From a virus: a stretch of 64,000 nucleotides of DNA. Made by a program: the position numbers and the translations under genes. The stretch spans positions 1 through 64,000 of IMG/VR virus record IMGVR_UViG_3300017613_000561. One strand, written 5' to 3'. Shown here in pieces: positions 1-64,000 of this stretch. The notes under the pieces were generated by a model, which was given only the letters and a program-made list of their open reading frames with translations, was not told the origin of the DNA and made no database searches. Each line of letters begins with the position of its first letter. Within the stretch, counting starts at the first letter, position 1.

Positions 1-18
1 CAGGGTGGTGATTACTAA
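1..18 (+). CDS. 3' end of an upstream gene (partial)
   Basis: The first five codons read Gln-Gly-Gly-Asp-Tyr and then TAA. This is the tail end of a gene that enters from the left. Its stop overlaps the next ATG by one base (TAATG), the same coupling seen at many junctions in this phage. Nothing can be said about its function. Confidence 0.5.
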   Translation, partial: QGGDY

Positions 19-1541
19 TGAGAGGGGGTGGGCCTAAGGGGTTGTCCCAGCCCAGAAGAAATTTAGGTTCTCCAACTACCATGGTGGAGAAGCCTGATGA
101 TGAGCACTCTTATGGTATGTGTCGGTTTGAGTACACTGCAGGTGATCAGTACTCCAAGAATGCTGGCTTTGACCCTTTTTATGAATATGTTTACCAGAGT
201 GCCCATAATGTTGGAGACGCAGGTTGGATAATAGATCTGGGGACAGAAGAACAGCTGGGTTGGGTATCTGTAGCCTCAGATCCTGTAGGGGACAATGGGG
301 TATATGAAGAGCTGTTTCTATGGTGGTCCCACGATAAGGTGCGGTGGTATAAGCAGCCTGGGAACCATAACCACCACAGGCATTACAGTACTGCTGGTGG
401 GCCGCATAACAACATTTACATGTACTGCCACATCCAGCAGCCAGTACAGAAGGCCAGATACTGGAAGATAACCTTCCCTGATTTCGACTCAGACTATGAT
501 GATGACTACATTCACACCACCAAGTTAACGGTGGGCCTAGTCCGTAACGATAATGTTTTGGTGGACGTGTTTCGGGAGCAGGCAGAACAGTTGTACCCTA
601 GCAGCTTTGACTATTATCACACCCCTCGTCAGATGCATGTAGGGCAGTGCTTTAACTGTGGTTGGCCCCCAGAGTTTATCTGGAACAACATGATGGCAGA
701 TGAAGGGTCCCATACGTCCAGGGAAGGGGCTAAGTACTGGACTGCTCTGGTGGATATGAAGGTACAGAGGGCTAGTAATGACTACTGGGATAAGCAAGAG
801 ATCACCCAGCTGCTAAAGAACGGGTTTACGATCCAGGAGGCGTTCACAGGCCCTGATACTGGGGACACCTATACTATCAATGGGAAGTACTATGGGGGTG
901 GCCCTACGTACCTGTATGATTATCGTATGTGGTGCTGGAGGACTGAGCGGAGCAATAATATTCATGTTGGGCAGCAGTACCTGTTAGAGTCTGTTAAGAC
1001 ATGGCACTCACTGGGGGACGTACCTGATTTCGCCATAGTAACCTCGTCAGGGGAGCAGGCGGGGTGGCAGATAGTACATAAGGATCTACCGGCTGCTATC
1101 TTACGGATGAGTTATAGCGCCAACTCTGAACAAAGTACCTTGGTCGCAGAGGATCTGGGGTTTGATGAGGAGTATGTATATCACTATCCCACGTTGCTAA
1201 ATAGGCATATGCTGTTGGCTAGGAACAGTACCGGAAGACAGCACTTTGGGAGCTATACCGGTAATGGGTCAGCCTCAGGACCGTCTATAACGGCTCCTGG
1301 GTTCCAGCCTGATGTCATAATGATATTCAAGCCTGAGGCCGCTAATGATAATGACATGTACATGTGGGACCGAGATTTTGAGGCTACTACTGGAGCCTGT
1401 TGGAAGGGGGCTAATCAGTACCATGTAGAGTCGCCCCCATCCTTAGCCTTTGCTGCCTCGGGGTTTACCATCTCCGATGCTGGGGATGAAATCAATGAAT
1501 CTGGGATCATATTTTATTACGCAGTATGGAAGATGGATTGA
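18..1541 (+). CDS. Tail fibre/adhesin-like protein with discoidin-like region
   Basis: A 507-residue protein, probably exposed on the tail. Residues about 40-180 resemble an F5/8 type C (discoidin) carbohydrate-binding fold, with the pattern GWIIDLG...VSV...LFLWWSHDKVRWY...ARYWKITF. Residues about 411-507 form a second beta-rich module starting GSYTGNG and containing FQPDVIMIFK, a style common in phage fibre proteins. It is aromatic-rich, with no signal peptide or membrane segment. The start is coupled to the upstream stop; an in-frame ATG at 81 is an alternative. It begins a run of structural genes and its partner at 1545 carries a similar fold. Discoidin assignment is by pattern only. Confidence 0.7.
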   Translation: MRGGGPKGLSQPRRNLGSPTTMVEKPDDEHSYGMCRFEYTAGDQYSKNAGFDPFYEYVYQSAHNVGDAGWIIDLGTEEQLGWVSVASDPVGDNGVYEELFLWWSHDKVRWYKQPGNHNHHRHYSTAGGPHNNIYMYCHIQQPVQKARYWKITFPDFDSDYDDDYIHTTKLTVGLVRNDNVLVDVFREQAEQLYPSSFDYYHTPRQMHVGQCFNCGWPPEFIWNNMMADEGSHTSREGAKYWTALVDMKVQRASNDYWDKQEITQLLKNGFTIQEAFTGPDTGDTYTINGKYYGGGPTYLYDYRMWCWRTERSNNIHVGQQYLLESVKTWHSLGDVPDFAIVTSSGEQAGWQIVHKDLPAAILRMSYSANSEQSTLVAEDLGFDEEYVYHYPTLLNRHMLLARNSTGRQHFGSYTGNGSASGPSITAPGFQPDVIMIFKPEAANDNDMYMWDRDFEATTGACWKGANQYHVESPPSLAFAASGFTISDAGDEINESGIIFYYAVWKMD

Positions 1542-1544
1542 GTT

Positions 1545-2018
1545 ATGTATGGACCGTCAGGATTTGTTAGGGGGTTGCCCGTAAAGAGGGAGTATAATTC
1601 TATGCATAGGAGTGGCCCCCATCTGTATTGGCGGGTTAGGTTTCTGAGTACAGAGTTGTCGGCCTTTGATGACGATCTGGACCCTCAGAAAGAAGCAGCC
1701 TTGAGGAACGTATATTTCTATGATGGTGCAGGGAACGAGATATCAGATGAGGCAGAGATCAATTTCAGCCTTACCTGGACAGAGAATGAAGCCAAGGACT
1801 TTGGGGTAGGAGAGGACCGTATTTATTGGGCCAAGTTCCCCCGGCCGGTGTATGTGCCTTCCTATGCAGTGTATGGTAGGTACTTTAGAAATAATTGGGT
1901 GCTGGAGTTCTCGAATGATAACCGGGTGTGGATTGTGGCACACAAGGCGTACTGCCAGGATATTATAGATGCAGGTGATTATGATACCTACGTGACGCAC
2001 ACATACGAGGTGGTTTAG
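1545..2018 (+). CDS. Small discoidin-like tail protein
   Basis: A 157-residue protein, rich in aromatic residues and Asp, with no signal peptide. The run LYWRVRFLSTELSAFDDD near residue 30 and the C-terminal WVLEFSNDNRVWIVAH resemble the core strands of F5/8 type C domains, like the N-terminal part of the preceding gene. It starts three bases after that gene and its TAG overlaps the GTG start of the next, so it is part of the same structural operon. Probably an accessory adhesin or fibre-connector subunit; function is inferred from fold resemblance and location. Confidence 0.6.
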   Translation: MYGPSGFVRGLPVKREYNSMHRSGPHLYWRVRFLSTELSAFDDDLDPQKEAALRNVYFYDGAGNEISDEAEINFSLTWTENEAKDFGVGEDRIYWAKFPRPVYVPSYAVYGRYFRNNWVLEFSNDNRVWIVAHKAYCQDIIDAGDYDTYVTHTYEVV

Positions 2019-3622
2019 TGGCTACACAGTTATTCAGAAATAATGTAATTACTGCTTTATCAGCTGACTTGAGTACGGGCGGGACCACGGTTAATCTGGC
2101 TCCAGGGGGCGGAGACCTGTTCCCTTCTCCTAGTGCAGGTCAGTATTTCTTAGCTACTATACATACAGTCACCTATGACCAGTGGGAAGTTATCAAGGTA
2201 ACCTCCACGTCTGGGGATACGTTTACCAATGTTGAGAGGGGGTATGAAGGTACGCAGTACAGCTGGCAGATAGACCATTATGTGTCCATGAATGTGACGA
2301 AGGACACACTTGACAGGATTAGGGACAACACTCAGGTAGCAAGAACCAAGTCGGATAATGCTGTGGTACAGGTGGATTCGATAATTAGTTTGGCGGTCAG
2401 TATGGCTGATCTTGCAGTCACCTATACTAGTGAACCGGGAAGCACCTACGTTCCAGATGTTTCTGATAGCAATGTGCACCATATAGTCCTGGAAGAAAAT
2501 ATCACCATGGACTTGCCAGTTTGGGATCTGACCGGGAATAGGCAGGCTCTGTACCTGTATGTGAGGTCTAACAACTACACAGCATCGTGGGATTCAGGTT
2601 ATACCTGGATAGGAAGTGCGCCCACCTTTACGGGGGATAATACCTATGTTGTGGAGGTGTTCACCATAGATGCTGGTGGTAAGAGTTACGCTAAGCTGGT
2701 GGAGACCTTATCGGTGCACTCGGGTGCACCACCGGTAGCGTTCTACGGGTATGCTTTTGGTCTTGATGAGAACAATCAAGGTATAGACAAGATAAATCTG
2801 CTGACCCACACCCTGACCAATAAGTACCTTACAGATGAGTTTTACGACAGTGCTGGAGATGCTTTAGATTTTGGTTTGATGGGGACAGGCGTAGTAACTA
2901 ATAGATCTACTGCTCTGTACATCTTTGCAGGAAGGTATTGGGATAGTTCCTGGTACTACACAAGATCAGTGACCAAGTTTTTACTGGCTACTGAGGTGAT
3001 GTCCTACCTGTCCAGCATTGTTGATGACCAGTACTATATGAGTGCCAGCGGAGCCCATGACCAATCGACAGGAGATATGTACCTGAACTCAGGCACTGAC
3101 AGTACCAGCCTGGAGTTCCATAAGTTAAGCGCATCGGAGTCCCTGTCCATTGAGTCTAATGCCCAGAACTTTGACCACCCCAGAAACTCCCTGATGTCTG
3201 ACGATGGGACCAAGTGTTACATTGTTGGAGGCTTCACCAACCCTACCAAGTGGGACAAGTTTGTATTTGCCACCGGAGTGTTTACGGATGTGGCCGCAGT
3301 TGGGGCGAACATTTACTCGGCCCTAGCGGTAGGTAACGATAACTCTGGAACAAAGGCGTGGTACTGGGGATTCAACTCTGATCATCGGATATTTACGTTT
3401 GCCACGGATGTAGAAGCTGCGGCTTCAGGGCAGGATGATATTGGGTCAATCACCAGTGATGGTAAGGGTGGGTTTAACGACACACAGGTATACTGTGCAT
3501 TAGCAATACCTTTTGGTGGTAGGCTTTGGAATTACAACACTGATACCATGTCAACGGAAACAGGGTTGAACGCTACGGATCACGGAACAGTAGGATACGG
3601 AACAGATTATGCCCACACTTAA
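2018..3622 (+). CDS. Tail fibre protein
   Basis: A 534-residue protein with a GTG start overlapping the TAG of the gene before. The first 110 residues have the layout of a fibre attachment module (LFRNNVITAL...GGTTVNL...VTSTSGDTFTNVERGYEGTQ); similar N-termini occur in phage fibres and in the gene at 4817. From about residue 235 the protein looks like a beta-propeller, with repeated short blades of the type KCYIVGGFTNPTKWDKFVFATGVF and KAWYWGFNSDHRIFTFAT. That suggests a glycan- or surface-binding head. Its end overlaps the next gene by 14 bases. The propeller is inferred from repeated strand patterns, not from a search. Confidence 0.65.
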   Translation: MATQLFRNNVITALSADLSTGGTTVNLAPGGGDLFPSPSAGQYFLATIHTVTYDQWEVIKVTSTSGDTFTNVERGYEGTQYSWQIDHYVSMNVTKDTLDRIRDNTQVARTKSDNAVVQVDSIISLAVSMADLAVTYTSEPGSTYVPDVSDSNVHHIVLEENITMDLPVWDLTGNRQALYLYVRSNNYTASWDSGYTWIGSAPTFTGDNTYVVEVFTIDAGGKSYAKLVETLSVHSGAPPVAFYGYAFGLDENNQGIDKINLLTHTLTNKYLTDEFYDSAGDALDFGLMGTGVVTNRSTALYIFAGRYWDSSWYYTRSVTKFLLATEVMSYLSSIVDDQYYMSASGAHDQSTGDMYLNSGTDSTSLEFHKLSASESLSIESNAQNFDHPRNSLMSDDGTKCYIVGGFTNPTKWDKFVFATGVFTDVAAVGANIYSALAVGNDNSGTKAWYWGFNSDHRIFTFATDVEAAASGQDDIGSITSDGKGGFNDTQVYCALAIPFGGRLWNYNTDTMSTETGLNATDHGTVGYGTDYAHT

Positions 3623-4331
3623 GAAAGAACAGCTAGATAAGTACCTGGATGCCTGTGCTCAGCCACAGTCCAACTATGCCATTGAGCATCTGATTGATGG
3701 AGCCCAGCTGACCCCTGAGAGGCGGTTCCGGCAGGCGGTGATAGAACTGAACTCTGCGGAGAACGCACTTAGGAGCTTGGAGCAGGACTTTGCAGAGGCC
3801 AACTTGGATCTGGAGGCCACAGAACACAAGGCCAGATTAATTGGGTATGCAGCATGGCTGTCCACAGCATTCAAAATGGTGGATTTGGCTATCAGGCATC
3901 AACAGAATGCACTTAAGTTCAAAAGAATAAAGGTAGAGCGGCTGTCCAGGTCTTTGTTGGGTCGTCAACGAGAAATGGAAGCGCACTTGAAAGCCCTAGT
4001 AAAATACCAGGAAGAACTGGGGTTTACAGAAGATACTCCTGCCGAGGCAATATATGAGAGGTTGCAAGCAGCTGAGGGGAGGCACTATGCTACTAAGCTA
4101 TCCTTGGATGCAGCGGCACAGATAGTAGCTGCCCGGGGTGGGCCACATATGGGGGTGTTACTGGCTATGCAGCAGTTGCCACCGGAGGATATAGGTAGAG
4201 TGACTGGGTTGGTGGAGAAATTACTTAAGGCCCTGAGTAATAATGAACATGTTCCTGGTCTGCATGACCGGGAGGACTTTTTTAAATTGTTGGCGGGTGA
4301 CACCGCTAAACTGGAAAACAAAGACTCTTAG
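3609..4331 (+). CDS. Coiled-coil protein of unknown function in tail operon
   Basis: A 240-residue, largely helical protein rich in Leu, Ala, Glu and Lys. Residues about 40-130 read as a coiled coil (LNSAENALRSLEQDFAEANL, then QNALKFKRIKVERL). No enzyme motif, signal peptide or membrane segment was seen. It overlaps the fibre gene before it by 14 bases. Possible roles are a fibre chaperone, an assembly scaffold or a tail connector; a second helical protein holds a comparable place after the fibre gene at 19096. Not recognised. Confidence 0.6.
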   Translation: MPTLKKEQLDKYLDACAQPQSNYAIEHLIDGAQLTPERRFRQAVIELNSAENALRSLEQDFAEANLDLEATEHKARLIGYAAWLSTAFKMVDLAIRHQQNALKFKRIKVERLSRSLLGRQREMEAHLKALVKYQEELGFTEDTPAEAIYERLQAAEGRHYATKLSLDAAAQIVAARGGPHMGVLLAMQQLPPEDIGRVTGLVEKLLKALSNNEHVPGLHDREDFFKLLAGDTAKLENKDS

Positions 4332-4353
4332 AGTCCTACCGTGAGGCAATGCC

Positions 4354-4815
4354 ATGGCAACAACAACTTGTGATTTTGATTATTACGAAAACTTCTATAA
4401 GCACCAAGGCGCAGGCCACATAGAGCTAGATGCAGGCTCTTTCGGTATGCTCTTATGCACATCCACCTATACCCCGGATTTGGATGCCGATGAGTTTGTT
4501 GATGATCTTACCAACGAAGTTACAGGCAACGGGTACGCTAGAAAAATTCTTACAGGTGTTACGTACACAGAGGTTGGACCCAACGGTAAATATAAATTTG
4601 ATTCGGTAGATCCAGTATGGACCGCATCAGGAGGGTCGATTACCGCGCACTATTGGGTACTCTATTATGAAACTCCGGGTTCAGACGCTACTAGACATCT
4701 TATTGCTGTTGGCCTTCTTGATGTTACTGCTGGGGGAACTGATGTGGTAACCGCTGATGGGGAAACCCTCACCTTCCAGGTCAATGCAGATGGGCACTTC
4801 ACCGTAGGCGGTTAA
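4354..4815 (+). CDS. Minor tail/virion protein
   Basis: A 153-residue beta-rich protein. It has the layout of small phage structural proteins that start with an Asp/Tyr-rich strand and include a block such as GNGYARKILTGVTYTEV, then ITAHYWVLYYETPGSDATRHLIAVGLLD. No catalytic motif. A weak Shine-Dalgarno (GAGG) lies upstream. It is followed after one base by the gene at 4817, whose N-terminus is also fibre-like. Assignment as a virion protein rests on style and position. Confidence 0.6.
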   Translation: MATTTCDFDYYENFYKHQGAGHIELDAGSFGMLLCTSTYTPDLDADEFVDDLTNEVTGNGYARKILTGVTYTEVGPNGKYKFDSVDPVWTASGGSITAHYWVLYYETPGSDATRHLIAVGLLDVTAGGTDVVTADGETLTFQVNADGHFTVGG

Positions 4816-4816
4816 T

Positions 4817-5470
4817 ATGGCTACTGAAGCTAATTTTGTTAATACTACGACCAACTCTACTACCAGCATAGCGGCTACCACTGTAGTTGTGGTTGCAGCA
4901 TCATCTCCGTTTAATTCCCCCATAGATCCGAGTGGGGATACGGCTACGTTGATATTGCTGGATGATCCAGATACTCCGACTAAGTTAGAGATCATTACCT
5001 ATACCGGTAGGACAGGGGCAGGCCCGTACACGCTTACGGGAGTAACGAAAGGCGTGGATGGTACTTCGGATCAATCTTGGGCATCAGGTAGTCATGTTAT
5101 TCAAACTCCTACTGCTGCTTTAATTGCGTCATTGTATAAGAATGGGGGAGTACTTACTTCTTACGGGGAGACAGAAGTAGCTAAAGGTTCTGTATCAGGA
5201 GCACAGACGTTTAACACCGCTAATGGCAACATGTTTTCCCTTACCGCTACGGGAGCTATTACCCTTACCTTTACCAATGCCTTCGACACTACGGGGTTCA
5301 CTGTAATTGTTACGAACGCGGGAACGAATCTTACCTTCCCTGCATCCGTAGAGTGGGCGGGAGGTACAGCACCTACCCTGACGACTACGGGGGTGGATAT
5401 ACTTTCGTTTATAACCAATGATGGAGGCACTACTTGGTATGGATTCTTGGGGGGGGCTGACTTCTCATGA
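4817..5470 (+). CDS. Tail fibre-associated protein
   Basis: A 217-residue protein, very rich in Thr, Ser and Ala. The N-terminal half has the ITYTGRTGAGPYTLTGVTKG style seen in fibre attachment modules, and the C-terminal half carries repeated beta strands (GAITLTFTNAFDTTGFTVIV, then FPASVEWAGG) ending in TTWYGFLGG. It overlaps the start of the giant LamG gene by four bases (ATGATG region), so the two are probably made together. It may anchor that protein or form its stalk. Function is inferred. Confidence 0.6.
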   Translation: MATEANFVNTTTNSTTSIAATTVVVVAASSPFNSPIDPSGDTATLILLDDPDTPTKLEIITYTGRTGAGPYTLTGVTKGVDGTSDQSWASGSHVIQTPTAALIASLYKNGGVLTSYGETEVAKGSVSGAQTFNTANGNMFSLTATGAITLTFTNAFDTTGFTVIVTNAGTNLTFPASVEWAGGTAPTLTTTGVDILSFITNDGGTTWYGFLGGADFS

Positions 5471-8400
5471 TGTACCGTTTGGTTGTTATTGCAGCATCTA
5501 ATATTGGCGGGGGCGAGCCACCAGGACCATCATCTGAGTATTATTATGATTTGGTTATATCCGACCTTCCTGCTGGTTATTGGAGGTTGGGGGAGGGGGC
5601 CACACAAATACGTCCAGCTCTTATATGGTTAAGGGGTGATGCTACTACATACCATAATTATGATTTTACGTTCCTCACATCATATAATGATAGCGGGGAT
5701 GATTATGTAAAGAATAATAACGGATCGACTAATCTCATAACTCTCGATACAGCAGTAACTACTAGTGAATACACGTTTGAGTTCTGGATTCAATCTAAAA
5801 GTATATCCAGTAATGAGGTACTTCTCGGTATATTAAATACCGCTGAAACTGTAGTCGTAGCATTCCAGTTCTATAGTGGAAACCTCTATTTTTATAATGA
5901 AAGTGGATCTTATGTCAATGTAGATACGTTAGCTAATTTAGGTTTTGTAAATAACACATGGACTCATGTAGCTGCTGTAAGAACCTCCACAGACCTTGAT
6001 TTATATATTAATGGTACGCACGAACATAATACAACGGTATCCGGCACATACCAGATTGCGAAGCTTAGAACACAACACACCGCTGCTGCAACAGATTGCT
6101 GGTTCACCGATATTAAAATATCAGAAGAGGCTGTATATACGGATGATTTCACTCCTCCAACTAGAAACTCTACTACTAGATTTAGTACGGCAGAGGATAC
6201 CACCACTCACGCTATAGACCAGATAAACACTTTTGATGGTAACTATGTTAATACACCTACTCTTGGTGCTGCTGGGGTTTTAGTAGGGGATTCGGATACT
6301 GCAGTTACTTTTGATGACGCTTCTGATGAATATATAGGCATGGGGGATGTATTAGATTTTGATAATGATGACCCTCTTTCAATAGAGTGTTGGTTTAAGA
6401 CCTCTGTAAGTTCTACTCAGATGTCCCTAATAAGCAAGAATACCCATAATTCTCCATACAACGGGTACGATATATATCAGCACGGTACTAGCAATAAAAT
6501 ATACTTTACTTTGGCAGAAACCACCCCAGGAAACCATATAGGGGTATATACAGACAACACTTACAATGATGGCAATTGGCATCACTTAGTAGTTACGTAT
6601 GACGGTTCTACAAATGCGAGTGGCGTAACTATATATGTTGATGGAGCATCTGTATCTACAACTACCGACTCAGATGATCTGGGGGGTACTACCGTAAATA
6701 CCTACTCGTTTAATATCGCTAGTAGAAATGACGGGCAGTACACTTTCGATGGTTCTATGGATGAAGTAGCTGTTTATACCCATGTGCTTACTCCTGCTCA
6801 AGTAAAAGATCATTATATTGCAGGTAAATATGAAGTACAGGAGTACGCCTACTATGTATTATTATCAGACCCTGTTGCATATTGGAGGTTAGGAGAATCT
6901 GCTGGAACAAATGCTAAAGATCTTCTAGGTAATTACAATGGTACGTATACAAACACCCCCACACTAGGCGCTACAGGTGCCTTAATTGATGATTTGGATA
7001 CTGCAGTAACTTTTGATGACGCTTCTTCGGAATACGTCACCATGGGTGATGTTTTAGATTTTGATAAAGATGATCCTTTCTCTTTAGAGTGCTGGTTTAA
7101 AACCTCTACTAGCGGTAGTTACCAGATGCTGGTGACAAAACAAAATAATACAACAACATTAGGTTACGCTATATATCAACATAGTAGTAATGAATTAGAA
7201 TTTGTTTTAGGGAACGCCGTAGCGAATTATATTGTTGTAGATACTGATACTACTTATAACGATAATAATTGGCATCACTGTGTAGCTACTTATGATGGCT
7301 CTGAAGATGCTGGTGGGGTCACGATCTACGTTGATGGTGTTGCTGTAGCTACGACTACTGTTGCAAATAATTTAACGGGTACTACATTAAGCAGTCATCC
7401 ACTTTTAATTGGGGCTAGACAAAGTACATCCTATCCGTGGGATGGCTCCATAGATGAAGTCGCAGTTTATGATTATGCTTTACCTGCAACACAATCCTGG
7501 AAACATTTTTATTTCGGTAAACATGGATTTTTATTTAACCTATATGAAGATGTTATAAAAGCAGATACCCCATTAGCTTATTGGAGGTTGGGGGAGAGTA
7601 GTGGGACTGTTGCTGTAGATAGTATAGGTCCCTATCCTGGCACTTACACAGGCACTATCATAGTAAATAATGCAGGTGCTCTTGCTAATGACGTAGATAC
7701 TGCGGCAGATTTTGGTGCAGCAGCAGGCCACATAGATATGGGAGATGTTTTAGACTTTGCTTCTAGTGATCGTTTCAGTTTAGAGGCATGGTTTAAAACA
7801 AGTAGTAGTAGTAGCCAAGGTATTATAGGTAAATTTGATACTAAAGGTTATTTGATACAAATATCTTCTGGTACGATATATCAGTATATAAGAGTTACTA
7901 CCACTACTAATGAAATACGTAAAGTTTCTGTTAAAACCTTTAATGATGGCAATTGGCATCATTGTGTAGTTACGTATGACGGTAGTTCGGATGCTTCTGG
8001 TTTACTTCTATATGTAGATGGGCATGTTGCAGAATGCACTGCTACTTATGATACTTTGACAGGGGATATGAGTAACAGTACGGATCTTAATGTAGGTGCT
8101 TTTAATGCAGGATCTAAGTTCAGAGGCTTGTTGGATGAGGTTGCAATTTATGGTTATACCCTAGACGCATCACAGGTATATCACCATTATCTAGTGGGTA
8201 GTGAGGGGCGTGTACCTACAACCTACGATGCTGTTATTAAGTCAGATCTCCCGGTAGCGTATTGGAGGTTGGGGGAAACCACTGGAACTGTGGCATTTGA
8301 CCAGACGGGTACCTATAACGGTACATACACTAATACCCCGACACTGGCAGCAGGAGGAGCCCTTTTTGAAGATGCCAGCACTTCGGTAGTCTTTGACGAG

Positions 8401-11400
8401 GCTTCTGATGAATATATCACCATGGGTGATGTTCTTGATTTTGAAAGAACAGATTCTTTTTCTATAGCATGTTGGTTTAAAACATCAACTACTGGCACAA
8501 CTCAGATGTTGATTAGTAAAAATCTTAGTAGTGGCACGTACAGGGGTTATGCTATATATCAATCTAGTACTGATGATACTTTGTATTTTAAACTTAGGAG
8601 TGATAATACAGGTGCTAACCAACTAGATATAAAAACGGATAATACGTATAACGATGGCGAGTGGCATCATTGTGTGCTTACCTATGATGGTAGTTCGGAT
8701 GCTAAGGGCGCATATTTTTATATTGATGGTGTTCTTGTAGATACTACTATAGGAGATAACGGACTATCTACTACTACGATTAACAGTATAAATTTTCAAA
8801 TTGGGGCACGTAACGGCACTAACTTTCCTTGGGATGGCTCCATTGATGAAGTAGCTGTTTTTGATTATGCGCTTACCCACGAGAAGATTAAAAAGCACTA
8901 CAGCGTTGGTGTTACAGGTTACTTTGGGTATGCATATCAAACAATGTCATCAATACCTAGTGTGTATTGGAGGTTGGGGGATTACCCAGACGTTTCTACT
9001 ATCGCCCGAGATGAGATAAGAACTTTTGACGGGACCTACGGAGGGGTAAACACTTTGGGGGTGCCTGCATTAATATCGGGAGAAAGCGATAAGGCTGTAA
9101 CTTTTGGCGATGCTACAGGGGATTATATATCTGTAAGTACGGGAAATGAAATAGTTAAGACAGACCAACCATTTACTATAAGTTTTTGGTTTTCTTTAAA
9201 CACTTATACTGGCACTAAGTTTATAGCATTAGTACAAGTGGAATCAGATGCAACAGAACCTTATTTGATATTTCTCAGCAACGGGTATCCTGGGTATGCC
9301 GAGATATGTCTGGGGGCCACGGCGAATTGGGCTAAAGGGGATGCTGACCCAGATAGTTCTTTCGTAATTGATACCCTTTACCATATGGTTGTTACTTATA
9401 ACGGCCAAGGTAGTACTACTTTAGGTAATTATGCTCTATATGTAGACGGGGAAGAGATAACGATAACCACCACAAGTGCCTATGGGTCAGTAACTAACCA
9501 AACTATTCTTGCTGATGATGCAGCTAACGCTAACTATATAGATTGCGATGCAACAATAGATGAATTTGTTGTGCTTAGTAAGGAACTAACTGCTTACGAA
9601 GTTAGAAGTCAGTACCTGTTAGGTAAGTACGGTACCCTAAATTATGAACAGACTATTTTAGATTTAAGCCCAGAAGCATACTGGAGAATGGACGAAGCAT
9701 CAGGAGGTCTGTCTGATTCTGTAAACAGCTATGATCTTACCGCCAACGGTACTCCTGTTTATGAAGAAACTGGCTTGCTCTTTAATGACGTAAATAAAGC
9801 TATAACTTTTGATGGTAGCACAGAGTATTTTGAAGCTACAGCTACACCGCCTCTAGGCGCAGATGATGTAAGTGTTTATTCTATAACTTTTTGGATAGAA
9901 ATAGATGTACTCCCTGCAGCAGCAGCTATTATCTATGACCAACGCAGGGATAGCAACGGGGATTCCAATGTTGGTTTCCAGTTAAGAAGTACAGGTGTTT
10001 TTCGATCAGATAAATACCCGCCTTCAGGTTCAGAGTTAGATTCAAATCATGTAGCTACTACAGGAAGACTTTACTTTGTTGTTTATGTAGAAGATGGGTC
10101 AAGTAGAAAAATATATATCAACGGTCAATTAGATAATTCTGATTCTTCTGCAGAAACTTTTACAGGGTCTGATACAGACATGTTTGGTATAGGTGCCAAT
10201 GTTTCTTCCGGCCTGTATAAAGTAGAAGGCACTATAGATGAAATGGCTGTATTTACTTCGGCCCTCACCGCAACAGAAATTAAACATGCATACCTACTTG
10301 GTAAATACAGTAATGCTGGGTATGCGTATGAGATATTAAATATAGATCCTGTTGCATACTGGAGGTTAGGAGAATCTTCAGGGACGGCAGCTAGAGATGA
10401 GACACTCAAACATGACGGTACCTACACGAACACCCCTACTTTAGGGGCTTCAGGAACTTTGGTTGGGGACTTAGATACTGCCGTATCTTTTGATAATAGT
10501 TCTAACGAGTATGTAAGTATTGCAGACCATGTAGATTTAGATGGATTCTCTGCTTTCACTATAATGGCTGTGGTTAAACCGGACAGTGTGACAGGCTCAT
10601 TCGGTATTGTAGGTAAAGGTTCTACGTCAGCATGGGAACTACAATTATACAACTCAGATTTTTATTTCAATATTAACGAGGGTGGTGGTAATTCGATTGC
10701 TGCAGGACTTACGGTAGTTATAGGAACTACTTATTTTATTGTAGGTACTTATGACGGTTCTGATATGTACCTTTATGTTGATGCTATGGAAGAGAACACT
10801 AAATCTTTGACAGGTTCCGTTAATGCTAATGCACAGGCATTAGAGATCGGAAGAATAAGGCAAGACAACACCAAGGATTTTGATGGTGTGATTGATGAAG
10901 TTGCTTTGTTTGATTATGCTGTATCTGCTTCTGTGATTAGAGAGTTACATTGGCAAGGTAAATATAATAATTCTGGTTATGGATATACTATTTATCGAAA
11001 GCGTCCTGCAGTATATCTAAGGTTAGGGGAATCTGCAGGGACCGTTGCACATGATGTAATGGGGAACCAAAACGGTACCTACAACGGTACAGTTACTTTA
11101 GGGGCCACAGGTTTAGTATTTGGGGATTCAGATACAGCTTTAACTACTAACGGTACTGCTACTAATTATTTGTCTACTGGGTATCATGTAGATACTGATA
11201 ATGATTTTAGTATTGTTATGAGTGTAAATCTGGCTTCTGTTGCTGCCGCCACTTCATTCTTTTCTCAAGGGAGTACTAATGATTTCTTGATGTGGATGGA
11301 TGCTGCCGGTGCTACTAGATTCCTGGCTAATAATGCTACCAAGATTACCTGCGCTACTTTTTCTGCAAGCACCACGTATCATATTATGATGGTTAGATCT

Positions 11401-11607
11401 TCAGGCGTCATATCTATATATTATGATAATAAACTTCAGGGTAGTTGGGAGGGAGACCCAGGAGCAATAAATAATATACAATTCGGTAATCGTAGTTCTG
11501 TAGGGGATGGTGGCATTAACGGAACCATAGATGATATAGCAATATTCAATAGGGCTTTGACTAGCATAGAAAGATTAGAGCTGTATAAACTAGTATCAGG
11601 TTCTTAG
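5467..11607 (+). CDS. Giant LamG/concanavalin-like repeat tail protein
   Basis: A 2046-residue fibre-like protein built from LamG (concanavalin A-like, jelly-roll) domains, each about 220-240 residues. Eight units open with the motif YWRLGE or a close variant, near residues 38, 471, 704, 931, 1167, 1405, 1632 and 1849. A typical unit continues with NGTYTNTPTLG, DTAVTFDDAS, a W-F-K-T strand, a DGNWHHCV strand and ends GSIDEVAVYDYAL. Such domains bind sugars, often with calcium, so a receptor-binding role is likely. The first unit is split by an extra LamG-like segment at residues about 47-241. The gene is more AT-rich than its neighbours. No signal peptide is evident. Confidence 0.85.
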   Translation: MMYRLVVIAASNIGGGEPPGPSSEYYYDLVISDLPAGYWRLGEGATQIRPALIWLRGDATTYHNYDFTFLTSYNDSGDDYVKNNNGSTNLITLDTAVTTSEYTFEFWIQSKSISSNEVLLGILNTAETVVVAFQFYSGNLYFYNESGSYVNVDTLANLGFVNNTWTHVAAVRTSTDLDLYINGTHEHNTTVSGTYQIAKLRTQHTAAATDCWFTDIKISEEAVYTDDFTPPTRNSTTRFSTAEDTTTHAIDQINTFDGNYVNTPTLGAAGVLVGDSDTAVTFDDASDEYIGMGDVLDFDNDDPLSIECWFKTSVSSTQMSLISKNTHNSPYNGYDIYQHGTSNKIYFTLAETTPGNHIGVYTDNTYNDGNWHHLVVTYDGSTNASGVTIYVDGASVSTTTDSDDLGGTTVNTYSFNIASRNDGQYTFDGSMDEVAVYTHVLTPAQVKDHYIAGKYEVQEYAYYVLLSDPVAYWRLGESAGTNAKDLLGNYNGTYTNTPTLGATGALIDDLDTAVTFDDASSEYVTMGDVLDFDKDDPFSLECWFKTSTSGSYQMLVTKQNNTTTLGYAIYQHSSNELEFVLGNAVANYIVVDTDTTYNDNNWHHCVATYDGSEDAGGVTIYVDGVAVATTTVANNLTGTTLSSHPLLIGARQSTSYPWDGSIDEVAVYDYALPATQSWKHFYFGKHGFLFNLYEDVIKADTPLAYWRLGESSGTVAVDSIGPYPGTYTGTIIVNNAGALANDVDTAADFGAAAGHIDMGDVLDFASSDRFSLEAWFKTSSSSSQGIIGKFDTKGYLIQISSGTIYQYIRVTTTTNEIRKVSVKTFNDGNWHHCVVTYDGSSDASGLLLYVDGHVAECTATYDTLTGDMSNSTDLNVGAFNAGSKFRGLLDEVAIYGYTLDASQVYHHYLVGSEGRVPTTYDAVIKSDLPVAYWRLGETTGTVAFDQTGTYNGTYTNTPTLAAGGALFEDASTSVVFDEASDEYITMGDVLDFERTDSFSIACWFKTSTTGTTQMLISKNLSSGTYRGYAIYQSSTDDTLYFKLRSDNTGANQLDIKTDNTYNDGEWHHCVLTYDGSSDAKGAYFYIDGVLVDTTIGDNGLSTTTINSINFQIGARNGTNFPWDGSIDEVAVFDYALTHEKIKKHYSVGVTGYFGYAYQTMSSIPSVYWRLGDYPDVSTIARDEIRTFDGTYGGVNTLGVPALISGESDKAVTFGDATGDYISVSTGNEIVKTDQPFTISFWFSLNTYTGTKFIALVQVESDATEPYLIFLSNGYPGYAEICLGATANWAKGDADPDSSFVIDTLYHMVVTYNGQGSTTLGNYALYVDGEEITITTTSAYGSVTNQTILADDAANANYIDCDATIDEFVVLSKELTAYEVRSQYLLGKYGTLNYEQTILDLSPEAYWRMDEASGGLSDSVNSYDLTANGTPVYEETGLLFNDVNKAITFDGSTEYFEATATPPLGADDVSVYSITFWIEIDVLPAAAAIIYDQRRDSNGDSNVGFQLRSTGVFRSDKYPPSGSELDSNHVATTGRLYFVVYVEDGSSRKIYINGQLDNSDSSAETFTGSDTDMFGIGANVSSGLYKVEGTIDEMAVFTSALTATEIKHAYLLGKYSNAGYAYEILNIDPVAYWRLGESSGTAARDETLKHDGTYTNTPTLGASGTLVGDLDTAVSFDNSSNEYVSIADHVDLDGFSAFTIMAVVKPDSVTGSFGIVGKGSTSAWELQLYNSDFYFNINEGGGNSIAAGLTVVIGTTYFIVGTYDGSDMYLYVDAMEENTKSLTGSVNANAQALEIGRIRQDNTKDFDGVIDEVALFDYAVSASVIRELHWQGKYNNSGYGYTIYRKRPAVYLRLGESAGTVAHDVMGNQNGTYNGTVTLGATGLVFGDSDTALTTNGTATNYLSTGYHVDTDNDFSIVMSVNLASVAAATSFFSQGSTNDFLMWMDAAGATRFLANNATKITCATFSASTTYHIMMVRSSGVISIYYDNKLQGSWEGDPGAINNIQFGNRSSVGDGGINGTIDDIAIFNRALTSIERLELYKLVSGS

Positions 11608-11626
11608 TATTTAGAGGTAGGCACTA

Positions 11627-14600
11627 ATGTCTTTCCGTTCTTTTGGGTTATCACCGTATGGACTGCCCAAAGGAGTGCAGGGAACTGCTACCGACCACTC
11701 AGGGCAGAAAGCCCCCCGTCCGTATGGTCTATCCCCTTACGGGTTAGCCAAAAACCCCATATCTATCGTTACTGGTAACATTGCCACAGGCGTTGCTGGG
11801 CACTTCTCGTTTACAGGTAAGGCTTCTGAGGTATCCACCCCAACCACTGCCCAAGGCGTAGCAGGTCATCTTGCCTTAACAGGCAACGCTTCAGAAGCAG
11901 GTATACCTAATATAGCAGCAGGGGTGGCAGGGCATCTTACGCTTACAGGTAAAGTAGCTACTGCCAAAATAGACAACATTGCATTAGGTGTTGCAGGACA
12001 TCTTGACTTTACCGGCAATGCTTCAAAAACCACAGGGTCAAATACTGTTGAAGGTGTCGCAGGGCATTTAACTCTCACAGGAAAAGCAGCACAAGTCAAT
12101 ACACCTACCACCAGTTTAGGTGTAGCTGGGCATCTGTCTTTAACGGGGAAAGATGCTACCGCTAAGACTATTCCTTACCACTGGGCGCAGGGGGTTGCTG
12201 GGCATTTATCCTTAACTGGGAAAACTGCTACTGCCAAGATAGACAATATTGCTCAAGGTGTATCTGGGCATTTGAGTCTCACCGGTAATGCTTCGATAAC
12301 CACCCAGAAAGATACTGCTCTGGGTGTAGCAGGCCACCTGCCGTTCCTTAAGAAGTTCGGTAAGGTAGATAACGGGATCACGGTAACTACGGAGATTAAA
12401 GAAGGTCCGATAGATTATACCGATGATGTACTGGTAGACATCACCCCTGTAGTTTCTGAGTATGTAACCACCGGGATACCTATAGGTTATAACGTAACCG
12501 GCATATATGGTGCGGGTAGCTCCGGGATCAACGGTACGACATTAAACACTGGTCCTATAAACCAGCCTGGAGTTAATTACCCAGGACCGGACATTCAGGC
12601 CAATCTGAACTTTAGCTGGTCTCAGGGAGCAGTTCTGGTTGGGGGTATGACCTTTAAGTACGTCCTGATGGACGATGCTGAATATGGTCATGGAGAGCTG
12701 AACCATAAGTATGGGCAGGGCACACCAGAACCGGTGGTGTATAGTTCTGATCTGAATATGGTGTGGGAGCTTGATGCATATGTAGCCACTGCTCAGATTA
12801 ATGAGTTAAATTTCAGATTAGCCCATACTGGTGTTGACTATTACGCAGATTGTTTAAGTGAGATAAATGCTTTAAGGGTAGCAGAGGATCTGCCCCCGTT
12901 ATTACGCTACTCAAATGTTTCAGGTATCCCAGGATCAGATATTGCTTGGGATATGTCACATCAAATGGCTAAGCACAGTATTTTTGCCACAGAGAGCCCA
13001 TCCTTTGATGAAGGCTTTAGGACCCTGGAGGATTACAGTAACATGGTACCAGAAGGGGTGTGGAAGATAGGTGCTCTGGCAGCAGTTTGGGCTATGGATT
13101 CCATACCAACCCCAGCAGATTTAGTTGCATGGTTTGCAGCACAGCCTACATCATTGGAATATATGCTGGATGACTACAAGGAAGATAACAGCCCAGACCC
13201 CAGCAATAAATACGAACATTTTTGGATAGGCATTGAGTATAATTGGGAAAACGCTAGTCTGGATGGACCTACAGGCAATCCGGCTGGTACCAAGTATGCC
13301 TACATCACCTTTATATTTGGCGGAGTACTACAGGCGGGAGCAGACGGTATGCAAGAGATATCCTTAAACAACAAATACCAGATGGCGGCATACTCTGTAA
13401 GCACTCTGAGTAATAAGTATGAGCAGGATGCTTATACGGAGGTTCTGGTACAACATGATTCACCGTATGGGCTCAGGGTGGCAAATCAACATGAGGCTCC
13501 TTTTGGCTCTAGGGCTACCCAGCAGCATGTTGCTCCTATCACTTACAGGGTAGCAAGGCAGTTGGATGCCCCTTACGGGGAAATGGTACGTGTGATTACC
13601 CAGCATGACTCTAAATATGCTATCCAGCAGTACAACTTTGTAACCACAGACCATGCGGCCCTTTGGAGTATAGGTAATGTAGTGGTTCAGCACAACGCCC
13701 CTTATGTGGGACTAGGCCGAGTGCAAGTGCAGCACTTAAGTGCATACACTGCCACAGATACGGTAGTGAAGCAGCATGATGCTCCATATAGGATAGATGA
13801 CTTTAATAGGGTGCTTTCGGACCTGACCAGTATTTGGAGCATGATGTCGGATACTGATTATGCTGCAGCTCCGATCAGAAAGCTTATCCATAATGGGGTG
13901 GAGATAGAAATAGACTCCCTCACACTGTCCAGTTCTGAGAGCGGTGTAGCGTGGGAGTTTGAAGCTGCCCTTGTGGATGTAAAGGACTACAAGACTATTA
14001 CCAGAAGGGACACCATCATAGTGCAGCTGGCTGCAGACCAGTACACCATGGTTGTGGAGAGTAAGGAGTTGAATAGATCAGATCCAGCAGAAGTAACCAT
14101 GAGGCTGCGTGGAGCCAGTCCTATTGTTCTGAAGGCCCCACCGCATGCACAGACGATAACCAAATCGTACACCTCCATTATGTCTGCCAAGGCCATTGTG
14201 GAGGATCTCCTTGGTGAATCAGTAACGTGGGGCATTGTAGACTGGTTTATTCCTGCATATCGCATGGCGGTGTCCAACGGGTCGGCAATTACGGCTGCCC
14301 AGCGGGTTGTAGAGGCCGTAGGTGGTGTTATTGAGTCGAACTTGAACGGAACGATCAATATACGGCCGAAGTACCCTGTGACGGTTCCAGACTTCAGTAC
14401 TGCTACCCCTGACATGGTTTTGACGGACATAGATGACAATTTGTCAGTATCTGAAGGATTCCATATGGTAGAGAGTTATAATGTCTACCGGGTGAAGGAT
14501 GGGGACTCTGTATACCAGGATAAGCTGGAGCATGTTCCTGATCCAGATAACAAGTTTGCTCCCTGTACTATCAGGTGTTACCCGACCCCATGGAGGACGA

Positions 14601-14920
14601 ATGTAACCCTGAAGCATACCTGGGATTCTCGTATATCTCTGGCCTACGTTGGTGAAGTTACTCGGGTAGTGGAAGAAGAGCTGGTAGAATTCGTAGCAGG
14701 TGTTGGTAATTTGAAGTACCCTGCTACAAGTATCACGCTGGTAGATTGGGAGTCTTTGGCATTGACCGGGCTGACTTTCGACCCGTACACCAGCAAGGTG
14801 ACCACAAGTAACCCAGAGGATTATGGTTTGGCTAAGATAACGTACCAGACGAAATCTATAGATTACACAGCCACTCAGCCTGCAGACACTGATGCTCAGT
14901 TTGTGTTGGAGGATGCATAA
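11627..14920 (+). CDS. Chimeric tail protein: repeats, CAP-like domain, hub-like C-terminus
   Basis: A 1097-residue mosaic. Residues 1-45 contain a duplicated GLSPYGL motif. Residues about 50-245 hold nine copies of a roughly 22-residue unit centred on GVAGHLSLTGK. Residues about 390-555 resemble a CAP/SCP (PR-1) domain (INALRVAEDLPPLLRYS, MSHQMAKHSIF). Residues about 605-725 repeat QHDAPY or close variants about eight times. Residues about 830-1097 resemble tail-hub or baseplate proteins (TAAQRVVEAVGGVIESNL, INIRPKYPV). It ends by a one-base overlap with the next gene. The design suggests a central tail-tip protein with an exposed N-terminal arm. The CAP call is tentative. Confidence 0.7.
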   Translation: MSFRSFGLSPYGLPKGVQGTATDHSGQKAPRPYGLSPYGLAKNPISIVTGNIATGVAGHFSFTGKASEVSTPTTAQGVAGHLALTGNASEAGIPNIAAGVAGHLTLTGKVATAKIDNIALGVAGHLDFTGNASKTTGSNTVEGVAGHLTLTGKAAQVNTPTTSLGVAGHLSLTGKDATAKTIPYHWAQGVAGHLSLTGKTATAKIDNIAQGVSGHLSLTGNASITTQKDTALGVAGHLPFLKKFGKVDNGITVTTEIKEGPIDYTDDVLVDITPVVSEYVTTGIPIGYNVTGIYGAGSSGINGTTLNTGPINQPGVNYPGPDIQANLNFSWSQGAVLVGGMTFKYVLMDDAEYGHGELNHKYGQGTPEPVVYSSDLNMVWELDAYVATAQINELNFRLAHTGVDYYADCLSEINALRVAEDLPPLLRYSNVSGIPGSDIAWDMSHQMAKHSIFATESPSFDEGFRTLEDYSNMVPEGVWKIGALAAVWAMDSIPTPADLVAWFAAQPTSLEYMLDDYKEDNSPDPSNKYEHFWIGIEYNWENASLDGPTGNPAGTKYAYITFIFGGVLQAGADGMQEISLNNKYQMAAYSVSTLSNKYEQDAYTEVLVQHDSPYGLRVANQHEAPFGSRATQQHVAPITYRVARQLDAPYGEMVRVITQHDSKYAIQQYNFVTTDHAALWSIGNVVVQHNAPYVGLGRVQVQHLSAYTATDTVVKQHDAPYRIDDFNRVLSDLTSIWSMMSDTDYAAAPIRKLIHNGVEIEIDSLTLSSSESGVAWEFEAALVDVKDYKTITRRDTIIVQLAADQYTMVVESKELNRSDPAEVTMRLRGASPIVLKAPPHAQTITKSYTSIMSAKAIVEDLLGESVTWGIVDWFIPAYRMAVSNGSAITAAQRVVEAVGGVIESNLNGTINIRPKYPVTVPDFSTATPDMVLTDIDDNLSVSEGFHMVESYNVYRVKDGDSVYQDKLEHVPDPDNKFAPCTIRCYPTPWRTNVTLKHTWDSRISLAYVGEVTRVVEEELVEFVAGVGNLKYPATSITLVDWESLALTGLTFDPYTSKVTTSNPEDYGLAKITYQTKSIDYTATQPADTDAQFVLEDA
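13732..13743 (+). promoter_or_regulatory. GCACTTAAGTGC palindrome inside the hub-like gene
   Basis: Perfect copy encoding His-Leu-Ser-Ala inside one of the QH(D/N)APY repeats. It is far from a gene start and is the only perfect copy in the late structural block; chance is possible. Confidence 0.4.
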
Positions 14921-15435
14921 TGGCCGCTGTAACCACAAGTCTAGTAGTCTCCCTGACCTCTGATTCTGTAGCAGATGCTTCTATCTATAAGGCGGAGTTT
15001 GATAGTCGTACTGCCGGTGAAGGTGGGCTGAACAATGGAGATACCAGCTTTTCTCCGGGAGATAACCTTGGATTCCTGCTGTACAGGAGTTCTAACATCA
15101 ACGATGCGGCTACCATCATAACCCCATCCCTTGGGAGTATTATCAGCTTAAACAACGGCTCAAGGGCTATCACTGAGTTCATAAAGTTCACTAATACCAA
15201 GGAAGTGGCCCCCCAGTATCCCATTGCCGGAAACTTCACGTATACCTGGATGGGGAATAATCTAGGGGCGGTATCTCAGGTTAATGACAGGAAACTGACC
15301 ATTCCGGCTGACGGTGTAGGTGTAGCAAAGATCACGTACACCACGACTTTTAAGCAGTACAAGCTGACGAATACCAAGATACCGGGAGAGGATGAATATG
15401 ATGTTCTGATATACATCGCTGGGGAGACAGTATGA
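14920..15435 (+). CDS. Tail/baseplate accessory protein
   Basis: A 171-residue beta-rich protein with no signal peptide or catalytic motif. Its start overlaps the stop of the hub-like protein, and its own end overlaps the next gene by four bases. The C-terminal part (VGVAKITYTTTFKQYKL) parallels the end of the preceding protein (YGLAKITYQTKSIDY), which suggests that the two share a fold or arose by duplication of the terminal domain. Probably a structural partner at the tail tip. Confidence 0.6.
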   Translation: MAAVTTSLVVSLTSDSVADASIYKAEFDSRTAGEGGLNNGDTSFSPGDNLGFLLYRSSNINDAATIITPSLGSIISLNNGSRAITEFIKFTNTKEVAPQYPIAGNFTYTWMGNNLGAVSQVNDRKLTIPADGVGVAKITYTTTFKQYKLTNTKIPGEDEYDVLIYIAGETV

Positions 15436-15740
15436 TAGACGTTATGGTAGCCAGATTACCTGCAGATAAGCAGGGGCAGGATATCCAGGACTCGTTGATT
15501 ACTTCCATCCCGGCAGCTCTGGCTAGGGGCCAGATGGAGATAGACGACCATTCAGACCTCCAACCCCTCCAGGTATCCATCCTTTACAGGTCAGGACTGA
15601 AACCGGGTATTTTGGTAAATGTACACGATGCTATTCAAGGTGCGTCTTGGCCTGGGAAAGTAGAGGGAGTAAGATTTAGTACCAGCGGAACTATGCTACT
15701 GGCAGTTTTGGATATTGTGAAGCCCGGGGATGTAAATTGA
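15432..15740 (+). CDS. Small baseplate-type protein
   Basis: A 102-residue protein coupled to its neighbours by overlaps on both sides. The segment LYRSGLKPGILVNVHDAIQG followed by WPGKVEGVRF looks like a short OB-like beta domain of the kind found in small tail-hub proteins. No catalytic residues could be assigned. It belongs to the tail-tip group 11627-15961. Confidence 0.55.
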   Translation: MIDVMVARLPADKQGQDIQDSLITSIPAALARGQMEIDDHSDLQPLQVSILYRSGLKPGILVNVHDAIQGASWPGKVEGVRFSTSGTMLLAVLDIVKPGDVN

Positions 15741-15961
15741 GCGAACTATCTGATTTGTTGAAGGTTTTAAGCTCACCAACCCCAAAGTCAGGTGTTGTTG
15801 TGCTGGTAGCGGAGAACACGGTTACAGTTAGTACCAGTGCAGGCCCCAAGGTTATAAGGAACACAGGGGCTTATCAACGTGGGGACACTTTGATGTTGCG
15901 CGGGGATGAGATACTTGGTAAGACAGCTTCAGTAGCAAGTTTACCTGTATATTACGTTTAG
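15737..15961 (+). CDS. Small beta-barrel protein in tail operon
   Basis: A 74-residue protein. The only start that covers the conserved-looking N-terminus is TTG at 15737, coupled to the preceding TGA (TTGA overlap). The sequence alternates short strands (GVVVLVAENTVTVST, then GDTLMLRGDEILGK), consistent with a small OB-like barrel. Its position beside the hub-like proteins suggests a minor tail-tip component. Not recognised at family level. Confidence 0.5.
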   Translation: MSELSDLLKVLSSPTPKSGVVVLVAENTVTVSTSAGPKVIRNTGAYQRGDTLMLRGDEILGKTASVASLPVYYV

Positions 15962-15983
15962 TTATTTTACTTAGGGGTGGTCA

Positions 15984-16301
15984 ATGGTACCCATCACTTT
16001 ATATCAATGGAAGCAGTTTATTGAAGGAGGCTATCGCTCACATCGCCAAGATTATATCCAACAGAATCGTATAGATGGTGATTTATCTATTCGTGAGTAT
16101 AAGTCAATCCAAGGTGATATGGTAGTTGCTCAAATGATCACAAATGAGGTTACTGGGGAGCAAACATTTGAAGCTCTTCAAGATTTAGTAGATCAGACTT
16201 CGTGGATCTATATTCCCACGGATGAAGAATACGAAGAGTGGTCTGAACAGGGGTTATTCATCCCGGATGAGATAGCTAAGAGGGAGACTCCACCAACATG
16301 A
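15984..16301 (+). CDS. Small hypothetical protein upstream of paralogous fibres
   Basis: A 105-residue acidic protein starting at an ATG preceded by GGGGTGG. It contains YQWKQFIEGGYRSHRQDYIQ near the N-terminus and an acidic, aromatic C-terminal half. The last four bases overlap the first of two paralogous fibre genes. Possibly a connector for those fibres. No known domain was recognised. Confidence 0.5.
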   Translation: MVPITLYQWKQFIEGGYRSHRQDYIQQNRIDGDLSIREYKSIQGDMVVAQMITNEVTGEQTFEALQDLVDQTSWIYIPTDEEYEEWSEQGLFIPDEIAKRETPPT

Positions 16302-17431
16302 GTTTTACTATCCCTGCTGCTGTTCATCTGATGCAAACCGACTGGGACGTTGACGCTCGTGCCCGTGGAGCTTTTACTGAAGGGACATTCAATACTCGCA
16401 ACACTAAAACCAACGGCTCCCTCCCTTTGACAGGTTCTGCCGCTACTGGCTTTGTTAATACTACGACTAATGGGTTTCGAGGCGTATATTGGGAGTTCTT
16501 GGCATCTGGCGGATACGATGTGTCTACTGATACCAAGGTTTGTATATTCACGTTCCAGTTTAATGCGCCTAACAGATTGGAGATGGAGACAGCGGCCAAC
16601 AATGGTATTGTGGTCCGGTTAGGTAGTGGTTCTGCGTCACCCCCCACTAACTACAGAACTTTCCAAGTTGGTGGGCAGGATGTGGCCATGGGCAAGGCCA
16701 GGGAGTTTCCGAATCACCTTGTCATAGACATGAACAACACAACGCAAGAAGCAACCGTTGGGACCTACGACAACACGGATGTTGAGTGTTTAGGTATAGG
16801 CACCACTTCATATACAACCATGGGCGGTACCACGACCCAGATATTTCTACAGCGCATGTTCGTGTTTGATACGACCAAGAACGCTACCAACATCCCCCGG
16901 TTCACTGGGGCAGGTAGTGATTGGGACGATGTCATCACAGCATTAGGAACCGCGTATAATACCAAAATTACTCACGGGTGGTTGTTACGGGAAGGGAATG
17001 TCTTTTCCCTAGCTTGCCCCATTGAGATTGGTGATAATTCAACGGCCACCACGTTTAATGATAATGGTGCTTCAGTATTCTGGCAGGACTCAGACGATCC
17101 CGCTGATCCTAGAGTACGTTTAACGGATCAAGCCTTTCGGGTATATTTAAACCTAAGAAACAACGTGGCTGACACTGCGACATTCAGTGGGTCTTATGAT
17201 GCGGGTAATAGTTATCCGCCATGGGATTTTGACCAAGACGATAATGCGGTGGTTACTTTTAATGGTGCAACTTTCAAACGAACAGGTCAATTTGATGTGG
17301 GGTCTAGCATCACTGGCACTGCTACGTTTGACGATTGTGGGGTGGTTTATTGTAATGATAACTCAGTCGATTTGGATGGTAGTACATTCAAGAATCCGCA
17401 TGGCGATCACTTATTGAGGTTAGCCGCATGA
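16298..17431 (+). CDS. Tail fibre/spike protein, shorter paralogue
   Basis: A 377-residue beta-rich virion protein. It is clearly homologous to the first ~370 residues of the next gene. Shared landmarks, in order, are NTKTNGSLPL / GVKANGSLPL, FNAPNRLEME / CNAPNRIQID, GSASPPTNYRTF / GTGSPPTVYRDF, DPRVRLTDQAFRVYLNLRNN / DPRVRVTTQAFRTYLNLRNN and DLDGSTFKN / DIDGSTFRN. It stops at LLRLAA where the paralogue continues for about 180 residues. The C-terminal part with short repeated ATF/VTF strands suggests a beta-helix. It overlaps the next gene by four bases (ATGA). Confidence 0.7.
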   Translation: MSFTIPAAVHLMQTDWDVDARARGAFTEGTFNTRNTKTNGSLPLTGSAATGFVNTTTNGFRGVYWEFLASGGYDVSTDTKVCIFTFQFNAPNRLEMETAANNGIVVRLGSGSASPPTNYRTFQVGGQDVAMGKAREFPNHLVIDMNNTTQEATVGTYDNTDVECLGIGTTSYTTMGGTTTQIFLQRMFVFDTTKNATNIPRFTGAGSDWDDVITALGTAYNTKITHGWLLREGNVFSLACPIEIGDNSTATTFNDNGASVFWQDSDDPADPRVRLTDQAFRVYLNLRNNVADTATFSGSYDAGNSYPPWDFDQDDNAVVTFNGATFKRTGQFDVGSSITGTATFDDCGVVYCNDNSVDLDGSTFKNPHGDHLLRLAA

Positions 17432-19083
17432 CTTTCGCGCTCCCTACAGTTAAAGACGCTTGCGCCATAACTCGTGGTGCCACGGACCCTAAGTGGTTGG
17501 CAGATATCAATTCTCCAACCAATACTGGTGTGAAAGCAAACGGCAGTCTGCCCTTGGCGGATAGTGCAACCGAGTTTGATAACAATTTGGCTGGTTCAAC
17601 CAAGGGGTATGCCAAAGAGTTTGAGAACGGGCAATCCCCTGCTTATGATGTGTCAAGTGATACTAAGTTAATGCTATGGCACACTCAATGTAATGCACCA
17701 AACAGAATACAGATTGATTCGGTAAGTAATGGCGGATTAATACTTCGCCTTTATTCCGGGACAGGATCACCACCAACTGTGTACCGGGATTTTTATGTGG
17801 GGGGTAATGACACTCCCTATGCCGCTTCTATCTCTGGGCAATACCCGTTGGTCTTGGACCTGAACGATGCCACGCATGACGCATCCAACGGCAGCTTTGA
17901 TAATACGAATGTCACCAGTATTGGTATCATGACCACCCGGTTTAATTTGGCTGGGACTTCCACCAATTGGAATTACCAAGGCAAGCTGTACATTATTGAT
18001 ACAACCAAGGCGTCTTCTAACACACCGACATTCAGTGGGTCAGGAGCCAAGGCCCTAGATGCTGTTACTGCTATTCAGGGATCGGACTATACAGATAAGT
18101 ATGGAAACTGGGTTAGAAAGATCGGGGCGGTTATCTTCATTGATATGCCGTTCCGTATTGGTAATAACTCATCCATTACAACTTTCGATGACGAAGGCAA
18201 TACTATCATCAGCCCGAAAGCTAATGACGGTGCAGATCCGAGAGTACGAGTTACAACCCAAGCCTTTCGAACTTATTTGAACCTGAGGAATAACGCTTCG
18301 GACACTGCTGATTTCAGCGGTACTTGGATCTGGCAGGTTCGATCACCCTTTGATTGGGATCAGGATGATAGTGCAGTAGTGACCTTCACAAACCCTACGT
18401 TTAAAGGTATGGGCGAGTTCACTTTAGGGTCTAGCATTACAGGTCCAGCAGTTTTTGATGATGTAGATTCAGTGGTTTTTGCTGATACTGGTGTTGATAT
18501 AGATGGGTCTACATTTAGAAACCAAAATGGCACATATGCCTTAAAGATGACGGTGGGAGCTATGGATATAGCAGATATGAGATTTGAGTCGTATGCCGGT
18601 AAACATGCGATTCTGATTGATACAGCGGGTACATATGAGTTTGATAATGTATATTTTGATCAATCTGGAACGAATGATGTTGAAACAACTCATGCAACGG
18701 GTACGGTGACTATTAATGTAGTTAACGGTGGGACTGTACCTACAGTTACTGAAACAGGAGCTGGGTCAGTTGTTATTAATAATAACAAATCATTAACAAT
18801 CAATGTACAGGATGAATCAAAAGTAGCTATTCAGAACGCTCAATGTTCTATCCGTCTACTAGACAGTCCATATACTCAGTTAATGAATGAAGATTCGACA
18901 GCTCTGGGAGTAGCCACGGAACTTTATAATTATGGAGGTGCACCTGTTGATATTGTGTGGAAGGTGAGGAAGTCGGAAGATACGGATAATCCTCGTTATT
19001 TTGCACAGTCTGGGACAGGACAAATTGCTGCTTCAGGGTTTGAAATAACAGTAACTTTGAAAGAGAATCAGTTTATCCAATAG
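17428..19083 (+). CDS. Tail fibre/spike protein, longer paralogue
   Basis: A 551-residue protein. Residues 1-370 align with the whole of the preceding gene; residues about 371-551 are unique and include beta-helix-like strands (MDIADMRFESYAGKHAILID, YEFDNVYFDQSG) and an Ig-like C-terminal piece (SVVINNNKSLTINVQDES). Start coupling is ATGA. The extra C-terminal part may be the receptor-binding or trimerisation tip that the shorter copy lacks. No enzymatic residues can be assigned from sequence alone. Confidence 0.7.
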   Translation: MTFALPTVKDACAITRGATDPKWLADINSPTNTGVKANGSLPLADSATEFDNNLAGSTKGYAKEFENGQSPAYDVSSDTKLMLWHTQCNAPNRIQIDSVSNGGLILRLYSGTGSPPTVYRDFYVGGNDTPYAASISGQYPLVLDLNDATHDASNGSFDNTNVTSIGIMTTRFNLAGTSTNWNYQGKLYIIDTTKASSNTPTFSGSGAKALDAVTAIQGSDYTDKYGNWVRKIGAVIFIDMPFRIGNNSSITTFDDEGNTIISPKANDGADPRVRVTTQAFRTYLNLRNNASDTADFSGTWIWQVRSPFDWDQDDSAVVTFTNPTFKGMGEFTLGSSITGPAVFDDVDSVVFADTGVDIDGSTFRNQNGTYALKMTVGAMDIADMRFESYAGKHAILIDTAGTYEFDNVYFDQSGTNDVETTHATGTVTINVVNGGTVPTVTETGAGSVVINNNKSLTINVQDESKVAIQNAQCSIRLLDSPYTQLMNEDSTALGVATELYNYGGAPVDIVWKVRKSEDTDNPRYFAQSGTGQIAASGFEITVTLKENQFIQ

Positions 19084-19095
19084 GAGAAGAGTAAA

Positions 19096-21600
19096 ATGTC
19101 AGATACAGTATTAAGTGGTGATTTCACAGTTTACTATTTTGATGAAAATCGCCGTAAACAAATTCGCTGGACCGGCACTACCGCCAAAACTGATGTCGAA
19201 AAGATGATCGATGTCTATGATGCGACAGAAGATCTGATGACGTTGCCTACCCAGCAGGATGATGGTTTGATCTTCTCTGCTGAAACCCCCGGGGAATACA
19301 CCATCGGTAAAATTGATGCAGGGGAAATTGACCCTTGGTTCATTGATCTGAAAACCATGGAGCATATCGTAGGAGACTACGCAAACTTTACGGGTTGTGC
19401 TCTTAAGACCTCTGGGTGGAAACGAGACCTTCCTGGTGATGGTACTGGTAACACCGGCATTGTTGTAGTCCCGGTTACTGCTGCTTCCAATAACATCCTG
19501 GTCGGTGACATTGGCAGTGACATTGTTCACGCAGACGGTGATGACGGTACTCTCTTGGATATTACATTCACTGGCGGAGCTACAGATTATCTCTGGATTC
19601 GTCCAGACACCAATGCACTGGCAGACGACTTCAATAGTTCTTCTGGAGATCTGACTTGTAACGCTCGTACTGCTCCCCAGACTGCTGCAGCCGTATCTGG
19701 TGAAATGGTGTGGGGTAACGCATATTCTCAGGGTGCTTTGCAGACAGACACCCACGTATTCGTTTTCCAGGACGGTACTCGTGTTACCAGTTCAGACGAA
19801 ACTGATCAGGATTTCTGGCCTGATGGTCATATGGATCGGGCGATACCCATCACGGATTTCACTACCGCTGATTTCCCTATCATTGATAGCGGTTACCTGA
19901 CAGTAAAGGCTAACCAGTATGGTTCAAAACATACTTACGCTATTATCCGAATGAACACCACTTCGGGCGGTAACGTGTCTGCTGGTCTTTCTTCTGGTAA
20001 CGACATCAACAACACCACTGGTTACAAGTCTGTAACTTTTGACGGCAGTAACTACGCTGCTGGTTGGACTGTAGGTGATGAGATGACAGGAGACACTTCT
20101 GGGGCCAGAGGCATTATTACCCAGATCGATTCTCCTGGATCGACTCAGGTTGTTCATTACTATCTAGTAGGTGACCCAATCATCGACTTTGATAGTGGTG
20201 GTGAGGATGTATCCAATGATGATGATACGGGTACTGGTGCCACCACTGTAGCCGCTCCTGCAGCACAGGGTCCAGCTCTTACCACTTGGTATGATGGTAA
20301 TACCTTACCTACCTATAGTTTTGGTAATACTCAGGTGGATATCAGTGGTGACGGTACTGATGAAGAGTATGGTATTACTATTACCATGGCGGGTGCTTCT
20401 CTTGCCCAGATGCATGAAAGTAACAAGTACACCCACATGCGTAGCAGTACTACCGATCAGGATGGTCTGGATGGTCAGGAGTGGATCGGTCTTGATTACG
20501 CTATTAACTACGCCACTATTACAGGTACAGTTCCTGAAGGAAACGTAGTGACTGGTGCTACTTCAGGGGCCACAGGTACTGTCGTAGCTAACCCTGGAGG
20601 CTCCAGTAACACTGCTCTACTACGTAATAGCCGTGGTACTTTCATCGATGGTGAGAGAATTTACGAGACCGATGGTGTTAATGAGTTTGATGCTTCCGGC
20701 CTGACCGTAGAGGTTATCGTACCAGTAGCGGAAAGCTCATTCGGTACACTAGCAGGTGTAAACTTCTTCGGTTCTCGTGGGGTAGTTCTCTCTGGCTATA
20801 AAGCAGGTGAAGCTAACCTGTTCTCATTGATTGACGCTACTGGTGCTACACGCCAGAGACCTACATTGATCACCATGGAGATCCTGAACTGTAAGCAGTA
20901 TGACTGGATCAGTTGTTTCCGTCTGGAAGGTGCTGGTCTTGGTACAGATAAGGATGAGTACTCAGCTACTGGTGGGGAATCTATAGGTGGTGCCACTCTT
21001 ACCGTAGATGGTGCCATTGCTGCAGATGTACCAGATAAGGATAATGGCGGCTCTGTTGCGCTTGTAGATGTGAGCGACAACAACAAAGAGTATGTCATGC
21101 GATTCACATCTTACGTTCCTGCAACTGGTGTGGTTACCTTGGCTAATATTGTAGCTACCGCTGAGGCAGGTACTGGCGTAAGCACTATTGTAGATACTGG
21201 AGTTTTCGCTAACGCTAAGGTTGGTGATATCGTTATAAATAACGGTAACGGCCATGATGGAATATCGTATGTGTCTGAGGTTACAGATAACGATACTATC
21301 CAGATTGACCCTCCAATCACTGGGCAGACCACTGGGGATAGCATTGAGTTGAATGCTGTACCCATATCTGTAGATACCGCAGATCAGGTTTACTTCCCTA
21401 TCGTTTTTGAGTATCAGGAAACTGATGGGTCTGCGTCTGCTTCCATGGAGTATGTAGCAGATATCTTCGCTAGGGTGCGGGCCAGGAACACCTCTGATGC
21501 TGCAACCAAGATCAAAGGGTACACCTCGGACGTAACTATCGGTACTGGTGGCGGTACGGCTGCTGTCACACGTATTGAGAACACTGTGTATGGAAGCTAA
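19096..21600 (+). CDS. Large virion/fibre protein
   Basis: An 834-residue protein with a good Shine-Dalgarno (AGGAG at 19083-19087). It contains two copies of the GxTSGAxGxV motif (about residues 330 and 485) that is common in phage structural proteins. The N-terminal 80 residues (GDFTVYYFDENRRKQIRWTG...DLMTLPTQQDDG) look like an attachment domain. The rest is Gly/Thr/Asp-rich beta structure, typical of long fibres or large virion surface proteins. The lack of enzymatic motifs and the length support a structural role. Confidence 0.65.
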   Translation: MSDTVLSGDFTVYYFDENRRKQIRWTGTTAKTDVEKMIDVYDATEDLMTLPTQQDDGLIFSAETPGEYTIGKIDAGEIDPWFIDLKTMEHIVGDYANFTGCALKTSGWKRDLPGDGTGNTGIVVVPVTAASNNILVGDIGSDIVHADGDDGTLLDITFTGGATDYLWIRPDTNALADDFNSSSGDLTCNARTAPQTAAAVSGEMVWGNAYSQGALQTDTHVFVFQDGTRVTSSDETDQDFWPDGHMDRAIPITDFTTADFPIIDSGYLTVKANQYGSKHTYAIIRMNTTSGGNVSAGLSSGNDINNTTGYKSVTFDGSNYAAGWTVGDEMTGDTSGARGIITQIDSPGSTQVVHYYLVGDPIIDFDSGGEDVSNDDDTGTGATTVAAPAAQGPALTTWYDGNTLPTYSFGNTQVDISGDGTDEEYGITITMAGASLAQMHESNKYTHMRSSTTDQDGLDGQEWIGLDYAINYATITGTVPEGNVVTGATSGATGTVVANPGGSSNTALLRNSRGTFIDGERIYETDGVNEFDASGLTVEVIVPVAESSFGTLAGVNFFGSRGVVLSGYKAGEANLFSLIDATGATRQRPTLITMEILNCKQYDWISCFRLEGAGLGTDKDEYSATGGESIGGATLTVDGAIAADVPDKDNGGSVALVDVSDNNKEYVMRFTSYVPATGVVTLANIVATAEAGTGVSTIVDTGVFANAKVGDIVINNGNGHDGISYVSEVTDNDTIQIDPPITGQTTGDSIELNAVPISVDTADQVYFPIVFEYQETDGSASASMEYVADIFARVRARNTSDAATKIKGYTSDVTIGTGGGTAAVTRIENTVYGS

Positions 21601-21964
21601 CACTCCTTTGGTGTTTATCAAGGGCATGGATAAGGTGCTCAAAAAAGACCTCCAGAAGCATAAGGATTTGCTTCAGAGGGCTAAGGGTAGCCTTATCTCT
21701 TTCCGTGAAGCCGTGTCTCACCAAGTCAAGAAGAAAAAGTATTACAAATCTCTTCTTGGCGGTGGTAAGTATAACGATGTGGCTATGAAGAAATCTATGA
21801 ATATGATAGCCATAGATATTCGTCATATGAGTGATAAGGTGAAACTTGCGGAAGAAGAGATAGAACACCATACCCTGATCGTGGATACCCTTACCGGACA
21901 GTTGGAGGAGTACTACGAGAACAAGTTAAAACGGGAGGACTACTTAGATGCCACTAAGCACTGA
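21590..21964 (+). CDS. Helical coiled-coil protein after fibre gene
   Basis: A 124-residue highly charged helical protein (KKKKYYKSLL, VKLAEEEIEHHTL, TGQLEEYYENKLKRED). I chose the ATG at 21590, which overlaps the fibre stop by 11 bases; ATG at 21626 and an upstream ATG at 21548 are alternatives. It resembles in style the coiled-coil protein at 3609, which also directly follows a fibre gene, so a fibre assembly or chaperone role is possible. It overlaps the next gene by 17 bases. Confidence 0.55.
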   Translation: MEANTPLVFIKGMDKVLKKDLQKHKDLLQRAKGSLISFREAVSHQVKKKKYYKSLLGGGKYNDVAMKKSMNMIAIDIRHMSDKVKLAEEEIEHHTLIVDTLTGQLEEYYENKLKREDYLDATKH

Positions 21965-22559
21965 TTGGGGTAATAAGATTTTGCAGGTAACCAGCCCGAC
22001 CACGGAAGTATCGGGCCAGGACTTGCACGATTTTATTGAAGATCAGATGGCATCCCCTGAAGGTGCTTTGTACGAGGATATACTAAAACCCGAAGGTAAA
22101 ATCGAAGACCCTACAAACCCCGGTATTTTCTCCCAGATTATTTTAGTACTTGACTCTGCATGGCAGATTCAGTTCTGGCAGGGGTCAGGCTATACAAAAG
22201 TTTTCGGGGCCAAAATTGTAGGTGGAGTTAATGACCAGCCCCTTAAAGCAACAGGTGCAGCCGGAGACATCTCTGTTCTTGAGAGCCCCGTGGACGGTGT
22301 TACTGTAGCAGTAGGTTCAGGGTTGGATGCAAACCAGGATACCAAGCTCACCAGAGTACATGACCTACTGGATAACATTGAAGGTACGTATGACCATCAG
22401 GAGGTTATGCGGATATTGTTAGCTGCTATGGCTGGTAAGCTGTCTGGGGCTGATACCGGGAATATTAAGGTTAGGGATGTAGCGGATCTCAAAGACCGTA
22501 TCACCATGACTACAAGTGAAGACGGCAACAGGCTTACGGTGGTGCTAGATGTTTCCTAA
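21948..22559 (+). CDS. Virion-associated hypothetical protein
   Basis: A 203-residue protein. It contains WQIQFWQGSGYTKVFGAKIV near the middle and a C-terminal ITMTTSEDGNRLTVVLDVS strand pair. This order (an N-terminal helix-rich part, a Trp-rich beta block and a short C-terminal beta piece) is common in phage tail accessory proteins, but I do not recognise a family. It overlaps both neighbours, so it belongs to the structural operon. Confidence 0.55.
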   Translation: MPLSTDWGNKILQVTSPTTEVSGQDLHDFIEDQMASPEGALYEDILKPEGKIEDPTNPGIFSQIILVLDSAWQIQFWQGSGYTKVFGAKIVGGVNDQPLKATGAAGDISVLESPVDGVTVAVGSGLDANQDTKLTRVHDLLDNIEGTYDHQEVMRILLAAMAGKLSGADTGNIKVRDVADLKDRITMTTSEDGNRLTVVLDVS

Positions 22560-22695
22560 GCGCATGTTCCCAGTAAGGATGTTTGCTCCAAGAATGTTCC
22601 CTCCGGTGGTTGGTGTCTTAGTGGAGTACTGGCATGATGTTGTTAAGTTTACCTTACGGGTAACCCGCGCTATACACTTTAAGTTGGAGCGGTAG
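22549..22695 (+). CDS. Very small MFP-repeat protein
   Basis: A 48-residue basic protein that exactly fills the space between 22559 and 22696. Its first 21 residues hold four MF(P/A) units (MFPKR, MFPVR, MFAPR, MFPP). Short proteins with Arg-Met/Tyr-Phe-Pro repeats are seen in many phage tail-fibre regions, but their job is not known to me. The start overlaps the previous stop by 11 bases and its TAG touches the next ATG directly. The exact fit and repeat pattern support it as a real gene. Confidence 0.6.
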   Translation: MFPKRMFPVRMFAPRMFPPVVGVLVEYWHDVVKFTLRVTRAIHFKLER

Positions 22696-23004
22696 ATGCC
22701 TGATGAAGAAGTCAATTTTAGGCTAAGGGTAAACAAGTCTGTAGCTACTTCCGCAAGGATGCGTAAAGTCGTTGACCACACAGGTAAGATAACTCGTTTG
22801 GTTCCCAACTATTTAGGGGTAAAGAGGTCAAATACTACTATCCTTAAAGTGACTAGAGCGTATACAATGCTGGGTAGGGTGGTTAGGACTATGGAGGGTA
22901 CCATGGTATTAGTCAGGGCCATAAACGCATCCTTAGGGGTGACCAGAGCCTGCAACATTAGGGCGAATGTAGCCAGAACTAGAATGAAGGATGTGGAGAT
23001 CTAG
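22696..23004 (+). CDS. Basic hypothetical protein in tail operon
   Basis: A 102-residue, strongly basic protein (many Arg and Val). It has a repeated Val-Thr-Arg-Ala pattern (LKVTRAYTMLGRVVRT, LGVTRACNIRANVART), which looks like repeated short strands. The C-terminus of the 48-residue protein just upstream (LRVTRAIHFKLE) carries the same VTRA element, so these two and possibly the terminal repeats are related. It begins directly after the preceding TAG. No function recognised. Confidence 0.55.
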   Translation: MPDEEVNFRLRVNKSVATSARMRKVVDHTGKITRLVPNYLGVKRSNTTILKVTRAYTMLGRVVRTMEGTMVLVRAINASLGVTRACNIRANVARTRMKDVEI

Positions 23005-23005
23005 C

Positions 23006-23353
23006 ATGTCTAATTGTCCAAAAGAAGTTCGCAAAGGTGACATAGGGACCAAGTTTATTATTGAGTTCGTGGAATGGAATGAAACCACTGAACTGGATGA
23101 GCCTGTGCCGCTGGCAGGCGGGACGATCACCTTTTATTTTCTGAAAGTAGTGGCAGATACCGTTGTTAATATGTCTGCTACTATCCTGAATAACCCCGGT
23201 ACCGATGGAAAGGCTGTGTACACCACAGTTGCAGATGACCTTGATGAACTGGGTAAATGGCAGCTTCAGGGTAAGCTTGTAAACGGTGATGGTGAGTGGG
23301 GATCTGAAATAGCAGAGTTTGAAGTATTTGACAATCTTTGGAGCACACCATAA
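23006..23353 (+). CDS. Baseplate/tail accessory protein (BppU N-terminal-like)
   Basis: A 115-residue protein. Its pattern (KGDIGTKFIIEFVEWN, LAGGTITFYFLK, LNNPGTDGKAVYT, WQLQGKLVNGDGEW) resembles the Ig-like N-terminal domain of phage baseplate upper proteins: a short beta sandwich that describes a linear quantity. I start it at ATG 23006 with GGAG six bases upstream. Its stop overlaps the following ATG by one base (TAATG). The family call is moderate. Confidence 0.55.
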   Translation: MSNCPKEVRKGDIGTKFIIEFVEWNETTELDEPVPLAGGTITFYFLKVVADTVVNMSATILNNPGTDGKAVYTTVADDLDELGKWQLQGKLVNGDGEWGSEIAEFEVFDNLWSTP

Positions 23354-23760
23354 TGGCACCATTACATATTACTGGAATAGATGGCTCCTCCGTTTCTGAG
23401 GGCATTAAGCATTGGGTGCACTTTGATCTCGTAGAGGCCTTACAATGGTTCCCAACTCTAATAATCGGCCAAGTAAGGAGCAAGACTATGGGTGGTGACG
23501 TGGAAAGTAGTATAAAGCTTCCTGCAACTGTGCTGATCGGTTTGATCCTAGCTATCATTGCTGGTAACTGGGTGATTTTTATGCTGTACATGGACAGTAA
23601 GTGGGACGGGGTAAACAACAACATCCAGTATGTGCAGCAGGCGGTTTCTGACAAGTTTACATCTGTGGATAACGCAGTTACTCGTAACGGGGTAACCATT
23701 CTCAGTCTGCAAAATAGGGTAAGGAATGTAGAGTTAGAACAGGCTAAGAAAACACCATGA
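23353..23760 (+). CDS. Single-pass membrane protein of the lysis region
   Basis: A 135-residue protein. Residues about 55-77 form one strong membrane segment (LPATVLIGLILAIIAGNWVI), followed by a charged, helical C-terminal half (VNNNIQYVQQAVSDKF, LQNRVRNVELEQ) typical of a coiled coil. It lies immediately before the endolysin and overlaps it by four bases, so it may be a holin-like or lysis-accessory protein. Type II holins usually have two membrane segments, so the name holin is not secure. Confidence 0.6.
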   Translation: MAPLHITGIDGSSVSEGIKHWVHFDLVEALQWFPTLIIGQVRSKTMGGDVESSIKLPATVLIGLILAIIAGNWVIFMLYMDSKWDGVNNNIQYVQQAVSDKFTSVDNAVTRNGVTILSLQNRVRNVELEQAKKTP

Positions 23761-24308
23761 GAAACATTAACACGATCATCATTCACTGTTCGGCTACCAA
23801 GCCCAGTCAGGATATTGGGGTAACACAGATACGCAAGTGGCATAAGCGTAAAGGGTGGTCGGACGTTGGTTACCACATTGTAATCCGGCGTGATGGTACC
23901 CTGGAGCTTGGTAGACCACTGAACAAAATTGGAGCCCACTGTAAAGGGCAAAACAGATACAGTATTGGTATCTGCCTCATTGGTGGCCTTGATAAACGGG
24001 GTAGGGCGGTAAACAATTTTACCAAGAAGCAGTTCGCTACCCTGGATAAGATTGTAGACCAGTATGCCAAGACGTTTAACATCAGGCCCAAGGATATAAA
24101 GGGCCACAGGGACTTTTCCCCGGATCTGGACGGGGACGGTATTATCTCCAAGGAGGAGTGGCTTAAGGTATGCCCCTGCTTTGAGGTTAAGGATTGGATT
24201 GCCGGGAAGGATCTGGTTACTGAGCGGCCGGTGAATGTTCTGTCAGAGCAGAAGCCAAGGCCCAAACCAAAACGGACACCACCAGAAAATGATATGTTTT
24301 CGCTATGA
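23757..24308 (+). CDS. Endolysin, N-acetylmuramoyl-L-alanine amidase (T7 lysozyme-like)
   Basis: A 183-residue enzyme that cuts the amide bond between MurNAc and L-Ala in peptidoglycan. It matches the T7 lysozyme/amidase_2 family: IIIHCSATKPSQDIGV with Zn ligand His10, RKWHKRKGWSDVGYH, RDGTLELGR, SIGICLIGG, KGHRDFSPD with His117, and a Cys ligand at 139 or 141. Between His117 and the cysteines sits a canonical 12-position EF-hand loop (residues 123-134: Asp at positions 1, 3, 5; Gly at 6; Ile at 8; Glu at 12). There is no signal peptide, so release needs a holin. Start is coupled by ATGA. Confidence 0.93.
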   Translation: MRNINTIIIHCSATKPSQDIGVTQIRKWHKRKGWSDVGYHIVIRRDGTLELGRPLNKIGAHCKGQNRYSIGICLIGGLDKRGRAVNNFTKKQFATLDKIVDQYAKTFNIRPKDIKGHRDFSPDLDGDGIISKEEWLKVCPCFEVKDWIAGKDLVTERPVNVLSEQKPRPKPKRTPPENDMFSL

Positions 24309-24553
24309 ACGAAGAGACTCCAGTACCTTTTGAAAAGTTTTGGTTGGTGCTGGATAGGAGCCATATAATCCGCAGGATGTCTCTGGTCGCTGCTTGGGTA
24401 CTGACCTTCAAGACCTACTACTTCTGTTTCAAGGTAGGAGAAGCGGCCAACTGGGATGCCACTACCATAGGGGCCTGCTTCGCCATACTCACCCCGGTAT
24501 CTGGTCTCATGGGCATGATGGTGAAGTTCTACAACGAAGGGAGAAAACTGTGA
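24305..24553 (+). CDS. Holin candidate
   Basis: An 82-residue protein with two hydrophobic segments, at about residues 27-43 (MSLVAAWVLTFKTYYFCF) and 55-73 (IGACFAILTPVSGLMGMM). It has a charged N-terminus and a short charged C-terminus. It overlaps the endolysin by four bases and the i-spanin start, the classic place for a holin. Holins form the inner-membrane holes that let the amidase reach the cell wall. The family was not recognised, so the call rests on size, topology and place. Confidence 0.7.
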   Translation: MNEETPVPFEKFWLVLDRSHIIRRMSLVAAWVLTFKTYYFCFKVGEAANWDATTIGACFAILTPVSGLMGMMVKFYNEGRKL

Positions 24554-24942
24554 TAGGCATGCGGTTTCTGCTTTACGGGTTAGCAGCTCTGGCTATAGTG
24601 ACCACTATAACGGGCGGTTACTATTACGTTCAGACCCTTCAGGATAACTTGGTGGAGGCGCAGGAGGCCAATGCCAAATACCAGATATCCATCCAGCTGA
24701 AAGAACAGGAACTGACCAGCCTCACCACCCAGTTAGAGGTAGCCAAAAAAGCCAGGGATGAAGCGGAGCTGTCCTTTGCCTTGGCTAGGGAGTCTGCTGC
24801 AAAATTGGATAAGGTGTTTGGCAACCATGATTTTGGGAGACTGCTACATGATAAACCGGGCCTTATTAATAATCGTATGCGTGATGGCACTGCTAAGTTG
24901 TTCCACGATCTCGAATCCGCAAGTAACAGTAAAGCCCAGTGA
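24550..24942 (+). CDS. Inner-membrane spanin (Rz-like)
   Basis: A 130-residue protein: an N-terminal signal-anchor (residues about 5-24, RFLLYGLAALAIVTTITGGY) followed by a long periplasmic coiled coil rich in Glu, Gln, Ala and Lys (NLVEAQEANAKYQ, LTSLTTQLEVAKKARDEAEL). This is the architecture of i-spanins, which with an outer-membrane lipoprotein fuse the two membranes at the last step of lysis. The start is GTG at 24550 coupled to the holin stop, or ATG at 24559. The o-spanin gene begins inside it in another frame. Confidence 0.82.
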   Translation: MIGMRFLLYGLAALAIVTTITGGYYYVQTLQDNLVEAQEANAKYQISIQLKEQELTSLTTQLEVAKKARDEAELSFALARESAAKLDKVFGNHDFGRLLHDKPGLINNRMRDGTAKLFHDLESASNSKAQ

Positions 24943-25189
24943 CACCATACGGTTAGTCTGTAATGGAGCCCCCATTGCAGATCCCATACACATGCTTACT
25001 GTGGTGCCTATATCCGTGGAGGATAAGAGTGGGCAGGTTTGGGTGGGCCTCACACCAAAGCATTATGAAAATCTAAGTAAAAATATGGCTGCTGTCCTTA
25101 AACATTTGAAACAGAAGAATGCTGTTATTGATTATTACGGGGACTGCATCAATGAATATCTGGAAGAACAAAAAACAGGTGACGGATGA
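24848..25189 (+). CDS. Outer-membrane lipoprotein spanin (Rz1-like), nested start
   Basis: A 113-residue protein beginning inside the i-spanin gene in the +1 register. A GGGAG ribosome site lies eight bases upstream of ATG 24848. The N-terminus is a lipoprotein signal: basic start, hydrophobic core and lipobox ALLSC with Cys18. The mature part carries short strands and a charged C-terminus. o-Spanins are lipid-anchored in the outer membrane and bind the i-spanin coil. Here the C-terminal domain is longer than in lambda Rz1 (60 residues) and extends past the i-spanin stop. Confidence 0.82.
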   Translation: MINRALLIIVCVMALLSCSTISNPQVTVKPSDTIRLVCNGAPIADPIHMLTVVPISVEDKSGQVWVGLTPKHYENLSKNMAAVLKHLKQKNAVIDYYGDCINEYLEEQKTGDG

Positions 25190-25545
25190 ATACAGAGGCG
25201 ATCAAGAGTTTACTGACTCCAAAGGTGCTAGGGTACGCAGGTTCTGTTATTGCAGCAGTCGTACCAGCCGTTTATTGGTTCGTCTCAAACGTAGCTTGGG
25301 CAGAGGACGTTCAAAGAACAACGGCCCAAATCGCTATTGATGCCCAGGACAGTCTGGTGGACTTTCGGCTGGAGCAGCTAAGGTACCGTATTCAGGATAT
25401 CTATCGGTGGAGAAAGATAGACCCCAAGATGTATCAGCAGGAACAAATGGCTGAATCTTTGAATGAGTTGCGTGAAGAACGAAAGGTTCTACGGGTAAGA
25501 AAGGATAGGTTGAAAGATGAGGCCCGACAGTTAATGACTAAGTAG
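25186..25545 (+). CDS. Membrane-anchored coiled-coil protein ending the late operon
   Basis: A 119-residue protein with one membrane segment at about residues 14-36 (LGYAGSVIAAVVPAVYWFVS) and a long charged helix behind it (LRYRIQDIYRWRKIDP, LNELREERKVLRVRKDRLK). Its start overlaps the o-spanin stop (ATGA). It is the last gene of the lysis block. It could be a lysis regulator, an antiholin or a superinfection-exclusion membrane protein; sequence alone does not decide. Confidence 0.6.
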   Translation: MNTEAIKSLLTPKVLGYAGSVIAAVVPAVYWFVSNVAWAEDVQRTTAQIAIDAQDSLVDFRLEQLRYRIQDIYRWRKIDPKMYQQEQMAESLNELREERKVLRVRKDRLKDEARQLMTK

Positions 25546-25562
25546 TGCCTATTTAGTCTTAT

Positions 25563-25574
25563 GCACTTAAGTGC
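25563..25574 (+). promoter_or_regulatory. GCACTTAAGTGC palindrome in the late/early divide
   Basis: Perfect copy 18 bases after the last lysis gene, next to an inverted repeat at 25578. It is the only perfect copy not followed closely by a ribosome site. Confidence 0.6.
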
Positions 25575-25577
25575 CGA

Positions 25578-25612
25578 ACTAAGTATTCTATTGACCTATA
25601 TCAATACTTAGT
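25578..25612 (+). terminator. Stem-loop after the late operon
   Basis: A perfect 10-bp inverted repeat (ACTAAGTATT and AATACTTAGT) with a 15-base loop lies 30 bases after the last lysis gene. It is AT-rich and lacks a clean T-run, so intrinsic termination is uncertain. It could also be a dyad protein site. Confidence 0.35.
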
Positions 25613-25638
25613 CCGAAGCCTTTTAAAGATTTATAAAG

Positions 25639-25649
25639 TTTGACAAACG
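25639..25649 (+). promoter_or_regulatory. Orphan TTTGACAAACG motif without a -10
   Basis: An exact copy of the 11-base motif found in the promoters, here preceded by G to make the palindrome GTTTGACAAAC. No -10-like hexamer is present at 16-18 bases (CTCTGT at that place). It may be an operator rather than a promoter. Confidence 0.5.
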
Positions 25650-25704
25650 TATTCTGTCCTCGCTCTGTTCGGGGAAGTACTTACAGGGATACACAGCACT
25701 CTAT

Positions 25705-25736
25705 AAAGACCCACATAGAATATAAAAGGTCTTTTT
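25705..25736 (+). terminator. Weak intrinsic terminator candidate
   Basis: AAAGACC at 25705-25711 pairs with GGTCTTT at 25728-25734 and is followed by more T, so either strand could terminate here. The stem is only seven base pairs with a 16-base loop, hence low confidence. Confidence 0.3.
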
Positions 25737-25933
25737 AAACGCTTCTAACGGGACTTAGAAGACCCACCCTTATACTCATATTCCCTTTTTAAATTTGTGT
25801 TCTAACGCCATATCCTGTCCAACACGATACAAGATATCTTTTTGACCCTACCTACCCCCTTACTATAGAATCTTAAGAAGACACACAAGCTTAAAACAGG
25901 TCTAACGGATTCCCGACTCTTTCCTTGTATTTA

Positions 25934-25963
25934 TTTGACAAACGCTATTCCATTTGTTAGGAT
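25934..25963 (+). promoter_or_regulatory. Promoter for the AAA+ ATPase operon
   Basis: TTTGACAAACG with -35 TTGACA at 25935-25940, 17-base spacer and -10 TAGGAT at 25958-25963. The start codon of the ATPase gene is about 30 bases further on. It is the first promoter of the early region. Confidence 0.8.
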
Positions 25964-25994
25964 AAGAACATAAAAATTAATCGAGGATCACGCA

Positions 25995-27197
25995 ATGTCC
26001 ATGGTTGAACTGGCTCTGACTGCAGAGCTGCCACTTATAGCGGTGCACACTAGAGACACCATTAATATGCAGGACATCCTGCAACATTTTGTTGGTGGTG
26101 AGGGCACCATAGGGATCACAGAAAAACATCCTGGCAAGTCGTTGAAGGCCCCAGAGTACAAATACATTCTGATGGGCGGGGTGGAGATAGAGGTAGAAAA
26201 GTATTACCACTGGGCAGTTAAGCATGATGTTGTACTGATATTTGTGAATCTGCCCAAGGATGAAGAACATCCGTTGATCTTTGATGCTGGCGTGGTTCCG
26301 ACCCCTAAGGTCTTGGTGGTGAGAATGCTGTCGTCCCTCCTGAATGATGATGACATCAAAAAGATAATGCCCACTTTAGGCGGGCTCACTCTAAAGGATA
26401 TCGGGGAGGTGTGCCGGTTGGCTATGACCATGATGGGGGATCTGTCCCCACGGTCTGTCATGGAGATCCGTAGATTGTACGCCACCAAGTTGCCGGGGAT
26501 AGAGCAGGTGGATCTGTACTCTTCATTCTATATACCAGATAACTCGCTTAAAACGTGGTCCAAGAAGAACAGCAAATTCTTTCTGAATAGTCCAGACCCC
26601 AGACTAACCCCCAGAGGGTTGCTGGCTGGAGGACCCCCAGGAACAGGCAAGACAGAAGCAGCCAAATACTTAGCCAGAGAGTGGAATGTACCGCTGTATC
26701 GTCTGGACATAGCCAGTATGATGAACAAGTGGTTGGGGGAAGCAGAAGGCAATTTAAAGAATGCATTGGCTCAGATAGAACAGGAGGCCCCCTGCGTACT
26801 TCTGATAGACGAGGTGGAGAAGTTGTTCCAGCAGGGAGACTCGGATAGCGGGGCAACCTCCAGGATGCTGTCTCAGCTGCTATGGTGGCTGCAGGCCCAC
26901 AGGAAGCAGATCCTGTCTTTGATGACCACCAATAATATTGATGTGCTCCCTCCAGAGTTGTACCGTCCTGGGAGGGTGGATGAAACCATTACATTTCATG
27001 GTGTGGCGAAAAAGAACGTCCCGATGTTTATGGAGCGGATATTGTTCTCCCTGGAAGACAATGCGGATCTTATTGTATCCATGGATAAAGCTATGTCTGT
27101 GGTGGGCATGTATCTTGACGGCAAGAAGAAGTTGCACTTTCCACAGTCAGACCTAGTACAATTGGCTTACGACATAATCAAGACTCAGAATCAATAG
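25995..27197 (+). CDS. AAA+ ATPase
   Basis: A 400-residue AAA+ protein. Residues 1-195 show no familiar domain. The ATPase core starts near residue 200: Walker A GGPPGTGKTEAAKYLA (about 211-226), Walker B VLLIDEVEKL (about 269-278), sensor-1 region LSLMTTNN and the arginine-finger stretch PPELYRPGRVDETI. This core is closest in style to classic AAA proteins (FtsH/proteasomal/Rubisco-activase type). It probably remodels a protein or nucleoprotein complex. GAGG lies nine bases before the ATG. It is first in the early region and co-transcribed with a deformylase, so it may be a takeover or replication-helper factor. Target unknown. Confidence 0.85.
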   Translation: MSMVELALTAELPLIAVHTRDTINMQDILQHFVGGEGTIGITEKHPGKSLKAPEYKYILMGGVEIEVEKYYHWAVKHDVVLIFVNLPKDEEHPLIFDAGVVPTPKVLVVRMLSSLLNDDDIKKIMPTLGGLTLKDIGEVCRLAMTMMGDLSPRSVMEIRRLYATKLPGIEQVDLYSSFYIPDNSLKTWSKKNSKFFLNSPDPRLTPRGLLAGGPPGTGKTEAAKYLAREWNVPLYRLDIASMMNKWLGEAEGNLKNALAQIEQEAPCVLLIDEVEKLFQQGDSDSGATSRMLSQLLWWLQAHRKQILSLMTTNNIDVLPPELYRPGRVDETITFHGVAKKNVPMFMERILFSLEDNADLIVSMDKAMSVVGMYLDGKKKLHFPQSDLVQLAYDIIKTQNQ

Positions 27198-27205
27198 GAG
27201 GAGTC

Positions 27206-27625
27206 ATGTTTGAAATAAGGAAGTCAGGATCTCCCTGTCTTAAGCAGGTATCTGCCGAAGTGCCTTTGAACACCAATGTTCAGTCCCTGATTGATACCAT
27301 GTGGTTGGTGATGGACTACAACAAAGGATTGGGCCTTGCCGCTAACCAGATTGGGGAGATGGTAAGGGTGATCGTAATCTCTGCAAGCGGGTTCAGGCAG
27401 GCATTTATCAACCCGGTAATCACCAGAAAGTATGGAGGGCAAAAGAACGTGCGGGAAGGATGCCTATCTTTTCCAGGCCTGGAGGTCAGAACCTCACGAT
27501 ATAAAAGGATCTACCTGGAGGGCTATGATGAAAACTGGCAACCGATCAAACGTAAGTTGGGGGGCATGGCAGCAGTTTGTGCCCAGCATGAAGTAGAGCA
27601 TTTAGATGGAAAAACTATTATTTGA
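27206..27625 (+). CDS. def: Peptide deformylase
   Basis: A 139-residue metalloenzyme that removes the formyl group from N-terminal Met of new proteins. All three family motifs are present: GLGLAANQ (41-48), EGCLS (84-88, metal ligand Cys86) and QHEVEHLDG (metal ligands His128 and His132, catalytic Glu129). It is shorter than bacterial forms (about 165-170), lacking the C-terminal extension, as is common for phage deformylases. A strong AGGAGG precedes the ATG. It sits eight bases after the AAA+ gene. Its TGA stop lies inside the -35 motif of the next promoter. Confidence 0.95.
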   Translation: MFEIRKSGSPCLKQVSAEVPLNTNVQSLIDTMWLVMDYNKGLGLAANQIGEMVRVIVISASGFRQAFINPVITRKYGGQKNVREGCLSFPGLEVRTSRYKRIYLEGYDENWQPIKRKLGGMAAVCAQHEVEHLDGKTII

Positions 27626-27650
27626 CAAACGTAGCTAACAAAGATACAGT
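27621..27650 (+). promoter_or_regulatory. Promoter for the replication-initiation genes
   Basis: TTTGACAAACG, -35 TTGACA at 27622-27627, 17-base spacer, -10 TACAGT at 27645-27650. The TGA of the deformylase gene (27623-27625) is part of the -35 motif. It should drive 27691 and the genes behind it. Confidence 0.8.
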
Positions 27651-27690
27651 ATAGATTCAGCTAACTAACATTCCTAATGGAGGGAAGAAG

Positions 27691-28305
27691 ATGATCGAAA
27701 ACGCTGAAATGATTAATGGTACTGGTGGCAAACCAGAGTATGTTGTTATCCAAGCAGCCAATAGTATGGCGTTGGGCCTAAAGCCTGTGTGGGAGCGTGA
27801 TTCTCCTATGACTCTGTCTGTAGGGCTCCGCATTCGTGCAGTAATGCATGAGCTGGATGATTCCCCCAAAGCAGCGGAGGATGGTAAGGATTCCAACGTG
27901 TTGAACCTGAACCCAAAGGTCGGTACTACTATTGCCGGTGTTGGGGGTAAGGCCCAGAGTGTGTACCCCAACATTACGTTTACCAAGGTGAAGCACAACT
28001 ATGCTTCGGTATTTATTGGCACCGTAGTTCCTTTGTCTGCTGTTGAAGGGCCTAAGGCTCTGTGGGCATTGTTGGAAGAAGGGCACTTCTTTGACAAGGT
28101 AACAGAGAATGCAAACCCCATGCTTTTTGGTGAGGACTGCCCTGAACTCCGGTACCCCAAGGAGGACATCCTGGCCCACTGGAAGGAGACCATCACTGAA
28201 AAGTATCAGGATATGTGCAAAGAACTGGGTGTATCTGATGCTGAGGAGGAGAAGGAAGCAGATGTCCTGGAGTTTCCTATCCCTGGCAAGGATAATGTGC
28301 ATTAA
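27691..28305 (+). CDS. Unknown early protein
   Basis: A 204-residue protein directly behind its own strong promoter and an AGGGA-type ribosome site. No motif is recognised. Residues about 20-150 look globular and beta-rich (YVVIQAANSMALGLKPVW, VYPNITFTKVKHNYASVFIG); the C-terminal 40 residues are acidic and end in a short Pro/Lys tail. An acidic tail and the place next to initiator, helicase and primase would suit a nucleic-acid-binding accessory such as a single-strand binding protein, but this is speculation. Confidence 0.6.
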   Translation: MIENAEMINGTGGKPEYVVIQAANSMALGLKPVWERDSPMTLSVGLRIRAVMHELDDSPKAAEDGKDSNVLNLNPKVGTTIAGVGGKAQSVYPNITFTKVKHNYASVFIGTVVPLSAVEGPKALWALLEEGHFFDKVTENANPMLFGEDCPELRYPKEDILAHWKETITEKYQDMCKELGVSDAEEEKEADVLEFPIPGKDNVH

Positions 28306-28326
28306 ACAGTTAGATAGGTAGTTCAA

Positions 28327-28352
28327 GGGTCTGCGGGGAAACCTGCAGGCCC
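28327..28352 (+). promoter_or_regulatory. Strong RNA hairpin upstream of initiator gene
   Basis: GGGTCTGCGGG pairs with CCTGCAGGCCC around a GAAA tetraloop: 11 base pairs with two G-U wobbles. No T-run follows, and the initiator start lies about 20 bases later. It could be an attenuator, an RNA-processing or protecting hairpin, or a partial terminator. Confidence 0.55.
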
Positions 28353-28373
28353 CTTAGTGTAGGGATCAAAAAA

Positions 28374-29339
28374 ATGTCTGTAACCCACGTAAAGGCGGCG
28401 TATGCCGCTGTTGGTCTGTCGTCCACTCAAAAGTCAGTACTGTGCTGTTTGGCACACCACGCAGATAAAGCGGGAAAGTGCTGGCCTTCATTCAGGTATA
28501 TCCAGAAAAGCACCGGTCTTAGTCGAAGCACTGTAGCCAGAGGTATTTTGAAGCTAAAAAACTGGGGCTTTATAACCACTACGCCCCGATCCGGGAAGTG
28601 GGGCGGTCAAGTTTCCAGTCTGTACACCGTGCACATAAGTGCAGGACATGTCACAGAAGATAGAAATTCCAAAGTCACTGTGACACCCACCCCATGTCAA
28701 CATGACACCCCCCCCGTGTCACCACGACACCCCCATATATTATATAAATATAATATATTGAATAATAATGGGAACAGTAACAGTGAAGCGGGGAAAACCC
28801 CGCAGAAGAAGGAGCAGATTATGAAGATACCCCAAGGACAAAAGGCAAAGGATATAATCACCTCTTGGGCAGGCAAAGGCCCGAAGCACGATTACGTTCC
28901 GCCTTCGGTAGGGAACAAGTTACAGAAGGTGTGGCACAGTTCTATAGAAGAATACACGCACCCATGGACACAGGAGACCCTTGGAAAGGCCACGCACTTT
29001 GGAAAGACACTAGGGTTTGAGAAGGCCAAGGCTGTTATGGAATATGTTTTGGTGCATTGGTTGGATTATTGCCAGAGGGTCAAGTCAGATGTAGGGCTGT
29101 ATAAGGCCCCTGTAAAGCCTAGCGTTGGATTCCTGCTTAAGCATGCTGAGGTAGCGGTGAACATGTTTGAAGGCAGCACAGGGCTTAACAGCCCCTCAGA
29201 AAAGGGGCCGCAACCAGATGTAATGCATGCTGACGGCACCAAAACGACTATTCCAAAGCCTAAGGCTGGGCTGGCAGGTTCTCTTGGGGGCACGATACCC
29301 ACGGTTAAGACCGCGCACTTAAGTGCAGATGAGGAGTAA
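28374..29339 (+). CDS. Replication initiator-like protein with N-terminal HTH
   Basis: A 321-residue protein. Residues about 10-85 form a winged-helix/HTH domain of the HTH_36 type used by phage replication proteins (TQKSVLCCLAHHADKAGKCW, YIQKSTGLSRSTVARGILKL). Residues about 95-145 are a low-complexity linker rich in Thr, Pro and His, encoded by repeated DNA that looks like an origin. Residues about 155-270 form a helical C-terminal domain (TLGKATHFGKTLGFEKAKAV). This matches lambda-O-style initiators, which bind an origin inside their own gene and recruit a helicase or its loader. Helicase follows at 30293. Confidence 0.75.
   Translation: MSVTHVKAAYAAVGLSSTQKSVLCCLAHHADKAGKCWPSFRYIQKSTGLSRSTVARGILKLKNWGFITTTPRSGKWGGQVSSLYTVHISAGHVTEDRNSKVTVTPTPCQHDTPPVSPRHPHILYKYNILNNNGNSNSEAGKTPQKKEQIMKIPQGQKAKDIITSWAGKGPKHDYVPPSVGNKLQKVWHSSIEEYTHPWTQETLGKATHFGKTLGFEKAKAVMEYVLVHWLDYCQRVKSDVGLYKAPVKPSVGFLLKHAEVAVNMFEGSTGLNSPSEKGPQPDVMHADGTKTTIPKPKAGLAGSLGGTIPTVKTAHLSADEE
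28674..28775 (+). other. Candidate origin of replication inside initiator gene
   Basis: Three imperfect dyads, each ending GACACCC, follow one another at about 20-base spacing: GTCACTGTGACACCC (28674-28688), ATGTCAACATGACACCC (28694-28710) and GTGTCACCACGACACCC (28716-28732). Immediately after comes an almost pure A/T stretch at 28734-28770. Repeats plus an AT-rich unwinding element in the linker of an O-like initiator are the layout of the lambda origin. An isolated GACATGTCAC at 28645 may be a fourth site. Confidence 0.6.
29315..29326 (+). promoter_or_regulatory. GCACTTAAGTGC palindrome at the 3' end of initiator gene
   Basis: A perfect copy of the 12-base palindrome. It encodes His-Leu-Ser-Ala five codons before the stop, 18 bases upstream of the next start codon. 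Confidence 0.6.
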
Positions 29340-29342
29340 ATT

Positions 29343-29594
29343 ATGGATCAGGAACACTCACAGATGGCTTTGCAAGCAGTATCCCACGCTGCTGAAATGG
29401 CTAGCTATGCCATACAGAATGCAGCGGCTTCTTATGACAGGTATTCGGTATTGATGCGCCCAAAATTGTATATTGACGGAGATCAATGGTGCGCCTTGTA
29501 CGGAGACAATATACAGGATGGAGTCGCTGGCTTTGGGACCAGCCCCGCTAAGGCACTGGAAAACTTTGACAAAAATTTTATTGCTGCCCTATAG
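29343..29594 (+). CDS. Small hypothetical protein
   Basis: An 83-residue protein. It has an Ala-rich N-terminal helix (LQAVSHAAEMASYAIQNAAA) and a beta-rich second half that includes LYIDGDQWCALYGDNIQDGV. The C-terminal block GFGTSPAKALENFDKNF is the pattern of a small conserved family found in many phages, where proteins describe a gene dose or metabolic accessory; function is unknown. AGGAG lies in front of its ATG. Confidence 0.6.
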   Translation: MDQEHSQMALQAVSHAAEMASYAIQNAAASYDRYSVLMRPKLYIDGDQWCALYGDNIQDGVAGFGTSPAKALENFDKNFIAAL

Positions 29595-29616
29595 CCCAAG
29601 GATAGCTAAGGAAGAT

Positions 29617-30276
29617 ATGACCGACTACAATGACGGTAAGGAGAATGAGGGTGAAACCATGATGGCACAATCTGTACTCACAGCAGAAGATCGGAAGGCG
29701 ATAGCTTTCCACCAAAAGAAGTACGCCAAGTATTATAAGCCGGGGATACTCCAGGTAGACCACCACCTAAGGCTTGTTGAGAGCATTACACAGTACGCTC
29801 GGCAGGCCAGTATTCCTGAGTATTTCATTTATCAGACCAAGCTGAGTGATTATTGCGGGGAGCATGAGATCAACTATGTTCGCAGGCTCCAGTTTTGGCC
29901 CGATGAAGGAATCGCGGGAATGGTGTATGTCGGTAGTGTACCGGGAATGGAAGACCGGATGATGGCTATTGGCGGGGCAGTTACCAGAAACATGATCGGA
30001 GCCAAGATGTTGACTCTACAGGAGTTGATTGTTCTGTTGAAGAACGATGATCCACCAGAAGAGACTGTGGTATTGATCCCGAACTTCTTCTTGGACGAGG
30101 GTTCCGGCGGGGGCATTCCGGGTTGGCAGATAGCTATGATCGTAGGGTGGTTGATGTCCAGGTTTTCGGGGGACAAGCAGACCATTCTTCATGTTTCCAA
30201 CATGGCGGCATGTGCAGCCAAGTATGGAAAAGTGCTGACAAATCATATATCTACGCATTACGTAGTCACTGAATAA
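29617..30276 (+). CDS. Unknown protein between initiator and helicase
   Basis: A 219-residue protein from ATG 29617 (AAGGAAG in front); ATG 29659 is an alternative start. No Walker or zinc motif is seen. The region YYKPGILQVDHHLRLVESIT and the later NFFLDEGSGGGIPGWQIAMI with AMIVGWLMSRF look globular with one buried hydrophobic strand. Its place between the initiator and the DnaB-type helicase would suit a helicase loader or adaptor, but it has no ATPase motif, so that is only a positional guess. Confidence 0.55.
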   Translation: MTDYNDGKENEGETMMAQSVLTAEDRKAIAFHQKKYAKYYKPGILQVDHHLRLVESITQYARQASIPEYFIYQTKLSDYCGEHEINYVRRLQFWPDEGIAGMVYVGSVPGMEDRMMAIGGAVTRNMIGAKMLTLQELIVLLKNDDPPEETVVLIPNFFLDEGSGGGIPGWQIAMIVGWLMSRFSGDKQTILHVSNMAACAAKYGKVLTNHISTHYVVTE

Positions 30277-30292
30277 CAATAAGGGGATCGTT

Positions 30293-31567
30293 ATGCCAGT
30301 AAGTCCTGGACGAGCATTGGTGTCTTCCATTCTTAAGGGGGATATCAACCAGTTGCACCATTTAGGTATCAAAGAAGAGTTTTTACAGGAGGATGAAAAA
30401 GACGCACTGAATTATTTAACAGAACACGTTTACAAGTTTGGGGTAATTCCAAACCTGGAGACTCTCCAGGAGCATGTGGATACCTTTGTGCCGGTGGTGG
30501 TGTCTGAGCCTGCGGAGTATTACATTGACCAGCTGAAGAACCGATATTTTTATCGGACCATGAACACGGCTATGAAGCAGGCGCGGGCAGAGATGCAGGT
30601 GCTTAATCCTACGGACAACATGTTGGCCCCGATGGATCTGTTATCGGAGGCCATGCTTGCACTTAAGTTCATTGAGCATGAACGGGATCTGTTCGATTTT
30701 CGGGATGCCTATAGTGTAATCAAGGCAGCCTATGTGGAAGCCTCTAAGGGTGGGCATGAGAACAGCATCACACTGGGGTGGGATACGATAGATGTCATGT
30801 CAGGGGGGCTGGTGCCGGGAGACGTGGTGTCTTACATAGGCAGGCCTGGGTTGGGTAAGACCTGGAGCATACTGCACTCCATGCACCACGCATGGTGGAA
30901 CGAAGGCAAGACAGCTTTGCTGCTATCCATGGAGATGATCCCCAAGATCATTATGCAGCGCATGACAGCCATGCATACCCATACCGGTCTCACTGCCTTG
31001 AAATCTGCTGAGCTGACGACCAAGACCAAGAACAAGGTGTTCAATGAGATGAAGGCCATTAAGGGACATGACAAGCCCTGTTGGATAGTGGATGGGAATC
31101 TGACAGCTACAGTGGATGATCTGAAAATTTTATGTGCCCAGCTTAAGCCCGATGTTGTGTTTGTGGATGGGGCGTATATGTTGAGCCCTTCAATCGGTTA
31201 TCACAGTAAGTGGGATAAGGTGACCAATACGGTGGAGGAGATAAAGAGAGACATAGCCACCAACCTCGGAACCGTAAGTGTGCTGTCTTATCAGTTCAAC
31301 CGGGAGGCGGCTAAGAAGGCCAAGAAAGCAGCTGACGATATAGGGCTGGAGGACATTGGTTTGTCGGATGCTATAGGGCAGATAAGTACATTGGTGTTGG
31401 CCCTGCTGGATAATGAGTCCATTCAGACTGAGGTCAAAAGAAAGATGACGATTATGAAGGGCAGGAATGGTGAGCGCGGGGAGTTTTTCATGAACTGGTG
31501 TTTCAAGACCATGGACTTTTCAGAGATCCTGCCGGAGGATATGCAGTCTAATCTGTCGTTCCTGTAA
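30293..31567 (+). CDS. Replicative DNA helicase, DnaB-type
   Basis: A 424-residue RecA-fold helicase. The N-terminal 150 residues are helical, as in DnaB. The motor domain begins ITLGWDTIDVMSGGLVPGD, with Walker A GRPGLGKT (about 183-190), a DnaB-like LLSMEM strand after it, Walker B PDVVFVDGAYML, and a DnaB H4 region with Gln in VLSYQFNREAAKK. It unwinds the replication fork 5'-3' as a hexamer and normally partners with the primase at 33405. The start has GGGGATC ahead of it. The stop is followed at once by 10-base tandem repeats. Confidence 0.93.
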   Translation: MPVSPGRALVSSILKGDINQLHHLGIKEEFLQEDEKDALNYLTEHVYKFGVIPNLETLQEHVDTFVPVVVSEPAEYYIDQLKNRYFYRTMNTAMKQARAEMQVLNPTDNMLAPMDLLSEAMLALKFIEHERDLFDFRDAYSVIKAAYVEASKGGHENSITLGWDTIDVMSGGLVPGDVVSYIGRPGLGKTWSILHSMHHAWWNEGKTALLLSMEMIPKIIMQRMTAMHTHTGLTALKSAELTTKTKNKVFNEMKAIKGHDKPCWIVDGNLTATVDDLKILCAQLKPDVVFVDGAYMLSPSIGYHSKWDKVTNTVEEIKRDIATNLGTVSVLSYQFNREAAKKAKKAADDIGLEDIGLSDAIGQISTLVLALLDNESIQTEVKRKMTIMKGRNGERGEFFMNWCFKTMDFSEILPEDMQSNLSFL

Positions 31568-31570
31568 TGT

Positions 31571-31620
31571 ACCCCATTGGACTCCAATAGACTCCAATGA
31601 ACCCCAATAGACTCCAATGA
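31571..31620 (+). repeat. Five tandem 10-bp repeats
   Basis: Five consecutive 10-base units right after the helicase stop: ACCCCATTGG, ACTCCAATAG, ACTCCAATGA, ACCCCAATAG, ACTCCAATGA. Period 10 puts each copy on the same face of the helix. They are followed by a second 10-base rhythm at 31638-31677 (AGTTGTGGTT, AGTTGTGTAT, ACTTGTAGCT, AGGTGTTGAT). A protein-binding array or a second origin/control locus is likely. Confidence 0.75.
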
Positions 31621-31708
31621 GCAGCAAAAAGGTGGACAGTTGTGGTTAGTTGTGTATACTTGTAGCTAGGTGTTGATCTTCCCTCCTGTTTTAAAAAAAC
31701 AGCACCTT

Positions 31709-31746
31709 AAGGCTTCTGGAGCTGATCCCCTCCAGAGGCCTTTTTT
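31709..31746 (+). terminator. Strong intrinsic terminator after the helicase operon
   Basis: AAGGCTTCTGGAG (31709-31721) pairs with CTCCAGAGGCCTT (31730-31742): 13 base pairs with one G-U, an eight-base loop and six T. It closes the operon that starts at 27621; a fresh promoter follows 14 bases later. A short A/T-rich inverted repeat (CTGTTTT/AAAACAG) lies just before it. Confidence 0.85.
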
Positions 31747-31759
31747 CATGTAAATAATA

Positions 31760-31788
31760 TTTGACAAACGTAGTACATTTGCTATAGT
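31760..31788 (+). promoter_or_regulatory. Promoter for 31834-34346 genes
   Basis: TTTGACAAACG, -35 TTGACA at 31761-31766, 16-base spacer, -10 TATAGT at 31783-31788. It lies just behind a strong terminator, so it starts a new operon (small gene, DUF6011-type protein, primase). Confidence 0.82.
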
Positions 31789-31817
31789 TATTGTAAGTTA
31801 CATATTTATTCCATCAC

Positions 31818-31828
31818 AAGCTAGGAGC
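31818..31828 (+). promoter_or_regulatory. AAGCTAGGAGC leader motif
   Basis: An 11-base motif containing the Shine-Dalgarno AGGAG, five bases before ATG 31834. The same 11 bases recur at 31975, 42934, 54514, 58257 and 58943, and nine of them at 55913. Confidence 0.7.
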
Positions 31829-31833
31829 AGACG

Positions 31834-31968
31834 ATGCCTAACATGATTCTGACAATCCCAAATGACAAGATTGGTGATGTTATTGCCCAATTAGTAATGA
31901 AGGGCCTGACATTTACAGCCACGACCAATGAAGATACCACCACTATTGAATTGACCGGTGGTTACTAG
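31834..31968 (+). CDS. 44-residue small protein
   Basis: A 44-residue protein behind a full promoter and the AAGCTAGGAGC leader. It reads as one amphipathic helix followed by a Thr-rich beta hairpin (IPNDKIGDVIAQLVMKG, then TATTNEDTTTIELTGG). No match is recognised. The clean promoter, leader and codon use support a real gene. The next gene uses the same leader. Confidence 0.65.
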   Translation: MPNMILTIPNDKIGDVIAQLVMKGLTFTATTNEDTTTIELTGGY

Positions 31969-31974
31969 GATCAA

Positions 31975-31985
31975 AAGCTAGGAGC
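31975..31985 (+). promoter_or_regulatory. AAGCTAGGAGC leader motif (second copy)
   Basis: Same leader as at 31818, placed six bases before ATG 31991. By comparison with the first copy (leader, then five bases, then ATG) it selects ATG 31991 or the overlapping ATG 31988 as the start. Confidence 0.65.
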
Positions 31986-31990
31986 AGATG

Positions 31991-32686
31991 ATGACTACAC
32001 ATAACGCACAATTAGTTGAAGAGTTTGTAACGATGATCCCTTCGATGCCTGGAAAGAATCAGGGCTTTGCAAAGTCCATGGCAGACCAGTTCAAGAAGAA
32101 GGGCTCACTGTCTGAAAAGCAGTGGTATTGGGTAGAGAAGCTGTTGAGAGAAGTGATCTCTCCGCCTGCCCCACCAGAGGCCGTACAGGTTGGAAAATTC
32201 TCCAAGGTGTACGAGTTGATGCACAAGGCCAAAGAAAATCTGAAATGGCCTAAGATGCGCCTGCAGATTGCAGACCCCAGTTACACCCCGTTGTTTGAAG
32301 ACTCAGAGCCTGAGTACCTGCCGGTAGTGTTTGGTATGAGTGGCAAGAACTCCAAGCGTCCTGGTACCATCCATATGACAGATGGTGGACCCTTTGGCGA
32401 CAACAGGTTTTTTGGTTGGATCGGTGAAGATGGTAGTTGGACCCAACCACAGAACATGGATGACAAGGTAGCTGCTGGCCTACGGAGCCTGCTACACGCT
32501 TTAGCAGAAGATCCTATGAAGACCCTCAGCGAGTATGGTTCCATCACTGGAAACTGCAGCTGCTGCGGATCAGGCCTTACCTCTGACAATTCAGTAGCCA
32601 TGGGGATCGGCCCGGTATGTGCCAAAAATTACGGTCTACATGAGCAGTGGAAGAAAGCTGCCAAGACCATGGGCCTGAAAGTTTAG
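31991..32686 (+). CDS. DUF6011-type zinc-ribbon protein
   Basis: A 231-residue protein. Its C-terminal part has the pattern GNCSCCGSGLTSDNSVAMGIGPVCAKNYG: CxxC followed about 18 residues later by a single Cys after GIGP, as in the DUF6011 family of phage and bacterial proteins. The N-terminal half is helical (FAKSMADQFKKKG, EKQWYWVEKLLREV) and the middle has the beta-rich LPVVFGMSGKNSKRPG. Such proteins may bind nucleic acid, but their function is not established. It lies in the operon with primase. Confidence 0.65.
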   Translation: MTTHNAQLVEEFVTMIPSMPGKNQGFAKSMADQFKKKGSLSEKQWYWVEKLLREVISPPAPPEAVQVGKFSKVYELMHKAKENLKWPKMRLQIADPSYTPLFEDSEPEYLPVVFGMSGKNSKRPGTIHMTDGGPFGDNRFFGWIGEDGSWTQPQNMDDKVAAGLRSLLHALAEDPMKTLSEYGSITGNCSCCGSGLTSDNSVAMGIGPVCAKNYGLHEQWKKAAKTMGLKV

Positions 32687-32691
32687 TTATT

Positions 32692-32703
32692 GCACTTGAG
32701 TGC
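32692..32703 (+). promoter_or_regulatory. GCACTTGAGTGC palindrome variant
   Basis: One-base variant of the 12-base palindrome, between the TAG at 32684 and the ribosome site of the next gene (GGAGG, then ATG 32714). On the other strand it reads GCACTCAAGTGC, the same as the variants at 44111 and 54185. Confidence 0.6.
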
Positions 32704-32713
32704 AGGAGGGGAT

Positions 32714-32917
32714 ATGAATGCTTGGAGGAGTAGGTCAACGGGGCAATGGTTGACGGTGGATCAGACCAGGACCCATGTTAAAACGCAGGACTCTTATCGT
32801 ATGGTGGATGATATACATCAGGCTTATGTGGGGCGTATTCCGAACAGGGTTATGTCTGCCTACAATTTGATACCGGTGCTGGTGACTGTCACCCGCGCTG
32901 TTAAAATCATGGATTAA
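32714..32917 (+). CDS. Small hypothetical protein
   Basis: A 67-residue protein with AGGAGGGG before its ATG. It starts MNAWRSRSTGQWLTVDQT, a small beta unit, then a helix (YRMVDDIHQAYVGRIPNRVM) and the short VLVTVTRAVKIMD end. The pieces WRSRSTGQWL and VGRIPNRVM fit a small beta-rich fold. No function recognised. Confidence 0.5.
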   Translation: MNAWRSRSTGQWLTVDQTRTHVKTQDSYRMVDDIHQAYVGRIPNRVMSAYNLIPVLVTVTRAVKIMD

Positions 32918-32932
32918 TCCCAGGAGAAAGAA

Positions 32933-33412
32933 ATGGCTGTAACGATTATTAAGAAAGAAACCACAGAGCAGAAGAATGTTACTCACTCTGTAAAAGATGC
33001 GCTTATGCATGACCTGCAGGCAATGGTTCCAGACCTAGTGTTTGCACTGGATAAGGTGGCGCTGTCCAAGGCTAATCTGAAGGTTCTGAATGCGAATCTG
33101 AAGAAGTTGGAGACCCCATTCCAGGAGCATGTAGCTGCGCTTGATATGGAACCAGAACAGACTCTGGTAGTTGATAGCGATGAAACAAGTAGCTCTATTG
33201 AAGTGGGCAAGATACCCAAGAAGCGCACTGTAGAAGACAACGTAGCCATCTTTAAACTGCTGAACGGTATCCAACCAGACTTAGCTTTTGAATTGATGGC
33301 GTTCAAGCTTACTGATTTGGACAAGTATTTGAACCCGAATCAGCTGGAGCTGGTATTGAATACCACGTATGTAGGTAAGCGTCCATTGAAGGCCCTGGAT
33401 AAGAATGGATAA
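32933..33412 (+). CDS. Unknown protein before primase
   Basis: A 159-residue, mostly helical acidic protein with AGGAG upstream. It includes LSKANLKVLNANLKKLETPF near the middle and a C-terminal FELMAFKLTDLDKYLNPNQL. It overlaps the primase start by eight bases, so the two are translated together. It could be a primase or helicase partner, but no motif supports that. Confidence 0.55.
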   Translation: MAVTIIKKETTEQKNVTHSVKDALMHDLQAMVPDLVFALDKVALSKANLKVLNANLKKLETPFQEHVAALDMEPEQTLVVDSDETSSSIEVGKIPKKRTVEDNVAIFKLLNGIQPDLAFELMAFKLTDLDKYLNPNQLELVLNTTYVGKRPLKALDKNG

Positions 33413-34346
33413 ACAAAAGATCCAGCTGTTGTTGGGGGCGTTGGGGATAAAGGGGAGTCGGGTAGGTGACTGGATGCAAGCCAGCTGCCCGTTTGCCCCG
33501 TTCCGGCACAACAATGGGACAGATAATCATCCCAGCTGGGCCGTAAGTATTGCCGAGAACGGGGAAAGCCACCATGCCTGTTACAGCTGCCGGTCTCATG
33601 GGTCTATGTTTGAGTTGGTTATGGACCTTCGCAGGCTGTACAAGAAAAACGAAGTCCCGGCCGATGCAGATTGGAAGGCGGCGGTGGAGTTGTCTTTGGA
33701 AGACGGGGAGGATGCCTTAGTTGATGACTTTGATGATATGGAGACCAAGAAACCCACCCTTACCCTATTCCCAGAAGTATGGGTAAAAAGCTTCCTACCC
33801 GGCCACATGCATCCGTATCTGAAAGAACGTGGGATTCCACAGGGTATAGCACATGAATTGGAGTTTAGGTATGACTCTGATAAGCAGAGGATCTGTCTGC
33901 CGTCCAGGGACAGGTGCGGCCGGTTGGTTGGGTTTTACGGTAGGGATGTAACTGGGCTGTCTGACTTAAGGTATCTGACGTACAAGTACCAAGGGGGTTG
34001 GAACCCTCACCATTGGATTGGGGAAGACAAGGTGTCCTGGGACGACCCTGTGATTCTGACAGAAGGACCTATGGACTATGCCCGTGGGTATCTGACCACC
34101 AAGCAGATGTTGGCTTCAAACACCTCAGCTGTGACGTACAAGAAACTTGATAGGCTGAAAGATGCCCCTATGCTGATCACCATGTACGATCTGGGTACCG
34201 GTGGAGACAATGCCAGAAAGGAAATTACCAAGTGGTCCATGAAAAACAAGGTGCCGCTGCTGAACCTGATTCCAGACACTGTGTACGGGGATTTGGGGGC
34301 GACCCCGCCAGAAAGATTCGCTGAGATGTTGGACTTAAATATTTGA
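33405..34346 (+). CDS. DNA primase (CHC2 zinc finger, Toprim)
   Basis: A 313-residue DnaG-type primase. The N-terminal zinc-binding domain has ligands Cys28, His35, Cys59 and Cys62 (CPFAPFRHNN..., then HACYSCRSHGS). The Toprim core follows: PVILTEGPMDYARGY (catalytic Glu), then LITMYDLGTGGDNARKEI with the metal-binding acids spaced more widely than the usual DxDxAG. It makes RNA primers for the fork and would work with the helicase at 30293. It is shorter than DnaG because the C-terminal helicase-binding domain is absent. Its TGA stop is inside the next promoter's -35 motif. Confidence 0.9.
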   Translation: MDKQKIQLLLGALGIKGSRVGDWMQASCPFAPFRHNNGTDNHPSWAVSIAENGESHHACYSCRSHGSMFELVMDLRRLYKKNEVPADADWKAAVELSLEDGEDALVDDFDDMETKKPTLTLFPEVWVKSFLPGHMHPYLKERGIPQGIAHELEFRYDSDKQRICLPSRDRCGRLVGFYGRDVTGLSDLRYLTYKYQGGWNPHHWIGEDKVSWDDPVILTEGPMDYARGYLTTKQMLASNTSAVTYKKLDRLKDAPMLITMYDLGTGGDNARKEITKWSMKNKVPLLNLIPDTVYGDLGATPPERFAEMLDLNI

Positions 34347-34371
34347 CAAACGTCTATACATTTGTTAAAGT
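34342..34371 (+). promoter_or_regulatory. Promoter for the ssDNA-binding protein gene
   Basis: TTTGACAAACG, -35 TTGACA at 34343-34348, 17-base spacer, -10 TAAAGT at 34366-34371. The TGA of the primase gene (34344-34346) is embedded in it. Confidence 0.8.
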
Positions 34372-34416
34372 ATTAATGTCCAGATGGACAAATAATGTAT
34401 TCTCTAGGAGATACCA

Positions 34417-35130
34417 ATGGCTGTAAACAAGACGAAAAAAGATAAACCCTCATGGATGAAAACTGGCAAGTCTGCCAAAGATACGATGCACAAGGAAGAC
34501 GCAGCAGAACAGAAGCGGAAAGAAGAGCAGGGCAAGTTGTGGCGGTTCTGGATGCCAGAAGGCAATCAGACTTCAATCACTTTTCTTGATGGGCATTTGG
34601 ACGATGATGGTGTCCTGGATATGCTCATGTACTACGAGCACCAAGTCTTCATGAATGGCCGGTGGACCAACTGGTTTGTGTGCACTGCGGAAGAAGAGCC
34701 CTGTCCTATTTGTGAGGGAGGCAATAATCGTTCTCTGGTAGGGGCGTTGACTGTAATCGACCATACGGAATTTACCACGAATAGTGGTGAGCATAAGAAG
34801 GACGTGCGTAGATTGTTTGTTCCTAAGCGTCAGACCATTAAGCAGTTGCAGATGATTGCTGCCAAACGTGGAGGGCTGGCAGGGGCCACCTTTGATGTGA
34901 TGCGTACCGGGGATAAGTCTCCTGGGTGCGGTAGCGTTTTTGATTTCACGGAGAAGAGAAGCTTTGCTGAACTCAAAAAGCTGTACCCTGAGGCCAAAGA
35001 CGGTATCGCAAACTATGGGGAGGAGATCACGTACATGCCTGCCGATAAGTTGCGGGAACTGGGCTTTGGCTCTACTCCTGTTGGTGGTGAAGAAGCCAGT
35101 GATTCAGCCTCTTATGACGAGGATTTGTAA
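34417..35130 (+). CDS. Probable single-stranded DNA-binding protein
   Basis: A 237-residue protein. It has a Lys-rich start, then a beta-rich core (KLWRFWMPEGNQTSITFLDG, YYEHQVFMNGRWTNWFVCT), a CPIC zinc-type knuckle (EEPCPICEGGN) and a very acidic C-terminus that ends SYDEDL. This combination is shared by a group of phage gp32-like ssDNA-binding proteins, where the acidic tail recruits partner enzymes. It has its own promoter and a good ribosome site (TAGGAG), as expected for an abundant protein. The call is by pattern and position between primase and SF2 helicase. Confidence 0.7.
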   Translation: MAVNKTKKDKPSWMKTGKSAKDTMHKEDAAEQKRKEEQGKLWRFWMPEGNQTSITFLDGHLDDDGVLDMLMYYEHQVFMNGRWTNWFVCTAEEEPCPICEGGNNRSLVGALTVIDHTEFTTNSGEHKKDVRRLFVPKRQTIKQLQMIAAKRGGLAGATFDVMRTGDKSPGCGSVFDFTEKRSFAELKKLYPEAKDGIANYGEEITYMPADKLRELGFGSTPVGGEEASDSASYDEDL

Positions 35131-35140
35131 GGCCTAACCG

Positions 35141-35164
35141 TGTGCCCCCTGTTATGGGGGCGCA
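35141..35164 (+). promoter_or_regulatory. Hairpin merging into a GCACTTAAGTGC palindrome
   Basis: GTGCCCCC pairs with GGGGGCGCAC around TGTTAT, a GC-rich stem with a one-base bulge. No T-run follows. Its 3' arm overlaps the palindrome at 35162, so the two structures compete. It lies between the SSB and SF2 helicase genes. Confidence 0.55.
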
Positions 35165-35173
35165 CTTAAGTGC
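35162..35173 (+). promoter_or_regulatory. GCACTTAAGTGC palindrome
   Basis: Perfect 12-base palindrome placed directly before the ribosome site (AAGGGATCAGA) of the SF2 helicase gene, 11 bases before ATG 35185. Confidence 0.65.
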
Positions 35174-35184
35174 AAGGGATCAGA

Positions 35185-36498
35185 ATGCTGCGAAAATATA
35201 ATGAAATTCCTGTTATGACTCATGCAGGTGCAGTGTATGAGTACAATGAGCAACTGGCAAAGAAGTTTACAGTGTTGTCCACTTATGATGATGAAGTGGA
35301 ACTGTTTAAGATACATAAGACAGTTGGTGGCAAATCCTGGATTTGGTTACCTAGAGCCTGCTGCCCTTTGGGAGAAGATCGTAGGAATCTTGGTACGATA
35401 GTTGATTTTAAACTACATTTCAAACCCAGGAATAAGGAGCAAGCCAGGGTAGTAGCAGAAGCTTCGGATCTTTTGGCAGCAGAAGAAAGTTTTATAATCA
35501 GAGCACCAACCGGTTTTGGTAAGACGGCTATAACCATGCCTTTGATTGCTGCTGTGAGCCGTAAGACTCTGATAGTGGTTACTAAGGAAGATGTGAAGGT
35601 TCAGTGGAGAAGGGCTCTGAAACAGTTTTTGGGACTGTCTGACAATGATATTGGGTACATCCAAGGTGATGTGTGTAGTGTTGCTGGTAAAAAGGTTGTT
35701 ATCGCTATGATTCAATCTGTTTGTAAGCCTGGACGATATCCCAAAGGAACCTTTGATGCTTTTGGGCTTGTGATTCCAGATGAAGTACATAGGTTGGGAG
35801 CAGATAAATTTAGTCAGGTAGCATGGCAAGTACCGGCGCTGTTACGGTTGGGGTTGTCTGCTACCCCCAAGCGGCAAGATGGTAAGGATATAGTATTCAG
35901 GAGTCACATTGGTCCTGTGCGGGTAAAGACAGACTTGGTGCCTATGGTACCAAAGGTAATAGTGGTTAAGAGTAATTGGAAGCCACCTTATAAGATAAAG
36001 ATTTCAGCTGGTAGGACCATGCATGTAAATAAGATGCTGGCACGGTGTAGGGACAGAAACAATATGATGGCTAATTTTATCCAGCAGGCTTATGAGAAGG
36101 GGCGTAACATCGTTTTCTTTTCAGATCTGCGGGACGGGCATTTGTTACCTATGCAAGATCTGTTATTAATGCGAGGGATACCCGGTAAGGATATTGGGTT
36201 TTATGTGGGGGGATTAACGGAGCACCAGCAGGACGTAGCTAAGGCTAAAAGAGTAGTGTTGACGACTTATAAGATGTGTTCGGAGGCAACCGATGCTCCA
36301 TGGTGGGACACAGGTGTTTTTGGAACACCTAAGTCAGACGTAACACAGATTGTAGGGCGGGTTATCAGGGAATACCCAGATAAGCCAACCCCGATCATAT
36401 TTGATGTGGAGGATGTATCACTTCCACTGTTTAAGGCCTACGCTAAAAAACGATTAGGTTTCTATCATAAGCTGGGAGCTGAGGTTGTCTTTCGCTAG
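35185..36498 (+). CDS. SF2 DNA helicase (UvsW/DEAD-like)
   Basis: A 437-residue superfamily 2 helicase. Motif I APTGFGKTAIT (about 112-122), motif II PDEVHRLG (a DEVH box), motif III LGLSATPKR and motif VI QIVGRVIREYPD are all in order across two RecA-like domains. Such enzymes in phages (UvsW, RecG- or Ssl2-like) process recombination intermediates and R-loops. ATG 35185 follows AAGGGA; the palindrome sits just before it. It is near the RecA-like recombinase and resolvase. Confidence 0.88.
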   Translation: MLRKYNEIPVMTHAGAVYEYNEQLAKKFTVLSTYDDEVELFKIHKTVGGKSWIWLPRACCPLGEDRRNLGTIVDFKLHFKPRNKEQARVVAEASDLLAAEESFIIRAPTGFGKTAITMPLIAAVSRKTLIVVTKEDVKVQWRRALKQFLGLSDNDIGYIQGDVCSVAGKKVVIAMIQSVCKPGRYPKGTFDAFGLVIPDEVHRLGADKFSQVAWQVPALLRLGLSATPKRQDGKDIVFRSHIGPVRVKTDLVPMVPKVIVVKSNWKPPYKIKISAGRTMHVNKMLARCRDRNNMMANFIQQAYEKGRNIVFFSDLRDGHLLPMQDLLLMRGIPGKDIGFYVGGLTEHQQDVAKAKRVVLTTYKMCSEATDAPWWDTGVFGTPKSDVTQIVGRVIREYPDKPTPIIFDVEDVSLPLFKAYAKKRLGFYHKLGAEVVFR

Positions 36499-36507
36499 GA
36501 GTAATTT

Positions 36508-36963
36508 ATGGGTAGAAAGAAACAATACGATGACGGTCTTACGCCATATCAGAGATGGTATGCCAGGAACAAAAAGGCACATAACAAAAAGCGTAGGGAT
36601 AAGTATCAGGAAGATACTGACTATCGTGAAAAGAAGATTCAGGAGGCCAGGGACTACCGTAGTAGTGTTCGTATGCCAGAACACCATCTACAGATACAGA
36701 CGGAAGAGGGTGTTCGGTTTGTTTATCAGATACAGGTGGCGGCTGATTGGGCTGAATGTACGGTAGAGGAATTAGACTACTGGAGGAAGAAAGGGTTGTT
36801 GGGGGCTCCTCTGTATTACGGTAAGGAAAAGGTGTATTTGAAGAGGCATATGCTGGTCATACATAGACTGGTTGCTTTGTTAAGTCAGGGGTCTATGGAT
36901 AAAGAATCTAGGACTAAATGGAAGTCTTACCTTTCAGAGGTGTGGGATGCCCGTGCCAGATAA
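36508..36963 (+). CDS. Basic protein with possible MerR-like HTH
   Basis: A 151-residue protein with a very basic N-terminal half (YARNKKAHNKKRRDKYQ), which resembles HNH- or DNA-binding tails. Residues about 78-115 (QVAADWAECTVEELDYWRKKGLL) fit a MerR-type winged-helix start, where a helix-turn-helix is followed by tyrosine-tryptophan and a glycine. It may be a small DNA-binding regulator. AGGAG lies in front of its ATG. It overlaps the next gene by 17 bases. Confidence 0.5.
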   Translation: MGRKKQYDDGLTPYQRWYARNKKAHNKKRRDKYQEDTDYREKKIQEARDYRSSVRMPEHHLQIQTEEGVRFVYQIQVAADWAECTVEELDYWRKKGLLGAPLYYGKEKVYLKRHMLVIHRLVALLSQGSMDKESRTKWKSYLSEVWDARAR

Positions 36964-37261
36964 TATAACCATCCAGGTAGGGAAGGCCACCATTAGTAAG
37001 GTTTTTAAATCAGGAGGGCAAGTCGTGTCTGAAACAGAAAGTAATGAAGAGGTAGGTGAATCTCAATTGTACAATCAGCCTACGTGTAATGTTGGTGTGT
37101 CTGTTGGAGTCACCAAGAACACGGGTAACTTCAATAGCCTTAAGATCCAGGTGTCGTTGCATATGCCTTGTTACGTGGAGGAGATAGATCCGGTATATGA
37201 GTACACCAAGGAGTGGGTTGATAACAAGATGGATGCCATTGTAGCCGAGATAGAGGAGTAA
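36947..37261 (+). CDS. Small acidic protein before recombinase
   Basis: A 104-residue protein. It looks like a single beta-rich domain (NITIQVGKATISKVFKSGGQ, NFNSLKIQVSLHMPCYVEEI) with an acidic helical tail. It ends two bases before the recombinase ATG. Genes of this style lie upstream of RecA-like recombinases in several phages and may be loaders or modulators; none could be named. Confidence 0.55.
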   Translation: MPVPDNITIQVGKATISKVFKSGGQVVSETESNEEVGESQLYNQPTCNVGVSVGVTKNTGNFNSLKIQVSLHMPCYVEEIDPVYEYTKEWVDNKMDAIVAEIEE

Positions 37262-37263
37262 CC

Positions 37264-38331
37264 ATGTCTAAAGCTGCTGACGTAGCCTCAGAGCTACAAA
37301 AAAAGTTGGGTGAGACCGTTGTCACCACTGGTGAGTATTTGGTGGATGTAGAACGCATACCTACAGGGGTGTTCCCTTTTGACTTATCTTGTGGGGGTGG
37401 TTTTCCAAGGGGTAAGGTTTCCATAGTTTATGGCCCTGAATCGTCAGGTAAGACCAACTTGTTTTTGTTGTCCATTGCTTTGGAACAGAAGTTGAACCCA
37501 CACATGGAAAACGTGTTTGTGGATGTGGAGAACAGCTTTGATCCCTCCTGGGCCAAGAAGATGGGGGTGGATGTAGACAAGTTGCTGGTGTTGCATCCAG
37601 ATCATGCAGAGCAGGCTGTTGATATGGTGGATGCCATGTTGCAGGCTGAGGATGTGTCGTTGATAGTGGTGGATTCACTGGCAGCAATGATCCCGCTTAA
37701 TGAGCAGGATAGTACGGCTGCAAAGGCGCAGGTTGGTGGGGCCAGTGCGTTGATAGGAAAGTTGATCCGTAAGGGTGTAAGTCAGCAGTCTAAAGAGAAG
37801 CGCAAGGGACATTACCCTACACTGCTATTGGTGAATCAGATCCGTATGAAGATCGGGGTCATGTTTGGTAGCCCTGAGACCATGCCTGGAGGTAACGCTA
37901 TAAAGTTTGCCTCAGGCCTTACTGCCAGGATATACGGTAAGAATGAGATGTTGGAGAGCATATCTAAGACCATGCCTGTATTGAAGGAGACTCAGGTTGT
38001 TATCCAGAAATGGAAGGTGCCTATTGTAGCGGTGAACAGTAAGTACAAGATGTGCATGATTCCACACAATGGAATGGTGCCTGGAGATGTGAGAGATAGG
38101 GGGACAGTGGAGACGTACCTCAGGGATATGGGTCAGATCGTAAAGCAGGGGGCCAAGTGGTTTTTCTTTGGCACGGAGTATAAGACCCTGACGGCTGGGT
38201 TGGATGCCCTGTACGCAGATGAAGAGGCCCTGACCTACGCTAAGCAGATGATTATAGATGGTATGGTTAGCAAGATTCATGGATTACCCACGGAGTTTGA
38301 TGATGTGGAAGAGAAAAACAACAAAAAATAA
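37264..38331 (+). CDS. RecA/UvsX-type recombinase
   Basis: A 355-residue RecA-family strand-exchange protein. The core reads PFDLSCGGGFPRGKVSIVYG, Walker A GPESSGKT (about 58-65), Walker B LIVVDSLAAMIP and the L2-like region ALIGKLIRKGVSQQ followed by LLLVNQIRMKIGVMFGSPE; GGNAIKFAS is the classic RecA motif. It forms filaments on ssDNA to start recombination-dependent replication. The C-terminal 100 residues are unlike bacterial RecA and resemble phage-type proteins. It shares the operon with helicase, two nucleases and a RuvC-type resolvase. Confidence 0.93.
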   Translation: MSKAADVASELQKKLGETVVTTGEYLVDVERIPTGVFPFDLSCGGGFPRGKVSIVYGPESSGKTNLFLLSIALEQKLNPHMENVFVDVENSFDPSWAKKMGVDVDKLLVLHPDHAEQAVDMVDAMLQAEDVSLIVVDSLAAMIPLNEQDSTAAKAQVGGASALIGKLIRKGVSQQSKEKRKGHYPTLLLVNQIRMKIGVMFGSPETMPGGNAIKFASGLTARIYGKNEMLESISKTMPVLKETQVVIQKWKVPIVAVNSKYKMCMIPHNGMVPGDVRDRGTVETYLRDMGQIVKQGAKWFFFGTEYKTLTAGLDALYADEEALTYAKQMIIDGMVSKIHGLPTEFDDVEEKNNKK

Positions 38332-38710
38332 GAACCCCTTTGTCCCCGGCAATGATTCGGACCATGGTGGGAACTCAGAGGTACGGGTTGCGGAAAGTTT
38401 AGGTGCAGAGACGACTATGGCTAGTGGTGCAATGCCGGGGGATAAAGGTGATTTTGACTTGGAGGCCGGGGAGCATTATTCCTTTAAAGGTGAGTGTAAA
38501 GCCACCAGGAATGAAAGCATGTCCCTTAAGTTGTCTTGGCTACATAAGATAAGATTGGAGGCCTTGGAAGTTAATAAACTACCTTGCCTTACAGTGTCGT
38601 TTGTAACCCCAACTGGGGAGGCGAAAGACAATGGAGATTGGGTGCTCGTACCGGCTAGAGTATTCAAAGAAGTGTTTACTAATAATGGAGATAATGATGA
38701 CTGCGATTAA
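38303..38710 (+). CDS. Small PD-(D/E)XK nuclease, putative resolvase
   Basis: A 135-residue protein. The catalytic core motif is clear: GDKGDFDL followed by the strand GECKATR, i.e. D-x(n)-ExK, with an N-terminal helix (VRVAESLGAETTMASGA) and a C-terminal helix after. This is the layout of small archaeal-type Holliday junction resolvases and of phage resolving nucleases. GGAG precedes ATG 38303 (ATG 38300 is possible). It overlaps the recombinase gene by 29 bases and the next gene by 14. Substrate is inferred. Confidence 0.7.
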   Translation: MWKRKTTKNKNPFVPGNDSDHGGNSEVRVAESLGAETTMASGAMPGDKGDFDLEAGEHYSFKGECKATRNESMSLKLSWLHKIRLEALEVNKLPCLTVSFVTPTGEAKDNGDWVLVPARVFKEVFTNNGDNDDCD

Positions 38711-38990
38711 AAAGCTACAGGTGTACCAGACCTCTGATGGGTCTGTTTATGAAGATGAGAACGAGGCTCTACGACATCAGGCCATGTTGGACTCAGGGGC
38801 TAGGGTGGACGATTACCTGAACGGGTTGAAGATCAGTGAGCAGGCCAAGGCTAGACGCAAGACCACCATTCTGGAGTGGGTTGCCTATGAAGCCGGGTTG
38901 CCTGTGGATGTTGGGGAAGAGGATACGCCTAAGAAAGAGTCCCCGGGTGCTGCCAAGAAAGAGGATGCTAAAAAGAAAGCTGCTGAGTAA
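38697..38990 (+). CDS. Small Lys-rich helical protein
   Basis: A 97-residue protein. The first half has a small fold with KLQVYQTSDGSVYEDENEAL, a motif common in short phage proteins that begin with a Thr/Ser-Asp-Gly turn. The C-terminal 30 residues are Lys/Glu/Ala-rich (PKKESPGAAKKEDAKKKAAE). ATG 38697 has GGAG six bases in front. Its TAA shares a base with the next ATG. It could bind DNA or a nuclease partner; unknown. Confidence 0.5.
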   Translation: MTAIKKLQVYQTSDGSVYEDENEALRHQAMLDSGARVDDYLNGLKISEQAKARRKTTILEWVAYEAGLPVDVGEEDTPKKESPGAAKKEDAKKKAAE

Positions 38991-39928
38991 TGAAATTTGC
39001 TAAGAAGCTGTCGGAGCATATGCCCAAGGAAGGGCTTAAGCTCCATATACATCGGTTGCTGGCTGGGTGGGACAAGCCTAGACCAGTAACGCATATTCAT
39101 GCCAGTGATTTGACCAAGATGGATAAGAACACGGAGTATTGTCCCCGGGAGTTTGCACTTCTCCAACTCACAGGGTACAAGGCCAAGGACAGGTTCATAG
39201 GTACCAGTTTACAATACACTTTTGATATGGGCAGGCTATTAGAGCACCAGATGCAAAATGTGTATGCCAAAGATATAGCCATAGGTGAATGGTTATGTTT
39301 CCACTGCAGTAAGAAGACTTCTTTTGGGAGCCATCCCGGTACTTGTACGGTGTGTAACCGTAAGGATTGGAACTATATTGAGCCCAGATTTATGTCCCAA
39401 TATTGTGGTGCGAGTGGCGGTATAGATTTGTTGGTAAAACTAAAGGGGGAGAAAAAGTTACGGTTGGTAGAAGTGAAGAGCATAGACAAGGATATGTATA
39501 AGCAGTTGGTAGCTCCATTAGCTGAACATACGCTAAGAACCAATCTGTACCTGCGGCTGGTAGAGGAGAGTAACTCCCCGTTCAAAGATATGGTGAACAC
39601 CAAGGAAGGAATGGTGTTTTACATGTGTAAAGGTTTTGGGACTCAAGATAATAGTCTGACTGATTTTGCTGTAACAGATGCTGGGTTCAGCCCGTTTAAG
39701 GAGTTCTTTGTTGGGCGCAATGATTCGGACACAGATGCGTTGGTAGAGCTGTCCCGGCAGTTGTTTGCCTGGAGAAATAAAGCGGCCGGTGTACCGCCCC
39801 CGATATGCTCCCATGGTATGTGTCCCCGGGCTAAAAAGTGCAAGGTAGCTAAGGTGTGTTGGTCTGGAGAATATCCTCCAGGGGCCAAAATATATCTGGA
39901 GGATAAAAATGAAAGTACTGGGGCTTGA
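38990..39928 (+). CDS. Cas4/RecB-like PD-(D/E)XK exonuclease with cysteine cluster
   Basis: A 312-residue nuclease. Order of motifs: HASDLTK and CPREFAL (Cys51, Arg53), GRLLEH with His86, the nuclease strands GGIDLLV (Asp146) and LVEVKS (Glu161, Lys163), then Tyr/Gln helix TLRTNLYLRL, and a cluster of four Cys (273, 278, 284, 290). Cys51 plus the C-terminal cysteines fit the Fe-S cluster of Cas4/AddB-type nucleases. An extra CxxC...CxxC zinc ribbon (103, 106, 119, 122) is inserted between. It should process DNA ends for recombination. There is no CRISPR context. Confidence 0.8.
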   Translation: MKFAKKLSEHMPKEGLKLHIHRLLAGWDKPRPVTHIHASDLTKMDKNTEYCPREFALLQLTGYKAKDRFIGTSLQYTFDMGRLLEHQMQNVYAKDIAIGEWLCFHCSKKTSFGSHPGTCTVCNRKDWNYIEPRFMSQYCGASGGIDLLVKLKGEKKLRLVEVKSIDKDMYKQLVAPLAEHTLRTNLYLRLVEESNSPFKDMVNTKEGMVFYMCKGFGTQDNSLTDFAVTDAGFSPFKEFFVGRNDSDTDALVELSRQLFAWRNKAAGVPPPICSHGMCPRAKKCKVAKVCWSGEYPPGAKIYLEDKNESTGA

Positions 39929-40460
39929 TACCTCCACCAAAACTGGGGCAGTAGTTGTTGATTTCTTTGGGCATGATGGCCCTATAACAAATGGGTTTAA
40001 AATCTTGTTTGCTGAGGAGTTGGAGCATAAGAAGCTAAAGGATTTGGAACGCTGCGCTGCTTTAGCTGGGGATGTGATTGAGATTATGGAAACGCATACC
40101 CCTGATCTGGCTGTGATTGAAGGCTACGGGTATGGGAACGCAAATACGCTGGTTACCTTGGTGGAGATAGGTACTATCATCAGGTACTTTCTGAAACAGT
40201 ACCAGCTGCCCTATGTAGTGGTGGCCCCAACCACACTAAAGAAGTTTGTGACGGGTAAGGGTAATGCCACTAAAGATCAGATGATGCTGCAGGTTTACAA
40301 GCGTTGGAGGTACGAGGCAGACACCAACAATATTGCAGATGCAGTGGGCCTTGCTATGACAGGAGGTGCGTTGTATGGGCACTTAGACATGCCCAAGCAG
40401 AACATGGAGGCTTTAAAACCACTGCGTAGAGAACTACCTTCACTATCCCTCAGCACTTAA
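39909..40460 (+). CDS. ruvC: RuvC-type Holliday junction resolvase
   Basis: A 183-residue RNase-H-fold protein. It begins MKVLGLDTSTKTGAVVV (catalytic Asp7), then LAVIEGYGYG (Glu71), VVAPTTLKKFVTGKGNATKD (basic loop) and NNIADAVGLA (Asp144), in the RuvC order. It cuts four-way junctions made by recombination before packaging. It overlaps the previous gene by 20 bases. Its TAA stop is inside a GCACTTAAGTGC palindrome. Confidence 0.88.
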   Translation: MKVLGLDTSTKTGAVVVDFFGHDGPITNGFKILFAEELEHKKLKDLERCAALAGDVIEIMETHTPDLAVIEGYGYGNANTLVTLVEIGTIIRYFLKQYQLPYVVVAPTTLKKFVTGKGNATKDQMMLQVYKRWRYEADTNNIADAVGLAMTGGALYGHLDMPKQNMEALKPLRRELPSLSLST

Positions 40461-40464
40461 GTGC
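40453..40464 (+). promoter_or_regulatory. GCACTTAAGTGC palindrome over the RuvC stop codon
   Basis: A perfect palindrome whose central TTAA supplies the TAA stop (40458-40460). A half-copy, ACTTAAGTGCA, follows at 40479, and both sit just upstream of the promoter at 40496. Confidence 0.65.
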
Positions 40465-40495
40465 AAAACTAATTAAGAACTTAAGTGCAAAACTA

Positions 40496-40525
40496 TTTGA
40501 CAAACGCAGTTAGCTATGTCATAGT
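40496..40525 (+). promoter_or_regulatory. Promoter for the Lys-rich protein gene
   Basis: TTTGACAAACG, -35 TTGACA at 40497-40502, 17-base spacer, -10 CATAGT at 40520-40525. It drives 40572 onwards. The palindrome pair at 40453 and 40479 lies immediately upstream. Confidence 0.78.
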
Positions 40526-40571
40526 TAAGACACGGTTAACAACTTTTACACGTAACGTAAGTAAGGAGAAT

Positions 40572-41441
40572 ATGATGGCTGAGTCACCCACAATGAAAGT
40601 CCTGACTAAAGGACAGAAGGACGGGAATAAAGCAACTGCAAAGACCACCAAGGCCCCCGCTAAGAAGGCTGTGAAAACCACCAAGTCCAAGGTCAAGACC
40701 GGTGAGGTGGTGGGTAAAGATCTGATTCTGGACACAGTACAAGAGTTGGAGAACATGAACCAAGCGGCCACCCTTAAAGGTGTCAGGGCTTGTTTGGAAA
40801 CAGCTGGTTATAGTAATTTCCAGTTGGGTGGGCTATTGCAGCGCATCCAGGAAGAAGGCTGGTGGGATAACGGAGAGCATGAATCCTTCAAGGACTTTAT
40901 TCAGGCGGAGTATGGTTTGGGCCTGCGTAAAGCTGCTTACCTCATGGCGATATATACCGGGCTGGTTGAATCCGGTGTCAAGTGGGAGCAGGTTCAGGCT
41001 CTGGGTTGGACCAAGCTGCGTGAACTGGTCTCTATGCTGACTGTAGATAATGTTGATGAATGGGTGGAGAAGGCCAAGGAGATGACCACTCTGCAGTTGA
41101 TCGAATACATCAAGGCAGAGAAGGCACAGGGTAAGGGTGATAAAGATGCACCTACCAAGGAAGAGGCACAGAAGATCAAGACCAAGACCTTCAAGCTCCA
41201 TGCTGACCAGCTGGAGACCGTAGACACAGCACTTGAACGGGCTCGGGAAGAGGGTGAGACGGAGTATGACACGGTAGCACTTGATTACATCTGCATGCGG
41301 TACCTCAGTAATGATGCAGGTAAGGCCAAGACGACTAAGCCGCCTACTTTGGAGAAGCAGTTCAAAGAAGCCGGTGTTGATAAGGTGCTGGAAGCCTTTG
41401 AAGAGGCGTTTCCAGAGTGCAACATCACGGTAGCTATGTAA
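40572..41441 (+). CDS. Lys/Ala-rich nucleoid-like protein with central helical domain
   Basis: A 289-residue protein. Residues about 10-45 are histone H1-like (TTKAPAKKAVKTTKSKVKTG). Residues about 75-165 form a compact helical domain (VRACLETAGYSNFQLGGLLQ, HESFKDFIQAEYGLGLRKAA, QVQALGWTKLRELVSM). Both features suggest DNA binding; the domain is found in other phage genomes but I cannot name it. It has its own promoter and AAGGAG ahead of the start. ATG 40575 is equally possible. Confidence 0.65.
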   Translation: MMAESPTMKVLTKGQKDGNKATAKTTKAPAKKAVKTTKSKVKTGEVVGKDLILDTVQELENMNQAATLKGVRACLETAGYSNFQLGGLLQRIQEEGWWDNGEHESFKDFIQAEYGLGLRKAAYLMAIYTGLVESGVKWEQVQALGWTKLRELVSMLTVDNVDEWVEKAKEMTTLQLIEYIKAEKAQGKGDKDAPTKEEAQKIKTKTFKLHADQLETVDTALERAREEGETEYDTVALDYICMRYLSNDAGKAKTTKPPTLEKQFKEAGVDKVLEAFEEAFPECNITVAM

Positions 41442-41449
41442 TTACCGGT

Positions 41450-41469
41450 GGGGGGCAAGAATGCCCCCC
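41450..41469 (+). promoter_or_regulatory. GC hairpin without T-run
   Basis: GGGGGGC and GCCCCCC form a seven-base-pair stem around AAGAAT, eight bases after the stop at 41441. It has no T-run, and the next ribosome site (AAGGAG) lies 12 bases further. A similar C5/G5 hairpin lies at 35141. Confidence 0.6.
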
Positions 41470-41491
41470 TATAGGATCAAGGAGAATAGAT

Positions 41492-41680
41492 ATGTTGTTT
41501 CTTAATCAGGTATATGTTCCAGGGATTCTGTATGAACACATCAGGGTTTTCCATATCGTAACAGGACTGCTGTTGACGGCGGTCACTGGTTGGTGGGCCT
41601 TCATTCTAGTTGTACAGGTGTTCTATGCTATTTGGGTTGCCTTTGAGAGGAATGATCTGCGTAAGGGCAGCACCATTTAG
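41492..41680 (+). CDS. Small two-segment membrane protein
   Basis: A 62-residue protein with hydrophobic segments around residues 10-32 (LYEHIRVFHIVTGLLLTAVT) and 34-50 (WWAFILVVQVFYAIWVAF), followed by a short basic tail. AAGGAG precedes the ATG. It may act at the host membrane (superinfection exclusion or energy poisoning), as small early phage membrane proteins often do, but that is only a guess. Confidence 0.6.
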   Translation: MLFLNQVYVPGILYEHIRVFHIVTGLLLTAVTGWWAFILVVQVFYAIWVAFERNDLRKGSTI

Positions 41681-41693
41681 TAAGGAGGGGATC

Positions 41694-42098
41694 GTGAAGG
41701 TTATATGTCCGTATTGCGATAATCCGGCAGAGCTGGTGGATGGAACAACGGTTTACCCACACAGGCCCGATCTAGGGCACTTGAAGTTTTGGAATTGTGC
41801 CCCTTGTAATGCCTACGTAGGAACACATAAGAATAGTCGTAGACATAAGCCATTAGGAAGATTAGCCAATGCAGAACTTAGAAACTGGAAAGGTTTTGCC
41901 CACGGTGCTTTCGATCCCTTATGGGAGACCATGGTAATACGGGATAACATTAAGGCAGTAAAGGCCAGAGGTAGAGCCTACAAGTGGTTGGCTGCACAAC
42001 TGGAGATAGATATTAAGGATTGTCATATTGGGATGTTTGATGTGGCTATGTGTAAAAGAGTGGTAGGTCTTTGTCATAGAACGCGGGTCATTATGTAA
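41694..42098 (+). CDS. DUF3268 zinc-finger protein
   Basis: A 134-residue protein from GTG 41694 behind AAGGAGGGG. It matches the DUF3268 zinc-finger family: ICPYCDNPAELVDG, WNCAPCNAYVGTH, KPLGRLANAELRNW, FDPLWE, YKWLAAQLEI and CHIGMFDVAMCK in that order. Two CxxC pairs should bind a zinc ion. The family occurs widely in phages and prophages, and its role is unknown. Confidence 0.78.
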   Translation: MKVICPYCDNPAELVDGTTVYPHRPDLGHLKFWNCAPCNAYVGTHKNSRRHKPLGRLANAELRNWKGFAHGAFDPLWETMVIRDNIKAVKARGRAYKWLAAQLEIDIKDCHIGMFDVAMCKRVVGLCHRTRVIM

Positions 42099-42119
42099 CG
42101 TAAATTATCAGGAGGGATC

Positions 42120-42296
42120 ATGCCATATTTCAGGGTAACGTGGGAGATGTATTTTGAAACAGACACACCACAGGAAGCAGCAGAGGAGGCTTTGAGGGTA
42201 CAGCGAGATCCAGCCTCAGAAGCTACCTGCTTTGTTGTAGTCAACATGGGTACTGGGGATCAGATGTATGTTGACATAGATATAGTAGATCCATAG
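42120..42296 (+). CDS. 58-residue small protein
   Basis: A 58-residue protein behind AGGAGGGATC. It reads as a beta-alpha-beta unit: FRVTWEMYFET, then a helix TPQEAAEEALRVQRDP, then strand TCFVVVNMG with an acidic end VDIDIVDP. Single-domain proteins of this type recur in phage early regions. The start and codon use are convincing. Function unknown. Confidence 0.6.
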   Translation: MPYFRVTWEMYFETDTPQEAAEEALRVQRDPASEATCFVVVNMGTGDQMYVDIDIVDP

Positions 42297-42306
42297 GGAG
42301 ATTATC

Positions 42307-42624
42307 ATGGGTAAGATTGCACAATTAGAAGAAAGCCTGACAATTGTCACTAATGAGTTGGAGAAGGCTAAGATTGAGTGTAGAGGTTTTGAACGCTCAG
42401 TAAAAGAACAGCAACGTATGCGGCAGGAGGCGGAGTCTGAGCTTACCTGCCTTAGGACACAGTTGGGTGACATACAGAAGGCTATCCAGTTAGTAACTGC
42501 CATAACGTATCCAGAAGCAGAACTGTACTCTGCGGAAGTATATATGCCTGCAGGTGGGCTAAAAGCTAAGGCAGAAGACGAGGAGCTGAGATTCCTTAGG
42601 TACATTTATAAGTTGTGCCGGTAA
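42307..42624 (+). CDS. Coiled-coil small protein
   Basis: A 105-residue protein. Residues 5-65 are a continuous charged coiled coil (LEESLTIVTNELEKAKIECR, QQRMRQEAESELTCLRTQLG). A GGGAG lies in front of its ATG. It lies in the same operon as the DUF3268 gene. It may form dimers as an inhibitor or scaffold; unknown. Confidence 0.55.
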   Translation: MGKIAQLEESLTIVTNELEKAKIECRGFERSVKEQQRMRQEAESELTCLRTQLGDIQKAIQLVTAITYPEAELYSAEVYMPAGGLKAKAEDEELRFLRYIYKLCR

Positions 42625-42629
42625 TACTA

Positions 42630-42659
42630 TTTGACAAACGTCCCTCTAATTAGTACAGT
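42630..42659 (+). promoter_or_regulatory. Promoter before 42689
   Basis: TTTGACAAACG, -35 TTGACA at 42631-42636, 17-base spacer, -10 TACAGT at 42654-42659. It drives a 60-residue gene. Confidence 0.78.
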
Positions 42660-42688
42660 ATTAGGACAATAACACCCTAGGAGGGCTT

Positions 42689-42871
42689 ATGCCTAACCAA
42701 CTTTTGCGTCTCCCCAGTGGCCATATTTTTATCCCGCTACATGATGATGAGCTAGATAAATACCACACCATTTATCATTTTAGTTACCGTGGTGCTGTAG
42801 GTTTGCTTGGAAAATTAGCCCCAACCAGCCTAAATGGGTGGGAAGTGGTAGCTGTATATATAGAGGAGTAG
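42689..42871 (+). CDS. 60-residue small protein
   Basis: A 60-residue protein with AGGAGGG in front and a dedicated promoter. It has two short beta units (LLRLPSGHIFIPLHDDEL, then WEVVAVYIEE). No motif known to me. A second full promoter follows immediately after, so this gene seems to be a separate small transcription unit. Confidence 0.55.
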   Translation: MPNQLLRLPSGHIFIPLHDDELDKYHTIYHFSYRGAVGLLGKLAPTSLNGWEVVAVYIEE

Positions 42872-42884
42872 GAAGTTATTATTG

Positions 42885-42914
42885 TTTGACAAACGTACAA
42901 CTATACAGCATAGT
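42885..42914 (+). promoter_or_regulatory. Promoter for the SWIM-protein operon
   Basis: GTTTGACAAACG (palindromic form), -35 TTGACA at 42886-42891, 17-base spacer, -10 CATAGT at 42909-42914. It is the nearest promoter upstream of the sugar cassette, 2.2 kb away. Confidence 0.78.
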
Positions 42915-42933
42915 ATAGTTAGGGTACACATAA

Positions 42934-42944
42934 AAGCTAGGAGC
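42934..42944 (+). promoter_or_regulatory. AAGCTAGGAGC leader motif
   Basis: Third copy of the 11-base leader, four bases before ATG 42949. Confidence 0.65.
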
Positions 42945-42948
42945 TAAA

Positions 42949-44109
42949 ATGAAGCAGCTAGTAATATCAATGACAGATCCAAGTAAGAAGTATGAGGTGG
43001 ACCTGGAGAAGGAAACCTGTAATTGTCCAGCCTATGCTAAGGGTAAGACTCGCCCCTGTAAGCATCTGGTTGAGCTGGGAGTTAAGCCAAAAAAGAAGAA
43101 GGTAGTCACCAGCTATGTGAAGTCAGCTATCCAGAAGGCCTACCGTAGGAATGATCAGCCATTGTTAATCTGGAGCTTTAACTGGCTCTGGAAGAATGAG
43201 CGTAACTGGATCTGGTGGAGATACATGGTGCTACCAGCAGAAGACCACTGGAAGGGTGTGGTGGAGATGGGCAGGGCTCATGATGAAGCTAAGATGGTCT
43301 ATAAGCATGATCCTGTGGGGGCCAAGCATTTATTGCTATGTGGGTTGTTGAACACGATGGCTCAGAAGAAGAGTCAGGATTCTAACGGGATTCGCCAGTT
43401 AGCTGATGTAGTCAGATCTACTAGCCAGGTTAAGACCCCGCACTTGATGGGGGCCATTATTAAGAAAGTAGATGTATCCCAGATGTTGTTCTTTGAGTTT
43501 TACCGCAGTATTTCTGACCCAGTAGCCGTTGATGCTAAGGGTCTGATATCCCCCATTGTTTGGGAGACTATCTGGCATAAGGTAGCTGAACTGAAAGAGT
43601 CGGGTATTAGTCTGGGGAAGTACGTAGATCTGTGTGATGGGATCAAGGCTATGCAGTACCGCGCAGCCATGGGGGGAGGCCCAGGATACACCACTCTGTT
43701 TCTGGCAGTAATTGCCCTCCAACTCTACTACACAGAGCTGGGACGATCTATTACAGGGGAGCCTAGTGATGAGGTTCTGTCTTCTGGGGAATGGATTACC
43801 CCGCATGTAACCCCGCCGTGGTGCTGCTTGGATATGCATACAGGGCCTGGGAAGAGAGTGTTGGGCTACATCACCAAGATTGTCAGTAACACGCATATGG
43901 ATGGTGCCGAATGTAAGGCAGCAGTAGAAGAGATTTGGTTCATAAATGAAACCGCGCTGGTGAACGAAACCGATGAAGACAGTGTTTGGTGGAAGCTGGG
44001 ATGTAACGCCTATCTGATCCAGCACGGAGTAAAGCCAAAAGAGATGAAGAAACTTTGGGACGAGAAGTTGAGAGATATCGTCCGTAAGAAGATCATATTG
44101 TGGAGCTAG
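42949..44109 (+). CDS. SWIM zinc-finger protein
   Basis: A 386-residue protein. The N-terminus carries a SWIM zinc finger, CxC-x(10)-CxH (Cys24, Cys26, Cys37, His39), set in a beta hairpin (KKYEVDLEKETCNCPAYA). SWIM domains bind DNA or proteins. The remaining 340 residues are mainly helical and Trp-rich (LLIWSFNWLWKNERNWIWW), with no recognised enzyme motif; they contain blocks such as MGGGPGYTTLFLAVIALQLY and EWITPHVTPPWCCLDMHTGP. It has its own promoter and AAGCTAGGAGC leader. Its context is the end of the replication region. Confidence 0.65.
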   Translation: MKQLVISMTDPSKKYEVDLEKETCNCPAYAKGKTRPCKHLVELGVKPKKKKVVTSYVKSAIQKAYRRNDQPLLIWSFNWLWKNERNWIWWRYMVLPAEDHWKGVVEMGRAHDEAKMVYKHDPVGAKHLLLCGLLNTMAQKKSQDSNGIRQLADVVRSTSQVKTPHLMGAIIKKVDVSQMLFFEFYRSISDPVAVDAKGLISPIVWETIWHKVAELKESGISLGKYVDLCDGIKAMQYRAAMGGGPGYTTLFLAVIALQLYYTELGRSITGEPSDEVLSSGEWITPHVTPPWCCLDMHTGPGKRVLGYITKIVSNTHMDGAECKAAVEEIWFINETALVNETDEDSVWWKLGCNAYLIQHGVKPKEMKKLWDEKLRDIVRKKIILWS

Positions 44110-44110
44110 T

Positions 44111-44122
44111 GCACTCAAGTGC
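44111..44122 (+). promoter_or_regulatory. GCACTCAAGTGC palindrome variant
   Basis: One-base variant of the palindrome, directly after the TAG at 44107-44109 and before GAGGATCAGAAG and ATG 44136. Confidence 0.6.
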
Positions 44123-44135
44123 AGAGGATCAGAAG

Positions 44136-44324
44136 ATGGATAGAAACGAGCTGATAGAACGCATAGTAGCGGTGATGGACGATTGGGACCGGGATACCTT
44201 ACTAGCGTGGGCCAAGACAGAGAGGCGGGAGGATCTTGATAGGTTGGAGGATGAAGACATCAGGAACATCGCTGACACTGTACTTGGGGACTGGGAGCAG
44301 GAAGAGTACGACAACGAGGGTTAG
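44136..44324 (+). CDS. 62-residue acidic protein
   Basis: A 62-residue very acidic helical protein (LIERIVAVMDDWDRDTLLAW, WEQEEYDNEG). Its net negative charge and size are typical of DNA-mimic or anti-host inhibitors, but no evidence supports a particular target. GAGGATC lies ahead of the ATG. It is followed closely by 44330. Confidence 0.5.
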   Translation: MDRNELIERIVAVMDDWDRDTLLAWAKTERREDLDRLEDEDIRNIADTVLGDWEQEEYDNEG

Positions 44325-44329
44325 AACCA

Positions 44330-44764
44330 ATGGAATTTCCGATAACAGTAGAAAGCATAAAGGTCATCAACAAGGCCTACGAGCCCAGTAATTTTATGGC
44401 GGGGGCTGAGGTGGGAGACTTTGTATCTATCAGACCCTGCGCGGAGGAGTATGAGAATAAGACTTTCCTGGGTATATACATAGGGGAGATAAGTGTTGGG
44501 ACCGCACACTTCTTTGAAGCATCGGATGATGAGTACCTTAAGGGGGTGTTGGAGCTAATGCATAACACCAACCCAGCTATCTTTGTACCCAACCTGAACA
44601 AGGTGATCTTTGGATGCGAGAGTTGGTGGGGTGTGATTAAGGATGAGTCCCACCTAAAGCAGATCACGGACGAGGACATAGAAAACGTCTGGTATGTAAA
44701 AGCCCTGAAAGCCATAGCAGAGACGCGGGAGAAAAAGGAGAACAGTAATGGCGATAAGCTTTGA
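44330..44764 (+). CDS. Unknown protein upstream of the sugar cassette
   Basis: A 144-residue protein with no recognised motif. It is a single beta-rich globular domain with an SH3-like strand pattern (MAGAEVGDFVSIRPC, FLGIYIGEISVGTAHFFEAS, NLNKVIFGCESWWGVI) and a helical C-terminus. It overlaps the next gene by 17 bases. Domains of this style bind proteins or small ligands; nothing more can be said. Confidence 0.5.
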   Translation: MEFPITVESIKVINKAYEPSNFMAGAEVGDFVSIRPCAEEYENKTFLGIYIGEISVGTAHFFEASDDEYLKGVLELMHNTNPAIFVPNLNKVIFGCESWWGVIKDESHLKQITDEDIENVWYVKALKAIAETREKKENSNGDKL

Positions 44765-44960
44765 GGTTTCTAAACACGTTGATGGGCAGTTATGTATACA
44801 GATGAAGTCCACATACCCAGATGATTGCTTCAAGATGGGGAGGGTATATGCAGACATTATCACTCTTGGTGGCGGCGAGATATCGGATATTGTTCAGGGT
44901 GATTGGGGACAGGGTAAGTTCATACGCATACCGCTTGCTGGTAAAGCCAAAGAAGATTAA
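44748..44960 (+). CDS. 70-residue small protein
   Basis: A 70-residue protein, mainly beta (QLCIQMKSTYPDDCFKMGRV, GKFIRIPLAG). AAGGAG lies in front of its ATG inside the preceding gene. It is the last gene before the structured intergenic region at 44961-45147. No function recognised. Confidence 0.5.
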   Translation: MAISFEVSKHVDGQLCIQMKSTYPDDCFKMGRVYADIITLGGGEISDIVQGDWGQGKFIRIPLAGKAKED

Positions 44961-44966
44961 GACATA

Positions 44967-45042
44967 CCATACTGACATAGGTAGACACCTAAGGTAGTTC
45001 CCTATAGTATGGCTATTGTCTTGAGACAAAGCTTGAGACAAA
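44967..45042 (+). promoter_or_regulatory. Structured boundary element before the sugar cassette
   Basis: CCATACT and ATAGG (44967-44981, with a 3-base bulge) pair with CCTATAGTATGG (45001-45012), enclosing ACCTAAGGT. Then TTGTC-TTGA-GACAA forms a small hairpin (45016-45029). CTTGAGACAAA repeats at 45020 and 45032 (period 12). There is no promoter of the TTTGACA family here. It may control read-through into the cassette or mark an insertion border. Confidence 0.5.
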
Positions 45043-45147
45043 AAACCGGTACCAGCATTGAAAGGTGAAACCCCACCAGTATAGGGCCAAATCGGTGGGT
45101 TGGTGTTTTGGGATCGGGAGACTAATACTAATAACTGCGAGGGGTCT

Positions 45148-46293
45148 ATGAATATTGATTTGTGGGACAGAGTAGTACCGTACTTCAAGCCGTATGTAAC
45201 GCCAGAGATGGGGGAGGCAGTAGCTAAGACAGTAGCCAGTGGTTGGCTGACCACCGGTAAGAAGGTAAAGGAACTGGAAAGTGAGTTCCAGAAGATGTTT
45301 CCTTCCAAGCAGGTACTGATGACGAACTCAGCTACAGCCGCCTCCCTTATCGCATTTGACGCCCTAGATCTGAGATGGTCTGAAGTAATCACCACACCGT
45401 ACACGTTCAGCTCACCAGCTATGATGCTCCACCATTTGGGCGCTAAGCTTGTCATGGTTGACATTGATCCCAACACATTCAATATCGACCCCCACAAGGT
45501 ACTGGACGCTGTAAACCCTAATACGAAAGCCATACTGCTCACCCACTTCGGTGGACGGGCCTGTGACTTGACAAGTATTTATGAGATAGCCAGTCAGTGT
45601 AACCTCAAGGTGATAGAAGACTGTGCTCATGCATTGCCTGCACGGTACAAGGGCAGAACAGTGGGAGACATGGAGGCAGACGCTTCCTTTTTCAGCTTCT
45701 ATGCCAACAAGACCATGACCACGGGCGAGGGGGGCATGCTGCTTTTGAAGGATGGAGCTGTAGCTGAGCATGCACGTAAGTTGTTGCTGCATGGATTTTC
45801 CACAGATGCCTATGACCGGTACACGAACTCAGGTGCGTCCTGGTTCTATGATGTTGGAGTCGCCGGGTGGAAGGCCAATATGACAGATGTGGCTGCTACG
45901 CTGGGCTTGGAGCAGTTACGGTATTTGTACAGCATGTCAGATGATAGAACCCGAGTTGCAGAGATGTACACGTTGGCCCTGAAATCCTTGGAGTTGCACT
46001 GCCCGAGATTCACTTACGATTCAGCATGGCATGTATACCCGATCCTGGTGGATGCTGCCTACCGTGATGCCTTTATTGAGAGCATGAAGGAGAAAGGCGT
46101 TCACTGTTCAGTGCACTTCCGGCCGATAAACCAGCATTCCTTTTGGAAGGAAGTATTGCCTAGACACAGTACCCCAGTATCTGACAGTGTTGGAGCCCGA
46201 GTAGTGTCCCTGCCTATCTATCCGAACATGCCTATGGATAACGTGACGTATGTAGTACGGGCTGTAACCGCTACGTTGAAAGAATTTGTATGA
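45148..46293 (+). CDS. DegT/DnrJ/EryC1/StrS sugar aminotransferase
   Basis: A 381-residue PLP-dependent aminotransferase of the sugar-modifying type. It puts an amino group on a keto-sugar nucleotide. Motifs: SGWLTTGKKVKELESEF, SATAASLIAFDAL, PYTFSSPAMMLHHLGA, VIEDCAHALPARYKGR and SFYANKTMTTGEGGML with the PLP-lysine Lys188. N-terminal DVAATLGLEQL and C-terminal HVYPILVD are also family-typical. ATG 45148 has GAGGGG eight bases upstream. Its natural partner is the 4,6-dehydratase at 46903. The following gene starts inside it (ATGA). Confidence 0.9.
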   Translation: MNIDLWDRVVPYFKPYVTPEMGEAVAKTVASGWLTTGKKVKELESEFQKMFPSKQVLMTNSATAASLIAFDALDLRWSEVITTPYTFSSPAMMLHHLGAKLVMVDIDPNTFNIDPHKVLDAVNPNTKAILLTHFGGRACDLTSIYEIASQCNLKVIEDCAHALPARYKGRTVGDMEADASFFSFYANKTMTTGEGGMLLLKDGAVAEHARKLLLHGFSTDAYDRYTNSGASWFYDVGVAGWKANMTDVAATLGLEQLRYLYSMSDDRTRVAEMYTLALKSLELHCPRFTYDSAWHVYPILVDAAYRDAFIESMKEKGVHCSVHFRPINQHSFWKEVLPRHSTPVSDSVGARVVSLPIYPNMPMDNVTYVVRAVTATLKEFV

Positions 46294-46913
46294 CTCCGCA
46301 AGAATACGTCAGCAAGGTCATAACTTTTTCAGATAGGGCCTCATGGGAGATGGAAGTGCTCAGTGTTTTAGACTGGGCCAATGTCTGTGGGGTCTATGCT
46401 TTGGACTATGGTAGTGGTTCTGGAAAGCTATGCTCTATCCTGAAGCGGCACTATGACTTTCAGTATGTTTGTGGTGTTGACATAAACACTGGGTTGTTGG
46501 CATATGCCAGGAAGACATACCCAGCCTTTACGTTTACGAACCCCATAGCCTTGCTTAGCAGCCCAATGACCTATGATATGGTGACCATGTTTCATGTGTT
46601 GGGGCGTGTACCTAATCCAATAACCACTTTGCAGATGATCAGGAATGTTTTGGTCGATAGGGGTAGGTTGTTGATAGTGATTCCCAATAAGGTGTATGAC
46701 ACCCTGATGGTACCGTACAATACGGTTACGGGTTATAAGGGTGATCCTACTATTTGTCACAGCTGGACACGAAGAGAAGCCATGAAGCTATTGCGAGCTT
46801 GTGGGTTTATTGACCTGGAGTACACCTATTTTGGTGAGCCAGTTAAGGGGTTTCCAGATATCCCCTGTCTTAGGTCACGCATAGCTATTCATGGGGTTGT
46901 GGATGAGCGTTGA
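46290..46913 (+). CDS. SAM-dependent methyltransferase, class I
   Basis: A 207-residue Rossmann-fold methyltransferase. Motif I ALDYGSGSGKLCSIL, an acidic residue in VCGVDINTGLL, motif IV-like DMVTMFHVLGRVPNP and post-motif LVDRGRLLIVIP are in order, in the style of class I enzymes that methylate small molecules. In this cassette it could methylate a sugar hydroxyl or amine; a nucleic-acid target cannot be ruled out. Coupled to both neighbours by overlaps. Confidence 0.8.
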   Translation: MTPQEYVSKVITFSDRASWEMEVLSVLDWANVCGVYALDYGSGSGKLCSILKRHYDFQYVCGVDINTGLLAYARKTYPAFTFTNPIALLSSPMTYDMVTMFHVLGRVPNPITTLQMIRNVLVDRGRLLIVIPNKVYDTLMVPYNTVTGYKGDPTICHSWTRREAMKLLRACGFIDLEYTYFGEPVKGFPDIPCLRSRIAIHGVVDER

Positions 46914-47931
46914 AGGTAAGGTAGTGTTAGTCACAGGGGCAGGTGGGTCTATAGGAACCCGTCTGGTTAATGAGCTGTTGAATAACCCTAAGCCAAAGAG
47001 CCTTATACTTGTAGACCTGTGTGAGTACAATTTGTATCAGGTACAGCGAGTAGTCGAAGAATCCGGCGTAGCACTTAAGTGCAAGTACCTGTTGGCAGAC
47101 ATCCGGCACCGACATCTGATGGACTGTGTGTTTAGAGCAGAGGCCCCAGATGTGGTGTTTCACGCGGCAGCTCTGAAGCATGTTCCAATGTTGGAGACTC
47201 CGCATAATACGTTGGAGGCCATACGTACAAATATCCTGGGGACTAAGAATGTGCTGGACATGTCTGTGAGGTATGGAGCAGAACAGTTCCTACTGATATC
47301 GACAGATAAGGCCGTGAACCCTGTGTCCATGATGGGGGCCACCAAGACCTTTGCTGAGGGCTATGTGCGGGAGGCAGCTACATCAGTCAGCCTGAATGTG
47401 TCCATAGTGCGCTTCGGTAATGTTCTTGGTAGTTCCGGGTCAGTAGTGCCTCTGTTTGCTCGTCAGGTTGCTGAGGGCGGGCCTGTAACCGTAACGCATC
47501 CAGATATCATTAGGTATTTCATGTCTATAGATGATGCTGTGCGTTTAGTAGTTGAATCCGCACACCTGACGATAGCTTCGCATAAGACCTCATGCACTTA
47601 CGTGCTGAACATGGGAGATCCTGTGAAGATAGATGACTTGGCTAAGAAAATGATCTGGGAGTCGGGTAAGGATATAGCCATAAAGTACATAGGGCTCAGA
47701 GCCGGTGAGAAGATGGAGGAGGAGCTGCATTATGCTAATGAGTTCCTGGTACCGACAAGTCGTAAGAATATCAATATAGTACGGCAGAGCGACCACCTTA
47801 GAAGGGGGTTTGTTCGCGTAGCCAATGAGCTTGTTACCTTGTGTGATGAACGTGAGTTGCCTGATGCCTTTGTTGCCATTAAAGAAAAAGTTCCGTATCA
47901 AGGAGATACGATATTATGCGAGAGTTTGTAG
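46903..47931 (+). CDS. Nucleotide-sugar 4,6-dehydratase (CapD/PseB/FlaA1-type)
   Basis: A 342-residue extended short-chain dehydrogenase. Motifs: VLVTGAGGSIGTRLV (NAD binding), HAAALKHVPMLE, STDKAVNPVSMMGATK (Met where classic SDRs have Tyr, as in CapD/WbpM-type enzymes), VRFGNVLGSSGSVVPLF and RYFMSIDDAVRLV. These turn UDP-GlcNAc into a 4-keto-6-deoxy sugar nucleotide, the substrate of a DegT aminotransferase. It is the soluble short form without membrane helices. Start ATG 46903 overlaps the methyltransferase by 11 bases. A palindrome (47071) is inside the gene. Confidence 0.9.
   Translation: MSVEGKVVLVTGAGGSIGTRLVNELLNNPKPKSLILVDLCEYNLYQVQRVVEESGVALKCKYLLADIRHRHLMDCVFRAEAPDVVFHAAALKHVPMLETPHNTLEAIRTNILGTKNVLDMSVRYGAEQFLLISTDKAVNPVSMMGATKTFAEGYVREAATSVSLNVSIVRFGNVLGSSGSVVPLFARQVAEGGPVTVTHPDIIRYFMSIDDAVRLVVESAHLTIASHKTSCTYVLNMGDPVKIDDLAKKMIWESGKDIAIKYIGLRAGEKMEEELHYANEFLVPTSRKNINIVRQSDHLRRGFVRVANELVTLCDERELPDAFVAIKEKVPYQGDTILCESL
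47071..47082 (+). promoter_or_regulatory. GCACTTAAGTGC palindrome inside the dehydratase gene
   Basis: Perfect copy read as Ala-Leu-Lys-Cys, a different frame from other coding copies. It is far from any gene start, so it is either chance recruitment or an intragenic site. Confidence 0.45.
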
Positions 47932-48587
47932 TAACACATCACCAGCCTAGTTTCCTGCCTTGGGTTGGGTATTGGAACAAGATGGCAGTATGTACGCATT
48001 GGTCTTATTTGGTTGGTGTGGGCTTTGCAAAGAGGGATTACCAGAATAGGGTCGCCCTTAATGGTAGTTGGCTTACCGTTCCTGTAAGAGCTGGATTGAA
48101 CGAAAAAATACAAGATGTTTGTATTGCCGGTAAGTACAAGCACAAGATTGCGACCACGATCAAGCAGAACCTCATGAACAAGAAGATGCCCTACGGTCAC
48201 AGGCTGGAAGAGCTGGTGCATATCTTGGAGACAATAGAGCCTAAGTACTTGTATGAGCTATGCATGTCCATGGACGCTATGATTGTCGCTAGTTTGGGAC
48301 TTGAGAAAACGTACAGTTTGAGTGGTGCAGGTAATGTAGCTGGGGACACAAAGACCAAGGGTTTGTCCAGACGGTTAGCCAGTGAGTTCCCCCCGAATGT
48401 TGACACGTACCTGTTGGGGGCAGGAACCTCCTCGTATTTCGTAAAGGAGGAGTTCCAGTACGACTGTAAGTTGATGGTCCAGAAGATTGCTGGTTGGGCG
48501 GAGAAGGACACAATTCTGAAAGTCCTGGCTACTGTTAACGACCCGTTGTCCTATGTGATGGAAGCTGCTACGTGGGAGGAGCTATGA
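47916..48587 (+). CDS. WbqC-family protein
   Basis: A 223-residue protein. The family hallmark is at the N-terminus: VTHHQPSFLPWVGYWNKM, followed by RDYQNRVALNGSWLTVPV and the LTVPV-type strand, and C-terminal NVDTYLLGAGTSSYF. WbqC-like proteins lie in O-antigen and capsule clusters; their reaction is not certain, although amino-acyl or glycine transfer to amino sugars has been proposed. It overlaps its neighbours by 16 and four bases. Confidence 0.85.
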   Translation: MREFVVTHHQPSFLPWVGYWNKMAVCTHWSYLVGVGFAKRDYQNRVALNGSWLTVPVRAGLNEKIQDVCIAGKYKHKIATTIKQNLMNKKMPYGHRLEELVHILETIEPKYLYELCMSMDAMIVASLGLEKTYSLSGAGNVAGDTKTKGLSRRLASEFPPNVDTYLLGAGTSSYFVKEEFQYDCKLMVQKIAGWAEKDTILKVLATVNDPLSYVMEAATWEEL

Positions 48588-49252
48588 AGAGCATATTGGT
48601 AATAGCACCGCATCCTGATGATGCAGAGTATGGTGTTGGTGGATACATAGCTAAGTGTGCGGGCGTAGCTAATGTGACCATAGCTACCATGTATGCTGGA
48701 GATTATCCCACGTATACTACGCACGTATTGGGGGAGGACCGTAAGAGCGAATCCCTTCAGGCAGCTAAAGTGCTGCACACCAGGATAATACATCTTGATG
48801 TGTGCAAGGATAATGACTACATGAACTACCTGGGGGAGCTTTGTCTAGCTGTAGATATGATGCTGGACAAGATAAGACCCGATGTCCTGTTTATTCCACT
48901 GCCCTCGTATAACCAGGATCATCAGGCGGTATACACAGCATGTATGGCTGCTACAAGGCCGGTAAAGGAGATACTGCCTCAGAAGATATATGCCTACGAG
49001 TACCCTATGCAGAATTGGGGGGCTGGAGCGGAGCAGCATGCCATCATGGGACGGACGTACATTCCGTTGAGTAACCATGACATGGACAAGAAGTTAGAAG
49101 CCCTGAGGTGTTACAAGTCCCAGTTAAGAAAAGATGAAGTGAACTTAAGTGCACTGGGCGGAGTAACTGCCTTGGCTCGCCTAAGAGGAGCAGAGTGTAG
49201 ACAGGTGTACGCTGAGTTGGTGTACCTCATAAAGAACAAGACGGAGATCTGA
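48584..49252 (+). CDS. PIG-L-type N-deacetylase
   Basis: A 222-residue zinc-dependent deacetylase of the PIG-L/LmbE family. The hallmark is HPDDAEYGVGG near residue 10 (zinc ligands His and Asp), then RKSESLQAAKVL and DHQAVYTAC (third ligand His). Such enzymes remove N-acetyl from GlcNAc-type sugars, often before other groups are added. ATG 48584 overlaps the WbqC stop (ATGA). With its partners it could make a free-amine dideoxy sugar. Confidence 0.9.
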   Translation: MKSILVIAPHPDDAEYGVGGYIAKCAGVANVTIATMYAGDYPTYTTHVLGEDRKSESLQAAKVLHTRIIHLDVCKDNDYMNYLGELCLAVDMMLDKIRPDVLFIPLPSYNQDHQAVYTACMAATRPVKEILPQKIYAYEYPMQNWGAGAEQHAIMGRTYIPLSNHDMDKKLEALRCYKSQLRKDEVNLSALGGVTALARLRGAECRQVYAELVYLIKNKTEI

Positions 49253-50746
49253 ATGTCCACTAAGATTTTGATTGATTCGATATACTCAGCAAGGCCCAGT
49301 CACTGCGCCTCGGCCGTTAAGATGTGGCGGTTCGTAGATTACGTACTGAATACGCAAGGTAGAACGGATGTATTTTTTTATTGGCTAATCCCAGAATGGT
49401 TGGAGGAGGAAGACCTAGCCTTCTACCCGGAACACGACAACGTAGTTTACCTTCAGTTTCCGTATCACCGGGGAGACAGGACCCGAGCGTATCTGGCATT
49501 CCCGGCAGAGTTGGATAGGCTGTTGGCCTTCAATGGGGTGGCCTGGGATTTCGATATTGTAATGACGAACCGAACAACTCAAGTACCCTTGATGAAGATG
49601 GTGATGTCCAGTCCAAGAGAGCCAACGAAGACATGGATGAAGAACGTCTTCCTGTTTGAGGAAATGCCCCTCATGGCCTTTAAGTCCACAGTAGCCATAT
49701 CGAATGTGCCGGTAACGGAGCGCATGACCATAGCGGGGCATCTAGCCGCAGACAGGACCGCTATAACGATCTCTCACGAAAGGGATGGTCTGATATCGGG
49801 GGCCAAGAGATATGTGCCTCCGTCCTCGGTCATGGAGCTGAGGGACAAGATTAAGGTAACAAGCCCGTCTTTGCTGGAAGATTTTGAGGAGAAAGATAAG
49901 AAGTACCGGTTTACCAAGGGGGAAGAGAAGTTTTGCCTAGCCTTCGTAGGTAGGGTGTCTGCTACAGATCATATCAGGGAAGTGTATGACACCATGGTTA
50001 AGCATTGGATCACGAAGGGAGATGACCGTATCAAATTGATAGTCTCCACTGTAACCCCCGTGTATAAGATTGAGCCGCCTGAAATGGTGGAGTACATAAA
50101 CTTGCCCAGAGATGAATTTTGGGAGGCGCTGAAAACAGAGATGCACTGCATTATGTACTTGGCTGAGGAGGCTGGGTTTGGCATGTCCCTAATGGAGCCC
50201 CTGATGTTTGGGGTACCAGTAGTGTTGATCAGAGCCCCGTGGTCAGAGGCTTTGGTAGGCAAGGATTACCCGCTGTTCATAGACACGGAGTCAAAGGCCT
50301 ATGGGATGGTGAAGGCTATCCATGATGACTACGAGGAGTATTACCGGCAGTTTATCCAGTGGCAACATGATGTACTGCAGCCTATGTTTCAGGAAGGTGG
50401 GCAGTATTCGCAGTCATTCTATGACTATATGTACAAGGGCCTGTTGGAGTTTGAAGAGATGTTGCCTGCCAGATATGCAGCAGAGCAGGCCAGTAAGCAG
50501 AATAACAACATAGTCCAGGCACTGCTAGACGGAGACCCTGAAGAGTTTGTTTTGTTTGATCGTATACGGGAGCTGGGTAAGAAAGGAGATCTCAAGTCCT
50601 TGCAGTCCAAGACCCGAGAGGGGGACAGGGACCGTAGGGGCCTAGTATGGTCAACGCCATGGAACGATATACGGATAGCCCTGAAGACATTCTTTGGGTA
50701 TGAGGACGCCAGTGTAACTGTTGGACATTTGAGGAAGGTAAAATGA
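49253..50746 (+). CDS. Glycosyltransferase, GT-B/GT4-like
   Basis: A 497-residue protein. The C-terminal half has GT4 features: KFCLAFVGRVSATDHIREVY (about 224-243), then the E-x7-E donor motif EAGFGMSLMEPLMFGVPVVL and a late helix. The N-terminal half is less conserved and probably binds the acceptor. It would transfer the sugar made by the preceding enzymes to a target. It has an unusual long C-terminal tail (residues about 400-497, charged, with LQSKTREGDRDRRG). It follows 48584 directly and overlaps the ParB-like gene by four bases. Confidence 0.78.
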   Translation: MSTKILIDSIYSARPSHCASAVKMWRFVDYVLNTQGRTDVFFYWLIPEWLEEEDLAFYPEHDNVVYLQFPYHRGDRTRAYLAFPAELDRLLAFNGVAWDFDIVMTNRTTQVPLMKMVMSSPREPTKTWMKNVFLFEEMPLMAFKSTVAISNVPVTERMTIAGHLAADRTAITISHERDGLISGAKRYVPPSSVMELRDKIKVTSPSLLEDFEEKDKKYRFTKGEEKFCLAFVGRVSATDHIREVYDTMVKHWITKGDDRIKLIVSTVTPVYKIEPPEMVEYINLPRDEFWEALKTEMHCIMYLAEEAGFGMSLMEPLMFGVPVVLIRAPWSEALVGKDYPLFIDTESKAYGMVKAIHDDYEEYYRQFIQWQHDVLQPMFQEGGQYSQSFYDYMYKGLLEFEEMLPARYAAEQASKQNNNIVQALLDGDPEEFVLFDRIRELGKKGDLKSLQSKTREGDRDRRGLVWSTPWNDIRIALKTFFGYEDASVTVGHLRKVK

Positions 50747-51582
50747 GCACTGCGTATGATAAGACCAAGAATCATGAACGTATCTGGTTGCCGATACACC
50801 AGTTGGAGCCTAACCCAGATAACCCGAACAAGATGAGCCCCCGGGCCTTTGACTTGTTGGTAGACAACATAGAAAGCAAGGGCATGACTGAGGACATTGA
50901 GGTGCGGCGTATTGGTAAGGACCAGTACCGCATCATTGGTGGTCATCATAGGTGGGGAGCCTGCGAGTACTTGGGCTGGAAGGAAGTACCCTGTATTGTA
51001 AATACTGACCCAGATATGACTGACGAAGTGGAGAATTTCCAGGTAGTCAGGATGAACATGATCCATGGTAAGTTGGACCCAACCAAGTTCATGGCTATGT
51101 ATCAGAAGGTGTCAGAAAAGTACTCTGATGAGATACTGGCTGAGTCCTTTGGTTTTGCTGACGAAGCGGAGTTTGCTAAGTTGATCAAGCAGACAGCCAA
51201 CACGCTTCCCCCAGAGTTGAAGTCAAAGTTTAAGGAGGCAGCTGCGGAGATAAAGACAGTAGAAGATTTAGCCACAGTGCTGAATGAATTGTTGTTCACG
51301 TATGGAAACACTGTAGCCTATGGATACATGATCTTTGATTTCAACGGTAAGGAGTCTGTGTGGGTCAGGATGAACCCCAAGGATAAGGTTGCTGCTATGA
51401 AAGTAGGAGACCTGTGTAGGGCTAACTCCAGGATGATGGACTCAGTAGTGTCTGCTCTGTTTCAGCTAACCCAGGAGGAGGGTGATTTGGGGGATTCAGT
51501 ACGAGCCCATTTGTTAGATGTAACCCACCCAGAAGAAATTGATTTGTCTGCTACATGGCCGACACAGGATCAGTTGAATTGA
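50743..51582 (+). CDS. ParB/Srx-like protein
   Basis: A 279-residue protein. The N-terminal 100 residues are a ParB/Srx-fold domain: LPIHQLEPNPDNPNKMSPRA, then YRIIGGHHRWGACEYLGW with the GGHHR motif of the nucleotide-binding site (about 65-72). ParB-like folds bind CTP or act as nucleases. The C-terminal 150 residues are helical and unrecognised. It sits between the glycosyltransferase and the terminase small subunit, a place where ParB-like genes are often found in phages. Function unproven. Confidence 0.82.
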   Translation: MSTAYDKTKNHERIWLPIHQLEPNPDNPNKMSPRAFDLLVDNIESKGMTEDIEVRRIGKDQYRIIGGHHRWGACEYLGWKEVPCIVNTDPDMTDEVENFQVVRMNMIHGKLDPTKFMAMYQKVSEKYSDEILAESFGFADEAEFAKLIKQTANTLPPELKSKFKEAAAEIKTVEDLATVLNELLFTYGNTVAYGYMIFDFNGKESVWVRMNPKDKVAAMKVGDLCRANSRMMDSVVSALFQLTQEEGDLGDSVRAHLLDVTHPEEIDLSATWPTQDQLN

Positions 51583-52280
51583 AAGTAACGAAGGCCAATA
51601 AGTATGCTCCTATACGTAGCATGGGGGCAGATAAAGTAGACCGCATGGAGGTGATGCTGGTGCAAGGTATGTCTTGCCCCAAGGTAGCTAAGAAGATTCA
51701 AGACGAATGGAAACTACTGCAGGACATAAAGACAGGCACGTTGACCAAACAGATACTACGCTATAAGAAAGAAGTGCTGGATTCTAAGCTACATAGCAAG
51801 TTATTGATCAAGACAACGGAGGACAATAAAGATACGAAGGGTACAGATGTAAAGCAGTACAAGACTGTAATCAAAACGACCACCAAGCTTGATGTGATAG
51901 ACGCACTGGAGGATTTGATACTGCTGCAGAACCATAGGGTAGCTAAGGTGTTCACCATGGAGGAGAGTTTGCCTACGTTGATGGGCACTCTACGCTATGA
52001 ATTGAAAGAGCTGCGAGACATGATAAAGCAGTTATCAGACTTAAAATTTGACTTAGGACTGGTAAAAAGACAACCTAAGAAGATTGTTGGATCTATAGAC
52101 TTGCATTCACCAGAAGTTTTAGAGGATGAAGATGTACTTTCCAAGATGCTCGCAGATAAGGGGGCCATGGATGATGCAACCACGGAAGTGTTTGCAGCCT
52201 TAGAAGCTATGGTGAAAGAAGCCGGGGAGATTGAGGATGGAGAGTTTACTGACTGCGTACCCACTGACGGGGACAGTTGA
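51555..52280 (+). CDS. Terminase small subunit candidate
   Basis: A 241-residue protein immediately upstream of the large terminase, overlapped by both neighbours. An N-terminal HTH-like helix pair (DRMEVMLVQGMSCPKVAKKI) and a central coiled coil (DVIDALEDLILLQNHRVAKV, YELKELRDMIKQLSDLKFDL) fit the usual plan: DNA-recognition domain, oligomerisation helices, acidic C-terminus that touches the large subunit. No strict family match recognised; the call is mainly positional. Confidence 0.65.
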   Translation: MADTGSVELKVTKANKYAPIRSMGADKVDRMEVMLVQGMSCPKVAKKIQDEWKLLQDIKTGTLTKQILRYKKEVLDSKLHSKLLIKTTEDNKDTKGTDVKQYKTVIKTTTKLDVIDALEDLILLQNHRVAKVFTMEESLPTLMGTLRYELKELRDMIKQLSDLKFDLGLVKRQPKKIVGSIDLHSPEVLEDEDVLSKMLADKGAMDDATTEVFAALEAMVKEAGEIEDGEFTDCVPTDGDS

Positions 52281-54183
52281 GCAGCAAAGATTTATATTTT
52301 ACGCCCGCAAATGTATAGCCCAGTTTTATGGTATGCGGGCTGAGAGGATCATAGATAAGGTCGAGGTTATCCAGGTGCTGGAGACCAAGATCAAGTTTTA
52401 TCTCAAAGTAGTAACCGACATCAAGAACAAGAGTTTCGCCTTTGCAGACTCCGAGCTTAAGAAGAAGGATATGTATGAGGTGCCCCCGGTGCCCATCCGG
52501 GATTTCCTGTTACGCCCGTTCTACCTGAACCTTGAAGGGCAGATATACCCCGAAGTAATGACTGCCATGGAAGACCTGAATGGTGGTGGGTATGTAGAGG
52601 CAGTACTGACCGGTGCTATTGGTACTGCCAAGACCACTATCGCAGTATGGACCATGGCGTATCAGTTGTACCTTCTGTCCTGCATGGAGAACCCCCAGAA
52701 GACCTTTGGACTGGAACGGGCCTCGGAGATTCTGCTGATATTCCAGTCGATAACCAAGGAGTTGGCTAAGGGGGTTGATTATGCTCGCTTCAAGGCCCTG
52801 CTGGAGAACAGCCCGTACTTCCAGAGGCACTTCGCCTACGATAAGAACATAGAGTCGGAGCTTAGATTTCCGAACCGTATCATTGTTAAGCCTGTGTCGG
52901 GATCAGACACTGCTGCCATTGGTCAGAACGTGATGGGCGGTATCATTGATGAGCTGAACTACATGGCTGTAGTGGAGAACTCCAAGGCCAGTGTGGATGG
53001 GGGGGAGTACGATCAGGCAATCGCGGTGTACAACTCCATAGCTCGTAGACGTAAGTCCAGGTTTATGCAGCAGGGGGCACTGCCAGGAATCCTGTGCCTT
53101 GTCTCGTCCAAGCGGTACCCGGGCCAGTTCACTGACCTTAAGCAGGAAGAGGCCAAGAATGATCCTACGATCTACGTGTATGACAAGCGAGTATGGGACA
53201 TTAAGCCAGATGCCTTTTCTAACGTGTGGTTCCAGGTGTTTGCAGGGGATGAGTCCAGGCACCCACGTATTATTGAAGAAGATGAGATTGTTGATGTCTC
53301 CGACAGGGATTTGATTATAGATATTCCTGAAGAGTACAGGATGGAGTTTGATCAGGATATCATCAATGCCCTGCGTGAAATCGCAGGTATGTCTACGCTG
53401 GCAAGACATCCGTTTATCATGAACACCGATTCCATTGCTGCCTGTATGACTAATGATCGTCCGATAGTGAACAAGCACTGGGTAGACTTCAGATTTGAAA
53501 AGCTGGGGATTTACCAAGGTAGGTTTGCGGATCTGAATCGTCCACGATGGGCTCATGTCGATCTGGGGCTCACAGCTGACTCGGCCGGTATATGCATAGG
53601 GTATGTCAAGGGGTTCAAGAAAGTAGACCGGGGAGACCACTACGAAGTACTGCCGGAGATAGTAGTAGATGCCTTGCTTGAAGTGAGGCCCCCTAAAGGT
53701 GGGGAGATCCAGTTCCATAAGATCAGAAGCCTGTTCTATAAGCTGATAAGTATGGGGTACCCGTTGAAGTGGGTGAGTTATGACAGCTATCAGTCTACGG
53801 ACTCCATGCAGATGCTGCGTAGTAAAGGTCTGGTGTCTGGGCATGTCTCCATGGACATCACCCGGGACCCGTATGAGATCACCAAGACAGCACTGTACGA
53901 TCACAGGTTGTCGATACCGTTTCATGCAAAGCTACGTAAAGAACTAGCCTCGCTTGAGGACGACCCCAAGACCGGAGATATAGATCACCCGCCCAACGGG
54001 TCTAAGGATGTGGCCGATGCCCTTGCAGGTGTAGTGTCGGGCCTCACAACCAGAAGAGAGATCTGGGTGCAGCACAAGATACCGACAGGGCAGATACCGA
54101 CTTGGCTGACGACACCCAAGAAGGACAATATGAAAGCAGCACACGCCAAGGATATAGGTGACGATATTTCCGAAGTGATGTAA
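52237..54183 (+). CDS. Terminase large subunit
   Basis: A 648-residue packaging motor and nuclease. The ATPase has a deviant Walker A, GAIGTAKTT (about 126-134), and a Walker B of the form GIIDELNYM. The nuclease has the RNase-H-type acids in HVDLGLTADSAGIC, SYDSYQSTDSMQ and KDVADALAGVV. It translocates DNA into the prohead and cuts concatemers. ATG 52237 follows GGGGAG; a TTG at 52231 is an alternative. A palindrome variant lies just after its TAA. Confidence 0.93.
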   Translation: MESLLTAYPLTGTVEQQRFIFYARKCIAQFYGMRAERIIDKVEVIQVLETKIKFYLKVVTDIKNKSFAFADSELKKKDMYEVPPVPIRDFLLRPFYLNLEGQIYPEVMTAMEDLNGGGYVEAVLTGAIGTAKTTIAVWTMAYQLYLLSCMENPQKTFGLERASEILLIFQSITKELAKGVDYARFKALLENSPYFQRHFAYDKNIESELRFPNRIIVKPVSGSDTAAIGQNVMGGIIDELNYMAVVENSKASVDGGEYDQAIAVYNSIARRRKSRFMQQGALPGILCLVSSKRYPGQFTDLKQEEAKNDPTIYVYDKRVWDIKPDAFSNVWFQVFAGDESRHPRIIEEDEIVDVSDRDLIIDIPEEYRMEFDQDIINALREIAGMSTLARHPFIMNTDSIAACMTNDRPIVNKHWVDFRFEKLGIYQGRFADLNRPRWAHVDLGLTADSAGICIGYVKGFKKVDRGDHYEVLPEIVVDALLEVRPPKGGEIQFHKIRSLFYKLISMGYPLKWVSYDSYQSTDSMQMLRSKGLVSGHVSMDITRDPYEITKTALYDHRLSIPFHAKLRKELASLEDDPKTGDIDHPPNGSKDVADALAGVVSGLTTRREIWVQHKIPTGQIPTWLTTPKKDNMKAAHAKDIGDDISEVM

Positions 54184-54184
54184 T

Positions 54185-54196
54185 GCACTCAAGTGC
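54185..54196 (+). promoter_or_regulatory. GCACTCAAGTGC palindrome variant
   Basis: One-base variant directly after the terminase stop and before GAGGTGGACC and ATG 54208. Confidence 0.6.
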
Positions 54197-54207
54197 AGAG
54201 GTGGACC

Positions 54208-54393
54208 ATGGGTTGGTACAGTGTAGATCTGATCATGATATGTGGTGGCATGTTGTCTGTGTACTATCTGAGAACAGCCCGTAAGGATATGTGGTACCCA
54301 GAAAGGATGCTGTATTCCTGCGGTATAGTGGTAGGCGTCATTGGGCTGATATCCTTGATAACCAGGGTGTCGATATATGTAAATAACATTTGA
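54208..54393 (+). CDS. 61-residue membrane protein
   Basis: A 61-residue protein with hydrophobic segments at residues about 6-21 (VDLIMICGGMLSVYYL) and 36-56 (LYSCGIVVGVIGLISLITRV). It follows the terminase and the palindrome. Small membrane proteins after terminase are common in phages but I know no function for this one. Its stop lies inside the following promoter motif. Confidence 0.55.
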   Translation: MGWYSVDLIMICGGMLSVYYLRTARKDMWYPERMLYSCGIVVGVIGLISLITRVSIYVNNI

Positions 54394-54418
54394 CAAACCT
54401 AGGCTATAGATATATAGT
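54389..54418 (+). promoter_or_regulatory. Promoter upstream of 54532
   Basis: TTTGACAAACC, -35 TTGACA at 54390-54395, 17-base spacer, -10 TATAGT at 54413-54418. A second promoter lies 73 bases downstream, so this one either reinforces it or makes a longer leader; no gene fits between. Confidence 0.75.
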
Positions 54419-54461
54419 TAAGAAACATTTGAAGAAGGCCTCGTAACTAAAGTAAATATAG

Positions 54462-54491
54462 TTTGACAAACGCTCCTATCTAGGGTACGAT
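54462..54491 (+). promoter_or_regulatory. Second promoter upstream of 54532
   Basis: GTTTGACAAACG (palindromic form), -35 TTGACA at 54463-54468, 17-base spacer, -10 TACGAT at 54486-54491, then the AAGCTAGGAGC leader at 54514-54524. Confidence 0.78.
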
Positions 54492-54513
54492 TAAGACAGT
54501 AATTAATCAACCC

Positions 54514-54524
54514 AAGCTAGGAGC
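54514..54524 (+). promoter_or_regulatory. AAGCTAGGAGC leader motif
   Basis: Fourth copy of the leader, followed by a T-run and ATG 54532. Confidence 0.65.
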
Positions 54525-54531
54525 GTTTTTT

Positions 54532-54759
54532 ATGGCTAGATACTATTGTTTCCGCAAGTTTGTAAGACCAGTGCACTATCCGGCTGGCACTAAGTTTCCA
54601 GTCCACAAGCCCCTCGGCCATATTGATGTAGCCAGTGGCTTGTCCCCTTCCAAGTTGAAAGCAGAGGCGGAGAAGGTCTTTGGCCCTTCTATTGTACTGG
54701 ACGATGAGGGTAATGAATGGCAGCTGACCATGGGATACACAGGTGAAGTCAATGATTAA
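54532..54759 (+). CDS. 75-residue small protein
   Basis: A 75-residue protein behind two promoters and a leader, so probably strongly made. It has an N-terminal basic, aromatic stretch (RYYCFRKFVRPVHYPAG) and a C-terminal beta hairpin (FGPSIVLDDEGNEWQLT). No known domain. It overlaps the next gene by eight bases. Confidence 0.6.
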   Translation: MARYYCFRKFVRPVHYPAGTKFPVHKPLGHIDVASGLSPSKLKAEAEKVFGPSIVLDDEGNEWQLTMGYTGEVND

Positions 54760-55000
54760 AAAGAGATTGAAGAAAGTCAAGCTGACCAAGGCCGATAGCC
54801 CCCTGGATTATGTGATAGCCAACGACATTTATGCCCAGGACCTGGATGCATTGGTGCATGATGTAGCTACAAGGGAGGCCACAAGAACGAACAATCAGGG
54901 TGTTGTGTCTCAGCTCCGGTACCTACAGGGAAAGTTGGGACCGGGAGGGTTGAAGAAAGCCCTTAAAGAGATTCATGAGGGGAACACCACGGCGGTATGA
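54752..55000 (+). CDS. 82-residue small helical protein
   Basis: An 82-residue protein from ATG 54752 (GTG 54743 possible). The N-terminus is basic (IKKRLKKVKL). Helices follow (LDYVIANDIYAQDLDALVHD, VSQLRYLQGKLGPGGLKKAL). No motif recognised. It closes the small operon before the promoter at 55013. Confidence 0.5.
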   Translation: MIKKRLKKVKLTKADSPLDYVIANDIYAQDLDALVHDVATREATRTNNQGVVSQLRYLQGKLGPGGLKKALKEIHEGNTTAV

Positions 55001-55012
55001 TTAGAAATAATA

Positions 55013-55042
55013 TTTGACAAACGCATCTAACTGTGTTACGAT
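55013..55042 (+). promoter_or_regulatory. Promoter for 55107
   Basis: TTTGACAAACG, -35 TTGACA at 55014-55019, 17-base spacer, -10 TACGAT at 55037-55042. Confidence 0.78.
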
Positions 55043-55106
55043 AAGATAATACCAAAATAATTTTTTGGTAGATCGCTCTTTAACAACACGCATGGAGGTA
55101 AATGAT

Positions 55107-55433
55107 ATGACTACGTTTGTAGCTTTAGATATGAATGGTTGGGGCAAGGCTAGTAATCATCACGCTGCTGTATCTAACTTGTTAGTATCCAATAATCATG
55201 ATTTGCAAGGGAAGATCCTTACAGTCCTGGAATTGAAAACTGAGATGAACATGGTTAGTGTAACTGGTATGGGTACAGTGAATTATCCTGAGGGGACTTT
55301 GGTGGCAACACATACATACCCTATCACTAATAAGTTAGTGCGGGGTCTGCACAAAGTAGATGAGAAGCATGGGGATTATATTATTGCTCTGGAAGATGTA
55401 GTTGAGGGTATAATTGAAAAGACAACCGGATAG
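55107..55433 (+). CDS. 108-residue small protein
   Basis: A 108-residue protein with ATGGAGG ahead of ATG 55107 (an upstream in-frame start is not needed). It is beta-rich (FVALDMNGWGKASNHHAAVS, ILTVLELKTEMNMVSVTGMG) and ends with an acidic helix. It is a single-gene unit: promoter 55013, gene, terminator 55447. Single-gene units with strong signals often encode early takeover proteins, but this one is not recognised. Confidence 0.6.
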   Translation: MTTFVALDMNGWGKASNHHAAVSNLLVSNNHDLQGKILTVLELKTEMNMVSVTGMGTVNYPEGTLVATHTYPITNKLVRGLHKVDEKHGDYIIALEDVVEGIIEKTTG

Positions 55434-55446
55434 TGTGTAGTACTTT

Positions 55447-55473
55447 GGCGGGGATCTCCCCCCGCCTTTTTTT
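55447..55473 (+). terminator. Strong intrinsic terminator
   Basis: GGCGGGG (55447-55453) pairs with CCCCGCC (55460-55466), six-base loop, seven T. The ribosome site of the next gene (GGAGGAGG) directly follows the T-run. Confidence 0.88.
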
Positions 55474-55483
55474 GGAGGAGGTT

Positions 55484-55678
55484 ATGGATTTAGCAACGAA
55501 AGTATTTTTAGTGAACCTGCTTTTGATCTTTGTGGTAGCAGGTATAGACCGGGTTGCTTTCAAAGGTACGTTGGAATATCTGCCCGGGTTCAGCCTTTTG
55601 CTGAACGGTTGGATTATGGCGACTATAGTAAGTATCCCGGTGTTGGCAGGATACCTTCTGATACAAGTATTGCCTTAG
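55484..55678 (+). CDS. 64-residue membrane protein
   Basis: A 64-residue protein with two hydrophobic segments (residues about 8-22 FLVNLLLIFVVAGI and 37-60 LLLNGWIMATIVSIPVLAG). GGAGGAGG is eight bases ahead of ATG 55484. It begins just after a terminator without a visible promoter of the family, so it may be read through from upstream. Function unknown. Confidence 0.55.
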   Translation: MDLATKVFLVNLLLIFVVAGIDRVAFKGTLEYLPGFSLLLNGWIMATIVSIPVLAGYLLIQVLP

Positions 55679-55686
55679 GAGGCAGC

Positions 55687-55845
55687 ATGATTGAGCAGAC
55701 AGTAGAAGAGGTAGCCGAAAGCATGAAGGAGGACCCTGAGGAGTGGGCCAAGTTATACCTGGAGTCTGTGGCGCTGACGAATAGGCTGTTGCAGCAGCTG
55801 GAAAGATACAGTGTGCAGGCTACCAAGGGCGTGACGATTAATTGA
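55687..55845 (+). CDS. 52-residue acidic helical protein
   Basis: A 52-residue protein from ATG 55687 (AGGAGG ahead). It is one or two amphipathic helices (VEEVAESMKEDPEEWAKLYL, LTNRLLQQLERY). It follows the membrane protein by nine bases. Unknown function. Confidence 0.5.
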   Translation: MIEQTVEEVAESMKEDPEEWAKLYLESVALTNRLLQQLERYSVQATKGVTIN

Positions 55846-55853
55846 AAATACCA

Positions 55854-55883
55854 TTTGACAAACCCCACCCATATTGGTATAGT
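55854..55883 (+). promoter_or_regulatory. Promoter for 55929
   Basis: TTTGACAAACC, -35 TTGACA at 55855-55860, 17-base spacer, -10 TATAGT at 55878-55883. The nine-base core of the leader (GCTAGGAGC) is at 55913-55921. Confidence 0.78.
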
Positions 55884-55912
55884 TAAAGGGTAGGGTAAAT
55901 CCACCCTATGTA

Positions 55913-55921
55913 GCTAGGAGC
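55913..55921 (+). promoter_or_regulatory. GCTAGGAGC leader motif (nine-base core)
   Basis: Core of the leader motif seven bases before ATG 55929; only the first two bases of the 11-base form differ. Confidence 0.6.
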
Positions 55922-55928
55922 AAAAAAT

Positions 55929-56129
55929 ATGACTAAACACACTACGGGAAATGGAGTAGCTGTTTTTGAAGCTCATTTGGAATATCTGGATGATCTCAGA
56001 GAGAGTGGTGAGATCAATATGTTTGGGGCAGTTCCATATTTGGAAGATAGGTTTAGGCTGTCCCCTGATGTAGCCAGAGATATCCTGGGATATTGGATGC
56101 AGACCTTCTCAAAGCGTCACCCGGGATAA
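55929..56129 (+). CDS. 66-residue small protein
   Basis: A 66-residue protein. It contains two helices and an HTH-like end (LEDRFRLSPDVARDILGYWM), where L-S-P-D-V-A-R lies in the recognition position. It could be a tiny DNA-binding protein. It has its own promoter and leader. A hairpin follows its stop. Confidence 0.5.
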   Translation: MTKHTTGNGVAVFEAHLEYLDDLRESGEINMFGAVPYLEDRFRLSPDVARDILGYWMQTFSKRHPG

Positions 56130-56143
56130 GGTAGGCTAAGTCA

Positions 56144-56169
56144 CCCTGGACCTTGGAGGGGGTCCGGGG
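56144..56169 (+). promoter_or_regulatory. GC-rich hairpin after 55929
   Basis: CCCTGGACC (56144-56152) pairs with GGTCCGGGG (56161-56169) around TTGGAGGG, nine base pairs with one G-U. It has no T-run. The next ribosome site (AGGAG, 56181) is 12 bases downstream. Confidence 0.55.
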
Positions 56170-56191
56170 GTAGTAAGTATAGGAGCCTCCC

Positions 56192-56365
56192 ATGTATAAG
56201 CATAGCACTAGAGTAATCTTATCAGGTCCCTTCAGCGCAGGTAGGGTGTATGCCCCTAATGGAGACAACTGGCGAGCTGTATGTTCGGACGGGAATGTAC
56301 CGGCTGACGATGCCGTTTCACTGATCGGATCTGATAAGGTTATTTGGATGGTAGAAAGCACTTAA
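56192..56365 (+). CDS. 57-residue small protein
   Basis: A 57-residue beta-rich protein from ATG 56192 with AGGAG ahead. Its pieces (TRVILSGPFSAGRVYAPNG, DDAVSLIGSDKVIWMVE) suggest a small SH3-like barrel. The TAA stop is supplied by the central TTAA of a GCACTTAAGTGC palindrome. No function recognised. Confidence 0.55.
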   Translation: MYKHSTRVILSGPFSAGRVYAPNGDNWRAVCSDGNVPADDAVSLIGSDKVIWMVEST

Positions 56366-56369
56366 GTGC
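56358..56369 (+). promoter_or_regulatory. GCACTTAAGTGC palindrome over a stop codon
   Basis: Perfect palindrome; the TAA stop of 56192 is at 56363-56365. It is followed by GGAGGG, the ribosome site of the GTG start at 56383. Confidence 0.65.
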
Positions 56370-56382
56370 GGAGGGTATTGTT

Positions 56383-56805
56383 GTGGATCAAGAGAACTCA
56401 GTAACATTGGATGTAGATGAGAATGGCGGGAAAATGAAGGTATTCATGTCAACTGAACAGTCGTTCCTTTTGCGGGACACTGTTGAGGCCCACCCAGAAA
56501 TAGTTACCAGTATGTGTTGTAAGGATGCGGTGGAGCACCTGGAAGAGCTTCTTGGCTTCCATGTAACAACCGGTAAGTTGCAGAGTGTGGTGAAATACTT
56601 GGAGTTGGAGTTCAAAACCAGTCCCCCTAAGAAGTACAAATCTGATAAGTCCATGGCCTTGGTGGTAGTTATGGCTAAGACCATACGCCAGATGTACATT
56701 GATCTGCATGGTGTGGTGCCGCCGCATCTGAACAAGATCATAGCCAGGGAATCAGTATCGAAGGTTGAAGCATCATTCAAGGAATGGATGACTTGCAACA
56801 AGTAA
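56383..56805 (+). CDS. 140-residue protein
   Basis: A 140-residue protein from GTG 56383 (GAGGG eight bases before). The N-terminus is acidic, the rest helical (LLRDTVEAHPEIVTSMCCKD, HLEELLGFHVTTGKLQSVVK, KSMALVVVMAKTIRQMYIDL). No motif recognised. A highly structured stretch follows it. Confidence 0.5.
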   Translation: MDQENSVTLDVDENGGKMKVFMSTEQSFLLRDTVEAHPEIVTSMCCKDAVEHLEELLGFHVTTGKLQSVVKYLELEFKTSPPKKYKSDKSMALVVVMAKTIRQMYIDLHGVVPPHLNKIIARESVSKVEASFKEWMTCNK

Positions 56806-56807
56806 CG

Positions 56808-56886
56808 GTAAGGTCCTGGGAGCCCCCTGAGGAACGCCCTAAGTACGCAGAAGGGTGGGCTTGCGTCCCTTCCCCCAGGACTTTAC
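56808..56886 (+). ncRNA. Possible structured RNA element
   Basis: GTAAGGTCCTGGG (56808-56820) pairs with CCCAGGACTTTAC (56874-56886): 13 base pairs with one G-U. The enclosed 53 bases can fold further (GGAACGC with GCGTCC; CCCT with AGGG). It is 79 bases long, starts three bases after the stop of 56383 and ends 30 bases before the next ATG. It is not tRNA-like in its arms. It may be a processed small RNA, a leader element or a terminator. Confidence 0.45.
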
Positions 56887-56916
56887 CCCTGGAACCACTG
56901 GTTATGAGGAAACATC

Positions 56917-57132
56917 ATGAAACCGCACGGATTTATTTGCAGCCCACGAATCTATGAGTTTGAAGGCTGGATATTTGAATATCATCAAACCAGCGTTTGG
57001 CCACTGAAAAAAGATATGGAACCAAGAGCAAGGGCGGGCCGCAAGTTCTACGAGATGCTGGGCCGGTTCCTTGAATTGGACGAGGATAAACGGAAGGAAT
57101 GCAGGATTGGCGGTGGGTGCGTTTCCTTTTAA
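56917..57132 (+). CDS. 71-residue small protein
   Basis: A 71-residue protein. It has an aromatic N-terminal half (FICSPRIYEFEGWIFEYHQT) and a basic helix (RARAGRKFYEMLGRFLELDE) with an unusual Cys-containing end (RIGGGCVSF). GAGGAAA is ahead of the ATG. Its TAA opens the first of three 23-base direct repeats, so it belongs to the repeat cassette. Confidence 0.5.
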   Translation: MKPHGFICSPRIYEFEGWIFEYHQTSVWPLKKDMEPRARAGRKFYEMLGRFLELDEDKRKECRIGGGCVSF

Positions 57133-57153
57133 CGTAAGAGGTAAGCCGTGATG
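57131..57153 (+). repeat. Direct repeat 1 of 3, at a gene start
   Basis: AACGTAAGAGGTAAGCCGTG then ATG. It holds the stop of 56917 (its first bases), a ribosome site (AAGAGG) and the ATG of 57151. The copies at 57401 and 57620 match it at about 20 of 23 bases. Confidence 0.75.
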
Positions 57154-57231
57154 ACTTGGAATGATAATACTGCATCCGCCTTAATTTTCTTGTTATGTGT
57201 TGGAGCTATTAATGCCACATTTATCATATGA
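57151..57231 (+). CDS. 26-residue membrane peptide
   Basis: A 26-residue peptide starting at the ATG of repeat 1. Residues about 9-26 form one hydrophobic segment (SALIFLLCVGAINATFII). It overlaps the next gene by 20 bases. Its size makes it uncertain, but the ribosome site shared with the other two repeat starts supports translation. Confidence 0.4.
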   Translation: MTWNDNTASALIFLLCVGAINATFII

Positions 57232-57421
57232 GCAACTTAGGCGAATGCAAAACGAGCAGGAAATAAAGAGGTTGCGCTCTATTATTATTAACGGAGCTGC
57301 TCGACTGGCAACTATGCTACACGATGATCGCATCGAGGATGGATATGCAAATCAAATCATGGAAGATGTCGTGTTACGAATGCGGGATGATTTAGACACT
57401 GGCGCAAGAGGTAAGCAGTGA
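57212..57421 (+). CDS. 69-residue helical protein
   Basis: A 69-residue protein from ATG 57212 (GGAG nine bases before). It is a charged helix pair (YEQLRRMQNEQEIKRLRSII, then LATMLHDDRIEDGYANQIME). Repeat 2 encodes its last residues. Codon choice (for example CGA, ATT, TTA) differs from the neighbouring phage genes, which suggests transfer. Confidence 0.5.
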   Translation: MPHLSYEQLRRMQNEQEIKRLRSIIINGAARLATMLHDDRIEDGYANQIMEDVVLRMRDDLDTGARGKQ

Positions 57422-57423
57422 TG
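57401..57423 (+). repeat. Direct repeat 2 of 3, at a gene start
   Basis: GGCGCAAGAGGTAAGCAGTG then ATG. It lies in the 3' end of 57212 and supplies the ribosome site and ATG of 57421. Confidence 0.75.
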
Positions 57424-57621
57424 ACAATTGAATTTGGGTGGTGGATTTTGCCGCTGGCAGTAACAATAACGGCATTTGTAATTGCCTACAGAGCTAGTCC
57501 AGAGACACGGCCAAGTAACTATCTACCGGATGTAGTTAGCCCAATGATTGGCTTTGGCATGACGCTGGTTGCTGCTATTGTCTCGCTGGTTGCGTGGCTG
57601 GTATGGGCCTTAGCAACTTAA
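57421..57621 (+). CDS. 66-residue membrane protein
   Basis: A 66-residue protein with two hydrophobic segments (residues about 7-22 WWILPLAVTITAFVIA and 42-63 IGFGMTLVAAIVSLVAWLVW). It starts inside repeat 2 (GTG 57418 is also possible). It ends with a TAA in repeat 3. Small two-pass protein of unknown role. Confidence 0.55.
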   Translation: MTIEFGWWILPLAVTITAFVIAYRASPETRPSNYLPDVVSPMIGFGMTLVAAIVSLVAWLVWALAT

Positions 57622-57642
57622 CGCAAGAAGTAAGCAGTGATG
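57620..57642 (+). repeat. Direct repeat 3 of 3, at a gene start
   Basis: AACGCAAGAAGTAAGCAGTG then ATG. The stop of 57421 is at its first bases. It leads into a 10-codon reading frame only, so the gene behind it looks broken. Confidence 0.7.
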
Positions 57643-57892
57643 GATAAGAAAGAAAGTAAAGAAGGCTGTTAAGCATGTAGATCCCCCTAAGGGTTCAGGT
57701 TGGGGAACCACGTTTGATATGAAAGAGGCTATGGCTAAGGGGTATATCGGGGAGGTAGTCGTGATGCCCAGGAAAATAGTGAATGTCTACCGTACCTTAC
57801 GAGGACGAAAGACTATTGGTCCGGCGACCATGTTTTACTACGGGGAGATAGATGACTATCTCAGGGACAAGTTTCAGATAGTGAGCACTTAA
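57640..57892 (+). pseudogene. Broken gene behind repeat 3
   Basis: From ATG 57640 the frame closes after 10 codons (MDKKESKEGC). One base over (+1), a frame stays open from 57641 to the TAA at 57890-57892 and reads like coding sequence (for example HVDPPKGSGWGTTFDMKEAM and YRTLRGRKTIGPATMFYYGE), but it has no start before ATG 57719. Either a frameshift has split one gene of about 80 residues, or the intact gene starts at ATG 57764 behind GGGGAGG (42 residues). The TAA lies in a GCACTTAAGTGC palindrome. Confidence 0.5.
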
Positions 57893-57896
57893 GTGC
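57885..57896 (+). promoter_or_regulatory. GCACTTAAGTGC palindrome over a stop codon
   Basis: Perfect palindrome that contains the TAA at 57890-57892. It lies 10 bases ahead of ATG 57907, just before the GTGGGGATC ribosome site. Confidence 0.65.
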
Positions 57897-57906
57897 AGTG
57901 GGGATC

Positions 57907-58194
57907 ATGACTAAGTTAATGAAGATAATTGTAGCGGCCAAGGCGAACAAGCCAGCCATGGGGGAGGAGTGCAACCACTGTGGTTGGTGTTGTATGTCAG
58001 AGGTATGTTACTTGGGGCAGGAGGCTACCGGGTCAGAGACCATTCCCTGCGAACTCCTGGAGATGAAGGAAGGCAAGTATTACTGCTCTCTTGCAGACAC
58101 AGATGAGGCGAAGGAACGGCTTGGTATAGGTAAAGGTTGTTGCGCCAAGACCCAGGAAGAAGCCATGGCTGAGTTCTATGATTGCAGCGAATGA
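57907..58194 (+). CDS. Cys-rich protein, YkgJ-like metal-binding pattern
   Basis: A 95-residue protein with ten Cys. The core CNHCGWCCMSEVC has C-x2-C-x2-CC spacing, as in YkgJ-type zinc- or iron-chelating proteins, and more Cys follow (IPCELLEM, YYCSLAD, GKGCCAK, YDCSE). It likely binds a metal or Fe-S cluster. GGGGATC precedes the ATG. A promoter follows it. Confidence 0.65.
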   Translation: MTKLMKIIVAAKANKPAMGEECNHCGWCCMSEVCYLGQEATGSETIPCELLEMKEGKYYCSLADTDEAKERLGIGKGCCAKTQEEAMAEFYDCSE

Positions 58195-58202
58195 AAATAA
58201 CA

Positions 58203-58231
58203 TTTGACAAACCCAGTACATTTGCTATAGT
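58203..58231 (+). promoter_or_regulatory. Promoter for 58273
   Basis: TTTGACAAACC, -35 TTGACA at 58204-58209, 16-base spacer, -10 TATAGT at 58226-58231, very like the one at 31760 (both with ACATTTGCTATAGTTA). Confidence 0.8.
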
Positions 58232-58256
58232 TAAGTCATAGATTAATAAAACATCC

Positions 58257-58267
58257 AAGCTAGGAGC
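58257..58267 (+). promoter_or_regulatory. AAGCTAGGAGC leader motif
   Basis: Leader copy five bases before ATG 58273. Confidence 0.65.
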
Positions 58268-58272
58268 ATAAG

Positions 58273-58482
58273 ATGGCTAAGCAGAATTGGTTCCCCACAT
58301 TGAACGAAGCCCTTGAGTCGGAAGATCTGATGGATTCCTGGGACTGCTACAACCCGCCCATCCATTATGGTGAGACCTGCGATTACAGACATGATGACGG
58401 CACTAAGTATGGTCGGCATGTTTCCATTTATCGAAATGAGCGCGGCATGTATGAGCGGCCTGTTCATTACAGCTGCAACTAG
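58273..58482 (+). CDS. 69-residue His/Tyr-rich protein
   Basis: A 69-residue protein. It has many Tyr, His and Asp, and three Cys (WDCYNPPIHYGETCDYRHDD, MYERPVHYSCN), which could bind a metal. Its own promoter and leader show that it is an actively controlled gene. Not recognised. Confidence 0.55.
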   Translation: MAKQNWFPTLNEALESEDLMDSWDCYNPPIHYGETCDYRHDDGTKYGRHVSIYRNERGMYERPVHYSCN

Positions 58483-58491
58483 GAGAATATC

Positions 58492-58764
58492 ATGAGCCCA
58501 CAGAAGACAATGCACACCGCCTCTTTCATAGACCTGTTGGGTGTCTACTCGTCAGGTGCTACCAATGTAGATCTGGCCCAACGGCTTGTTTCCTTAGGGG
58601 ATGTCCCTAAATTGCTTGACTATCTTGGCACGGTTGCTGGGATCAGATCAGCAGAGGTGTACAAGCACTTTGGTTTGGACGTTGAGATGTCGGTGCTGAT
58701 AACCATACTGGGCCAGGAGAACTGGTGGAAGCGTCTTACAGGTGCAACTAGGGGTGGAGCATGA
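58492..58764 (+). CDS. 90-residue small helical protein
   Basis: A 90-residue protein with AGGAG ahead of ATG 58492. It is helical (ASFIDLLGVYSSGATNVDLA, RLVSLGDVPKLLDYLGTVAG, EMSVLITILGQENWWKRL) with an HTH-like middle. Unknown function. Confidence 0.5.
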   Translation: MSPQKTMHTASFIDLLGVYSSGATNVDLAQRLVSLGDVPKLLDYLGTVAGIRSAEVYKHFGLDVEMSVLITILGQENWWKRLTGATRGGA

Positions 58765-58785
58765 AAGTTATGAGGAGAAGGTGTA

Positions 58786-58944
58786 ATGGAAGAAGAAGTT
58801 CAAAAGTTGATAGATATAGCTGGGTATTGGGCGGAACACCCGGACTACTCCGTAGACGACTGGCAGTATGAGGTTGCCAACGGGGACACCAGACAAGGTT
58901 ACTGGTGGTGGGTAGCGGCCCAGTTGGGCGTAATTGAACTGTAA
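58786..58944 (+). CDS. 52-residue Trp-rich protein
   Basis: A 52-residue protein from ATG 58786 with AGGAG ahead. It is acidic and has six Trp (AGYWAEHPDYSVDDWQYEV, GYWWWVAAQLG). It ends inside the next leader motif. Unknown function. Confidence 0.5.
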   Translation: MEEEVQKLIDIAGYWAEHPDYSVDDWQYEVANGDTRQGYWWWVAAQLGVIEL

Positions 58945-58953
58945 GCTAGGAGC
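58943..58953 (+). promoter_or_regulatory. AAGCTAGGAGC leader motif over a stop codon
   Basis: The TAA of 58786 (58942-58944) runs into this copy; ATG 58960 follows six bases later. Confidence 0.65.
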
Positions 58954-58959
58954 GGGATC

Positions 58960-59289
58960 ATGTGTAAATTTAAGTTTGACAGAGAGACCAGAAGTGGGAC
59001 CTATGATATGGATCTCCAGGTTTCATGTCTGATTGATGATGAAGGTATGTATGAAGATGTACCTGCCAAGAATGTTGCAATCACATTAGAGTTTGACTTT
59101 GTGATCGGAAGGCCTGCCAAGACAGATGGACCACCTGAGAGGTGCTACCCTGCTGAGGACTTTGAGTTGACGATCACGGATGTTACGTGTGCAGAGACCA
59201 TGCATCAGGAATTGGCAGATGCCATGATTGAATCCCAGCGCGACAAGCTGGAGGAGTATCTGTCAGAAAAAGTACAGGAGAATTACTGA
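58960..59289 (+). CDS. 109-residue beta-rich protein
   Basis: A 109-residue protein. It reads as a small all-beta domain (YDMDLQVSCLIDDEGMYEDV, VAITLEFDFVIGRPA, EDFELTITDVTC) with an acidic helical end. ATG 58960 follows the leader and GGGATC. It shares one base with the next ATG. Unknown function. Confidence 0.5.
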   Translation: MCKFKFDRETRSGTYDMDLQVSCLIDDEGMYEDVPAKNVAITLEFDFVIGRPAKTDGPPERCYPAEDFELTITDVTCAETMHQELADAMIESQRDKLEEYLSEKVQENY

Positions 59290-59474
59290 TGGGCGTACCG
59301 ACAGAAAAGATCAGGAACAGGTTGGCAGACATAGAGTATGCCCTCAGGTACCTGGAGACCTCAGCCAACACGTATGTACTGACAGAGGAGCAGTTTGAGT
59401 ATATGGAGGCCTTGGGCAATCGTATACATGCAGTAGTGCGACAGGTACGGGCATCCAGGGGGGGCCATGATTAG
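59289..59474 (+). CDS. 61-residue helical protein
   Basis: A 61-residue helical hairpin (RNRLADIEYALRYLETSANT, QFEYMEALGNRIHAVVRQVR). It overlaps both neighbours. Two antiparallel helices of this size may bind a protein partner. Unknown. Confidence 0.45.
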   Translation: MGVPTEKIRNRLADIEYALRYLETSANTYVLTEEQFEYMEALGNRIHAVVRQVRASRGGHD

Positions 59475-59637
59475 GAACTGGGTAGCGTCCATCTACAGGG
59501 GTGGGTTCTCATACAGGAGACCCCTGAGGAACATGACATATGACTACGCCTGTAGTGTGATGCGGTGCTGCCCCCCTGGATACATCTGGATAATAGTACC
59601 GGAGGAAGAAGATGAGCGAAGAAACCATAGAACTTGA
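59467..59637 (+). CDS. 56-residue basic protein
   Basis: A 56-residue protein from ATG 59467. The first part is basic and aromatic (IRNWVASIYRGGFSYRRPLR) and a CC pair follows (MRCCPPGYIWIIV). It overlaps genes on both sides, and the overlap makes it plausible but not secure. Confidence 0.4.
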   Translation: MIRNWVASIYRGGFSYRRPLRNMTYDYACSVMRCCPPGYIWIIVPEEEDERRNHRT

Positions 59638-59818
59638 TTTGGAGTATGTGAACCAGACAGATGAGGCGTATCTGGTAAAAGACGCTGACGATAAAAAGCA
59701 TTGGTTGCCTAAGTCCGTGGTTGAGGTGGAGGATGCCATAAACATGGATCTGGACAAGGGAGAGGGCTACATGTTTCTGATGCCCGGGTGGTTGGCCTGG
59801 AAAGAAGGGTTGATATGA
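59612..59818 (+). CDS. 68-residue acidic protein
   Basis: A 68-residue protein. Its core is an SH3-like beta unit (EYVNQTDEAYLVKDADDKKH, WLPKSVVEVEDAINM) ending in a hydrophobic GYMFLMPGWLAWK strand. GGAGGAAG lies ahead of ATG 59612. It overlaps the next gene by four bases. Unknown function. Confidence 0.5.
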   Translation: MSEETIELDLEYVNQTDEAYLVKDADDKKHWLPKSVVEVEDAINMDLDKGEGYMFLMPGWLAWKEGLI

Positions 59819-60024
59819 GCACTAAAGGTGACAGCCATCAGCTTGACGACTACACATCTTTTTTGATGCCCATAATGGTTAAGGAAGGACGCATGCATAT
59901 GTGGCACAGCATCTGTAGTATACATAGAAGCCATGTTGATACCTGCCCTGTATGCAAGACCGGATTCTGGGCCGAGATAGTGTACCCAGAAGAAAAAACA
60001 AGTGTTGGTGAACATGAACCCTGA
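59815..60024 (+). CDS. 69-residue zinc-binding-like protein
   Basis: A 69-residue protein. The C-terminal half has WHSICSIHRSHVDTCPVCKT, a Cys/His arrangement that could bind zinc (C-x2-H ... CPxC). It overlaps the previous gene by four bases and the next by 11. Unknown function. Confidence 0.5.
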   Translation: MSTKGDSHQLDDYTSFLMPIMVKEGRMHMWHSICSIHRSHVDTCPVCKTGFWAEIVYPEEKTSVGEHEP

Positions 60025-60298
60025 AAAGTTACTGCGGGTCTGTGCCTCATGTGAATGGGTGTTTAAGACAGGCTCGGTGGAGTGCCCCATGTGTGGGTTC
60101 GGATCGTATGGTGCCCACTATGTATATGGGCGCAAGGCTTATAAGTATGCCCACACTCAGAAACCTTGGCGCGACAATAAGATGTTTAAATACAGCATGC
60201 ACTTAAGTGCAGAGATAAGGAGAGCGTTAGATGAGCAAAAAACGAAAGAAAGAACCGCCAGTGCAGGAGTACAAGGAGCGGTACATTTGTCGTTGTAA
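60014..60298 (+). CDS. Zinc-ribbon small protein
   Basis: A 94-residue protein from ATG 60014. It has a clear zinc ribbon (CASC ... CPMCG) in the first 30 residues, then an aromatic, basic stretch (YGRKAYKYAHTQKPWRDNK). A GCACTTAAGTGC palindrome encodes His-Leu-Ser-Ala near the end, as in the initiator gene. The last 68 bases overlap the next gene, so the true end of the functional part may be earlier. Confidence 0.55.
   Translation: MNPEKLLRVCASCEWVFKTGSVECPMCGFGSYGAHYVYGRKAYKYAHTQKPWRDNKMFKYSMHLSAEIRRALDEQKTKERTASAGVQGAVHLSL
60199..60210 (+). promoter_or_regulatory. GCACTTAAGTGC palindrome
   Basis: Perfect palindrome 20 bases ahead of ATG 60231, just before AAGGAG. It also encodes part of the overlapping zinc-ribbon gene. 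Confidence 0.6.
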
Positions 60299-60455
60299 CA
60301 AGGTGTATCGGGTGAAGCTTAAGCCAACAGATTATTATGCGATCCACCATGGAAGTTTTACGTCAGTACAGGATGCCAAAGATTTTGTGGATGAGCGGCA
60401 ACGCCAGCTGTCCATGAGTAAGGCAGAGGCTAATCGGTTGAGGGTCATACAATGA
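60231..60455 (+). CDS. 74-residue basic protein
   Basis: A 74-residue protein starting with a Lys-rich stretch (SKKRKKEPPVQEY). A compact unit follows (YICRCNKVYRVKLKPTDYYA) and a charged helix (AKDFVDERQRQLSMSKAEAN). AAGGAG is ahead of ATG 60231. It overlaps both neighbours. Unknown function. Confidence 0.5.
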   Translation: MSKKRKKEPPVQEYKERYICRCNKVYRVKLKPTDYYAIHHGSFTSVQDAKDFVDERQRQLSMSKAEANRLRVIQ

Positions 60456-60820
60456 TTGAAGTAAAAGATAATGCCCAAGTTGTAAAGTTAACGGTCATGA
60501 TGACCAACCTGCAACGCAGGGTAAGTAATATAGAGAAGGTGTTGTCTCAGCCGGGACCAGGACCAAAGCTTGACCCGATACCCATGATTACGCCCCTGTC
60601 CAGCACCGCAGCCCTTATGAAGGAAGTCACCCTATACAAAGAGGCTCTGATTACCATACGTGGGCTAGGGAGTGTGTGTAAGGAGTTTGCTACCTGTAAG
60701 CATGAGCCCTGTAAGGACTCGGCAGCAGCTTGTCTAGTAGCTACAGAAGCTCTGGAGCAGGGGGAGCGGGTAGATCCTTTCATGTCTGATATATCCAATG
60801 TATTTATAGGAGGAGAGTGA
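60452..60820 (+). CDS. 122-residue coiled-coil protein
   Basis: A 122-residue protein. The first 30 residues form a coiled coil (VKLTVMMTNLQRRVSNIEKV), then a Pro-rich linker (QPGPGPKLDPIPM) and helices with three Cys (VCKEFATCKHEPCKDSAAAC) that could bind zinc. It overlaps the previous gene by four bases. Unknown function. Confidence 0.5.
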   Translation: MIEVKDNAQVVKLTVMMTNLQRRVSNIEKVLSQPGPGPKLDPIPMITPLSSTAALMKEVTLYKEALITIRGLGSVCKEFATCKHEPCKDSAAACLVATEALEQGERVDPFMSDISNVFIGGE

Positions 60821-60821
60821 T

Positions 60822-61313
60822 ATGTCAACTAATGATGTGCCGGGGGCAAACCCCATACATAACGATGTTCTGGCTATGGGTTGCTGGGCGGAACATGATG
60901 ATGGTTCCTTGATATATGTTCAGTCTGCTGAGGGTGGGCGGATCGTATATCAAATGTTCGATCTGTCAGAAGATCCTATTGTTGAGTATAGAGATGCTAT
61001 GCCGGAGCAAGGCTTTAAGAAAACCTTTTCCTGGGATGCTTCTGATCCTGATTCTGAGAAATGGACTTGGCATGACAAGACTCCGTTTCCATGGGGTAGG
61101 GTTATTCAGCATGGAGCCAAAGACGGTGTGCACCATGCGTCTGCCCATGACCTGCTCAGTGCTGCTGCCCGGGTAGCCACTTCTCTTAAGACTAAGGGTC
61201 GTGAGTACAAGAAGGGGATAGACGATCACATGATGGACATTAAAGCCAAGGGACCAGTGAGGAATCGGATCATTGACAAGGTACAGAGCGCGATAGACAG
61301 AATGAGGGCTTAG
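60822..61313 (+). CDS. 163-residue protein
   Basis: A 163-residue protein with AGGAG ahead of ATG 60822. Residues about 15-100 are beta-rich and aromatic (DNG-type turns: GCWAEHDDGSLIYVQS, GGRIVYQMFDL, HDKTPFPWGRVI); residues about 105-163 are helical and basic. No family recognised. Confidence 0.5.
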   Translation: MSTNDVPGANPIHNDVLAMGCWAEHDDGSLIYVQSAEGGRIVYQMFDLSEDPIVEYRDAMPEQGFKKTFSWDASDPDSEKWTWHDKTPFPWGRVIQHGAKDGVHHASAHDLLSAAARVATSLKTKGREYKKGIDDHMMDIKAKGPVRNRIIDKVQSAIDRMRA

Positions 61314-61314
61314 T

Positions 61315-61638
61315 ATGTCTGAGGTTATTGAACGGGAATGTGATAGGTATGCTGGTAGGGTGCGTACTGATATGCATTGTCATGATTGCAGTAAAGATTT
61401 TATTGGGGTGATTGACTTTGATGTTAATGGCAATCATGAATTGATCTGTCCTCATTGTGGTCATGTACATTGCAGGGTAGTTACTGATGGAAGAATAACC
61501 GGCGAGCGGTGGGATTCCAGGCACGGTAATAAAGAGATCTGCCGTACAGAAAGGATATGGACTCATAACACTGTTAGGGCTCAGACCAGTTCAGCTGCTC
61601 ATTTTCTTAGAGACCGTTGGCTAAATAGGAGTGATTGA
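61315..61638 (+). CDS. Zinc-binding-like 107-residue protein
   Basis: A 107-residue protein. The zinc-ribbon signature is CHDC (residues about 22-25) and CPHCGHVHC (about 45-53). The rest is basic and helical (WDSRHGNKEICRTERIWTHN). One of several small zinc-ribbon genes in this region. Overlaps the following ATG by one base. Confidence 0.55.
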   Translation: MSEVIERECDRYAGRVRTDMHCHDCSKDFIGVIDFDVNGNHELICPHCGHVHCRVVTDGRITGERWDSRHGNKEICRTERIWTHNTVRAQTSSAAHFLRDRWLNRSD

Positions 61639-62261
61639 TGGCAGCTTGGACTGATCAATATTTTACTGATACAGGTGGTACATCTACTTATGAAACTGTG
61701 TATGTAACCACTAGCAGTACTGGAACGGCAACAGCTTCGACTACATTTCCAGATACAGCTCCGGTTAGGGTGGTTAGAAGTGTTGAGTATCAGGAAGTAC
61801 CAGTAAAGGCTGGAAGGCGTAAGGTAGAGAGGGGGACTACTTTGGAACTGCCTGATGGATCTGTATTGCATGTAGACCACAGCGGTAACTTTGAGGTGTT
61901 GGGCCACAATGCCAAGATAACATACAAGGGCAATCAGATACGTGAATTTAATAAGTATATCAATGCCAGCGATCTGCTTGAAGCCTTCATTGATGATCTT
62001 GGGCAGGCTGGGGTAAAGCAGGGAGAAGTATTGGCAGTACCCATAGAGATGTTCATCAATTGGTTGATACATAAGGCAGCTGAACAGGATGGAGATCCGG
62101 TACCCAGAGGGGTGCCCTTGTTGGAGGCAGATGCCCATAAGAAGCAGCATCCAAGGTGTAAGTGTTGCGGCCGGTTCATAAAAAAAGTCCTGGCTAACGA
62201 TGGGATGATGTTTTGTAATGGCGAGCATTATCAGCAACAGTTAGCAAAGGTAGGTGCGTAA
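61638..62261 (+). CDS. 207-residue protein with C-terminal zinc finger
   Basis: A 207-residue protein from ATG 61638. The N-terminal 50 residues are Thr/Ser-rich. The middle has GTTLELPDGSVLHVDHSGNF and YKGNQIREFNKYINASDLLE. The C-terminus is a small zinc finger (CKCCGRFIKKVLANDGMMFC). Its TAA overlaps the next ATG. Unknown function. Confidence 0.5.
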   Translation: MAAWTDQYFTDTGGTSTYETVYVTTSSTGTATASTTFPDTAPVRVVRSVEYQEVPVKAGRRKVERGTTLELPDGSVLHVDHSGNFEVLGHNAKITYKGNQIREFNKYINASDLLEAFIDDLGQAGVKQGEVLAVPIEMFINWLIHKAAEQDGDPVPRGVPLLEADAHKKQHPRCKCCGRFIKKVLANDGMMFCNGEHYQQQLAKVGA

Positions 62262-62629
62262 TGCGATGGGTACTGTTTATAGTATTGATGTCGGTTTCTT
62301 CATGGGCGTGGGCAGGGCATAAGCATACGGAAGATTGGTATGTACAAAAGTGGTGTCCTAAGAAGGGTGGAGTTATAGAGTATCGACTGCCTAATAGTAC
62401 AAGGGTAGATTGTCTTACAGAACATAATGCCATTGAGTTCGATTTTGTAAGAAAGTTTTATGAAGCTGTGGGGCAGTCTTTGTTCTATGCCATGTTTACC
62501 GGTAGGAGGGCCATGATTGCTTTGATAATAGAAGATGATGAAAAGGACCTGAAGTATTACCGCAGGGCTTGGGCCTTGATTGATCACTATGGTTTACCGA
62601 TAGATGTTTGGCCTGTACGTGAAGAATAA
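62261..62629 (+). CDS. Secreted PD-(D/E)XK-like protein
   Basis: A 122-residue protein with a signal peptide (residues 1-18, MRWVLFIVLMSVSSWAWA). The mature part begins GHKHTEDWYV and contains TRVDCLTEHNAIEFDFVRKF, EAVGQSLFYAMFTGRRAMI and ALIIEDDEKDLKYYRRAW. This D...AIE-x-DF...GQSLFY pattern is that of a family of small secreted restriction-endonuclease-fold proteins found in phages and mobile elements. A periplasmic nuclease-fold protein in a phage is unusual. Confidence 0.65.
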   Translation: MRWVLFIVLMSVSSWAWAGHKHTEDWYVQKWCPKKGGVIEYRLPNSTRVDCLTEHNAIEFDFVRKFYEAVGQSLFYAMFTGRRAMIALIIEDDEKDLKYYRRAWALIDHYGLPIDVWPVREE

Positions 62630-62650
62630 CATTAATAACGGGGTAGTAGT

Positions 62651-62836
62651 ATGTATAGCGCGAGGAGGCTAGAGCAGAACCGGGATAGGTTCTACAGATA
62701 TATAGAGCGGTTGTTGGATTTGGCTAGGGCAGGTGATCCAGAAGCACAAGAAAGATTGGGGCTACCGGTAGAGCTTAGGCACTATTCAGATTTGTATGTA
62801 CCAAATGGGAAGGTGGTAGATGATGCTGGAGAATAG
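62651..62836 (+). CDS. 61-residue basic helical protein
   Basis: A 61-residue protein, Arg-rich at the start (ARRLEQNRDRFYRYIERLLD), acidic at the end. ATG 62651 lies after a weak ribosome site (GGGGTAG). Unknown function. Confidence 0.45.
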   Translation: MYSARRLEQNRDRFYRYIERLLDLARAGDPEAQERLGLPVELRHYSDLYVPNGKVVDDAGE

Positions 62837-62884
62837 AATAGGAAGGTTTCCTGACATTATTTCAGGGAAATAATGTAAATACTA

Positions 62885-62914
62885 TTTGACAAACGTAGTT
62901 ACAATTGTTATAGT
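62885..62914 (+). promoter_or_regulatory. Promoter for the last operon in the window
   Basis: TTTGACAAACG, -35 TTGACA at 62886-62891, 17-base spacer, -10 TATAGT at 62909-62914. It drives 62959 to at least 64000. Confidence 0.8.
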
Positions 62915-62958
62915 TATAGTAAGTTAAATATTTATCCAAGACCCATGAGGGGCACACC

Positions 62959-63129
62959 ATGTTAGAAATTATCTTAGCTGCAATTACCATCCTAGTGGCA
63001 CCTGTGGCGATTGCAGCCATTATACAGTTTGAGATGAATATGAGTGATGTGGTTTATTTGGACCCAGAAACAGATGTGGAGACTCGTAGCACTAGAGTCT
63101 TTGGTATTGAGTTGGAAGTTAAGCAATAG
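62959..63129 (+). CDS. 56-residue membrane protein
   Basis: A 56-residue protein with one hydrophobic segment at residues 4-22 (IILAAITILVAPVAIAAII) and an acidic C-terminal part. AGGGG precedes ATG 62959. It is first in a promoter-driven operon. Unknown function. Confidence 0.55.
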   Translation: MLEIILAAITILVAPVAIAAIIQFEMNMSDVVYLDPETDVETRSTRVFGIELEVKQ

Positions 63130-63137
63130 GAGGCGGG

Positions 63138-63326
63138 ATGAGCAAGTTAGGATTGGTAGTTGTAATCATGTACGGAACCCTGCTTCTGTTGGGTTTGGGA
63201 GTTTTGATATTGGATCTTAGAGGTATGGGCGTAGTGTGTGGCCTATTAGGTGGCTGGGGTAGTACCATGCTAGTTACTTACCTGTACCTGCGGCGCTATT
63301 CAGTCAGGAGAAATCCGTATTTTTAA
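63138..63326 (+). CDS. 62-residue two-pass membrane protein
   Basis: A 62-residue protein with two hydrophobic segments (LGLVVVIMYGTLLLLGLGVL and VCGLLGGWGSTMLVTYLYL) and a basic tail (RRYSVRRNPYF). AGGAGG is ahead of the ATG. Unknown function. Confidence 0.55.
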   Translation: MSKLGLVVVIMYGTLLLLGLGVLILDLRGMGVVCGLLGGWGSTMLVTYLYLRRYSVRRNPYF

Positions 63327-63341
63327 TCCAGGAGGGGCAAG

Positions 63342-63770
63342 ATGGGATCAGCAAGTAACAAATCATATGTAACAGTAGAACAGCATATCTGCCCAGTCTG
63401 TGGGGTGGAGCATGACTCGGGAGCAATACTGATGGACCGTAGGATGCGAGATAGGTTTGAGCACACCACACTTACGGGCTATTCGCTGTGCGATGTACAT
63501 CAGAAGCAGAATGACGAAGGCTATGTATTCCTGATAGGCGCAATTCCTAAGGGTGTGCACAGTGACAGAAAGTCCAATTTCAAAGAAGATGATGTGACCC
63601 GCACCGGGGAGTTGGTGTCCATCAAAAGGCATGTTGCTGAGCAGCTGTTTAATTGTGAGGTAGCACCTATGATGTACGTTGAACCGGCAGCAGTTAAGAA
63701 GATTCAAGAAATCTGTACCGCACACGGCATAGATCCAAACCTGGAGGGTGATGATGGCAACGAAACGTAA
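63342..63770 (+). CDS. Zinc-binding-like 142-residue protein
   Basis: A 142-residue protein. The N-terminus has CPVC plus a His/Cys pair (EQHICPVCGVEHDSG, SLCDVHQKQND), a likely zinc knuckle. The central part is a small beta domain (GYVFLIGAIPKGVH) and the C-terminus is helical (VAEQLFNCEVAPMMYV). AGGAGGGG precedes ATG 63342. It overlaps the HTH gene by 17 bases. Confidence 0.55.
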   Translation: MGSASNKSYVTVEQHICPVCGVEHDSGAILMDRRMRDRFEHTTLTGYSLCDVHQKQNDEGYVFLIGAIPKGVHSDRKSNFKEDDVTRTGELVSIKRHVAEQLFNCEVAPMMYVEPAAVKKIQEICTAHGIDPNLEGDDGNET

Positions 63771-64000
63771 GATCAGAAAACGCAGTAGGGTGAAAAAGAG
63801 GAAGGAGGCATGGCAGATAGCCTTCGATAAGGTGCTTGATGCTTTGTGGGAGAGAGATTATGAGATAGCCTACATAGCAGAGCAAGCTGGGGTAGCCCCC
63901 AGTACTCTACGTAACTGGATGATAGGTGCAACGTATGCTCCACGTCTGGTCACCATAGGTAAGGTGCTGCCGGTGCTTGGCCTGACCATCAGTGTTGAGT
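63754..64000 (+). CDS. HTH DNA-binding protein, cut off at the right edge (partial)
   Basis: At least 82 residues; the gene continues past the window. The N-terminus is very basic (TKRKIRKRSRVKKRKEAW). A lambda Cro/CI-type HTH follows (DYEIAYIAEQAGVAPSTLRN), with the recognition helix around APSTLRNWM. A repressor or transcription factor is likely. GGAGGG lies ahead of ATG 63754. It is a candidate binder of one of the phage's repeated motifs, although no evidence links them. Confidence 0.6.
   Translation, partial: MATKRKIRKRSRVKKRKEAWQIAFDKVLDALWERDYEIAYIAEQAGVAPSTLRNWMIGATYAPRLVTIGKVLPVLGLTISVE

What the first reader, a model, noticed from the sequence alone, without database searches (positions are those of the whole stretch)
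5467..11607. LamG repeat giant with a LamG-like domain nested inside the first repeat
Seven units run from YWRLGE directly to the NGTYTNTPTLG element. In the first unit these are separated by about 195 residues (residues about 47-241, bases about 5605-6189) that themselves look like a different LamG domain (EYTFEFWIQSKS, TWTHVAAVRTSTDLDLYING). The flanking pieces (YWRLGEG... and NTFDGNYVNTPTLG) would join into a normal repeat if the insert were removed. That means that one jelly-roll was inserted into a loop of another.
Basis: seen in the sequence. Interest (0 to 1): 0.7.

Follow-up and report, generated by a model that had tools for sequence, protein, structure and literature searches.

The report
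Lectin-like domain nested inside another
A marine-type phage tail protein made of eight sugar-binding-type (LamG) repeats carries a second, different LamG domain plugged into a loop of its first repeat; similar plug-ins occur in other phages, so this is a real and recurring, but not revolutionary, way of building adhesins.

Summary
ORF 5467-11607 (2046 aa) has eight LamG units. Unit 1 is 434 aa long, the others 215-238. After its YWRLGE strand (residues 38-43) it carries a divergent phage-type LamG ending in FTPPT (about residues 44-241, Pfam Laminin_G_3 2.3e-12). In a profile of ordinary units the N-terminal piece matches positions 4-19 and the post-insert piece positions 19-225, so the halves abut with nothing lost. 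The junction holds no substitute for strand 1.

The same architecture occurs in two other phage contigs (L076, L073). L106 has an F5/8-type-C domain in that loop. L003 (phage), cyanophage S-SKS1 and two bacterial MAGs have LamGs inserted in other LamG loops.

A structure prediction whose alignment did not link ordinary units' strand 1 to the outer domain still gave the helix and strand pLDDT about 92 and left the junction disordered.

Outer-domain trees put the nested units nearer to uninterrupted units, suggesting repeated insertion.

Nested is much likelier than serial. Probably a distal-tail adhesin (inferred). New variant of a known kind; I found no paper describing LamG-in-LamG nesting.

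The parts
5467..11607 (+). 2046-aa LamG repeat protein, eight units, one interrupted
5536..5595 (+). linker helix plus first strand of the outer LamG of unit 1 (EYYYDLVISDLPAGYWRLGE, strand YWRLGE at 5578-5595)
   Evidence: matches ordinary-unit profile positions 4-19; PSSM 40.1; predicted helix and strand, block pLDDT about 92
5596..6189 (+). inserted FTPPT-type LamG domain (about residues 44-241)
   Evidence: Laminin_G_3 2.3e-12; profile of FTPPT-type phage LamGs 6.2e-24, positions 63-207; its N-terminal third is divergent and predicted with low confidence
6178..6198 (+). junction RFSTAED; similar in L076 (PFSTAED); predicted disordered
6193..6825 (+). remainder of the outer LamG of unit 1 (residues 243-453)
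   Evidence: ordinary-unit profile positions 19-225, 221 bits; 53% identical to unit 2
6826..11604 (+). units 2-8, uninterrupted LamG units of 215-238 aa (6826-7524, 7525-8205, 8206-8910, 8911-9624, 9625-10302, 10303-10959, 10960-11604)
4817..5470 (+). upstream tail-fibre-like gene; its relative in L036 is followed by three serial FTPPT-type LamG domains
11627..14920 (+). downstream tail gene; C-terminal 350 aa related to a tail-module protein of 80-kb Vibrio siphophages (SIO-2, J26)

Best explanation
Unit 1 is a LamG jelly-roll with a second, complete LamG of another subfamily inserted in the loop that follows its first strand. The outer domain folds from two separated pieces (residues about 24-43 and 243-453), and the inserted one sits as a side module on flexible joints. 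LamG termini lie close together, so the insert can plug into a loop without disturbing the fold or spacing of the eight-unit array (inferred from the fold). The gene lies in a phage tail module and most likely encodes a distal-tail adhesin; the inserted domain adds a binding surface near the N-terminus (inferred). This loop has received foreign domains repeatedly: LamG in the window, L076 and L073, and F5/8 type C in L106. Other LamG loops do the same in L003, S-SKS1, L148 and L181. Shown: the discontinuous sequence architecture and its recurrence. Inferred: the strand pairing, surface position and sugar binding.
For: Unit lengths and alignment. Two separate LamG matches. Exact abutment in the profile of ordinary units. 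Strand 1 kept in all three nested units and no substitute at the junction. L076 and L073 inserts are complete FTPPT-type domains (profile positions 4-209 and 2-205) starting just after strand 1. Same architecture at 22-29% identity with the window. In L073 the first unit is uninterrupted and a later unit is nested. F5/8 type C insert in L106. Mid-domain insertions in L003 and L148, L181 and S-SKS1. AF2 with an alignment in which no ordinary unit links strand 1 to the outer domain: strand-1 block pLDDT 92, junction below 50 without a strand. Both jelly-rolls match LamG/LNS folds. Outer-domain tree.
Against: No coordinates or PAE were available, so pairing of strand 1 with the outer domain is not seen directly. 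In the first AF2 run, without any strand-1 rows, residues 20-95 were below pLDDT 50. The N-terminal third of the window's insert is short and divergent and is predicted with low confidence. One automatic MAFFT alignment put the ordinary YWRLGE over RFSTAE, the serial register. Three same-site cases is a small sample.
Confidence: 0.86

Rival explanations
1. Serial domains: an FTPPT-type LamG precedes an outer LamG that rebuilt its first strand from the junction (RFSTAED), leaving YWRLGE as a relic.
For: MAFFT with all full units chose this register. Serial FTPPT-type LamGs are common, for example L036 with the homologous upstream gene.
Against: Junction scores are -28, -32 and -25 against 40, 27 and 40 for the kept strands. 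The junction is disordered and without a strand in the model. A relic would not be expected to survive in three proteins at 22-29% identity.
Confidence: 0.08
2. Strand YWRLGE is the first strand of the inserted domain, and the outer domain has none.
For: The ordinary-unit profile can run from YWRLGE through the insert as one weak hit (33-37 bits). The insert's own N-terminal region is poorly predicted.
Against: Inserts in L076 and L073 have their own first strand after YYGLDD / YWRLGD (profile positions 2-4 onward). The window insert has PALIWLRGD in that place. YWRLGE with its linker helix is the signature of the outer type. Confidence of the outer C-terminal helix rose once the N-terminus was placed.
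Confidence: 0.05
3. Assembly chimera or recombination scar with no biological role.
For: Metagenomic contig; no close relative found.
Against: Intact 2046-aa frame; insert GC 0.375 against 0.396 for the gene; same architecture and similar junction in L076 and L073.
Confidence: 0.01

Closest known systems
Laminin_G_3 / LamG-like jellyroll (Pfam PF13385) in phage tail and virion proteins
   Same: Every unit and the insert match; tail-module context; phage proteins with several LamGs are common. Laminin G3 domains associated with tail fibres are reported in jumbo phages (PMC7824862).
   Different: Here one LamG is discontinuous and hosts another.
Synechococcus phage S-SKS1 AGH31518.1 (960 aa)
   Same: A LamG split by other LamGs, by profile coordinates.
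   Different: Different loops: one LamG in one loop and two in another.
L076 and L073 phage LamG proteins (IMG/VR 3300028388)
   Same: Same site, same insert type; L076 also shares the FSTAED junction.
   Different: Only 22-29% identical; in L073 the nested unit is not the first one.
Domain insertion (A1-B-A2) in general
   Same: PMC13114784 finds insertions in 20% of multidomain proteins, with about 34% of events not crossing homologous groups, and says inserts need close termini.
   Different: A term search of that paper found no mention of concanavalin, jelly-roll or viral cases.

Membership tests
Laminin_G_3 (PF13385) | Profile match above the gathering score in the repeat protein and in the insert | tested here: met
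   595 bits for the protein with 9 stretches; insert 47.8 bits, outer 91.3 bits, cut-off 27.6
Laminin_G_3 (PF13385) | LamG/pentraxin-like jelly-roll fold | tested here: met
   Foldseek to laminin LG4-5, neurexin LNS and PTX3, probability 1.00
Laminin_G_3 (PF13385) | Carbohydrate or ligand binding | not testable with these tools
   no binding data
A1-B-A2 domain insertion | Host sequence interrupted; both parts complementary in the host profile | tested here: met
   positions 4-19 and 19-225
A1-B-A2 domain insertion | Inserted part is an independent, complete domain | tested here: inconclusive
   complete in relatives L076 and L073 (positions 4-209 and 2-205); in the window only positions 63-207 match and the N-terminal third is divergent and of low predicted confidence
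A1-B-A2 domain insertion | Both host parts fold together | tested here: inconclusive
   strand 1 at pLDDT about 92 and junction disordered, but no coordinates to show the contact
Phage tail adhesin | Encoded in the tail module | tested here: met
   tail-fibre PHROG matches in neighbouring genes; downstream genes follow the order of the tail module of Vibrio phages J26 and SIO-2
Phage tail adhesin | Present in virions and binds the host | not testable with these tools
   needs proteomics or adsorption assays

The most novel reading that the evidence does not exclude
The LamG fold works as a recursive plug-in scaffold in phage and bacterial adhesins: specific loops, above all the one after strand 1, are hot spots that repeatedly accept whole domains (LamG, F5/8 type C, even tandem LamGs), so specificity can be added sideways without lengthening or re-registering the array.
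Probability: 0.4. Interest if true: 0.6.

Novelty: new variant of a known kind. Interest (0 to 1): 0.45.

Why it matters
Nested homologous domains are easily annotated as simple tandem repeats, which gives wrong domain boundaries and wrong expression constructs. If LamG loops are hot spots, phages have a second way (sideways insertion) besides tandem duplication to diversify host recognition, and this can be tested by comparing nested and uninterrupted relatives.

Tried and rejected
Direct search for the insert alone in viral contigs found no relative. The first AF2 run, without strand-1 rows, was uninformative about the N-terminus. Alignments that put insert-type rows on the outer domain, or full units in the serial register, were not used for prediction. 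Pinpointing the recombination by GC: the leader looked GC-richer, but about 5% of equal windows in the gene are as rich. Boundary direct repeats: only a 7-base match, taken as chance. DSL-LC04 and pPa_SNUABM_DT01 proved to be serial LamG proteins. Foldseek matches to clostridial neurotoxin binding domains reflect the shared lectin jelly-roll fold only.

Full report
OBSERVATION. The ORF at 5467-11607 is intact and encodes 2046 aa. It holds eight LamG units with strand 1 (YWRLGE or a variant) at residues 38, 472, 705, 932, 1167, 1405, 1631 and 1850. Units 2-8 are 215-238 aa long; unit 1 is 434 aa. The extra block alone matches Laminin_G_3 at 2.3e-12 and the remainder of unit 1 at 9.1e-26. The window is part of a 92,447-base virus record.

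NESTED OR SERIAL. A profile built from ordinary units only aligns the N-terminal piece of unit 1 to positions 4-19 and the piece after the insert to positions 19-225 (221 bits), so the halves meet with no loss or overlap. A position matrix of linker helix plus strand 1 scores 40.1 for the window's strand, 26.9 for L076 and 40.5 for L073; ordinary units have median 46.4 and tenth percentile 32.8. The best windows at the junctions score -28.4, -32.5 and -25.5. The junction (RFSTAED here, PFSTAED in L076, GAAEAAD in L073) therefore offers no rebuilt first strand. The serial register is nevertheless what one automatic alignment chose, so sequence alignment alone is not enough.

STRUCTURE. In the first AF2 run the other units were given without their strand 1, and the N-terminal 76 modelled residues stayed below pLDDT 50; uninformative. 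The second alignment held the three nested proteins, the other units cut behind strand 1, and unlinked strand-1 fragments of 20-21 residues, so no ordinary unit told the network that strand 1 belongs to the outer domain; only the nested proteins span both. The model (mean pLDDT 74.5, pTM 0.64) has a helix and strand at residues 24-39, with a mean of 92 for residues 30-39, a junction below 50 without a strand, and two jelly-rolls. Confidence of the outer domain's last strand and C-terminal helix rose compared with the first run. The tool gives no coordinates, so the strand pairing is inferred. The best PDB matches include laminin LG4-5, neurexin LNS and PTX3. The insert's N-terminal third is low-confidence.

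RELATIVES. L076 has the same arrangement in its first unit (MSEYQSIIKARNPLAYYGLDD, insert, EPFSTAEDLSGNG) followed by two ordinary units. L073, from the same metagenome and with similar neighbouring genes, has an uninterrupted first unit and a nested later unit; its gene is split over two frames in the contig. Their inserts match a profile of up to 50 FTPPT-type phage LamGs from end to end (positions 4-209 and 2-205); the window's insert matches positions 63-207. L106 carries an F5/8 type C domain (PF00754, 6.1e-14) in the same loop. L003 has a whole LamG unit in a late loop (profile positions 7-178, full domain, 197-223). L148 and L181, two bacterial MAG contigs, have one and two LamGs in a middle loop. 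Cyanophage S-SKS1 AGH31518.1 has a LamG split at two places by one and two others. These mid-loop cases rest on profile coordinates and reading of the sequence. The survey covered 451 ORFs with 1237 LamG stretches, but loci overlap and were collected with these queries, so no rate can be given.

HISTORY. In a tree of outer domains (without the inserts) the window's unit 1 groups with its own units 2 and 4 and the uninterrupted L067 (98/89). L073's nested unit groups with L073's own uninterrupted unit (89/97, below the tool's threshold for a firm branch); L076 is unplaced. Firm branches force at least two changes of the nested state. The inserts of L076 and L073 are each other's best match (31%), while the window's insert is closer to FTPPT-type domains elsewhere. 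The simplest reading is at least two independent insertions at one site; gene conversion among units could imitate this. The bootstrap had not converged. GC and boundary repeats gave no further clue.

CONTEXT AND FUNCTION. Upstream genes match tail-fibre PHROGs. The downstream protein's C-terminus is related to a protein of SIO-2-like Vibrio siphophages, where it lies between the tape measure protein and the replication genes. In L036 the homologue of the upstream gene is followed directly by a protein of three serial FTPPT-type LamGs. A distal-tail adhesin is the most likely role; binding is inferred from the domain family.

KNOWN OR NEW. LamG arrays in phages are well known and LamG domains in jumbo-phage tail fibres are reported (PMC7824862). 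Domain insertion is common, and insertions within one homologous group are about a third of events (PMC13114784). I found no paper on LamG-in-LamG nesting, though the library lacks most subscription journals. Verdict: real, nested, recurrent, a new variant of a known kind.

Noticed in passing
L271 3780-6662 (S-SKS1 AGH31518.1): One LamG appears split at two loops by one and two further LamGs, three guests in one host.
   Followed up: partly
L003, ORF from 3487: A LamG unit with its linker helix sits in a late loop of another LamG in a phage protein.
   Followed up: partly
L106, ORF frame 0, residues 279-440: An F5/8 type C domain is inserted in the same post-strand-1 loop of a LamG unit.
   Followed up: partly
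L148 and L181 (bacterial MAG contigs): One and two LamG units respectively inserted in the same middle loop of a LamG.
   Followed up: partly
L006, L011, L017, L019, L028: Short phage LamG proteins carry a strand-1-like segment (for example SPVSWWRNGDGD in L017) after the domain, as if circularly permuted.
   Followed up: no
L073 5284-8700: The LamG gene is split over two reading frames in the contig; frameshift or assembly error.
   Followed up: no
L124, ORF frame 2, residues 677-730: A LamG start (YWRLGE...HHGSYG) runs straight into what looks like a beta-propeller region, with no rest of the LamG found.
   Followed up: no
window 18-1541: The C-terminal part matches DUF7483 (PF24299, 5.8e-15), and tail-fibre PHROGs.
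   Followed up: no
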